DNA of 38,779 nucleotides from Pseudomonadota bacterium (lineage in GTDB: Bacteria; Pseudomonadota; Gammaproteobacteria; SURF-13). The stretch spans positions 1 to 38,779 of the forward strand of contig JAQBXX010000011.1 of the NCBI GenBank assembly GCA_027624315.1, given 5' to 3'. Positions 1 through 38,779 of the stretch are shown here, piece by piece (position 1 is the first letter of the stretch; every line of letters starts with the position of its first letter). A program made the translations under genes and the position numbers. The notes beneath the pieces were generated by a model. That model did not search any database and was not told the DNA's origin. It saw only the letters and a program-made list of their open reading frames with translations.

Positions 1-97
<97 letters not shown>

Positions 98-143
98 TCA
101 CTATGTCGAATCTTGTGTGCCGTTCAGGTGCAAAATTACAATA

Positions 144-219
<76 letters not shown>

Positions 220-225
220 TTAATT

Positions 226-336
226 ACAGTGGCTAGTAGCTAGTAGCAAGTAGCGAGTAGCTAGGAAAAGCCCTTATAGTTCAGATCAACACTCTCATCC
301 TCGCCACTCGCCACTAGCAACTCGTTACTGTCTTTA
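226..336. repeat. Palindromic 7-mer repeat element (copy 1)
   Basis: Runs of degenerate heptamers (GGCTAGTAGC, GAGTAGC) from 230 to 264 are mirrored by complementary runs (CTCGCCACTCGCCACTAG) from about 299 to 326. The ends are ACAGT at 226-230 and ACTGTCTTTA at 327-336. It separates tRNA-Thr from tRNA-Gly. Related elements occur at 8812-8910 and 25313-25440, with a relic at 15161-15180. No coding capacity is seen. Confidence 0.8.
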
Positions 337-339
337 AAC

Positions 340-413
340 TGGAGCGGGTGATGGGAATCGAACCCACGCTATCAGCTTGGAAGGCTGAAGTTCTACCATT
401 GAACTACACCCGC
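340..413 (-). tRNA. glyT: tRNA-Gly (anticodon TCC)
   Basis: A 74-nt cloverleaf on the reverse strand starts GCGGGTG and ends CACCCGC-T-CCA with encoded CCA. The anticodon arm TCAGC/GCTGA encloses loop CTTCCAA, giving anticodon TCC. It lies between tRNA-Tyr and tRNA-Thr, as glyT does in the E. coli tufB operon. Confidence 0.97.
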
Positions 414-514
414 GCAACCCTAATCAGGCAGGCAACGGATACCCACAGCCCTTCCATTTGAGGCACTTCCTCCTCCACCCTCGCCGGCCTCCTGATGCGC
501 TCAGGCCGCGGTCA

Positions 515-599
515 TGGTGGAGGGGGGAGGATTCGAACCTCCGAAGGCAGAGCCGTCAGATTTACAGTCTGATCCCTTTAACCGCTCGGGAACCCCTCC
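515..599 (-). tRNA. tyrU: tRNA-Tyr (anticodon GTA)
   Basis: An 85-nt class II tRNA with a long variable arm starts GGAGGGG and ends CCCCTCC-A-CCA. The anticodon loop CTGTAAA gives GTA. It is the first gene of the tRNA-tuf transcription unit. The name follows the E. coli gene order. No tRNA-Thr(TGT), which precedes it in E. coli, is found here. Confidence 0.97.
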
Positions 600-616
600 G
601 CAAACGCAAGCCGCGT

Positions 617-645
617 ATTCTGCTGGATATACCACCCTGTGTCAA
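617..645 (-). promoter_or_regulatory. Sigma70 promoter of the tRNA-tuf operon
   Basis: On the reverse strand a perfect -35 TTGACA (640-645) is followed after 17 nt by CAGAAT (617-622), four of six matches to TATAAT. The next bases, ACGCGGC, form a GC-rich discriminator. Such discriminators are typical of stable-RNA promoters repressed by ppGpp. Transcription would start about 10 nt before the mature 5' end of tRNA-Tyr. Confidence 0.75.
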
Positions 646-848
646 CAGCTCGCGTGACACAGCCCTCCTGTGTTTCATAATATGAACAGGCACTTAAGCC
701 GCTGTCGGCGGAAACTGCATCAGCCCGCCCATGCACACCCACATTGGGCAAAAAATCGACGACAAACGATGCGCAACTTGCTATCGTTGCGCGCTCGAAG
801 GTAGCCTAAGCTTCATATAACATCAGGGACAACGCAGGAAAACCATCG

Positions 849-2192
849 GTGAAAGTTACTATTTATGGTTGTGGGTATGTGGGTCTCGTCGGCGCAGCCT
901 GTCTGGCGGAAGTGGGCAATGACGTGCTGTGCATGGATGTCGATACGCGCAAAATCGAGACCCTCAAACAGGGTGGCCTGCCGATCTATGAACCCGGCCT
1001 GGAAGACCTGGTGCGCAAAAATACACGGGCCGGGCGCCTTTCCTTCACCGGAGACGCACGCGCCGCCGTCGCTCACGGGCTGCTGCAGTTTATTGCCGTC
1101 GGCACACCGCCGGATGAAGACGGCTCGGCGGATCTGCGTCACGTACTCGCGGTGGCGCGCAGCATCGGCGAACACATGAACGAGTATCGCATCATCGTGG
1201 ACAAGTCCACCGTGCCGGTGGGCACAGCGGACAAGGTGCGCGAAGTCATCAGCGGCCAGATCAAGCAGCGCGGCGTACAGGTCGAGTTTGACGTGGTCTC
1301 GAATCCTGAATTTCTCAAGGAAGGCGCAGCGATTGAGAACTTCATGAAGCCCGATCGCATTATCATCGGCGCCGATCAGACACGCGCCGCAGACACATTG
1401 CGCGCGCTGTATGTGCCGTTTAATCGCAGTCACGAGCGCGTCATGGTGATGGACGTGCGCTCGGCGGAGCTTACCAAGTATGCCGCCAACGCCATGCTCG
1501 CCACCAAGATCAGCTTCATGAACGAACTCGCCAATATCGCGGAGCGCGTCGGCGCCGACATCGAGCAGGTGCGCCTCGGCATCGGCTCCGATCCGCGCAT
1601 CGGTTATCATTTCATTTATCCCGGCTGCGGTTACGGCGGCTCGTGCTTCCCCAAGGACGTGCAGGCGCTGGAGCAGACGGCGAAACAATCGGGCCACGAA
1701 GCTCACCTGTTGCACGCCGTGGAGACGGTCAACCGGCAGCAGAAACAGGTGCTGTTCGGCAAAATAAACAACCACTTCAAGGGCGCGCTCAAAGGCAAGA
1801 CCTTCGCGCTGTGGGGCCTCGCCTTCAAGCCCAACACCGACGACATGCGTGATGCGCCCAGCCGCGCGCTCATGGAGCGGCTGTGGGAACAGGGCGCGCG
1901 CGTGCAGGCCTACGACCCGGTCGCGATGAACGAGGCGCGGCGTATTTACGGCGAGCGTTCCGATCTGATTCTGTGTGACAGTGCTGAAGCGGCAACCCGA
2001 GACGCGGATGCGCTCGTGGTAGTGACTGAATGGCGTGAATTCCGCAGCCCGGACTTCGCGCGTCTGAAGGCCGCCCTGACACACCCTGTAATTTTCGACG
2101 GACGCAACCTGTACGATCCCAGCCAGCTGCAACAAGCAGGCTTCAGCTACTACGGCATCGGGCGCACCCATCTGAACGCGCAGCACACATGA
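849..2192 (+). CDS. ugd: UDP-glucose 6-dehydrogenase
   Basis: This 447-residue enzyme oxidises UDP-glucose to UDP-glucuronate with two NAD+ in the cytoplasm. The N-terminal Rossmann motif GCGYVGL (residues 7-13) binds NAD. The catalytic cysteine is Cys266 in YGGSCFPKD, and the NPEFLKEG segment is the usual substrate loop. Length is normal for the family. The start is GTG, chosen because GCAGGAA lies 8 nt upstream and the protein starts at the Rossmann strand. Its stop overlaps the next start as ATGA, so it is co-translated with the epimerase that uses its product. The pair probably supplies uronic acids for a surface polysaccharide, but no glycosyltransferases or polymer export genes are adjacent. 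Confidence 0.95.
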
Positions 2193-3196
2193 AAGTATTG
2201 GTCACCGGCCCGGCGGGCTTTATCGGCTCCGCACTCACCCTGCGCTTGCTCGAACGCGGCGACGACGTGATCGGCATCGATAATCTCAACGATTATTACG
2301 ACGTCAATTTGAAGCGCGCACGTCTTCAGCGTTTCCAGAATCATCCGCGCTACACTCACATACACGCCAACCTGCAGGATCGCTCAGCCATCACGCAGGC
2401 ATTTGAACGGCACCGCCCCCAACGTGTGGCGCATCTCGCCGCGCAGGCAGGTGTGCGTTACTCGCTGCAAAATCCGCACGCCTATGTGGACTCCAATCTG
2501 GCGGGCTTCATGAATATCCTGGAAGGCTGCCGCTACCACAGTGTTGAGCATCTGGTGTATGCCTCCAGCAGCTCGGTGTACGGCTCAAACACCCGCATGC
2601 CGTTTTCGGTACACGACAACGTTGATCACCCGCTGAGTCTGTACGCCGCCACCAAAAAGGCCAACGAACTGATGGCGCACAGCTACAGCCATCTTTACCA
2701 GCTCCCTACTACCGGCTTGCGCTTCTTCACCGTGTACGGCCCTTGGGGCCGGCCTGACATGGCGCTGTTTATCTTTACCAAAAATATCCTCGCGGGCGAG
2801 CCGATCGACGTGTTCAACAACGGCAAACACAAGCGCGACTTTACCTACATCGATGACATCGTCGAGGGCGTGCTGCGCGTGCTGGATAAAGCTCCGGAAG
2901 CGAACCCAGATTGGGACGCAAAAACGCCTGACCCCGCCACCAGCGCCGCGCCTTACCGCCTGTACAATATCGGCCACAACCAGCCGGTGGAGCTATTGTA
3001 CTACATAGAAGTGCTGGAAAAGAATCTGGGCAAGAAGGCGGTACTCAACATGCTGCCCATGCAGGCAGGTGATGTACCCGAAACTTATGCAGACGTCAAT
3101 GATTTGATACGCGATGTCGGCTACAAGCCGGAAACATCTATCGAAACCGGTATCGCGCTCTTTGTAGAGTGGTATAAAAGTTATTACGCAGTATAA
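2189..3196 (+). CDS. UDP-glucuronate 4-epimerase (SDR family)
   Basis: A 335-residue extended short-chain dehydrogenase/reductase. TGPAGFIGS near residues 6-14 is the NAD-binding glycine motif. SSSSVYG and the catalytic pair Tyr152/Lys156 (YAATK) are present. [12 protein letters not shown] and the [15 protein letters not shown] block are characteristic of CapI/LspL-type UDP-glucuronate 4-epimerases, which make UDP-galacturonate. Position directly after ugd, with a 4-nt overlap, supports UDP-glucuronate as substrate. UDP-glucose 4-epimerase is the less likely alternative. The gene ends convergently with rlmJ, overlapping it by 13 nt, and no terminator hairpin is visible between them. Confidence 0.9.
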
Positions 3197-4017
3197 CTCC
3201 CTCGCAAATCTACAAACCGTACCTCCGGCTTTCCACTCGCACCCGCCAACCCCACGGCCAGCGGCGACAACAGTTCACGCAGTGCATCCATCACGCCCCA
3301 AGGAGCATTGATTAGAACGATACTACTGCCATTCAACCGGTTCTCCACATCATCCGGCAGCGTCATGAATTCAATGGCCTGAGCCTCCATCTTTAGTGCA
3401 CGCACCGCCTGATGGAATTTGCGCACCATCATGCGCGACTTGAACGGATACCACACCATGTAAATACCGTTGCGCCAGTGCCTCGCTCCCTGCTTAAGCG
3501 CCGCGACCACATTATCAAATTCATTCGCTGCCTCAAAAGGCGGATCCATCAGCACCATTCCCCTGTTCTCTCTGAGCGGCACAAAGGCCTTAAACGAGCT
3601 CCATGCGTCGACATGGTGGACACTGATATTCTTTATCCCGTTAAAGTTGGTCTTGAGGTTTACGTATTCACCGGGCTGAAGCTCCATAAAAACAGCCCGG
3701 TCCTGCGGGCGCAGATATTCCCGGATGATGAACGGCGAACCCGGATAATATTTAATCCCTGCCTTGCCATTCAATTTTTCGATGACGGACAAATAATCCG
3801 CCAGGACCGGCCACCTCTCCCGCTCCGGCCAGATGAGTCCAATACCCTGCTCAAACTCGCCGAGTCTCTCCAACTGATACACACCGCTCCCGGCATGCGT
3901 ATCCACCACGCAAAACGGCGTATCTTTTTTATGCAGCGCACGCAACACAAGCACCAGCACGACGTGCTTGAACACATCGGCAACATTGCCGGCATGGAAA
4001 CTGTGGCGGTAGTTCAT
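3184..4017 (-). CDS. rlmJ: 23S rRNA (adenine2030-N6)-methyltransferase RlmJ
   Basis: The protein starts [18 protein letters not shown], the signature of RlmJ (formerly YhiR), which N6-methylates A2030 of 23S rRNA. DTHAGSG is the SAM-binding motif, and the catalytic (D/N)PP(Y/F) motif appears as LMDPPF where family members I recall have DPPY. YYPGSP and WYPFKSR are family blocks. The ATG ending at 4017 is preferred over a longer frame starting at 4047, because the family begins at this point and AGGAAA lies upstream. Length is 277 residues, normal for the family. It marks the conserved edge of the accessory island that follows. Confidence 0.92.
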
Positions 4018-4154
4018 GTTTCTTATTTCCTGTCTCACCCAGCCCAAATACTGAGCGCCACATTACCATTCTCAGAGGGCGTGCAAGGCCATCGGCGCGG
4101 ACTAACGGGTGATCCATAATGGTTGCATCTCGTCATGCTATTCGTATACTTGTT

Positions 4155-4160
4155 TATAAT
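4155..4160 (+). promoter_or_regulatory. Putative -10 box of the RHH/MazF operon
   Basis: A perfect TATAAT lies 18 nt before the antitoxin ATG, inside TGTTTATAAT. No convincing -35 hexamer stands 16-18 nt upstream. The palindrome GTATAC at 4144-4149 could be part of an autoregulatory operator, as expected for a ribbon-helix-helix antitoxin. Confidence 0.4.
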
Positions 4161-4178
4161 CCATTTTGGAATACAAAA

Positions 4179-4415
4179 ATGACCACAGTCTCCATTCGCT
4201 TGCCGGACGACCTCCTCAAAGAGGTGGACAGACACGCTCATGAGATGCACATTCCGCGCGCCGAATACATTCGCCGTGCCATTGAATCCCTGAACGCCAA
4301 AGCGGCAGCCAATCATCACCACCACAGGATGATAGAGGCTTCCCGGCGCGTGTGCGAGGAAAGCATGCGCGTCAACGCCGAGTTTGATGCCATCGAAGAC
4401 GCGCCCGATGCGTAA
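4179..4415 (+). CDS. Ribbon-helix-helix antitoxin of a MazF-type module
   Basis: A 78-residue protein. MTTVSIRLPDDLLKEVD at the N-terminus forms the DNA-binding beta-strand and first helix of a RHH (CopG/MetJ-like) domain. The C-terminal tail (REEYIR-like helix, then ESMRVNAEFDAIED) resembles antitoxins paired with MazF/PemK toxins. The ATG at 4179 is preferred to an upstream in-frame ATG at 4119, because homology starts here and GGA lies 8 nt upstream. It overlaps the toxin start by 8 nt. It would neutralise the toxin and repress its own promoter. Because the toxin frame is broken, it may be an orphan antitoxin now. Confidence 0.8.
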   Translation: MTTVSIRLPDDLLKEVDRHAHEMHIPRAEYIRRAIESLNAKAAANHHHHRMIEASRRVCEESMRVNAEFDAIEDAPDA

Positions 4416-4759
4416 ACGCGGCAGCGTCTGGCTCGCCCACCTGAACCCGGGGCGTGGCACCGAGCCGGACAAAATCCGCCCGGTGCTGATCGTGCAGAGC
4501 CAGGCATTGCTGGAAGCCGATCATCCATCCACCCTGATTTATTCCCCTGACCAGCAGCCTGATCGATGCTGCCGAACCTCTGCGGCTGCGCCTGCCAGCA
4601 CAGGGAGGCCTCGACAAGGACTCCGATCTGTTGCTTGATCAACTGCGCGCCATTGACAACATACGGCTGATCCAGGGACCTCTGATGCAGTGTCCGCCGG
4701 AATTCATGAGCCGAGTGGATGAAGCACTGCGGGAAGTGCTGGATATTTTGCTGGCCTAA
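4408..4759 (+). pseudogene. MazF/PemK-like endoribonuclease toxin, broken by a +1 frameshift
   Basis: The first frame reads MRKRGSVWLAHLNPGRGTEP and then DKIRPVLIVQ to about 4543, the N-terminal SH3-like fold of MazF. From 4544 the family sequence continues only in the next frame: PLTSSLIDAAEPLRL, then KDSDLLLDQLRAIDN and a C-terminal helix ending DILLA at TAA 4757-4759. One extra base, most simply a T in ATTTATT at 4537-4543, explains the break. Removing it would give TLIIPLTSS, as the family expects. In the uncorrected frame translation runs into unrelated sequence and stops at 4638. Active MazF cleaves mRNA at short motifs; this copy is probably dead unless the base is a sequencing error. 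Confidence 0.8.
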
Positions 4760-4795
4760 CCTTCAGCGACACCACGAAAAAACGCCGCGCATCAG

Positions 4796-4834
4796 GTTTC
4801 AATCCGCACCCGCTCAATTGAGCGGGTGCCCCCC
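4796..4834. repeat. Solitary CRISPR-repeat-like palindrome
   Basis: GTTTCAATCC at 4796-4805 is followed by a perfect 24-bp palindrome at 4806-4829, with half-site GCACCCGCTCAA and its exact reverse complement, then a run of C. On the minus strand this is a stem ending in GGATTGAAAC, the typical 3' end of many type I and III CRISPR repeats. Only one copy is visible, so there is no array, and no cas genes are in the window. It could instead be a terminator-like hairpin behind the toxin gene, but it lacks a T tract on either side. Confidence 0.4.
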
Positions 4835-4878
4835 CGCGCAGCGCCGGTTAGCTCTACATTAGAGGTATCCTCCGACAC

Positions 4879-4914
4879 TTGCATCCTCACCAATAATGGT
4901 ATATTTTCTATACC
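4879..4914 (+). promoter_or_regulatory. Putative brnTA promoter and operator
   Basis: GGTATA (4898-4903) and TATACC (4909-4914) form a perfect 6-bp inverted repeat with a 5-nt centre, ending exactly at the GTG start of brnT. TTGCAT (4879-4884) and TATATT (4900-4905) could be -35 and -10 boxes with a short 15-nt spacer. The inverted repeat overlaps the -10. BrnTA-type modules are autoregulated by their RHH antitoxin, so this is the likely operator. Confidence 0.45.
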
Positions 4915-5178
4915 GTGATTACTTTTGCATTTAATGAGCAGAAAAACCAGGCTAATCTTCTGAAGCACGGCATCGGCTTTATTGATGCACAAGCTTTATG
5001 GAATGACCCAAGATTATTAGAAATTCCTGCAAAAACAGAGGATGAACCCCGGTGCTTACTGATAGGGCTGATTGGTGGAAAGCACTGGTCAGCCGTGATC
5101 ACTTATAGAAACGCAAGTGTCCGACTAATTTCTGTTCGTCGTTCACGATCTGAGGAGGTGGCCATATATGAAAGCTAA
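4915..5178 (+). CDS. brnT: BrnT family toxin
   Basis: An 87-residue protein with the BrnT pattern: F-N-EQKNQANLLKHGIGF near the N-terminus, a WNDPR block, then VITYRNASVRLISVRRSR and a YE tail. BrnT toxins are ribonucleases with a RelE-like fold. The start is GTG with no Shine-Dalgarno sequence, since the operator palindrome occupies that position. The message may therefore be leaderless. It overlaps the antitoxin gene by 11 nt, and GAGGAGG within its 3' end serves as ribosome binding site for it. Base composition is visibly more AT-rich than the core genes around, which suggests transfer. Confidence 0.85.
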   Translation: MITFAFNEQKNQANLLKHGIGFIDAQALWNDPRLLEIPAKTEDEPRCLLIGLIGGKHWSAVITYRNASVRLISVRRSRSEEVAIYES

Positions 5179-5437
5179 AATTTTTGACCAACAATTTGAC
5201 AAGGGTGTTGACATCACTGGTTCCCTGGATTTATCCAAATCGAAGCGCGTATTGCAAGAGCAAAAGCGCGTCAACGTTGATTTTCCTGTATGGATGGTCG
5301 AATCATTGGATCGAGAGGCGGGAAAGCTTGGCGTAACCCGGCAATCTATTATTAAGGTATGGCTTGCTGAACGTCTCGAAGCGTTGCCTCTAACCGTGCG
5401 TTCAACCCGGACTCCGCAAAAGCGCGCAGCCCCTTAG
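5168..5437 (+). CDS. brnA: BrnA family ribbon-helix-helix antitoxin
   Basis: An 89-residue protein with the typical antitoxin layout. An N-terminal toxin-binding segment (FDQQFDKGVDITGSLDLSK) is followed by the RHH DNA-binding part (QKRVNVDFPVWMVESLDREA, then LGVTRQSIIKVWLAERLE). It binds BrnT and should repress the operator directly upstream of brnT. The ATG at 5168 lies inside the brnT end and follows GAGGAGG by 8 nt, a strong site. Composition is AT-rich like brnT. No terminator hairpin follows. Confidence 0.85.
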   Translation: MKAKIFDQQFDKGVDITGSLDLSKSKRVLQEQKRVNVDFPVWMVESLDREAGKLGVTRQSIIKVWLAERLEALPLTVRSTRTPQKRAAP

Positions 5438-5469
5438 CTCCACGCATAGTAAATTTCAAGGAAAGTTAA

Positions 5470-5640
5470 ATGGCTTCAAACTCAGAAAGAGACATAGAAA
5501 AAGGTCTACCCTGTGGCTCAGACAAGTTCATTCAAAAGCCTGAGAAGATCACGGGAAGAGCGTTGCAGTACCGTACACGTGGGCGGCCGAGGAAGGATTC
5601 TGATGAATAGATTGAAAAATAAGGGTAGCGTCCCCTTTAT
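5470..5640 (+). mobile_element. 3' remnant of a REP-associated (IS200-like) tyrosine transposase element
   Basis: From 5470 to the TAG at 5608-5610 one frame of 46 codons contains LPCGSDKFIQKPEKITGRAL and RTRGRPRKDSDE. This matches the C-terminal tail of REP-associated tyrosine transposases (RAYT, TnpA_REP), whose members end in LTGR...GRPRK-like sequence. The HUH catalytic core is absent, so this is only the tail. AAGGGTAGCGTCCCCTTTAT at 5621-5640 resembles the short palindromic sequence that accompanies such genes and looks like the element end. Unrelated GmrSD-type coding sequence starts immediately after it. Confidence 0.6.
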
Positions 5641-6571
5641 CGCAAAGTGGCGCGGCGCGCTCAAGATCTTCCAGAGCTTTCAGGCACAGTGCACGAAGGC
5701 CGGCTTCGACCTCGACCTCGGCCTGCACCTGAAGAACCTGGTCGCCTTCGCCACCGGCCAGTCGCGCTTCCTCACCGTGGGCGGGCTCCCGGTAGAGACG
5801 CTCCAGCAGGCATGGAAGGAGTGCGTCCCCGGCATGGAGTTCGCGCTAAACTTCCTCCGGAGCAACGCCGGCATTGATAGCCCGGGGCTCTTGTCATCGC
5901 CTTTCCTGCTGGTGACGCTGGGCTACTACGGACACAAGCGGAACTACCAGATCGCAGCCGAGGAGTCGCAGCGCCTGCGCTACTGGGCACTCGTCGCTAA
6001 CGCTAAGGGTCGCTACTCGCGTGGCTCCAGCGAAACGCTACTCGACCAAGACCTTGCGACACTGCGGCAGGGTGGCGGCGCGAACGAGCTGGTCGACCGC
6101 TTGCGGTTGCAGGTGGGCCGGCTCGATGTAGCCCCCGAGGAGCTCGAAGGCCGCAACCAGCGCAGCGCGCTCTTCAAGACCATGTTCCTCGCGTTCCGCG
6201 CGTCGGGTGCGAAGGACTGGCGATCCAACCTCGCAATCGCGCTCGACCATTCCGGCTCTCACCATCGCCTGCAGTTCCACCACATTTTCCCGAAGGCCGT
6301 GCTCAAAAACACCTTTACCGCGCGCGAGGCCGACGACATTGCAAACCTCGCCTTCATCGGCGGCAAAACCAACCGCCAAATCAGCGACAAGCCGCCGAGC
6401 CAGTACTTCCCGCCAATAATCGAGAAGTCGGGGCTGGCTGCGTTCGAGGCCCAGTGCATTCCGATCGTTCCCTCGCTGCTCGGCGTCGATGGCTACAAGA
6501 GTTTCCTGGCTGAACGGCGCAAGACCGTGAGTCAGCGGCTGAACGAGTTTCTCCAGACGACGGAAGCATGA
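5603..6571 (+). pseudogene. Truncated DUF262/GmrSD-type restriction protein (C-terminal HNH part)
   Basis: From about 5641 the frame matches the C-terminal half of DUF262-containing proteins related to the GmrSD type IV restriction enzymes: GFDLDLGL, LLSSPFLLV, VANAKGRYSRGSSET, then the DUF1524 HNH nuclease core LQFHHIFPKAVL (residues 224-235 from the 5603 start) and IANLAFIGGKTNRQISDKPP. The N-terminal DUF262 NTP-binding domain is missing; family members are usually well over 500 residues. The junction coincides with the RAYT remnant. The frame stays open, and an ATG at 5603 preceded by AGGAAGG could start a 322-residue product, so a stand-alone HNH protein may still be made. An in-frame start at 5513 also exists but has no strong ribosome site. 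Confidence 0.75.
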
Positions 6572-6696
6572 TAGTACCGAATCCTGTGCTTGCTGAACGA
6601 AGCCAAGACACCCCGCCAGCACGCAATAACCAAAGGTCATTGCGCCGCATGTGTCTCAGTCAATCATCCGGTGCAATGCGCTTCGCGCCCAACGGC

Positions 6697-7226
<530 letters not shown>

Positions 7227-7239
7227 AGGATGAAGACAG

Positions 7240-8811
7240 TTACTCCCACTCTATCGTCGCGGGCGGCTTGCCGGAGATGTCGTACACCACGCGGCTTACG
7301 CCGGGTACTTCGTTGATGATGCGGGTGGAGATTTTATCCAGCACGTCGTACGGCAGATGTGCCCAGTGCGCGGTCATGAAGTCCACGGTCTCCACCGCGC
7401 GCAGGGAGATGACGTGATCGTAGCGCCGCGCATCGCCCATCACGCCCACGGATTTCACCGGCAGGAACACCGCGAACGCCTGGCTCACCTTGTCGTACAA
7501 ATCGTGCCTGTGCAGTTCTTCCATGAAGATTGCATCCGCCTTGCGCAGCGTGTCGGCGTAGTCTTTTTTCACCTCGCCCAAAATGCGCACGCCGAGGCCG
7601 GGGCCGGGGAACGGGTGGCGGTAGACCATTTCGTAGGGCAGGCCCAGCTCCACGCCGAGACGTCGTACTTCGTCCTTGAACAGTTCACGCAGCGGCTCGA
7701 CCAGCTTGAGCTTCATCTTTTCCGGCAGGCCGCCGACGTTGTGATGTGATTTGATGACGTGCGCCTTGCCCGATTTGGCGGCGGCGGATTCAATCACGTC
7801 GGGGTAGATGGTGCCCTGCGCGAGCCATTTGATATTGCGCAGCTTGATGGCTTCTTCCTCAAACACCTCGATAAACAAGCGGCCGATGTGTTTGCGTTTT
7901 TCTTCGGGGTCGGCGGCGCCCTTCAGCGCATCGAGAAAACGCCGCTCTGCATCCACGCGCAGCACCTTGATGCCCATATGCTTGGCGAACGTCGCCATCA
8001 CCTGATCGCCTTCATGCAGGCGCAGCAGGCCGTTGTCCACAAACACGCAGGTCAACTGATCGCCGATGGCCTTGTGCAACAGCGCGGCGACCACCGAGGA
8101 ATCTACGCCGCCGGACAGACCCAGCAGCACTTCGTTGTTTCCTACCTGCTTGCGAACCTGCGTGATGCTGTCTTCGATGATGTTGTGCGCCGTCCACAGC
8201 GCGGCGCAACCGCATATCTCCAACACGAAACGTTGCAGGATGCGCGCGCCTTGGTGTGTGTGCGTGACTTCAGGATGAAATTGCAGGCCGTAAAAGCGGC
8301 GTGCCTCGTCGGCCATACCGGCGAGCGGTGCTGACGGCGTGCTGGCAATCGCCTTGAACCCGGTCGGCAAGCGCGCCACGCGGTCGCCGTGGCTCATCCA
8401 CACGTCGAGCAGGCCGTGGCCTTCCTCGTTGGTGCGGTCTTCGATATCGCGCAGCAATTCGGAGTGGCCGCGCGCGCGCACCTCGGCGTAACCGAATTCA
8501 CGGTGCGCAGAACTCTCCACCTCGCCGCCCAACTGCGCAGCCATGGTCTGCATGCCGTAGCAGATGCCGAGCACCGGCACGCCGAGCTCGAACACCGACT
8601 GCGGCGCGCGTGGCGTGCCCTGCAACGTCACCGATTCCGGCCCGCCGGAGAGAAACACGCCCTTGGGGGCGAAGGCGCGCAGCGCGGCGTCGCTCATGTC
8701 CCACGGATGTATTTCGCAATAAACGCCGAACTCGCGCACGCGGCGCGCAATGAGCTGGGTGTATTGCGACCCGAAGTCGAGGATGAGGATGCGGTCGGCG
8801 TGGATGTCCAT
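7240..8811 (-). CDS. guaA: GMP synthase (glutamine-hydrolysing)
   Basis: GuaA aminates XMP to GMP using glutamine and ATP. The N-terminal class I glutamine amidotransferase has [17 protein letters not shown] and nucleophile Cys84 in GICYGMQ, with the catalytic His in FHPEVTHT. The ATP-pyrophosphatase domain has the P-loop [10 protein letters not shown]. The C-terminal dimerisation domain contains [13 protein letters not shown]. Length 523 matches the family. It follows guaB in the same direction, forming guaBA, but a repeat element sits between them. The element ends only a few bases before the ATG, and no Shine-Dalgarno sequence is visible. Confidence 0.97.
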
Positions 8812-8910
8812 AAAGGCAGTGGCTAGTAGCTAGTGGCGAGTAGCGAGTAGCGAGTAGAGGCTTTTGCTTTTGCTTTTCCTAGTCACTCGCCACTAGCTAC
8901 TCGCCACTGT
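8812..8910. repeat. Palindromic 7-mer repeat element (copy 2)
   Basis: Left side AAAGGCAGT followed by GGCTAGTAGC and GAGTAGC heptamers (8820-8856) is mirrored by CACTCGCCACTAGCTACTCG and ACTGT (8884-8910). The central section is a TTTTGC repeat. It occupies nearly all of the guaB-guaA gap, and its end TAAAGGCAGT touches the guaA start codon. Confidence 0.85.
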
Positions 8911-8918
8911 AGTTAAGG

Positions 8919-10385
8919 TTAATCAATTCTGTAATTCGGCGCTTCTTTAGTGATAGTCACGTCGTGCACGTGGCTCTCGCGCATGCCCGCTGTGGTGACG
9001 CGCACGAAGTGCGGCTTGGTGCGCATGGCGTCGATGGTGCGGCAGCCGGTGTAGCCCATGCTGGCGCGCAGGCCGCCCATCAACTGATGCACGATGGCGT
9101 GCATGCTGCCTTTGTACGGCACGCGGCCTTCGATGCCTTCCGGCACGAGCTTTTCGGCGTCGTTGGTGTCTTCCTGGAAATAACGTTCGCTCGCCCCGCG
9201 CCCTTGCGTCATGGCGCCGAGCGAACCCATGCCGCGGTAGGATTTGTAGGAACGGCCCTGATACAACTCGACCTCGCCCGGCGCCTCTTCGGTGCCGGCG
9301 AACAGGCTGCCGATCATCACCGAGTACGCGCCCGCGGCGAGCGCCTTGGCGACATCGCCCGAAAACCGGATGCCGCCGTCGGAGATGAGCGGCACGCCGC
9401 TCGCGGCCAACGCCTTGGCCACATCCATGATCGCGCTCAACTGCGGCACGCCCACGCCGGTGACGATGCGCGTGGTGCAGATGGAACCCGGCCCGATGCC
9501 GACCTTGACGCCGTCCGCGCCCGCCTCGACCAGCGCGAGCGCCGCCGCGCCGGTGGCGACATTGCCGCCGATGAGTTGCAGATCGGGATAGGCCTTCTTC
9601 AACTGGCGCACGCGGTCGATCACGAACTGCGAATGGCCGTGCGCGGTGTCCACCACGATCACGTCCACACCCGCGGCGACCAGCGCGGCGACGCGCTCGT
9701 CGGTATCCGCCCCGGTGCCGACGGCGGCGCCGACGCGCAATCTTCCCTGCGTGTCCTTGCAGGCGTAGGGATTTTCCTTGGCCTTTTGAATGTCCTTGAA
9801 GGTAATCAGGCCGCGCAACTGGAATTTGTCATCCACCACCAGCACCTTCTCGATGCGGTGTTGGTGCAGCAGCCGCACCACCTCTTCACGGTCAGCGCCT
9901 TCGCGCACCGTGACCAGGCGCTCCTTGGGTGTCATGATGCTGGACACGGGCGCGTCGCGCTGCGGCTCGAAACGCAGGTCGCGTCCGGTGACGATGCCGA
10001 CCAGTTTCTTGCCTTCCACTACCGGCACACCGGAGATGTTGTTGGCGCGCGTGATGGCTAGCACCTCGCCGATGCTGGTGTCGGGCGACACGCTGATCGG
10101 GTCTTTGATGACGCCGCTCTCGAACTTCTTGACCAGACGCACCTGGCGCGCCTGCTCCTCGACGCCCATGTTTTTGTGCACGATGCCGACGCCGCCTTCC
10201 TGCGCCATGCTGATCGCAAGCCGCGCCTCGGTGACGCTGTCCATGGCGGCGGACAGTAACGGGATATGGAGTTTGATCTCGCGCGTGAGCCAACTGCCGA
10301 GTTCGGCCTGTTTGGGCAGGAGGGAGGAATGCGCCGGCACCAGCAGCACATCATCAAAGGTCAGACCTTGCTCGGTGATACGCAT
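8919..10385 (-). CDS. guaB: Inosine-5'-monophosphate dehydrogenase
   Basis: GuaB oxidises IMP to XMP with NAD+, the committed step to [16 protein letters not shown] at the N-terminus, two CBS repeats in the first half of the barrel insertion (about residues 95-205), DTAHGHS, and the catalytic-cysteine loop [11 protein letters not shown] near residue 305 are all present. [10 protein letters not shown] is the mobile flap and [13 protein letters not shown] the C-terminal block. Length 488 is standard. The ATG is supported by CAGGAAACCTGCC upstream. It is divergent from xseA, an arrangement also found in E. coli. Confidence 0.97.
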
Positions 10386-10415
10386 GGCAGGTTTCCTGAT
10401 AAAACCAAGCGTCTA

Positions 10416-10421
10416 ATTATA
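10416..10421 (-). promoter_or_regulatory. -10 box of the guaB promoter
   Basis: The reverse strand has a perfect TATAAT 30 nt before the guaB ATG, in the short divergent guaB/xseA gap. The -35 region is weak, with AGCCCA at 17 nt spacing. Transcription from here would give a leader of about 24 nt containing the AGGAAA ribosome site. Confidence 0.5.
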
Positions 10422-10460
10422 GGGCAAATCGCACTGATTGGGCTATGATTCCCCCATATT

Positions 10461-11816
10461 ATGAGCCAGCCTGCCTCCGAAACCGTTCCACAACGCGATG
10501 TCTACAGCATTTCGCGCCTGAATCAGGAGGTGCGTGAGTTGCTGGAGGGCACTTTCCCACTGATCTGGGTGGAGGGGGAAATCTCCAACCTCGCGCGCCC
10601 CACCTCCGGACATCTCTATTTCGCGCTCAAGGATGCGGCGGCGCAGGTGCGCTGCGCGCTGTTCCGCAACCGCATGCGCCTGCCGTTCACGCCGGAAAAC
10701 GGCATGCAGGTGCTGGCGCGGGTGAGCGTGAGCCTGTATGAGCAGCGCGGCGAATTTCAGCTCATCGTCGAACACATGGAGCCCGCCGGCGACGGCGCCC
10801 TGCTGCGCGCCTTCGAGCAGCTCAAGCAACGCCTCGCGGCGGCGGGCCTGTTCGACGCAGCGCACAAGAAACCGCTGCCCAGCCTGCCGCAGCGCATCGG
10901 GGTGGTCACCTCGCCCACCGGTGCCGCCCTGCGCGACATCCTCACCACACTGCGCCGCCGCTTTCCTGCCCTGCCGGTGCTGATCTATCCAGTACCGGTG
11001 CAGGGCGCAGGCGCGGCGGAAAAAATCGCCGCCGCGATCCGGCTCGCGGACCAGCGCCGCGAGTGCGACGTGCTCATTGTGGCGCGCGGCGGCGGCTCGC
11101 TCGAAGACCTGTGGGCATTCAATGAAGAGGTGGTGGCGCGCGCAATCTACGTGTGCGGCATACCGGTCGTCACCGGCATCGGCCACGAGATCGATTTCAC
11201 CATCGCCGACCTCGTCGCCGACCAGCGCGCGCCCACACCCACCGCGGCGGCGGAGCTGGTGAGCCCCGACGCGGCGGCGTGGCGGCAGACGCTCGCCCGC
11301 ATGCAGGCGCGGCTGGCGTTTCTCATGCGCACGCAACTCGACCAGACGCGGCAGTCACTGCGCTTTCTGCAACGGCGTTTGCAGCACCCCGGCCAGCGCC
11401 TGCGCGAACGCGCACAGCGCCTCGATGAACTGGAACAGCGCCTGCAACTCGCCTGGCGCGCCACGCAACACGTGCGCCTGAGCCGGGCGGCGGAACTGCA
11501 CGCGCGCCTGCAACAGCAGACGCCGCTCTATCGCCTGCAGCAACTGCGTGCGCGGCGCGAAACGCTGGCGCTGCGGCTTGATGGCGCGCTGCGCCAGCGG
11601 CTGGAAAAATACCGCACCGGCCTCGCCACGCTCACGCGCGCTCTGGAAGCAGTCAGCCCGCTCGCCACGCTCGCGCGCGGTTACGCCATCGTGCAGCGGC
11701 TGCCGCAGGGCGACGTGATACGCTCCGCACGCGCAGTCGCACCGGGCGACCGCGTGGAGGCCCGCCTCGGCGCAGGCCGTTTGATATGCAGCGTTGAGCA
11801 GGCCGTCGATGACTAA
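10461..11816 (+). CDS. xseA: Exodeoxyribonuclease VII large subunit
   Basis: XseA is the large subunit of the ATP-independent single-strand exonuclease ExoVII. The N-terminal OB-fold is recognisable (FPLIWVEGEISNL, then SGHLYFALKDA). The catalytic domain contains RIGVVTSPTGAALRDIL, VARGGGSLEDLWAFNEE and VTGIGHEIDFTIADLVADQRAPTPTAAAE written in consecutive blocks. A long arginine- and glutamine-rich coiled coil follows (about residues 275-390). The C-terminal segment has LARGYAIV. Length 451 is normal. No small subunit xseB is in the window. The ATG overlaps ATTATG, and no strong Shine-Dalgarno sequence is visible. Confidence 0.95.
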   Translation: MSQPASETVPQRDVYSISRLNQEVRELLEGTFPLIWVEGEISNLARPTSGHLYFALKDAAAQVRCALFRNRMRLPFTPENGMQVLARVSVSLYEQRGEFQLIVEHMEPAGDGALLRAFEQLKQRLAAAGLFDAAHKKPLPSLPQRIGVVTSPTGAALRDILTTLRRRFPALPVLIYPVPVQGAGAAEKIAAAIRLADQRRECDVLIVARGGGSLEDLWAFNEEVVARAIYVCGIPVVTGIGHEIDFTIADLVADQRAPTPTAAAELVSPDAAAWRQTLARMQARLAFLMRTQLDQTRQSLRFLQRRLQHPGQRLRERAQRLDELEQRLQLAWRATQHVRLSRAAELHARLQQQTPLYRLQQLRARRETLALRLDGALRQRLEKYRTGLATLTRALEAVSPLATLARGYAIVQRLPQGDVIRSARAVAPGDRVEARLGAGRLICSVEQAVDD

Positions 11817-11848
11817 TAGGTTCATTATTAAAGCTACACTCTCCGACA

Positions 11849-11893
11849 CGTTCCCGCCCCCTGTTGAGGGGGCGGGACAGGGTGGGGGTAGAG
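11849..11893. repeat. GC-rich hairpin repeat after xseA (inverted partner at 13718-13752)
   Basis: CCCGCCCCCT (11853-11862) and AGGGGGCGGG (11867-11876) form a perfect 10-bp stem around GTTG, followed by ACAGGGTGGGGGTAGAG. The same core CCCCTGTTGAGGGG with a downstream GGGGG-TAGAG segment recurs in reverse orientation at 13718-13752. There is no T tract, so this is a repeat rather than a clear terminator. Confidence 0.7.
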
Positions 11894-11908
11894 TTAACAG
11901 GGTTTTTA

Positions 11909-11957
11909 CTCAGGAGACACGCCGTCAGCGGCGTATTCTTACTTTGTGTCTCCTGAG
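11909..11957 (+). promoter_or_regulatory. Leader hairpin before the M23 peptidase start
   Basis: CTCAGGAGACAC (11909-11920) and GTGTCTCCTGAG (11946-11957) are perfect 12-nt complements, with a smaller CGCC/GGCG stem between them. The right arm runs into GAGGAG at 11955-11960, the best ribosome binding site for the following gene, so folding could hide it. If the gene starts further upstream this would be coding sequence instead. Confidence 0.45.
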
Positions 11958-11964
11958 GAGTAGG

Positions 11965-12810
11965 TTGCTGTTCCTCGTGCTTCTCATCCTGCCGCTGCCG
12001 ACGCTGGCCTTGCCGCAGGCCGAACCGGTGCCGGGCGGGATCGCCATTATTCCGCTGGCAGTGAGCAGCAGCGATGGCGTGCCACAGGTGTACTACAACG
12101 GGGCGCGCGCACTCGTCGTGCGTGATGAAGGACATTGGAAAACCGTCATCGGCATTCCGCTCAGCGTCGAGCCGGGTGAGCAGAGCATACAGTTACGCGT
12201 GAACGGAAAAACGCTGTCGCAGCGTTTCACTGTGCGCGACAAACAGTATGAAACCCAGCACCTCACGCTCAAGGACAAGCGCAAGGTGGAACCGACGCCG
12301 GAAGACCTCGTGCGCATCGAAAAAGAGACCGTGGAAATCAACGCCGCCCTGGCAGAGTGGAGCGACAGCGCGGAGGTGGACACGGCCTTCGCGCCACCGG
12401 CGGAAGGGCCGCTCAGCAGCCCCTTCGGCTTGCGGCGCTATTTCAACGATCAGCCGCGCAAACCTCACAGCGGGCTCGACTTGGCGGCGGACATGGGCGC
12501 GCCGGTACAGGCCCCGGCAGCGGGCCGGGTCATCGGCACCGGCGACTATTTCTTCAACGGCAACACCGTATTTATCGACCACGGCCAGGGGCTGATTACG
12601 ATGTATTGCCACCTTTCGCGCATAGCCGTCAAACCTGGCCGGAGTCTTGCGCGCGGAGACCTCATCGGCGCGGTGGGCATGTCCGGACGCGCCACCGGCC
12701 CCCATCTGCACTGGGGCGTGAGCCTGAACCGGGCGCTGGTCGATCCCGCCCTGTTTTTACCGCCGGAAACGGCTCATGTCCGCCCGGATGCAGCCGCTAT
12801 TGAAGAATAG
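11965..12810 (+). CDS. M23 family metallopeptidase (LytM/peptidoglycan endopeptidase-like)
   Basis: A hydrophobic signal sequence (LLFLVLLILPLPTLALPQA) is followed by an Ig-like N-terminal region and a C-terminal LytM domain. Zinc-ligand motifs are HSGLDLAADMG (HxxxxD), MYCHLS, and HLHWG, so the enzyme should be catalytic on periplasmic peptidoglycan cross-links. The start is uncertain. TTG at 11965 has GAGGAG 4 nt upstream and gives 281 residues. TTG at 11944 would add an RSR n-region, and the frame is open back to an ATG at 11794 through a GC-rich repeat that is unlikely to be coding. It lies between xseA and mlaA on the same strand. Confidence 0.85.
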   Translation: MLFLVLLILPLPTLALPQAEPVPGGIAIIPLAVSSSDGVPQVYYNGARALVVRDEGHWKTVIGIPLSVEPGEQSIQLRVNGKTLSQRFTVRDKQYETQHLTLKDKRKVEPTPEDLVRIEKETVEINAALAEWSDSAEVDTAFAPPAEGPLSSPFGLRRYFNDQPRKPHSGLDLAADMGAPVQAPAAGRVIGTGDYFFNGNTVFIDHGQGLITMYCHLSRIAVKPGRSLARGDLIGAVGMSGRATGPHLHWGVSLNRALVDPALFLPPETAHVRPDAAAIEE

Positions 12811-12827
12811 GCGGTTTATGTCATAAT
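12800..12827 (+). promoter_or_regulatory. Putative mlaA promoter
   Basis: TTGAAG (12800-12805) and CATAAT (12822-12827) are spaced 16 nt apart and overlap the 3' end of the M23 gene. Transcription would give a leader of about 60 nt. Each box has mismatches, so this is a candidate only. Confidence 0.4.
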
Positions 12828-12892
12828 CGGCCCACGTATGGGTGGGTACTGCCTTCCTGTCCCAATGAAAAACACAAAAAAAAAGCACACAC

Positions 12893-13690
12893 ATGAACAC
12901 TATCCGGCTTGCTCACCTCCCTGCCTGTCTCGGCCTCGTGGCTGCTTATGCGCTGCTCTCCGGCTGCGCCATCAACCAGCACACGGACGTGAAGAACGAC
13001 CCGCTCGAAACCTTCAATCGCACGATGTACAGCTTCAACGACACGGTCGATAAAGCCGTCCTCAAGCCGGTTGCCACTGGTTACGAGTACGCAGTACCAC
13101 AGCCTGCGCGCACCGGCGTGGGCAATTTCTTCAGCAATCTCGCCTATCCCATCGTCATCATCAACGACTTCCTGCAGGGCAAGTTTGAGCAGGGTGCCGA
13201 GGACATACAGCGTTTCGTCTACAACTCCACGTTCGGCCTGTTCGGCCTGCTCGATGTCTCCACGCCCATGGGCCTGGAGGCGAACAAGGAGGATTTCGGA
13301 CAGACGCTCGGCTACTGGGGCGTAGGTAAAGGCTTCTATCTGGTGTTGCCGTTCTTTGGCCCCAGCACGGTGCGCGACGGCATAGGTTTGGCGGTGGACT
13401 ACCAGCTCGACCTGCTCAATCAGCACTCCGATGTCTCCGCGCGCAACCAGGCATTGGCGCTCAAGGTCATCGACCAGCGTGCGCGCCTGTTGAGTGCGGA
13501 GCGTGTGCTGGAAGAGGCGGCGCTCGATCCTTACACCTTCACGCGCGATGCCTACCTGCAACAGCGTGCCAGTCTGATCCGCGACGGCAAGGCCGCACCG
13601 CGCGAAGAAGATGAAGAAGAAGAGGATGGCGAAACGGCCGCCGAGCCGGAGAATGGCCGCGTGCCGGCAACGCAGTTGCTTGTTCCGTAG
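12893..13690 (+). CDS. mlaA: Outer-membrane lipoprotein MlaA (VacJ)
   Basis: MlaA removes mislocalised phospholipid from the outer leaflet of the outer membrane and passes it to the periplasmic Mla system. A lipoprotein signal ends in LLSGC with Cys25 as the lipidated residue. The VacJ core follows: DPLETFNRTMYSFND, NFFSNLAYPIVIINDFLQGK, RFVYNSTFGLFGLLD, and LGYWGVGKGFYLVLPFFGPS. The tail after residue 230 is strongly acidic and probably disordered. The ATG lacks a Shine-Dalgarno sequence and follows a run of nine A. The remaining mla genes are not in the window. Confidence 0.93.
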   Translation: MNTIRLAHLPACLGLVAAYALLSGCAINQHTDVKNDPLETFNRTMYSFNDTVDKAVLKPVATGYEYAVPQPARTGVGNFFSNLAYPIVIINDFLQGKFEQGAEDIQRFVYNSTFGLFGLLDVSTPMGLEANKEDFGQTLGYWGVGKGFYLVLPFFGPSTVRDGIGLAVDYQLDLLNQHSDVSARNQALALKVIDQRARLLSAERVLEEAALDPYTFTRDAYLQQRASLIRDGKAAPREEDEEEEDGETAAEPENGRVPATQLLVP

Positions 13691-13717
13691 CAGCCGGGAA
13701 GAACCCCAACTATATAC

Positions 13718-13752
13718 TCTAGCCCCCGCCCCTCAACAGGGGACGGGGACGT
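13718..13752. repeat. GC-rich hairpin repeat after mlaA (inverted copy of 11849-11893)
   Basis: CCCC TCAACA GGGG with flanking CCCCCG and ACGGGGACG is, in reverse complement, close to the repeat at 11849-11893, including the trailing GGGGGCTAGAG. The two copies bracket the M23-mlaA pair in opposite orientation. Confidence 0.65.
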
Positions 13753-13767
13753 AAACTGTGATGTCAC

Positions 13768-13810
13768 CTTGCTAGGGAAGCTCTGAATAAATCAGAGACT
13801 CCCTAGCAAG
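13768..13810. terminator. Strong hairpin between convergent mlaA and der
   Basis: CTTGCTAGGGA (13768-13778) pairs perfectly with TCCCTAGCAAG (13800-13810), and CTCTGA (13781-13786) pairs with TCAGAG (13792-13797) inside it, leaving loop ATAAA. It sits between two converging genes and could stop transcription from both sides. There is no long T tract, so a degenerate insertion-sequence end or MITE-like relic is an alternative. Confidence 0.5.
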
Positions 13811-13832
13811 CTCCTTGGTGTCGTCGCGAAAA

Positions 13833-15158
13833 TCAGTCGCGCGGTTTGCCCGCGTAGGGATTTTCCCCACTCCTGAATTCCAGCCTGAGCGGCGTGCCCG
13901 TCAATTTGAGTGCGCTGCGAAAACTGTTGGCGAGATAACGTTTGTACGACTCCGGCACGGAAACAATCCGGTTGCCGTGAATCACTATCACCGGCGGGTT
14001 GTGTCCACCCTGATGTGCATAGCGCAGCTTGATACGCCGTCCCTGCACCAGCGGCGGCTGGTGTGTGGCTAGGGCCTTTTCCAGCAGGCGCGTCAGTTCG
14101 CCGGTCTCCAGCTTGCGCATGGCCGAGGCATAGGCCTTGTCCACCGAGGTGAATAATTCGGCCACGCGCGTGCCGCGCAGCGCAGAGATAAAATGGATGC
14201 TGGCAAAATCCACAAACGACAATCTGCGATCGAGTTCCTGCTTGATGCGCGCACGCTCATCGGCATCCGCACTATCCCACTTGTTCACGGCAATCACCAG
14301 CGCGCGCCCGGACTCCAGCACCAGTCCCAGCAGCGACGCATCCAGCTCCGTCACGCCGGCCTGGGCGTCGAGCATCAGAATGATGACGTTGGCATTGTCG
14401 ATGGCGCGCAATGTTTTTATCACGCTCAGCTTTTCGATGCCCTCACTCATGCGGCTCTTTCTGCGCACGCCGGCGGTGTCTATCAGCGTGTAGTGTGTGC
14501 CCTTGCGCTCGAACGGAATGGAAACGCTGTCGCGCGTCGTGCCGGGCTCATCGAACGCCAGCACGCGCTCTTCGCCGAGCAGGCGATTGATCAGCGTTGA
14601 CTTGCCTGCGTTCGGGCGACCGACGACCGCGAGCCTGACACCCTCCGCTTCCGGCGCCTCTTCCGCGCGCGGGAAACCGGCGAGCACACTGTCCATCAAC
14701 TCCTCCACGCCGGTGCCGTGCGCGGAGGAGATGACATGCGGCGCGCCCATGCCCAGCGCATGAAACTCCGCCGAAACCCCTTCGGCATCCAACCCCTCGC
14801 CCTTGTTCACCACCAGAAACACCGGCTTGCCGGTGCGCCGCAGGCGTGTGGCGATGCGCGCATCTTCTGCGGTGAGCCCGGCGCGCCCGTCCACGATCAG
14901 CAGTGTGACATCCGACTCCTCGACGGCAATCCAGGTCTGCTCCGCCGCCAGCGCCTCGATGCCCGCCTGATCCGAACCCAGGCCACCTGTGTCCACCACG
15001 AGGTAAGGCCTGTCGCCCATCTTGCCGTCGCCGTAAATACGGTCGCGGGTGAGGCCAGGCATATCCGCCACCAGCGCATCACGCGAGCGCGTGAGCCGAT
15101 TGAACAGCGTGGATTTGCCGACATTGGGCCGACCGACGAGTGCGATAACGGGTTTCAT
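13833..15158 (-). CDS. der: Ribosome assembly GTPase Der (EngA)
   Basis: Der is a tandem GTPase needed for maturation of the 50S subunit. The first domain has GRPNVGKST at residues 9-17 and DMPGLTRD. The second has GRPNAGKST near residue 180, DEPGTTRDS and NKWDS. A C-terminal KH-like domain ends the protein. Length 441 is slightly short of some homologues but complete. It is the last gene of the block ndk to der. A relic of the 7-mer repeat element ends 2 nt before the ATG, and no Shine-Dalgarno sequence is visible. Confidence 0.97.
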
Positions 15159-15160
15159 AT

Positions 15161-15180
15161 AAAGGCAGTTACGAGTGGCA
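15161..15180. repeat. Relic of the 7-mer repeat element upstream of der
   Basis: AAAGGCAGTTACGAGTGGCA reproduces the end and first heptamers of the elements at 8812 and 25313. The remainder of the element is missing. As in those copies, it lies immediately upstream of a start codon. Confidence 0.5.
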
Positions 15181-15206
15181 AGAAAGACATAAAATTTGGC
15201 ATCTTG

Positions 15207-16376
15207 CTATTTGCTGCTTTTATTAGCGATACGCAGTGCTGCAAGAACTCCGCCCTTGCCATGCACGTAGAGCAGATCATCGACCGCCGTAGGCTGCGTG
15301 AGGATGCCGTCGTCATCGATGCGTGTGCGGGCGACAAAGTGGCCGTCGTCGCGCGCCATCCAGTGCAGGTATCCTTCGAAATCACCCACGGCGACATAAT
15401 CATTCCAGACCGCGGGTGCGGTCACGGCGCGGGCGCGTAATTTATCCTGCTTCCAGAGCGCGCGTCCGTCGCGGCGATCCAGGCTGAACACCTGCCCTTT
15501 GGCATCGGTGACATAAACGGCGCGATCATCCACCGTCAACCCGGCGTACGAGGACATGTCGCGTGTCCACACCAGTCGTCCGGATTCCAGATCGAGTGCG
15601 GCAACGCGCCCCTGATAGCTCGTGACATAAACCATCCTGTCCGCGACCTGCGGCTCGGCGCTGATGTCCACCAGCCGTTCCAGCTCCGAGCGCCCGCGCG
15701 GCTCGGCGATGGCGGTTTCCCACAGCACCTTGCCGTCGCTGATGGAAAGCGCGACCAGCCGCCCGCTGGCAAATCCACCCAACACCTTGTCGCCTGCGAT
15801 CACCGGCGCGCCGGTGCTGCGCAGGGTGAGCGCGGGCACGCTGCTGTCATGCGCCCACTGGCGCTTGCCGTCCTGTACATTGAGTCCGAACAGCTTGCCG
15901 TCCACGGTGCGTACCACCACGATACCCTGCGCGGCGCGCGGCGCGGAGAGGACTTCGCTCGAGACACGCACGCGCCACAGCACTGCCCCATTGCCTTCCG
16001 CCAGGGCCAACACCTCGCCGTCGCTCGAACCTACGAGCACCAGGCCCTCGCCGCTGCCCGGCCCGCCAGAGATCGGGGCCTTGGTCTCTACGCTCCAGAG
16101 CGCACGTCCGCTGACCGCATCGTAGGCGCTGACGCGGCCTCTGCGATCCGCCGCGAACACCTTGCCGTTCGCCACGCTGGGCGACAACTTGAAGTACTCG
16201 CTGTCGCTGCCCGATCCCACGCGCGTTGACCATGCGGTCTGCACTGTGACGCTGGCCGGGAAATTGGTCAGCGCGGCCGGCGGTTCGGAGTTGTCTTTGC
16301 CGCGCAGATAATCGTTGACGGTACCGCAGCCGCCGGTGCTGATGGCGAGCAGCATGATTGCCGCGAGACGCATCAT
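15207..16376 (-). CDS. bamB: Outer membrane assembly lipoprotein BamB
   Basis: BamB is the beta-propeller lipoprotein of the BAM complex that inserts outer-membrane proteins. A lipoprotein signal ends STGGC with Cys17. PQQ-like propeller repeats follow, seen as recurring YDAVSGRALW, EGNGAVLWR, SISDGKVLWE, DLESGRLVW and DRRDGRALWK. Length 389 is typical. The start ATGATG overlaps the end of yfgM by 4 nt, and the second ATG at 16373 is an equally possible start. It lies directly before der, as in E. coli. Confidence 0.95.
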   Translation of the reverse strand: MMRLAAIMLLAISTGGCGTVNDYLRGKDNSEPPAALTNFPASVTVQTAWSTRVGSGSDSEYFKLSPSVANGKVFAADRRGRVSAYDAVSGRALWSVETKAPISGGPGSGEGLVLVGSSDGEVLALAEGNGAVLWRVRVSSEVLSAPRAAQGIVVVRTVDGKLFGLNVQDGKRQWAHDSSVPALTLRSTGAPVIAGDKVLGGFASGRLVALSISDGKVLWETAIAEPRGRSELERLVDISAEPQVADRMVYVTSYQGRVAALDLESGRLVWTRDMSSYAGLTVDDRAVYVTDAKGQVFSLDRRDGRALWKQDKLRARAVTAPAVWNDYVAVGDFEGYLHWMARDDGHFVARTRIDDDGILTQPTAVDDLLYVHGKGGVLAALRIANKSSK

Positions 16377-17065
16377 GGTTTGGCCGGTGCTGTGGCCGAT
16401 GCTGTAGATGGCGCTGTAGATGGCGCTGAAGTATTCACCGCACCCAGATCATCAAGTTTCATTTGCAGCAGCGCAGCCTTGTCCGTGCCTGCGGGTACTG
16501 CCTGCAGTGCCCGCAGCCAGGCACTGCGTGCGGATCCGGGCTGCTTGAGGGCGAGATGGATATCACCCTGCACCTCGACGTACTCGGCGCTGTAGCCACC
16601 CGCCTCGGCACCACTCATGAGCTTGAACGCGGCCTGAGCCTCGCCCTGCTCCAGCATCACGCGCGCCAGGCGCAAGCGTGCAAGCTGTTGCAGTGAGGTT
16701 TCGCGCGCATGCGCCAGCGCCCACTCCAGTTGTGTGCGCGCAGCGGCGACATCGCCGTTATCGAGCGCGAGCCTGGCATTCGCCAGTGCGGCCAGAACGG
16801 CATACGGCGTACCGCTGAATTCGCCCATGATACGCACGCCACGCTCAAAACCTTCCTTGGCTGCACCGCGCTTGACCTCAACCACCAACTGCCCGTATTC
16901 CACCGCAGCCTTCTCGGCCTGGGTCTTGTGGTAATCGCGCCAGGTCCACACGGCAAACGCCGCGCCGAGACCGATCACTACCACGCCGATCACCACCCTG
17001 GTGTTTTCGCGCCACCATTGTTTCAGCGCTTCGGCCTGTTCTTGCTCGCTTTGGTAAATTTCCAT
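16373..17065 (-). CDS. yfgM: YfgM-like ancillary SecYEG translocon subunit (TPR protein)
   Basis: A 230-residue inner-membrane protein with a cytoplasmic N-terminal MEIYQSEQEQAEALKQWW, one membrane segment at about residues 23-42, and a periplasmic tetratricopeptide domain. The C-terminal tail is alanine/threonine/proline-rich and low in complexity. E. coli YfgM works with PpiD at the Sec translocon. Its position directly before bamB and der matches E. coli, but its usual upstream neighbour hisS is here separated by the nine ccm genes. The stop of ccmI lies 16 nt upstream. Confidence 0.9.
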   Translation of the reverse strand: MEIYQSEQEQAEALKQWWRENTRVVIGVVVIGLGAAFAVWTWRDYHKTQAEKAAVEYGQLVVEVKRGAAKEGFERGVRIMGEFSGTPYAVLAALANARLALDNGDVAAARTQLEWALAHARETSLQQLARLRLARVMLEQGEAQAAFKLMSGAEAGGYSAEYVEVQGDIHLALKQPGSARSAWLRALQAVPAGTDKAALLQMKLDDLGAVNTSAPSTAPSTASATAPAKP

Positions 17066-17081
17066 GCGGGAATTCCTGCCT

Positions 17082-17969
17082 TTACTTTTTGGCCTTCACT
17101 GTATTGTCCGGGGTTTTGCCCGTTGCTTGCGCCACACGCGCCTCGGCCTCGGCGATACCCTGCCGGATGACCTTCGATCCTTCCACATCATCCGGTATGA
17201 GCTTTTCCAGACGGCGCCAGATCGTTACGGCGCTTGGATAGTCACCACTTTGAAACGCCATCATGCCGGTGAACCACAAGGCCTTGGGTTGATTAGCGTT
17301 GAGCTGTAAAGTCTTTTTGAACAACTCCACCGGCTGCTGTGTGATGCGCTGCTCCGGGTCGCTGAGCACAATGGCCTCGGCATAGTCAGCCAGCAGGTCG
17401 GCATTCCCGTCCACCAGCGGCAGGGCCTTGGCGTAGGCGTCGCGCGCGTCAGCATAGCGCTCCAGCACGCTGTATGAGCGAGCCAGCCTGAGCCAGCCTT
17501 CACTGTCGGCGGGGTTTTCCTTCAGCTTCTGCTCCAGACGCTGCACCATCATCTGCGGTGAAAAGCCGCCTGAACCGTCAGCCATGGGCGGGGCAGCGGC
17601 ATTTTCGCGCACATGGTCCAGTTGCAGATACAGCACGGTGCTGAGCAGGGGGATCAGGAGCGCGATGGCTACTGCGACGCCACGCCCCTCGATCACGCGG
17701 GCCGGCACCTGGCCCGGCGCGTGCCCGGTGCCGGACACATCCTCCAGCAGCTTGCGTTGCAAGTCGCGGCTCGCCTGCTCGAACTGCCCGGCGCTGATCG
17801 TGCCGATATTCAAATCATTCTCAAGCTCGCTCAGCTGATCCTGATATATTTTGACGTTCAGCGCATCATGCGTAATCGTTACCTGATTGTCTCGCCGCAG
17901 CAGTGGCGGCAACAGGAAGACCAACGCGATGATCATCATCACCGCGGCCACCAGCCAGAATACACTCAT
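17082..17969 (-). CDS. ccmI: Cytochrome c maturation protein CcmI
   Basis: CcmI chaperones apocytochrome c for haem attachment by CcmFH. The N-terminal half has two membrane segments (residues about 4-22 and 93-112) around a cytoplasmic coiled-coil-like loop NVKIYQDQLSELENDLNIG. The periplasmic C-terminal half has TPR repeats (DSEGWLRLARSYSVLERYADA). Length 295 fits a short CcmI. It is the last ccm gene, overlapping ccmH by 4 nt, and leads into yfgM. Confidence 0.92.
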   Translation of the reverse strand: MSVFWLVAAVMMIIALVFLLPPLLRRDNQVTITHDALNVKIYQDQLSELENDLNIGTISAGQFEQASRDLQRKLLEDVSGTGHAPGQVPARVIEGRGVAVAIALLIPLLSTVLYLQLDHVRENAAAPPMADGSGGFSPQMMVQRLEQKLKENPADSEGWLRLARSYSVLERYADARDAYAKALPLVDGNADLLADYAEAIVLSDPEQRITQQPVELFKKTLQLNANQPKALWFTGMMAFQSGDYPSAVTIWRRLEKLIPDDVEGSKVIRQGIAEAEARVAQATGKTPDNTVKAKK

Positions 17970-18430
17970 CCCTTGTTCTCTCCCTCAGCGCCACGCAGCA
18001 CACTGCGCAGACGATCTTGCTCGCCACCCGATAGCGGAGCATCACTCATGCCCTTGCGACGGCGCAGCACATAATAGATCAACAGCAGCACACCCAGCCC
18101 GGTAAGGACAAAGGGGCCAAACCACAACGCCGCCGTGAGCCCTTTCAAGCGCGGACGGAACAGCACGAAATCACCGTAGCGCGCCACCAGATAATCCGTG
18201 ATCTCCTTGTCCATCTTGCCGGCTTCCATCATGGCGCGCACCTGATTGCGCAAATCCTTGGCCAGGTCCGCATGCGAATCCGAGATGCTTTCGTTTTGGC
18301 ACACGAGGCAACGCAACTCGGAGGTCAGGGCGCGGTAGCGCGCCTCCATCTGCTCATCCTGCGGCGCAGGCGCAGCGGCCCATGACAAGGCGCCACACAG
18401 CATCAGACCAACCGCGATGACTGTTTTCAT
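17966..18430 (-). CDS. ccmH: Cytochrome c maturation protein CcmH (CcmL-type thiol reductase)
   Basis: A 154-residue periplasmic protein with a signal peptide, the LRCLVCQNESI motif with Cys41 and Cys44, a three-helix domain, and a C-terminal membrane anchor (about 100-123). The CxxC pair reduces or holds the apocytochrome haem-binding cysteines. It is the short form without the TPR domain, which is encoded by the separate ccmI. It overlaps ccmG and ccmI by 4 nt each. Confidence 0.95.
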   Translation of the reverse strand: MKTVIAVGLMLCGALSWAAAPAPQDEQMEARYRALTSELRCLVCQNESISDSHADLAKDLRNQVRAMMEAGKMDKEITDYLVARYGDFVLFRPRLKGLTAALWFGPFVLTGLGVLLLIYYVLRRRKGMSDAPLSGGEQDRLRSVLRGAEGENKG

Positions 18431-18954
18431 TCCTGTAACTTCCGCACCAGCGGCAACACTATGTTTTTCAGGTTATCCTCCGTGAGCGGCCCGATCATCT
18501 TGTAACGGATAATGCCGGCGCGATCTATGACGTAGGTTTCCGGCACGCCGTACACGCCGTAATCGATGCCCACGTTACCCTGCTCATCGAACGCGCTCAC
18601 CACATAGGGGTTGCCCAATCCGTCGAGCCAGCGCAGGGCGTCCTGACGCGTGTCTTTATAATTCAGACCGTAGACATCCACCTGACCGGTCTTGGCCAGC
18701 GCCACCAGCAGGGGATGCTCCTCGCGGCATGCGACACACCACGAGGCCCACACATTGAGCAGGGTGACCTTGCCGAGCAGATCCTTGCTGCCGATATTCC
18801 GGGCGGGATCCTGCAACTGCGGCAGGGTGAACTCCGGCGCGGGCTTGTCAATCAGCGGCGAAGGCACTTCGTGTGGATTCAGGTATAGCCCCGCCCACAG
18901 CAGCGCCACCAGGGTGGCAAATATCCCGAGCGGGATCAGAGAGCGCGCACGCAT
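18427..18954 (-). CDS. ccmG: Thiol:disulfide interchange protein CcmG/DsbE
   Basis: A membrane-anchored periplasmic thioredoxin of 175 residues. The anchor is at about residues 7-24, and the active site ASWCVACREEHP has Cys73 and Cys76. GVYGVPETYVIDRAG carries the cis-proline. It passes electrons to CcmH and apocytochrome c. It sits between ccmF and ccmH with minimal spacing. Confidence 0.96.
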   Translation of the reverse strand: MRARSLIPLGIFATLVALLWAGLYLNPHEVPSPLIDKPAPEFTLPQLQDPARNIGSKDLLGKVTLLNVWASWCVACREEHPLLVALAKTGQVDVYGLNYKDTRQDALRWLDGLGNPYVVSAFDEQGNVGIDYGVYGVPETYVIDRAGIIRYKMIGPLTEDNLKNIVLPLVRKLQE

Positions 18955-18960
18955 GTCAGG

Positions 18961-20937
18961 TTAACCCCGTGCCACTGCCGCCGCGCCCTGATCCGGCACC
19001 TGGCGCGTAGCCAGGCGATAGCGTCTGTCGGTCGCGGCGATGAATCCGCCCAGCATCATGACCAGCGGGCCCATCCATATCCATTGCACGAAGGGCTTGT
19101 AATACACGCGCAGACTCCACGCCTCGTTGCCTACCGGCTCGCCCAGCGCCACATAGAGATGGCGGAACAAGCCCGCGTCTATGTCGGCCTCCGTGGTGGG
19201 GTTCTTTTGCACCAGATAGACGCGCTTCTGCGGCCGCATGGTGAGCAATTCCTTGCCTGCCTTGCTCACAACCACCACACCCTCCTTGGCCTGATAATTG
19301 GGTCCGGCGACATCCTGCACACCGTCGAACCTGAACTCGTACCCAGCCAGCTCCACGCTTTCGCTCGGCTCCATGCGCTGCTCCTTCTCCAGACTGTAGC
19401 CGCCGGAGATACACACGCCGAGCGCGAACAGCGCCACGCCCAGGTGCGCGAAAAACATGCCGTAGTAGCCGCGCGGGATATTGAGCAGGCCTTGCGCCAG
19501 ACCACTCAGACCATTGCGCCCGGCCACATCCCACAGATTTTTAAGACTGGACAGAATAATCCAAAAGGCCATGAAGAATCCCAGGCTGATCATGATTGTC
19601 CATGTGCCCAGCAGCACCGGCAACAGCAGGGCCGTCACCACACTGACCAGCAACGCCCAGCGCAGGCGCGTTACCAGGTCGGGAATACTGGCCTGCTTCC
19701 AGCGCGCCACCGGGCCTATGCCCATGAGAAAGATCAGCGGCACCATCAGCGGGATAAACACGGCATTAAAGTACGGCGGGCCAACGGATATCTTGCCCAG
19801 CCCCAGCGCATCGACAATCAGCGGATACAGAGTGCCGAGAAGGACGCTCGCCGCCGCCACCATCAGCAGCACGTTGTTACCCAGCAGCATGGACTCGCGT
19901 GACACCAGCTCGAAGTCGCCGCCCAGCCCCACGCGCTGTGCCCGCCACGCATACAGTGCGAGCGAGAGGCCCACCACCAGCACCAGGAAAATCAATATGA
20001 ACAGACCGCGCTCCGGATCGGTGGCAAAGGCGTGCACCGATGTCAGGACGCCCGAACGCACCAGGAAGGTGCCGAGCAGCGAGAGCGAGAACGCCATGAT
20101 CGCCAGCAGCACGGTCCAGCTCTTGAATCCGCCCCGCTTTTCGGTCACCGCCAGCGAGTGGATGAGCGCCGTGGCCACCAGCCAGGGCATGAACGAAGCG
20201 TTCTCTACCGGATCCCAAAACCACCAGCCGCCCCAGCCCAGTTCGTAATAGGCCCACCAACTGCCCAGCATGACGCCGAAGGTCAGAAATATCCACGCCA
20301 CCGTCGTCCAGGGACGCGACCAGCGCGCCCAGGCGGAGTCGAGCTTGCCGCCCAGCAGGGCCGCGATGGCAAAGCTGAAGGCAACGGAAAGCCCGACGTA
20401 GCCCATGTACAGCATGGGCGGGTGGATGATGAGGCCAAGGTCTTGCAGCAGCGGATTAAGTTCGCGCCCTTCCGCGGCGGCGGGCAGCAGGCGCTGAAAC
20501 GGATTCGAAGTCAGCAACATGAACAACAAAAAGCCGATGCTGATAAACCCCATCACGCCCAGCACACGCGCCACGAAATCCTGCGGCAGGCTGCGGCTGA
20601 AAAATGTCACCGCCACCATCCAGGCGCTGAGGATGAGCACCCACAACAACAGCGAACCCTCATGCGCGCCCCACACCGCGGTGACGCGGTAATACCAGGG
20701 CATGGCCGAGTTGGAGTTGCTGGCCACGTACAGCACCGAGAAATCATTGGCGATAAAGGCATACGTGAGGGCCATAAACGCAATCAGCAGAAACACACAC
20801 TGGGCCCGCGCTGCGGGACGCGCCACCGCCATCCATGATGGAATGCCGCGCGCCGCGCCGACCAGCGGCAGTATGGTTTGCACCAGCGCGACGCCGAGCG
20901 CAAGGATGAGCGCAAAATGGCCAATCTCAGGTATCAT
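18961..20937 (-). CDS. ccmF: Haem lyase subunit CcmF
   Basis: CcmF is the integral membrane haem lyase that attaches haem to apocytochrome c with CcmH and CcmI. The protein has 658 residues and many membrane segments. The tryptophan-rich haem-handling motif is [19 protein letters not shown] in the middle third. [12 protein letters not shown] and [15 protein letters not shown] are family blocks. The large periplasmic domain precedes the last membrane segment. The start overlaps the end of ccmE by 4 nt. Confidence 0.97.
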
Positions 20938-21419
20938 TTGTTCGAACCTCCCTGCATCATCAGAGTACCCGTGAACTGCGGCGTCTTCCCCCCCGCTTCG
21001 CTGGCTTGTTTGAGCGCTGCGGCCACTTCCGGCGGCATGTAATTCTCATCATGCTTTGCGAGCACCTCTTCCGCCATGAACTCTCCGCCCGCATTGAGTC
21101 GGCCCTGCGCCACCACACCCTGGCCCTCGCGGAACAAGTCCGGCAGTATCCCTTTGTAGGTGACGGGCACAGTTGTCACGTTGTCCGTGACATTAAAGTG
21201 CACGGTGAGGCCGTCGTCCTCGCGCTTGACGCTGCCCTGCTCCACCAGGCCGCCGAGACGCAGGTTGCGCTCATGCACCTTTTCCACGCCGGCGAGCTGG
21301 CTGGGGCCATAGAAAAACACCAGATTGCCGCGGAAGGCATTGAGCGTGAGCGCAGCGGCCACACCGACCGCCAGCAGGATCAGCAGTACTATCATCAGAC
21401 GGCGGCGGCGCGGCGTCAT
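20934..21419 (-). CDS. ccmE: Periplasmic haem chaperone CcmE
   Basis: A 161-residue protein with a basic N-terminus (MTPRRRR), one membrane anchor (about 8-27) and a periplasmic OB-fold. The haem-binding motif is HDENY at residues 123-127; His123 forms the covalent bond to haem and Tyr127 is an axial ligand in the E. coli type. It shuttles haem from CcmC to CcmF. It overlaps ccmD and ccmF by 4 nt. Confidence 0.96.
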
Positions 21420-21586
21420 GCGCAGCTCCTGTCACGCCGCGCGCTGCGCGTGATGGTACGCAGCACCCTGCGCTGGTGCTGGTGCGCCAGCGCCACATTC
21501 AGCGCGAGCACCGCCAGGGCAACGCCATACGAGCCCCAGACATAAAGGCCATAACCGCCCATGTGAAAAAAATCAGCGCTGTTCAT
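21416..21586 (-). CDS. ccmD: Small membrane protein CcmD
   Basis: A 56-residue protein starting [21 protein letters not shown], the usual CcmD opening, with one membrane segment and a basic tail. CcmD stabilises the CcmC-CcmE complex and release of holo-CcmE. The ATG ending at 21586 is chosen over a longer frame because the family starts here. The gene overlaps ccmC by 14 nt and ccmE by 4 nt. Confidence 0.9.
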
Positions 21587-22355
21587 TGCTGCTCCTGACC
21601 TGGTCCGAGGAAGATTTGCCTGACAATGCCTGCGCCAATTCCTGCACCCAGGCGCTGTTGCGTTCACGCTCCAGCACCTCGGTACGCGTACGCATCAAAA
21701 GCAGGGTGACGTAAAGCAGCTTGAAACCCAGCGCCATGAGCAACAGCGGCAGCAACATGCTCGCATGGATGGTCGACATGCCCACGCCGAGGCTTTGCGG
21801 CTGGTGCAATGTATTCCACCACTGCACCGAGTAGTAAATGATGGGCACGTTGACCGCGCCCACAATGGCCAGCACGGCCGAAGCGCGCGCCGCGGTACGC
21901 CGGTCTTCAAAGGCGGATTGCAGCGCAATGTAACCGAGATACAGAAACAGCAGGATCAGCTCCGAGGTGAGCCGTGCATCCCATTCCCACCACGTGCCCC
22001 ACATCGGCTTGCCCCACAGCGAGCCGGTGACCAGCGTGATGAAGGTGAACGACGCACCGATGGGTGCCGAAACAGCGGCGGCGATATCGGCGATCTTGAT
22101 GTTCCAGATGAGGCCAATCGCGGCGGCCGCCGCCATCACCAGATAAATGAACATGGAATTCCACGCGCTCGGCACGTGGATGTACATGATGCGCACGCTG
22201 TCGCGTTGCTGATAATCGGCCGGCGAGGCGAACAGGCCGAGATACAATCCAACCAGAATCAGCAGCACGGTCGCGCCGCCCACCCACGGCAGTATCTTGC
22301 CCGACACGTTGTAAAAATATTTCGGTGAACCGAATTTATGCAGCCAGACCCACAT
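21573..22355 (-). CDS. ccmC: Haem exporter/handling protein CcmC
   Basis: A 260-residue protein with six predicted membrane segments. The tryptophan-rich motif WGKPMWGTWWEWDARLTSE and the flanking histidines in MYIHVPSAW and STIHASML bind haem, which CcmC loads onto CcmE. The C-terminal tail is longer and more charged than the minimal family member. Its leader, between ccmB and ccmC, contains three strong hairpins. The GGGGA ribosome site partly falls in the one nearest the start. Confidence 0.96.
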   Translation of the reverse strand: MWVWLHKFGSPKYFYNVSGKILPWVGGATVLLILVGLYLGLFASPADYQQRDSVRIMYIHVPSAWNSMFIYLVMAAAAAIGLIWNIKIADIAAAVSAPIGASFTFITLVTGSLWGKPMWGTWWEWDARLTSELILLFLYLGYIALQSAFEDRRTAARASAVLAIVGAVNVPIIYYSVQWWNTLHQPQSLGVGMSTIHASMLLPLLLMALGFKLLYVTLLLMRTRTEVLERERNSAWVQELAQALSGKSSSDQVRSSNEQR

Positions 22356-22365
22356 TTAAATATTC

Positions 22366-22463
22366 CCCGCGCTCTTGGCGCGGGCTCCTTAACGATGGGG
22401 TTCCCAAAGGGGAGAAGCGGTAGCTCTCCCCTTTGGTCGCCCGCGCGGATTCATTCCGCGCGG
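22366..22463 (-). repeat. Three consecutive hairpins in the ccmB-ccmC gap
   Basis: Three perfect stems follow one another: CCCGCGC/GCGCGGG (22366-22384), CCAAAGGGGAG/CTCCCCTTTGG (22404-22436), and CCGCGCGGA/TCCGCGCGG (22441-22463). They fill a 122-nt gap in an otherwise tightly packed operon. The stem closest to ccmC overlaps its ribosome site. Possible roles are differential mRNA stability, translational control, or a REP-like repeat. Confidence 0.75.
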
Positions 22464-22477
22464 TGCGAAATCAAATT

Positions 22478-23167
22478 TCATTCCACGCTGATACGTAATG
22501 CCGCGCCTGCGGCCCACGGCGCCAGCGACAGGGACAACAGCAGCAGCGCGCCGAGAATCGAAAGATGCGCGCCCGCCGCAAGACCGCTCGCCGCAGCGTC
22601 CACCGCGCCCGCGCCCATGATGAGCACCGGGATGTACAACGGCAGCACCAGCAGCGACAACAACACACCGCCGCGACGCAGGCCCACGGTAAGCGCCACG
22701 CCGATTGCGCCGATCAGACTCAACACCGGCGTGCCGAGTGCGAGCGAGGCGAGCAACACCACGATGGCATCCGGCGACAGGTGCAGCCACAGCGCCAGCA
22801 GCGGCGCCAACAGCAGCAGCGGCAGACCGGACAGCAGCCAATGCGTCAGCACCTTGGCGATGACGGTGATGAACACCGGCTGCGGCGCGAGCAGCAATTG
22901 CTCCAGCGAACCGTCTTCGAAATCCGAATGAAACATCGCCTCCAGCGAGAGCATGGCGGAGAGCAGCGCGGCAACCCACAACACGCCGGGCGCGAGCTTC
23001 TGCAACAGATTCGGCTCCGGTCCCAGGCCGAGAGGAAACAGGGTGACCACGATGACGAAGAACACCAGCGGATTCAATATCTGCGCGCGCCGGCGCAGCG
23101 CAAGCAGCAGATCACGGCGGATCAGCACGCCTAATGCCGTAAACAGTCCGGGCGCTTCACTCATCAA
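22478..23167 (-). CDS. ccmB: ABC transporter permease CcmB
   Basis: A 229-residue polytopic membrane protein. RRDLLLALRRRAQILNPLVFFVIVV at the N-terminus, the amphipathic SLEAMFHSDFEDGSLEQLLL segment, and six hydrophobic stretches are those of CcmB. With CcmA it forms the ABC module that releases holo-CcmE from CcmC. It overlaps ccmA by 4 nt and is unusually far from ccmC. Confidence 0.95.
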   Translation of the reverse strand: MMSEAPGLFTALGVLIRRDLLLALRRRAQILNPLVFFVIVVTLFPLGLGPEPNLLQKLAPGVLWVAALLSAMLSLEAMFHSDFEDGSLEQLLLAPQPVFITVIAKVLTHWLLSGLPLLLLAPLLALWLHLSPDAIVVLLASLALGTPVLSLIGAIGVALTVGLRRGGVLLSLLVLPLYIPVLIMGAGAVDAAASGLAAGAHLSILGALLLLSLSLAPWAAGAALRISVE

Positions 23168-23802
23168 CTCAACTCCAGACGCACAATATCCACCTCGGCC
23201 ACCGCGACCGGATGGTGCGTGCTTACCGCCGCCATACCGCCCTGCGCCAGGTGCCCGGCCAGCATCCGCTCCACCAGCGTCACGCCGCGCGTATCCAGCG
23301 CGGTGAACGGTTCATCCAGCACCCACAGCCGCACCTCCGTCACCAGCAGCCGCGCCAGTGCCACACGGCGGCGCTGCCCCGCCGACAAGGTGCGCGCCGG
23401 CACATCTTCAAAACCCGCCAGCCCGACAGCGTCCAGGGCTTCATCCAGCGTGATGTCCTGCCTAGCGCACGCCAGGTCACGCGCGATGCTTAAATTTTCA
23501 TACGGCGTGAGGTCTCCCTTCACGCCGTGATTATGGCCGAGATAGATCAACTCCGCGCGGAACTGGTCGCGCGTCTGAGTGATGTCCGTGCCACGCCAGC
23601 GCACCACTCCGCTGCTCGGCTGAGCAAGACCACACAAGATGCGCAACAGGCTGGTCTTGCCACTGCCATTAGGTCCTTCGATCAGCATTAGGTTCCCGGG
23701 CCGCAGGGAAAGCGAGAGACCACTGAACAATATCCGCTCGCCGCGCTCGCACTCGATATCCACCGCCTCCAGACTTGGGGGCATGGCGCCGCCGTTACTC
23801 AT
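23164..23802 (-). CDS. ccmA: ABC transporter ATP-binding protein CcmA
   Basis: The ATPase of the CcmAB module. Walker A is GPNGSGKTS, the ABC signature is LSAGQRRRVALARL, Walker B is LWVLDEPF, and the H-loop is STHHP. CERGERIL at the N-terminus is typical of CcmA. The start is uncertain: ATG at 23802 is used, with in-frame ATGs at 23835 and 23784 possible, and none has a strong ribosome site. It is the first ccm gene. The 214-248 nt gap to hisS contains no gene and no promoter I can defend. Confidence 0.93.
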   Translation of the reverse strand: MSNGGAMPPSLEAVDIECERGERILFSGLSLSLRPGNLMLIEGPNGSGKTSLLRILCGLAQPSSGVVRWRGTDITQTRDQFRAELIYLGHNHGVKGDLTPYENLSIARDLACARQDITLDEALDAVGLAGFEDVPARTLSAGQRRRVALARLLVTEVRLWVLDEPFTALDTRGVTLVERMLAGHLAQGGMAAVSTHHPVAVAEVDIVRLELS

Positions 23803-24049
23803 TATGGCACTCACTATGGGCTGTGCAACGGGCATCGCTGGGAGTAACGTGCGTCTGGCTGGTGTATATGTGCGGCCTCAAAACCTACCGCCGTGGGCAC
23901 GATCATCGTCCCGCTTTGGTTCGGAAAATTGCATTGCCATTGTCCCATAAAAACAGTGTGTTTTCAGCTCTATTTACCATAGATCCCTTAGGGCTGAAGC
24001 GGGATTTTTGCCATCATGCACCGAGGTTTTCCCGGCCCTTGTTATTGGA

Positions 24050-25312
<1,263 letters not shown>

Positions 25313-25440
25313 AAAGACAGTAGCGAGTGGCGAGTGGCGAGTGGCGAGGAATGGAAATATAGCACCAATCTATAGTTCCTAGTTCCTCGCCACTCGCTAC
25401 TCGCCACTGTTTTCACGCTACTCGCCACTCGCTACTCGTT
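25313..25440. repeat. Palindromic 7-mer repeat element (copy 3), overlapping the ispG end
   Basis: AAAGACAGTAGC and GAGTGGC heptamers (25313-25349) are mirrored by CTCGCCACTCGCTACTCGCC and ACTGT (25385-25410). A further heptamer run at 25416-25440 encodes the last codons of ispG. The central section is AT-richer. It fills the ispG-hisS gap. Confidence 0.85.
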
Positions 25441-26560
25441 TAATAGCAATCACCGGATGATGATGTTCGTGTTGGCCAAGCTGCTGACGCAGCCTGATTT
25501 TGCCGCGTATCGCACGCTCGAGTTCGTCCACCAGTTGCTCGTTGCTCACCTTGTGATCCGGCTTGCCGTCGAGATAGAGCAGGTTGGGCGCGCCGCCCGC
25601 GAGTCCGATCTCGGCACCGCGCGCCTCGCCCGGGCCGTTCACCACGCAGCCGATCACGGCGACATCCATCGGCTCCAGAATATCTTCGAGACGCGCCTCA
25701 AGCGCGTTCACCGTGCTGATGACATCGAACTCCTGGCGCGAACACGACGGGCAGGCGATGAGGTTGATGCCCTTGTTGCGGATGTGCAGGCTCTTCAGAA
25801 TATCAAAGCCGACCTTGATCTCCTCCACCGGGTCGGCCGCGAGCGAAACGCGAATGGTGTCGCCGATGCCCTCCACCAGCAGCATGCCGAGCGCGATGGC
25901 CGACTTGACCGTGCCCGAGCGCAGCCCGCCCGCCTCGGTAACACCTAGATGCAGCGGCTGTTCGATCTGCTTCGCCAGCAGGCGGTAGGCCTCCACCATC
26001 ATGAACACCTCGGAGGCCTTGATGCTCACCTTGAACTCCTTGAAATTTAGGCGATCCAGAATCTCCACATGGCGCAGCGCGGATTCCACCATCGCCTCCG
26101 GCGTGGGTTCGCCGTATTTTTTTTGCAGGTCTTTTTCGAGTGACCCCGCGTTGACGCCGATGCGTATCGGGATGTTATGTTCGCGCGCCGACTCCACCAC
26201 GGCGCGCACGCGGTCTTCGCGCCCGATGTTGCCGGGATTGATGCGCAGGCAATCCGCGCCGAGCTCCGCGACGCGCAGTGCAATCCTGTAATCAAAGTGA
26301 ATATCCGCGACGAGCGGCACGTTGACCTGTTTTTTTATCAGGCCGAAGGCCTCGGCCGCTTCCATCGTGGGAGTGGAGACGCGCACGATGTCCGCGCCGA
26401 CCTTTTCCAGCGCGCGGATCTGCGCCACCGTGGCCGCGACATCGCAGGTATCGGTGTTGGTCATGCTCTGCACCGAGACCGGTGCATCGCCGCCGACCGC
26501 AACATTACCCACCATGATCTGGCGTGATTTGCGGCGCGGGATGTTGATGTGATGTTGCAT
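25418..26560 (-). CDS. ispG: 4-hydroxy-3-methylbut-2-en-1-yl diphosphate synthase (IspG/GcpE)
   Basis: IspG is the [4Fe-4S] enzyme of the MEP isoprenoid pathway. [17 protein letters not shown] and the TIM-barrel blocks ADIHFDYR and RINPGNIG are conserved. The cluster cysteines are in [13 protein letters not shown] and [11 protein letters not shown]. The ATG ending at 26560 ([18 protein letters not shown]) is chosen over a longer open frame because the family starts here and rodZ ends 22 nt upstream. Length is 380 residues. The last codons (KRVASGE and stop) lie inside the 7-mer repeat, so the native C-terminus has been replaced or extended. Confidence 0.96.
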
Positions 26561-26582
26561 GGCTGTCCGTGCTTGACCCGGG

Positions 26583-27407
26583 TTATTGGCGCGCACCGGC
26601 GCCGAGCGCGAAACGCGCCACGCCGTTAGAGCTGAAGCGCGAGTGATCGAATAAGGTGCCATTATACTCGACCATTACCGCGGAGGGATTACCCAGCACC
26701 ACCTGCAACGGCGGCTGCACACCCTCCAGCACCAGCGTGCTGCCGGCGCGCATGAGCTCATACACCACTTCCTCACCGCTCGCGTCGCTGATGGCCACCC
26801 AGGAATCGGCGCTGAGGCGCAACACCACTTTATGGGTCGTGACGGAAGGAGGTTGTGGTTCGGCTGAGGCTGGATCTGATGCGGCTTGCGCTGGTAGATC
26901 GGGCGCGCTTGTTCCTTGCGCCGACAGCTCTCCGGTTTCCGCTGCCGTGCGGATTGTGGCAGTGGCTGCCGGCTGTGCAGTCGGTCCGGCGCTGAGCAGG
27001 CCTGGTATGCGCCCGCCGAAGATAAAGGCAACTGCGACAATGATAATAAGAGCTGCCCCGCCAATCCATATCAGCCAGCGTAACTCCGAGGCTCTGATGC
27101 ATTGTTTCGGCTTGGGTTGCGCAGGCCCCTCGAACAGCGCAGCGGTATCCGCATTGTCCGCGGCATAGCATTCGACGATGGCGTCCGCGGGAAGCTCCAG
27201 CAGCGCCGCGTAGCTGCGCAGATAACCGCGCACAAAGACCGGCGCCGCGATATCGGCATGGTTATCCTGCTCCAGCGCCTGTATGTATCTCACATCCAGC
27301 CGCAGCTTGTCGGCCACCTGCTCCACCGACAAGCCCATGCTTTCGCGTCTTGCGCGCAGCCGTGCGCCGGGGCCGGCCAACGCCGTTGACCCGCCCCCTT
27401 CCGCCAT
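26583..27407 (-). CDS. rodZ: Cytoskeletal cell-shape protein RodZ
   Basis: An N-terminal helix-turn-helix ([30 protein letters not shown]) that in RodZ binds MreB, an [15 protein letters not shown] block, one membrane segment ([19 protein letters not shown]) and a periplasmic DUF4115 domain ([19 protein letters not shown]). A serine/alanine/proline-rich linker lies between. The start is uncertain: ATG at 27407, just after the pilF stop, or ATG at 27425 overlapping pilF. Order pilF-rodZ-ispG is conserved in gammaproteobacteria. Confidence 0.92.
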
Positions 27408-27408
27408 C

Positions 27409-28239
27409 CTATCCAGAGTGGCCATGACGGAGTGGCGGCGTCTCCACGGGACCGGTTCCGGATTCCCGCAACAGCCGCGCCTCGTCCGAGTCCGGGAAGT
27501 TGGACTTGAGATAAAGCGAATAACTCGACACGGCGTTTTTATCCCCCAGCTCACGCTCGATGCGGATACCGAGCCACAGGCTCTGCGGGGTATGTTTGGC
27601 GATTTCGGCATGACGCTGGAAGTAGGCACGCGCGGGCAGATAACGCTGCGCCTCGAAGTTGATGAGTGCCATCTGGTAAGGCGAGGTGGGCAGCCTGGGG
27701 TTCAGCTCCAGCGCCTTGCGGAAGTACTGCTCCGCCTTGGCCACATCCGGCTTGCGCTTGGCACACAGACCAGCGTTTTCGTAGGCAAACTCGGGCGTGT
27801 CGTAGAGGGGGTTTTTCAGCGCCTCCAGAAACTGCTGCTCGGCCTTGTCGAGCTGGTTGCGCTTGCTGCACAGAAAGGTGCCGTAGTTGTTGTGCGCAGC
27901 GGAATCCTGCGGCTTGAGCGCCACCGCGCGCTGGTAGTGTTCGTCCGCGAGATCAAGCTTGCCGAGTTGCTCGTACAGAATGGCGATGGCGTTGTGTCCG
28001 CTCGCAAGATTGGGTTCAAGTTCGAGCGCGCGTTGCAACCTGCCGAGCGCGAGATCGGGTTTGCCCTGTTGCATATAGCCTATGCCGAGCTTCACGTTGG
28101 TCTCGGCCAGCGTGTCGGGACGGTCTGCGGTCGGTGTGAGGGTATCGGAACTTCTGCCGGTGGAACTACAGGCGGCCAACAACAGGCTTGACGCCACCAT
28201 CAGCCCGGCAATCATCATGACTACCGGGCTGCGCGTCAT
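27409..28239 (-). CDS. pilF: Type IV pilus assembly lipoprotein PilF/PilW
   Basis: A 276-residue lipoprotein with lipobox LLAAC (Cys24) and successive TPR motifs ([20 protein letters not shown], then [20 protein letters not shown] and later repeats). [11 protein letters not shown] and [11 protein letters not shown] carry the conserved cysteines of the family. PilF/PilW helps secretin PilQ assemble in the outer membrane. It lies between rlmN and rodZ and overlaps rlmN by 4 nt. Other pilus genes are not in the window. Confidence 0.93.
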
Positions 28240-29366
28240 GGCGTGATCGCTCCGCGCAATAGCGCATAACGGCGGCTACGGCTCCCGCGATCCTGCACCT
28301 TGCCTGCAAGCTGACCGCACGCCGCATCAATGTCGTCACCCCGCGTCCGGCGCGTGATAGTCACCAGATCGGCTTCCATCAGGATGGCGCCAAAGCGCTC
28401 AATGGCGCGCGCGCTTGAGCGCTTGTATTGGGTGTTGGGAAACGGATTAAAGGGAATGAGATTCACCTTGCTCGGCACCTCTTTCAAGAGACGCACCAGT
28501 TCATGGGCGTGCTCCGGGCTGTCGTTTACGCCGTCGAGCATAACATACTCAAAGGTCACACGCCGCCGGGGCTCGTCCGCCACATAACGCTTGCAGGCCG
28601 CCAGCAATTCAGCGATGGGGTATTTTTTATTGAGCGGCACCAGCGTATCGCGCAACGCATCGTTCGGCGCATGCAGCGATACCGCCAAGCTGACCGGGCT
28701 CACGGCATGTAACTGATCTATCATCGGCACCATGCCCGCGGTACTCAGCGTGACCCGGCGCTTGGACAGGCCATAGCCAAGATCATCCAGCATGATGTTC
28801 ATCGCGCTCACCACATTGTCGAAATTGAGCAGCGGTTCACCCATGCCCATAAACACGACATTGGTGATCAGACGCGCGCCTCCCGGCTCGCGCTTTAAGG
28901 CGCGATTGGCCACCCACACCTGACCGATGATCTCCGCTACCGTCAGGTTACGGTTAAACCCCTGCTTTCCGGTGGCGCAAAACGAACAGTCCAGCGTGCA
29001 ACCGGCCTGTGAAGATACGCACAAGGTGCCGCGCCCCTCGGCGGGAATAAACACCGTTTCGATGCTGTTGCCGGAGTCCAGCCGCAACAGCCATTTGCGC
29101 GTGCCGTCTGCGGCGGTTTGATCGAGCGCGATCTCGGGCGCCCTGATTTCGGCGATCTCCTGGAGCCATTCGCGCAGTGACTTGCTGATGTTGGTCATGG
29201 CGTCGAAATCAGCGGCATCATATTGATGCATCCACTGCAACACCTGCCCGGCGCGGAACGGCTTTTCACCGATCGCGGCGAAATACTCGCGCAGCGCCGC
29301 GCGGTCGAAATTGAGCAGATTGGTTTTGGCGGGGTTTTCCAAGGGTTTTATCGCGTGCGCGCGCAC
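28236..29366 (-). CDS. rlmN: Dual-specificity RNA methyltransferase RlmN
   Basis: A radical SAM enzyme that makes 2-methyladenosine in 23S rRNA (A2503) and tRNA (A37). The cluster motif CTLDCSFC gives Cys123, Cys127 and Cys130. [10 protein letters not shown] and [11 protein letters not shown] are family motifs, and the methyl-carrying cysteine is near residue 355 in DIDAACGQL. Length is 376. The start used is GTG at 29366, inside the end of ndk, and its ribosome site is poor. TTG at 29345 is an alternative. Confidence 0.95.
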
Positions 29367-29779
29367 ATCTCGCCGGGCTTGAAGAAAAACTCGATCTCGA
29401 TGTTGGCGTTTTCGAGCGAATCGGAACCATGCACGGCATTTTCGTCCACCGTATCGGCGAAGTCGGCGCGTATCGTGCCGGGCGCTGCCTTCGCGGGATC
29501 AGTGGCGCCCATCAGCTCACGGTGTTTGGCCACGGCGTTCTCGCCTTCCAGCACCTGCATCATCACCGGCCCGGAAATCATGAAGCTCACCAGGTCATTG
29601 AAGAACGGGCGCGCCTGGTGCACGGCGTAAAACCCTTCCGCCTGCGCGCGCGTCAGATGCAGCATCCTGGCGGCGACAATGCGCAGGCCGTTATTCTCAA
29701 AGCGCTGATAAATCGCGCCGATGTGGTTTTTGGCCACGGCATCAGGCTTGATGATGGAAAAGGTACGTTCAACCGCCAT
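29348..29779 (-). CDS. ndk: Nucleoside diphosphate kinase
   Basis: NDK transfers gamma-phosphate between nucleoside triphosphates and diphosphates. [18 protein letters not shown] is the canonical start, and the phosphorylated histidine is His117 in NAVHGSDS. Length is 143 residues. The ATG ending at 29779 is chosen over a longer frame because AAGGAG lies 6 nt upstream and the family begins here. It is the first gene of the ndk-der block and has its own promoter. Confidence 0.97.
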
Positions 29780-29818
29780 GTAAAGCTCCTTAATAGAAAT
29801 GAATTCGATCAACTTTAT

Positions 29819-29847
29819 ATTTTAACGCGGATGAGGCCGCCGGACAA
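29819..29847 (-). promoter_or_regulatory. Sigma70-type promoter of ndk
   Basis: On the reverse strand TTGTCC (29842-29847) and TAAAAT (29819-29824) are separated by 17 nt. The leader is about 33 nt and contains AAGGAG before the ndk ATG. This probably drives ndk-rlmN-pilF-rodZ-ispG and perhaps genes beyond. Confidence 0.6.
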
Positions 29848-29872
29848 ATCAGCAACCGGGATGCGAGAGACT

Positions 29873-30433
29873 CTAGACGGCAACCACTTCCAGTTCGGGC
29901 TCTACCGTATGCAGCAGATTCTCGATCGCGTTCAGGGTCACCATGGTGGAGCTGGGGCAGGTGCCGCACGCGCCGTGATAGCGAATGGCAAGACGATTGC
30001 CTTCGAGACTCAATACCTCAATGCCGCCGCCGTCGGCAAGCAGCGCGGGGCGCACCTTGTCGTCCAGCAGCAGGTTGATCTGGGCCAGACGCAGCGTGTC
30101 TTCCACGCTCATGCCGGCCTGCGGCACAGCGGTGGATACGCCGGGGGCCAGCGCCTGTGTTTCGCTGGCGCTGGCCTCGCGGATCGGTATGGCGAGCTGT
30201 TTCAGCAATTCATCCCAGTTGGCGATGCCGTCCTGGGTCACGGTCAGCCAGCGGTCGACGTAAAACACATTCGTCACATGCGGAATCTGGAACAGCGCCG
30301 TGGCGAGCGGATCACCCGCCGCCTGTTGCGCACTTTCATACGAGCGCACCACGCCCTGCGTGAGCGGTTCGCGCAACACGAATTTCATCGCGTTGGGGTT
30401 GGGTGTTCTCTCGATGTCGGCAATCTTGGGCAT
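29873..30433 (-). CDS. Nfu-type Fe-S carrier (Nfu N-domain plus NifU C-terminal domain)
   Basis: A 186-residue protein. The N-terminal half (ERTPNPNAMKFVL) is an Nfu_N domain. The C-terminal NifU-like domain has DKVRPALLADGGGIEV and the cluster-binding CxxC at Cys156/Cys159 (GACGTCPSS). The domains are joined by a variable linker. Such proteins carry [4Fe-4S] clusters to target enzymes. It is the last gene of the suf cluster, 14 nt after sufU. Domain order differs from E. coli NfuA, whose N-domain is A-type-like. Confidence 0.88.
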   Translation of the reverse strand: MPKIADIERTPNPNAMKFVLREPLTQGVVRSYESAQQAAGDPLATALFQIPHVTNVFYVDRWLTVTQDGIANWDELLKQLAIPIREASASETQALAPGVSTAVPQAGMSVEDTLRLAQINLLLDDKVRPALLADGGGIEVLSLEGNRLAIRYHGACGTCPSSTMVTLNAIENLLHTVEPELEVVAV

Positions 30434-30447
30434 ATATGGGTGGCTGT

Positions 30448-30909
30448 TTAAAACTCGCCGCTCTCTGTCGTGGCGCTGGACTCCTCATGAAACGCGGCAT
30501 GCAGCGTGTGCCACGGCAACACCGCGCACTTCACCCGCGTCGGCAACTCGCGCACGCCGGCGAATACATTGAGCCGGCCGAGATGATGCGCTTGCGTCGC
30601 CGTGTCGAGCTTACCCGTCGCCATGTCACGAAACTCCTGAATCAGGGTCTCCGCATCCGCCACGCTCTTGCCCTTGACGTTGGTGGTCATCATCGAGGCC
30701 GAGGCCTTGCAGATGGCACAGGTCTCGCCCTGAAAGGCGATCTCGCGTATCAGATCGTCGTCCAGACGCAACGCCAGGCTGATGTGATCGCCGCACAACG
30801 GGTTGTGACCTTCCGCGCGGCGATTGGCGTCTGCCAGCACGCCGTAATTACGCGGCTTCTTGTTGTGATCCATGATCACTTCCTGATAGAGCTGCCTGCC
30901 ATCACTCAT
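30448..30909 (-). CDS. sufU: SufU/IscU-like Fe-S assembly protein
   Basis: A 153-residue protein starting MSDGRQLYQEVIMDHNKKPRN. The ligands are Cys39 and Asp41 in NPLCGD, Cys64/Cys67 in CAICKAS, and Cys128 in RVKCAVLPWHT, the SufU arrangement with the extra residues before the last cysteine. SufU-type proteins accept sulfur from SufS via zinc-ligand exchange. The start ATG at 30909 has GAGG 5 nt upstream; a GTG at 30915 is an alternative. It follows sufS by 7 nt, consistent with a SufS-SufU pair. Confidence 0.92.
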   Translation of the reverse strand: MSDGRQLYQEVIMDHNKKPRNYGVLADANRRAEGHNPLCGDHISLALRLDDDLIREIAFQGETCAICKASASMMTTNVKGKSVADAETLIQEFRDMATGKLDTATQAHHLGRLNVFAGVRELPTRVKCAVLPWHTLHAAFHEESSATTESGEF

Positions 30910-30916
30910 AGGCACC

Positions 30917-32170
30917 TCATGCGAACACCTTTTGCACCTTGTGGATGCCCGCGATCAGCGCGTCCACCTCGGCGAAGGTGTTGTAAAACGCGAACGATGC
31001 GCGCGCCGTGGCGGGCACACCGAAGCGCTGCATCACCGGCTGCGCGCAATGATGACCGGCGCGGATGGCGATGCCTTCCATATCCAGCAGCGTGCCCGCA
31101 TCGTGCGGATGGATACCTTCCAGCGTGAACGACAGCACCGCCGCCTTTTCCTGCGCCGTGCCGATGATGCGGACGCCTTTCACCTGGCGCAGTTGCGTGG
31201 TGGCGTAACTCAACAACGCCTGCTCGTGCTGCGCGATGGCCCCCATCCCGATGCCGTTCAAATAATCTATCGCCACACCCAAGGCGATCGCCGCCGCAAT
31301 GGGCGGCGTGCCGGCCTCGAATTTATAAGGGATGGCGTTGTAAGTGGTTTTTTCAAACGTCACGTTCAATATCATGTCGCCGCCGCCCTGGTAAGGCTGC
31401 ATCTTCTCCAGCCACTGCGCCTTGCCGTACAACACACCGATGCCGGTAGGACCGCACATCTTGTGACCGGAAAAGGTGTAAAAATCGCAGTCCAGTTCCT
31501 GCACGTCCACGGCCATGTGCGGCGCAGCCTGCGCGCCATCAAGCAACACCGGAACACCGTGCTGGTGCGCGGTATGAATCATCCCGCGCACCGGATTCAC
31601 CGTGCCGAGCGCATTGGAGACATGCGCCAGCGTCACAAATCGGGTGTGCGCATTGAACAGCTTTTCGTATTCGTCCAGCAGCAACTCGCCGGCATCGTTC
31701 ATGGGAATAATGCGCAGCCGCGCGCCCTTTTCCTCGCACAGCATCTGCCACGGTACGATGTTGGAGTGATGCTCCAGCGCGGACAGGATGATTTCATCGC
31801 CCTGCTTGATGAACGCGCGCCCGAAGCCGTGCATCACCAGATTGATGCCCTCGGTGGTGCCGCGCGTGAAGATAACCTCACGCGACTCATGGGCATTGAT
31901 GAAGCGCGCCACCTTGTCGCGCGCGCCCTCATATTCGCGCGTGGCGATTTCACTCAAGGCGTGCACCGCGCGGTGCACGTTGGCATGCTCGCTTTGCTGA
32001 TAGCGCACCCAGCGCTCGATCACCGGCTGCGGCATCTGGCTGCTGGCCGCATTATCCAGATACACGAGCGGCAAGTCGTGCACCCGGCGCATGAGTATAG
32101 GAAAGTCCGCGCGGACCTTGTCTACATCCAGGGCCGTAGCCGCTTGCTTGTGCAGGGACACGGATGTCAT
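30917..32170 (-). CDS. sufS: Cysteine desulfurase SufS (group II)
   Basis: A PLP enzyme that takes sulfur from cysteine for Fe-S assembly. DFPIL, YLDNAASSQMPQPVIE, the PLP-binding lysine in FSGHKMCGPTG, and the catalytic cysteine in RAGHHCAQP mark the SufS/CsdA group. The ATG at 32170 overlaps the sufD stop as TGATG; a GTG directly before it (32173) is equally possible. It follows sufD and precedes sufU. A second desulfurase of the other group is encoded at 36202. Confidence 0.95.
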   Translation of the reverse strand: MTSVSLHKQAATALDVDKVRADFPILMRRVHDLPLVYLDNAASSQMPQPVIERWVRYQQSEHANVHRAVHALSEIATREYEGARDKVARFINAHESREVIFTRGTTEGINLVMHGFGRAFIKQGDEIILSALEHHSNIVPWQMLCEEKGARLRIIPMNDAGELLLDEYEKLFNAHTRFVTLAHVSNALGTVNPVRGMIHTAHQHGVPVLLDGAQAAPHMAVDVQELDCDFYTFSGHKMCGPTGIGVLYGKAQWLEKMQPYQGGGDMILNVTFEKTTYNAIPYKFEAGTPPIAAAIALGVAIDYLNGIGMGAIAQHEQALLSYATTQLRQVKGVRIIGTAQEKAAVLSFTLEGIHPHDAGTLLDMEGIAIRAGHHCAQPVMQRFGVPATARASFAFYNTFAEVDALIAGIHKVQKVFA

Positions 32171-33507
32171 CACGCGGTCTCGGTCGATGCATGAACACGC
32201 TCAAGTATCACCGCGCGCAGGCGCGTCTTGAGCGAGACCAGCGGAATCTTTTCCACGACCTCGGCGGCAAAGGCATAGGTCAGCAGGTTGCGCGCAGCGG
32301 TCTCGGAGAGTCCGCGGCACTTCAGATAAAATATCTGCTCCTCGTCCAGCTGCCCCACCGTTGCGCCGTGGGCGCATTTCACGTCGTCCGCCAGAATCAA
32401 CAGTTCAGGCTTTGCGTTGACGCGCGCACGCGCCGACAGCAGCAGATTGCGGCTCTGCTGCCTGGCGTCGTTCAATTGCGCATCCCTGCGCACGACAATC
32501 TTGCCGTTAAACACCGCATGCGCGCTTTCATCCACGATGCACTTGTTAAGCTGCGTGCTTTTGCCGTGCGACGCCGCGTGATCTATCACGCTGTGTGTGT
32601 CGGCGAGCTGACGGCCGCTGATCAATGCCAGTCCATCCACCGAGCACTCGGTGCCGGGGCCGTGATGTACAACACCGAGGGTATAGCGCGACAGGCGGGC
32701 ACCGAGCGTGACATTGATGGACTGATAATGTGCATCGCGCGCCAGCGTCACTGTGTTGTTGGCAATGTGAAACGCCTCGCGGCCCTCATCCTGCACGCGC
32801 ACATGCTGCATGTGCGCGCCCTCTTCCACCACAATTTCACTCACTGCGTTGGTAAACGTGACGCCCTCGCCCAAGCCCACGTATTCCTCGATAAGCGTGC
32901 AGGCACTGTTACGTCCGGAGATGATCAGGCAGCGTGGAGAACTGAGCAGCGGCGTCTGTTGCGCAGTGGAGATGAACAGCAGGTGCAGCGGCCGCTCGCA
33001 GACCACATCCTGCGCAATAAACAGCAGTGCGGCATCGGGAAACAGGCTGGTATTGAGCGCACTGAATACTTCGTGGTTCACATCCGCATGCTGCGCAAGA
33101 TGTGTGGACGCGGCCAAATCGTGAGTCGCTCCCTGCCCCTTCAGGTGCGCGAGTGTTACGCCCGGCGGCACGTCGTGAGTATCCGAGAGTTCCGGCGCGT
33201 AGTGGCCATTCACAAACACCAGCCGCGTGGCAGCTGCCTCAGGAAAAATCAGGCGCTCAAAATCAGCAAACGGTGCCTGCAGCTTCTGCAGTGGGGCCGG
33301 CTCGAAATTGAGTTCGCGCAACGCGCTCAAATCGGTGAAGCGCCACTCCTCATCACGCCTGTCCGGAAAGTGCAGGGCGGCGACGCGCCCGGCCGCACGC
33401 GCGCGCAACGCCTTAAGCCAGGCCGCATCCTGCGCCGCGACATCCGGCCAGCACCGGACCAGGCCGTCCAGAAAGTCGTCGCGGTTGATCTGTTGCACTG
33501 CGCTCAT
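32170..33507 (-). CDS. sufD: Fe-S assembly protein SufD
   Basis: SufD partners SufB and SufC in the SufBC2D scaffold. The 445-residue protein has the right-handed beta-helix core with DEEWRFTDL near the N-terminus, [12 protein letters not shown], and ARAFHGKI-type sequence seen here as [11 protein letters not shown]. The conserved C-terminal helix block is [25 protein letters not shown] in two halves. It overlaps sufC and sufS by a few nucleotides. Confidence 0.95.
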
Positions 33508-34280
33508 GCAAGCTGTCTCGCCGCCTGCTCCTCGCGCACCCAGTCGTAGCCACGCTCCTCCAGCTCCAGCGCGAGTTCCTTGCCACCGGTCTTGACGATA
33601 CGGCCGTCTTCCATCACGTGGACAAACTGTGGCGTAATGTAGTTGAGCAGACGCTGATAGTGCGTCACCAGTATCACCGCATTGCCGGGGTTGAGCAGTT
33701 TGTTCACGCCGCCGGCAACGATGCGCAGCGCGTCGATATCGAGGCCGGAATCAGTCTCGTCGAGCACGGCAAGCGTCGGCTCCAGCAGCGCCATTTGCAG
33801 AATCTCGTTGCGTTTTTTCTCGCCGCCGGAAAAACCCTCGTTCACGCTGCGCTCCAGAAAGCTCGCCTCCATCTCCACCAGCTTCAGCTTTTCGCGCACC
33901 AGGTCGTCGAACTCCAGCGGATCGAGCTCTTCGCCGCCACGCTGCTTTTGCACGGTGTTATAGGCGAGGCGCAAAAAGGAGGCATTGGACACGCCGGGTA
34001 TCTCCACCGGGTATTGAAACGCCAGAAACACACCCGCGCGTGAGCGCTCCTCGGCGGAAAGCGCCAGCAGATTTTCGCCTTGGTACAGAACCTCACCGCC
34101 GGTCACGGTGTAGGCCGGATGGCCCGCGAGCAGCTTGGAAAACGTGCTCTTGCCGGAGCCGTTCGGCCCCATGATCGCGTGCACCTCACCCGCGCGCACT
34201 GTGAGATCAAAGCCTTTCAGTATCTCCACGCCCGCGACGGTGGCATGCAGATTACGCACTTCCAGTAATATTTTACCCAT
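33504..34280 (-). CDS. sufC: Fe-S assembly ATPase SufC
   Basis: The ABC-type ATPase of the SufBC2D complex, 258 residues. Walker A is GPNGSGKST, the signature is [13 protein letters not shown], Walker B is [12 protein letters not shown], and the H-loop is [21 protein letters not shown] is characteristic of SufC. It is soluble and does not belong to a transporter. It lies 2 nt after sufB. Confidence 0.97.
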
Positions 34281-34282
34281 GA

Positions 34283-35719
34283 CTAACCCACACTGCCTTC
34301 AAGCTTGAGGCCAAGAAGCTGGGTGGCCTCGACCGCGAACTCCATGGGCAATTGCATAAAGACATCCTTGCAGAAACCATTGATGATCATCGAAACCGCC
34401 TCTTCTGAACCGATACCGCGGCTGGAGAAATAAAACATCTGGTCCTCACCGATCTTGGAAGTGGTGGCCTCGTGTTCTACCCTGGCGCTGGGGTTGCGCA
34501 CTTCGATATAGGGAAACGTATTGGCCTCGCAGCGCGAACCGATCAGCAGCGAATCGCACTGCGAATGATTGCGCGCACCGTGCGCCGTCGGCGTCATGCG
34601 CACCAGCCCGCGGTAACTGTTACTGGATTCACCCGCCGAGATGCCTTTGCTCACGATGCGGCTCTTCGTATTCTTGCCGATGTGTATCATCTTGGTGCCG
34701 GTGTCGGCCTGCTGCCTGTGGTTGGTGAGCGCCACCGAGTAGAACTCGCCAATCGAGTTATCGCCGAGCAGCACGCAGCTTGGATATTTCCAGGTGATCG
34801 CCGAACCAGTCTCCACCTGGGTCCAGGAAATCTTGGAATTCACGCCACGACACATGCCGCGCTTGGTGACGAAGTTGTAGATGCCGCCCACACCGTTCTC
34901 GTCGCCCGCGTACCAGTTCTGCACCGTCGAGTATTTGATCTCCGCATTATCGAGCGCGACCAGCTCGACGACGGCGGCGTGCAGTTGGTTGGTGTCAAAG
35001 CGCGGCGCAGTGCAGCCCTCCAGATAACTCACGTGGCTGCCCTCCTCCGCAATAATCAGCGTGCGCTCAAACTGGCCGGACTCCTGATTGTTGATGCGGA
35101 AGTAGGTGGACAACTCCATCGGACAGCGCGTGTTTTTCGGGATATAGCAGAACGAGCCGTCGGTGAACACCGCCGAGTTCAGCGCGGCATAGTAGTTGTC
35201 GCCTTGCGGCACCACGCTGCCGAGATATTTCTTCACCAGCTCCGGATGCTCCTGCACCGCCTCGGAAAACGAGCAGAAAATGACGCCGACCTCGGCGAGT
35301 TTTTTCTTGTACGTCGTAGCTACCGATACGGAATCAAATATCACGTCGACCGCCACGTTCGCCAGCGTCTTGCGCTCGTGCATCGGCACGCCGAGCTTCT
35401 CAAATGTGCGCAGCAGTTCCGGATCGACCTCGTCCATGCTGGCGAGCTTTTTTTTCGTCTTGGGCGCGGAGTAATAGACCATGTCCTGAAAATCTATTTT
35501 CGGGTGGTGCACACTCGCCCATTGCGGCTCCTGCAAGGTCAGCCAATGCTTGTGGGCCTTGAGGCGGAACTCGAGCAGCCACTCCGGCTCATTTTTCTTG
35601 GCTGAAATAAGACGGATGGTGTCTTCGCTCAATCCTTTGGGCGCACTGTCGGATTCAACAGGCGTGACGAAGCCTGCCGTGTAGGGCCGATTGATCAGGC
35701 TGTCCAGTGTTGCGCTCAT
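34283..35719 (-). CDS. sufB: Fe-S assembly scaffold SufB
   Basis: SufB is the scaffold on which the cluster forms in SufBC2D. The 478-residue protein has [12 protein letters not shown] near the N-terminus, [26 protein letters not shown] with a conserved cysteine, [13 protein letters not shown], and [12 protein letters not shown]. The C-terminal [20 protein letters not shown] is typical. The ATG has AAGGA about 10 nt upstream. It follows sufA by 128 nt; this gap contains a promoter and two IscR-like boxes, so sufB starts a second transcription unit inside the cluster. Confidence 0.97.
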
Positions 35720-35751
35720 GTCACGCCAAGTCCTTACATTTATTGAGGTTA

Positions 35752-35811
35752 TTAACTGAGTGTTTCAGTAGGTTATTAAAGATACTAAATCCTACTCTTT
35801 TAGTCAAGATT
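35752..35811 (-). promoter_or_regulatory. sufB promoter with two IscR type 1-like boxes
   Basis: On the reverse strand TTGACT (35802-35807) and TATCTT (35779-35784), 17 nt apart, form a promoter. A box at 35787-35811 contains CTTGACTAAAAGAGTAGG and covers the -35. A second at 35752-35776 contains CCTACTGAAACACTCAG and covers the expected start site. Against the E. coli type 1 core YYGACTRWWWYAGTCRR the second box has two mismatches and the first two. IscR loaded with [2Fe-2S] would be expected to repress here. Confidence 0.65.
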
Positions 35812-35847
35812 AACCGGCGTCAGGGGGTCAGGGGTGAGGTCTGAATG

Positions 35848-36171
35848 CTAAACGCTGAAACTTTCACCGCAGCCGCACTGGCCCTTTACCTGCGGATTGG
35901 TGAATTTGAAAACTTCCTTGAATTTATCCCCGGTAAACTCGAGCACCGACCCGTCAATGAAGGGCAGGCTCTTTGCGTCCACCAGCACCTTGGCGCCGTG
36001 CGCTTCAAACAGATGATCATCCGCCTTGATCTCATCGGCGTAATCATAGGTATAGGCCAAGCCCGCGCAACCGACCTGCTTTACCCCCACGCGCAGACCC
36101 ACACCGTTGCCGCGCTTGGCGAGGACGTTCTGGATGTGCCCGGCGGCACTTTCTGTCACTGTAATTGCCAT
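35848..36171 (-). CDS. sufA: A-type Fe-S carrier (SufA/IscA family)
   Basis: A 107-residue HesB-like protein with the three conserved cysteines Cys35 (VGCAGL), Cys99 and Cys101 (GQCGCGESF). A-type carriers deliver Fe-S clusters to apoproteins. The ATG is preceded by AAGGTGG. It follows iscS by 30 nt and is separated from sufB by a promoter region. SufA is the preferred name because of the suf neighbours; IscA cannot be excluded from sequence alone. Confidence 0.9.
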   Translation of the reverse strand: MAITVTESAAGHIQNVLAKRGNGVGLRVGVKQVGCAGLAYTYDYADEIKADDHLFEAHGAKVLVDAKSLPFIDGSVLEFTGDKFKEVFKFTNPQVKGQCGCGESFSV

Positions 36172-36201
36172 GATTCCACCTTAGCTTAACGTCATAAAAA
36201 C

Positions 36202-37341
36202 TTATACTGCGAGTGCGCTACGCCAGGAACGACTGCCCTGCATCAGGCCCGCCAAAACGGTGCAGAACGCATCTACATGCGCCTCGGTGTTGCCCGCGCC
36301 CAGACTCACGCGCAGCACGTTGCCCAGACTCCCGCGCGGTACGCCCATCGCAGTGAGCACATGGCTCGGCGCGATTTCGCCGCTCGAACAGGCCGAACCG
36401 CTGGAGAGTGTGAAACCCGCCTGATCCAGCTTTTCCAGCAGTGTCTCGCCTGTAAATTGCGGCACACTGAACTGCACGGTGTTAGGCAACCGTTCGGCGT
36501 GCTGCGCGAAGGGCGTGATGCCCAGCGCACGCAGGCCCGCCTCCAGCTTGTCACGCAACGCACGCCACTCTGCCGTGCGTGCGCTCAACTCGCGGCGCGC
36601 GAATTCCGCCGCCGCACCGAAACCCACAATGCCCGCGACATTTTCCGTACCGGCGCGCAAGCCTTTTTCCTGGCCGCCGCCCTGCAACAAGGGCTTGAGC
36701 AGCGACGCACGCTCCACCACCAGCGCACCCACCCCCTTGGGACCATTGAGTTTGTGCGCGGCGAGCGTCAGACAGTGCGTACCGCTCGTGGCGAAATCCA
36801 CCGGCACCTTGCCTGCGGCCTGTGTCGCATCGCTGTGAAACAATGCACCGTGTTTGCGTACCCGTTTTGCGATGGCGCGGATATCCTGCAACACGCCGGT
36901 TTCATTGTTCGCCCACATCACCGACACGAGACGCGTATCCGCATGCACATACGGTTCGATGTCAGGCGCAACCCGGCACTGCTCATCCACCGGAATCACA
37001 TCCACCTGCCAGCCACGGTGCTCCAATGACTGCGCTGCACCGCGCACGGAGGCATGTTCAACGGCGCTCACGGCGATGCACGCGGGCGCTTCCTCTTGCA
37101 CCGCGCCCAACAGCGCCAGATGATTCGCCTCGGTGCCACCGCCGGTGAAAATGACCTGCTCGGGCCGCGCATTGACCAGCGCTGCCACCTGTTCGCGCGC
37201 GGCGTTGATCGCCTGACGCGCTGCGCGCCCGAGGTGATGCGTGCTGGATGGATTGCCGTACTGCTGCTTGAGATACGGCAGCATGGCCTCCAGCACACGC
37301 GCATCCAGCGGTGTAGTGGCGTTATGATCCAAATAGATCAT
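36202..37341 (-). CDS. Cysteine desulfurase IscS/NifS (group I)
   Basis: A 379-residue PLP enzyme. [13 protein letters not shown] starts the protein, [11 protein letters not shown] and ANNETG are family motifs, the PLP lysine is in [11 protein letters not shown] near residue 200, and the catalytic cysteine is in [10 protein letters not shown] near residue 320. These are group I (IscS/NifS) features, unlike the group II SufS encoded in the same cluster. Its start overlaps the iscR stop as ATGA, so the two are translationally coupled. Length is shorter than E. coli IscS (about 404) and closer to the NifS-like form. Confidence 0.92.
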
Positions 37342-37829
37342 GCACGCGGATTTTGCGCCGTACTACGTGCGCCATGCATGGCAACGGGGAACTCCACCGC
37401 CTCCTGCCGCGCCGCGACCTCGCGCACGCCCCGCTGCGCGACCAGCTGCGCGAGGGTGATGCTGTTCAGAAACTGGTAAATCTTGCCGCTCAAATCCTGC
37501 CACAGATCGTGCGTGAGACAGCGCTCGTTGCCCTGGCAGTTTTTCTTGCCGCCGCAGCGCGTTGCGTCCACTTTTTCATCCACCGCACTGATCACGTCCG
37601 CGATGGAAATCGTATCCGCCGGGGCGCTCAAACGGTACCCGCCACCGGGCCCGCGCGCACTGATGACCAGCCCCTGCTTGCGCAGCTTGGCGAACAACTG
37701 TTCCAGATAAGAGAGCGAGATGCCCTGACGCCTGGCGATGTCGGTGAGCGAGACCGACCCGTCCGCATGGTGCAGGGCGAGATCGAGCATGGCGGTGACC
37801 GCGTAACGGCCTTTGGTAGTAAGTTTCAT
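37338..37829 (-). CDS. iscR: Fe-S cluster regulator IscR (Rrf2 family)
   Basis: A 163-residue winged-helix regulator, [20 protein letters not shown] at the start, with recognition helix region [18 protein letters not shown] and the RGPGGGYRL wing. The [2Fe-2S] ligands are Cys92, Cys98, Cys104 and His107, at the same positions as in E. coli IscR, so cluster sensing should be intact. It is expected to repress when loaded with a cluster. It lies between cysE and iscS and has an IscR-like box over its own promoter, so autoregulation is likely. Confidence 0.95.
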
Positions 37830-37836
37830 GTCACCT

Positions 37837-37868
37837 AGTCTACATGACCTAGTAAAATAGTCAACTAT
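37837..37868 (-). promoter_or_regulatory. iscR promoter with IscR type 1-like box
   Basis: On the reverse strand TTGACT (37859-37864) and TAGACT (37837-37842) are 16 nt apart. A 25-nt stretch at 37844-37868 begins ATAGTTGACTATTTTACT and matches the E. coli type 1 IscR consensus at 21 of 25 positions by my count. It overlaps the -35 box and the last codons of cysE. The predicted start is almost at the iscR ATG, so the leader would be very short. Confidence 0.6.
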
Positions 37869-38641
37869 TCAGAAGGAGGTTGCTTTGCCTGCGGGTTGTC
37901 GTCCACGGCATAGGTTTCAAGCTGTGGCAGCTTGATGTCTTCCACCTTCCCACCCAGATTTTTGATGGCCGCGCTCATCGCCTCCATTTTAGCGTCCATC
38001 ACATGCACATGATCGAGCAAGGCATCGATGGCGTTCACCACCGGATCGGGCATGTCCTGCGTGGTGCCGTAGGCGTCGAAACCGATCTTCTCGGCGAAGT
38101 CCTTGCGCCGCTGCAACTCGGATGCACTCTGCTTTTTCACCACCCTCCCGGGGATGCCCACCACCGTCGCACCGGGCGGAATATCTTTCACCACCACCGC
38201 GTTGGAGCCGACGCGCGCCCCCTCGCCCAGCGTAATCGGGCCGAGCACCTTGGCGCCCGCGCCCACCACCACGTTATTCATCAGCGTGGGATGGCGCTTG
38301 CCCTTTTGCCAGCTCGTGCCCCCCAGGGTGACGCCCTGGTAGAGTGTGCAATCGTCGCCGATCTCGGCGGTCTCGCCGATCACCACGCCCTGGCCGTGAT
38401 CTATAAAAAAGCGCCGCCCGATGGTGGCGCCGGGGTGAATCTCAATGCCGGTGAGCCAGCGCAGGATAATGGACAGCCAGCGCGCCAGCCATTTCAATCC
38501 CATAAGCCACAAGCGATGATTAACCCGATGCATCAACACTGCATGCAGCCCCGGGTAGGTCGTCAGCACCTCAAAGGTGTTGCGCGCAGCGGGGTCGCGC
38601 TCGAAGATGCAGTCTATGTCTTCCCGAAGTCGTTGAAACAT
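37865..38641 (-). CDS. cysE: Serine O-acetyltransferase
   Basis: CysE makes O-acetylserine, the substrate for cysteine synthesis. The 258-residue protein has the N-terminal helical domain ([24 protein letters not shown]) and a left-handed beta-helix of hexapeptide repeats with [23 protein letters not shown] and [26 protein letters not shown] closes the helix. The C-terminal extension (after about 175) is helical and charged, longer than in some homologues. It is directly upstream of iscR with 35 nt between, so cysteine supply and cysteine desulfuration are genetically linked. Confidence 0.96.
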
Positions 38642-38651
38642 GGTGTCTTTA

Positions 38652-38731
38652 ATTCCCTACTAAATTAATCAACAATAATAGTTTATACCCATTACGCGCG
38701 CTATTATAGACAGGGCGGTTTCAATGACCAA
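38652..38731 (-). promoter_or_regulatory. cysE promoter and downstream IscR type 1-like box
   Basis: On the reverse strand TTGGTC (38726-38731) and a perfect TATAAT (38703-38708) are 17 nt apart, followed by GCGCGCG. Between the expected start and the cysE ATG, 38652-38676 contains ATTGTTGATTAATTTAGTAG and GGAAT, about 21 of 25 positions matching the IscR type 1 consensus by eye. It lies about 20-44 nt downstream of the start site, so repression by roadblock or use of another promoter would be needed. Confidence 0.55.
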
Positions 38732-38735
38732 GTGC

Positions 38736-38757
38736 AAAAAGCGCAGCATGATGCTGC
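38736..38757 (-). terminator. Putative Rho-independent terminator of an upstream minus-strand gene
   Basis: On the reverse strand GCAGC-ATCAT-GCTGC is followed by GC and TTTTT. It lies just before the cysE promoter and would end a gene located beyond the window edge. The stem is short (extendable to 7 bp with a 1-nt loop) and the T tract is only five long. Confidence 0.45.
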
Positions 38758-38779
38758 CTGAAATCAAACGCATCCGGGG

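Follow-up and report, generated by a model that had tools for sequence, protein, structure and literature searches.

Is a gene for serine acetyltransferase, cysE, held under the control of IscR, the iron–sulfur (Fe–S) cluster regulator whose own gene lies next to it? The question is raised by the window, as we call the whole stretch of 38,779 nucleotides analysed here, which corresponds to positions 1–38779 of contig C19 in a genome of 1.43 Mb (G000). No fetched locus runs past 38779, which seems to be the end of the contig. Read along the minus strand, the gene order is cysE, iscR, a gene for an iscS/nifS-type cysteine desulfurase and one for an iscA-type carrier, followed by sufB, sufC, sufD, sufS and sufU (Table 1).

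Table 1. Genes, IscR-type boxes and promoter-related features of the cysE region (positions in the window)
Feature	Position	Strand	Evidence
Type-1 IscR box upstream of cysE (−35 to −11 relative to the ATG)	38652–38676	−	21/25 consensus; 28.4 bits; genome scans
Promoter-like site before cysE, TGGTCA-16-TATAAT	38703–38730	−	promoter scan; −35 inside IS30-type end, −10 outside
End of IS30-family element, at contig end	38714–38779		five further copies in the genome are identical
cysE, serine O-acetyltransferase	37865–38641	−	TIGR01172, 251.4 bits (cut-off 210.65)
Type-1 IscR box before iscR, overlapping the cysE stop codon (37865–37867)	37844–37868	−	21/25 consensus; 32.6 bits
iscR	37338–37829	−	TIGR02010, 209.9 bits (cut-off 207.55)
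iscS/nifS-type cysteine desulfurase, next gene of the run	36202–37341	−	best NCBIfam match NifS, 409 bits (under cut-off 530.75)
iscA-type carrier	35848–36171	−	TIGR00049, 114 bits (cut-off 58.8); TIGR02011 IscA, 134.6 bits (under cut-off 150.6)
IscR box 1 before sufB, on TTGACT-17-TATCTT promoter-like site	35787–35811	−	promoter scan; consensus scan; 20.8 bits
IscR box 2 before sufB, covering the transcription start predicted from TTGACT-17-TATCTT	35752–35776	+	consensus scan; 15.8 bits

The regulator and the gene run

The genome holds a single full-length cysE, a further CysE match being limited to 32% identity over 79 residues. The window IscR retains, by sequence comparison, E43 and the cluster ligands C92, C98, C104 and H107 at the positions they have in E. 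coli; the role of these residues in IscR is stated in the available part of PMC3899308. No second IscR was found in the genome, where the IscR query gave one match at E ≤ 0.001, with three candidates scored. A CymR-like Rrf2 regulator as the binding protein was ruled out by the same single match, at a threshold that a very distant relative could escape.

The end of cysE is separated from iscR by 35 bases. Because of this short gap, and because the iscR box sits on the cysE stop codon, probably the whole of cysE-iscR-iscS-iscA is controlled as one unit, and the cysE box would serve IscR autoregulation as well; cysE, named in the original prediction as the controlled gene, thus keeps its place within a probable target that is wider. 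The position of the iscR box over the stop codon is kept in two related genomes, G001 and G003, together with a TAGACT hexamer 7 bases before the iscR ATG. The predicted iscR start site falls on or beside the iscR ATG (37829–37868), which would give a possibly leaderless iscR mRNA, and this layout, too, is kept in G001 and G003. As a start at the iscR promoter leaves almost no leader, iscR may either be leaderless or be translated from the cysE transcript, and the box before cysE would thereby belong to the autoregulation of IscR.

Specificity of the box before cysE

The boxes were first counted against the consensus ATASYYGACTRWWWYAGTCRRSTAT, which we take to be that of type-1 IscR sites. When the window was scanned with it, the cysE and iscR boxes shared the best score, ahead of the sufB boxes, with 20 and 19 matching positions, and of the next sites, with 18. 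The original prediction had put a box with about 21 of 25 matches at this very place, and both its coordinates and its count were right, with the box on the minus strand.

A matrix was also built from 96 boxes that precede iscR genes in relatives, with no cysE site included; because the training boxes were chosen by the same consensus (at least 19/25), it is not independent of it. With this matrix the cysE box reached 28.5 bits (28.4 bits when the window's own iscR box was left out), and the strongest site elsewhere in the window, with the iscR and sufB boxes also set aside, had 3.8 bits. When each of the 96 iscR boxes was scored with itself left out of the matrix, 39% came to no more than 28.5 bits, the median of the boxes being 29.3. 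The number of sites of at least 28 bits expected per whole genome is about 1e-4 (independent bases at window composition), or 0.012 at 65% AT.

Two patterns were then run over the genome with up to three mismatches, one drawn up with knowledge of the sites in the window and the other derived from the training matrix. The first gave four matches, namely the iscR box, the cysE box, sufB box 1 and a site on contig C23 (14965–14989, or 2466–2490 of locus L188); the second gave these four and one more, of 7.5 bits, on contig C3. Both reversed-pattern controls gave no match in this genome, and sufB box 2 was missed by both patterns at three mismatches. The C23 site is a 25.8-bit IscR box starting 71 bases upstream of the ATG of a gene for a YfhL-type 4Fe-4S ferredoxin of 86 residues (137 bits, cut-off 86); box and ferredoxin gene lie downstream of an open reading frame read as serS. 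The C3 match aside, all pattern matches other than that of cysE precede Fe–S genes, and cysE itself precedes iscR.

The cysE site therefore combines a near-consensus, nearly palindromic sequence of 25 bp with an IscR that carries its cluster ligands and with a place just before cysE, the next gene being iscR. A chance match as the account of the box was rejected on the strength of the matrix, the shuffles (see below) and the genome scans. What the sequences show is a box that is specific on the scale of the genome, an intact IscR, the order of the genes and a recurrence in other loci; the cysE box is very probably an IscR operator.

The box in the family and across the class

Four of the five other family genomes have CysE, which was not found in G005 (76% complete). 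At the place of the cysE box, G004 scores 29.9 bits, G003 12.6, G001 1.9 (4.5 at its best upstream site) and G002 −2.0, so that, with the window genome counted in, the box is kept in three of five cysE-bearing genomes, weakly in G003, and is lacking in G001 and G002. The former belongs to the same genus as the window genome and still has iscR adjoining cysE. The CysE of G002 is 95% identical, and its cysE is followed by kdsD-type genes (read from open reading frames), without iscR beside it; iscR was not found in this assembly (97% complete), where a contig end interrupts sufB, and loss of IscR is a conceivable reason for the missing box. In the fourth genome, G004, a box before iscR was not seen (best −16.2 bits), so that its cysE box would serve both genes, and a perfect TATAAT stands just 3′ of this box, in a TTGTTG-17-TATAAT arrangement that ends 5 bases before the ATG.

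For the class-wide survey, 177 loci were narrowed to 144 that differ from one another and have a usable start for CysE or IscR; 124 of these had a CysE start, and 123 had at least 60 bases upstream of it. Only identical sequences were removed, and close kin remain, such as the tubeworm-symbiont loci L072, L077, L080, L083 and L084 among the positives; the aligned CysE start is in some loci not a start codon, and distances there are approximate. At least 17 bits were reached by 15 of the 123 cysE loci, against 0.01 expected from 24,600 dinucleotide shuffles, and by 2 of 474 control regions before other long open reading frames, some of them perhaps spurious (L099, before iscS, and L023). In L099, around position 958, iscS directly follows cysE with a 33-bit box between them, and iscR was not found in the 4.6-kb contig.

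At 15 bits after rounding the number of cysE loci is 16 of 123 (counting L030 at 14.97); the box is oriented with the gene in 13 of these 16 and iscR is adjacent in 15. A named isolate that carries the box is Sedimenticola hydrogenitrophicus (L060). By the original prediction, the box should not lack all conservation where cysE and iscR adjoin, and within the family it does not: the four genomes of this kind give 29.9, 28.5, 12.6 and at most 4.5 bits. Across the class, however, among the 113 loci with both genes on the same strand and a gap below 2500 bases, only 15 reach 15 bits and 98 stay below. The 15 loci with a cysE box of at least 15 bits and a visible iscR comprise 12 with both boxes and three (G004, L008 and L017) in which the cysE region alone reaches 15 bits, their iscR regions scoring −16, −20 and 5 bits. 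A trade-off between the two boxes as a general rule was ruled out, both being present in 12 of these 15 loci and an iscR box in 73 of the 98 loci without a cysE box. A quick CysE tree, with 51 of 120 inner branches weak, gives about ten changes in the state of the box, which thus seems to have been repeatedly gained and lost. Five loci from purple sulfur bacteria (L092, L096, L104, L107 and L108) carry a divergent iscR box of the TTAATTGATC...GGTA type, with 5–17 bits by the 96-box matrix, and their IscR may prefer a shifted motif.

A predicted promoter at the end of an insertion element

Three sigma-70-like sites, one each before cysE, iscR and sufB, were found in positions 35500–38779, against 0.9 expected. 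As had been predicted originally, the cysE box lies downstream of the best predicted promoter, the TGGTCA-16-TATAAT site read from 38730 to 38703; by eye, only weak alternatives that the box might overlap can be seen, such as a second −10, TATTAT, at 38680–38675. The −35 hexamer of the best site falls within the end of an IS30-family element, of which only 66 bases are present beside cysE before the sequence stops. The same stretch recurs at four other contig ends and once internally on contig C15 (L194, 1180–2303), where the full copy has an open frame for a 356-residue IS30 transposase (NF033563, 293 bits, cut-off 80) and terminal inverted repeats of 24 nt with 79% complementarity. It is absent from G001–G004, and a plasmid search with the element-end peptide gave no match.

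Since the terminal repeat supplies the −35 and the flank the −10, this promoter would be an IS30/flank hybrid, and the "best promoter" before cysE is probably a fusion of the element's end with a −10 of the flanking DNA. The aligned flank reads TAGAAT in G002 and G003, at the end of trmJ. The window genome has trmJ on contig C8, which ends in the opposite end of this element, with trmJ about 1 kb away; the element probably breaks the assembly, and one copy of it possibly sits between trmJ and cysE.

How the box may act, and what else it could be

These findings are best explained by an IscR-type operator that governs cysE and iscR jointly, a reading we consider probable. We infer binding, repression, read-through and the mode of blocking as follows. 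[2Fe-2S] IscR would bind the type-1 operator in the 5′ region of the cysE-iscR-iscS-iscA unit, and the bound holo-IscR would lower the transcription of cysE and, by read-through, that of iscR, iscS and iscA. When Fe–S clusters are short, IscR would lose its cluster and leave the operator, so that O-acetylserine, the cysteine precursor, and the Fe–S assembly genes would rise together. If cysE is transcribed from about 38696, as the predicted hybrid promoter suggests, IscR would occupy positions of about +20 to +44 and form a roadblock; alternatively, it might cover the second weak −10. Three observations count against this reading, namely the two family genomes without the box, the 98 of 113 adjacent loci that stay below 15 bits, and the position of the box 3′ of the best predicted promoter. 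The claim of IscR control made originally holds up on one side, with an IscR-type box before the only full-length cysE, a single IscR match and recurrence in gammaproteobacteria including E. coli, and is weakened on the other by the two family genomes without the box, one of which (G001) has iscR adjacent.

The absence of the box in G001 and G002 would also be accounted for if it were a relic: the IS30-type insertion would have given cysE a new promoter, and the operator would no longer matter and would be decaying, as in these two sister genomes. That the predicted promoter takes its −35 from the element's end, with the box some 20–44 bases downstream of the predicted start, speaks for such a history, but the box of the window genome lies near the median of the iscR boxes and far above its sisters in score, and we regard a relic as unlikely. 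The box could instead form the −35 region of a second, near-leaderless cysE promoter, at which IscR would block the binding of polymerase, the upstream promoter being minor. The arrangement in G004, with its perfect TATAAT just 3′ of the box, is of this kind, and so is the TAGACT found by the iscR box, 7 bases before the iscR ATG, in the window and in G001 and G003; the hexamer in the window, however, is TTAAAG, with three of six positions by eye, and was not listed by the promoter scan, which makes this version rather improbable. Mere similarity by chance, with no binding of IscR, could be argued from the four positions of 25 that depart from the consensus, but against the 1e-4 to 1e-2 such sites expected per genome, the empty reversed controls and the recurrence in relatives it has very little probability left.

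Relation to known systems

In E. coli, holo-IscR represses iscRSUA, erpA and nfuA, according to the available text of PMC10117729. The 96-box matrix gives 33.3 and 32.1 bits for the E. coli iscR sites, 34.6 for nfuA and 18.4 for erpA. These operators have the same 25-bp motif as the cysE box, and that of nfuA is likewise near the ATG (−37); they differ in that the target in the window is cysE, at the head of a run with iscR, and not an Fe–S carrier. The cysE gene of E. coli K-12 itself has a type-1 box of 27.1 bits, 184 bases before the gene (L196 4723–4747, NC_000913.3), which, unlike that of the window, lies inside gpsA, with cysE far from iscR. The letters of this E. coli box do not seem to be widely conserved: they were found at three mismatches in 2 of 369 class genomes, taken without regard to how many are enteric, and by tblastn cysE was not found in either of the matching 3-kb loci.

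The thought that IscR and cysE may be connected is not new, since a Yersinia study searched for the type I motif upstream of cysE (PMC8262890); the predicted type I sites had no significant ChIP peaks reported in the available part of that paper. Beyond this motif search we recognised no literature on IscR control of cysE, within a coverage that takes in the original IscR papers in part. In Pseudomonas aeruginosa the isc promoter has a pair of type-1 sites, 68% and 76% identical to the consensus, which are taken as sites of repression by [2Fe-2S]-IscR (PMC3899308, as far as available); as printed there they score 15.4 and 27.3 bits with the 96-box matrix. They are type-1 sites as in the window, but stand before iscR, and cysE goes unmentioned in that paper.

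Other systems tie cysE to iron or to Fe–S assembly by different routes. The small RNA RyhB represses the translation of E. coli cysE when iron is short (PMC12889586 and PMC11584013, both available in part), which likewise connects cysE with iron status, at the level of translation and through a small RNA; de-repression by loss of holo-IscR would run opposite to it in sign. CysE1 of the NIF system, a serine acetyltransferase, has been proposed in the accessible text of PMC6006210 to raise the cysteine pool for Fe–S assembly; it is a dedicated nif paralog, whereas the window cysE is the sole full-length copy of its genome. In mercury-treated E. coli, as described in the available portion of PMC5769350, the isc genes rise strongly, and cysE alone is up among thiol and sulfur genes that are mostly down or unchanged, a suggestive response that fits IscR control without showing it.

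What the wiring would mean

As a wider interpretation, offered tentatively and with less than even confidence, cysE may have been drawn under IscR more than once, in several gammaproteobacterial lineages, as the lead gene of a unit that IscR autoregulates. The level of IscR would then be set through cysE in G004, L008 and L017, the operator in the window would have outlived the replacement of its promoter by the IS30 hybrid, persisting as a downstream roadblock, and the direction of control (a rise of cysE under cluster shortage) would be the reverse of that by RyhB. The interesting part is the recurrence together with the autoregulation that places cysE first, the box of the window being a further case of a known control. 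Loci with the box before both genes, before cysE only, or with the box lost form a natural series in which the wiring can be tested. If cysE is indeed under IscR, as is probable for this bacterium, one cluster sensor would set the assembly machine and also the supply of cysteine, from which the IscS- and SufS-type desulfurases take their sulfur, and the wiring between cysE and IscR would have arisen or been lost repeatedly.
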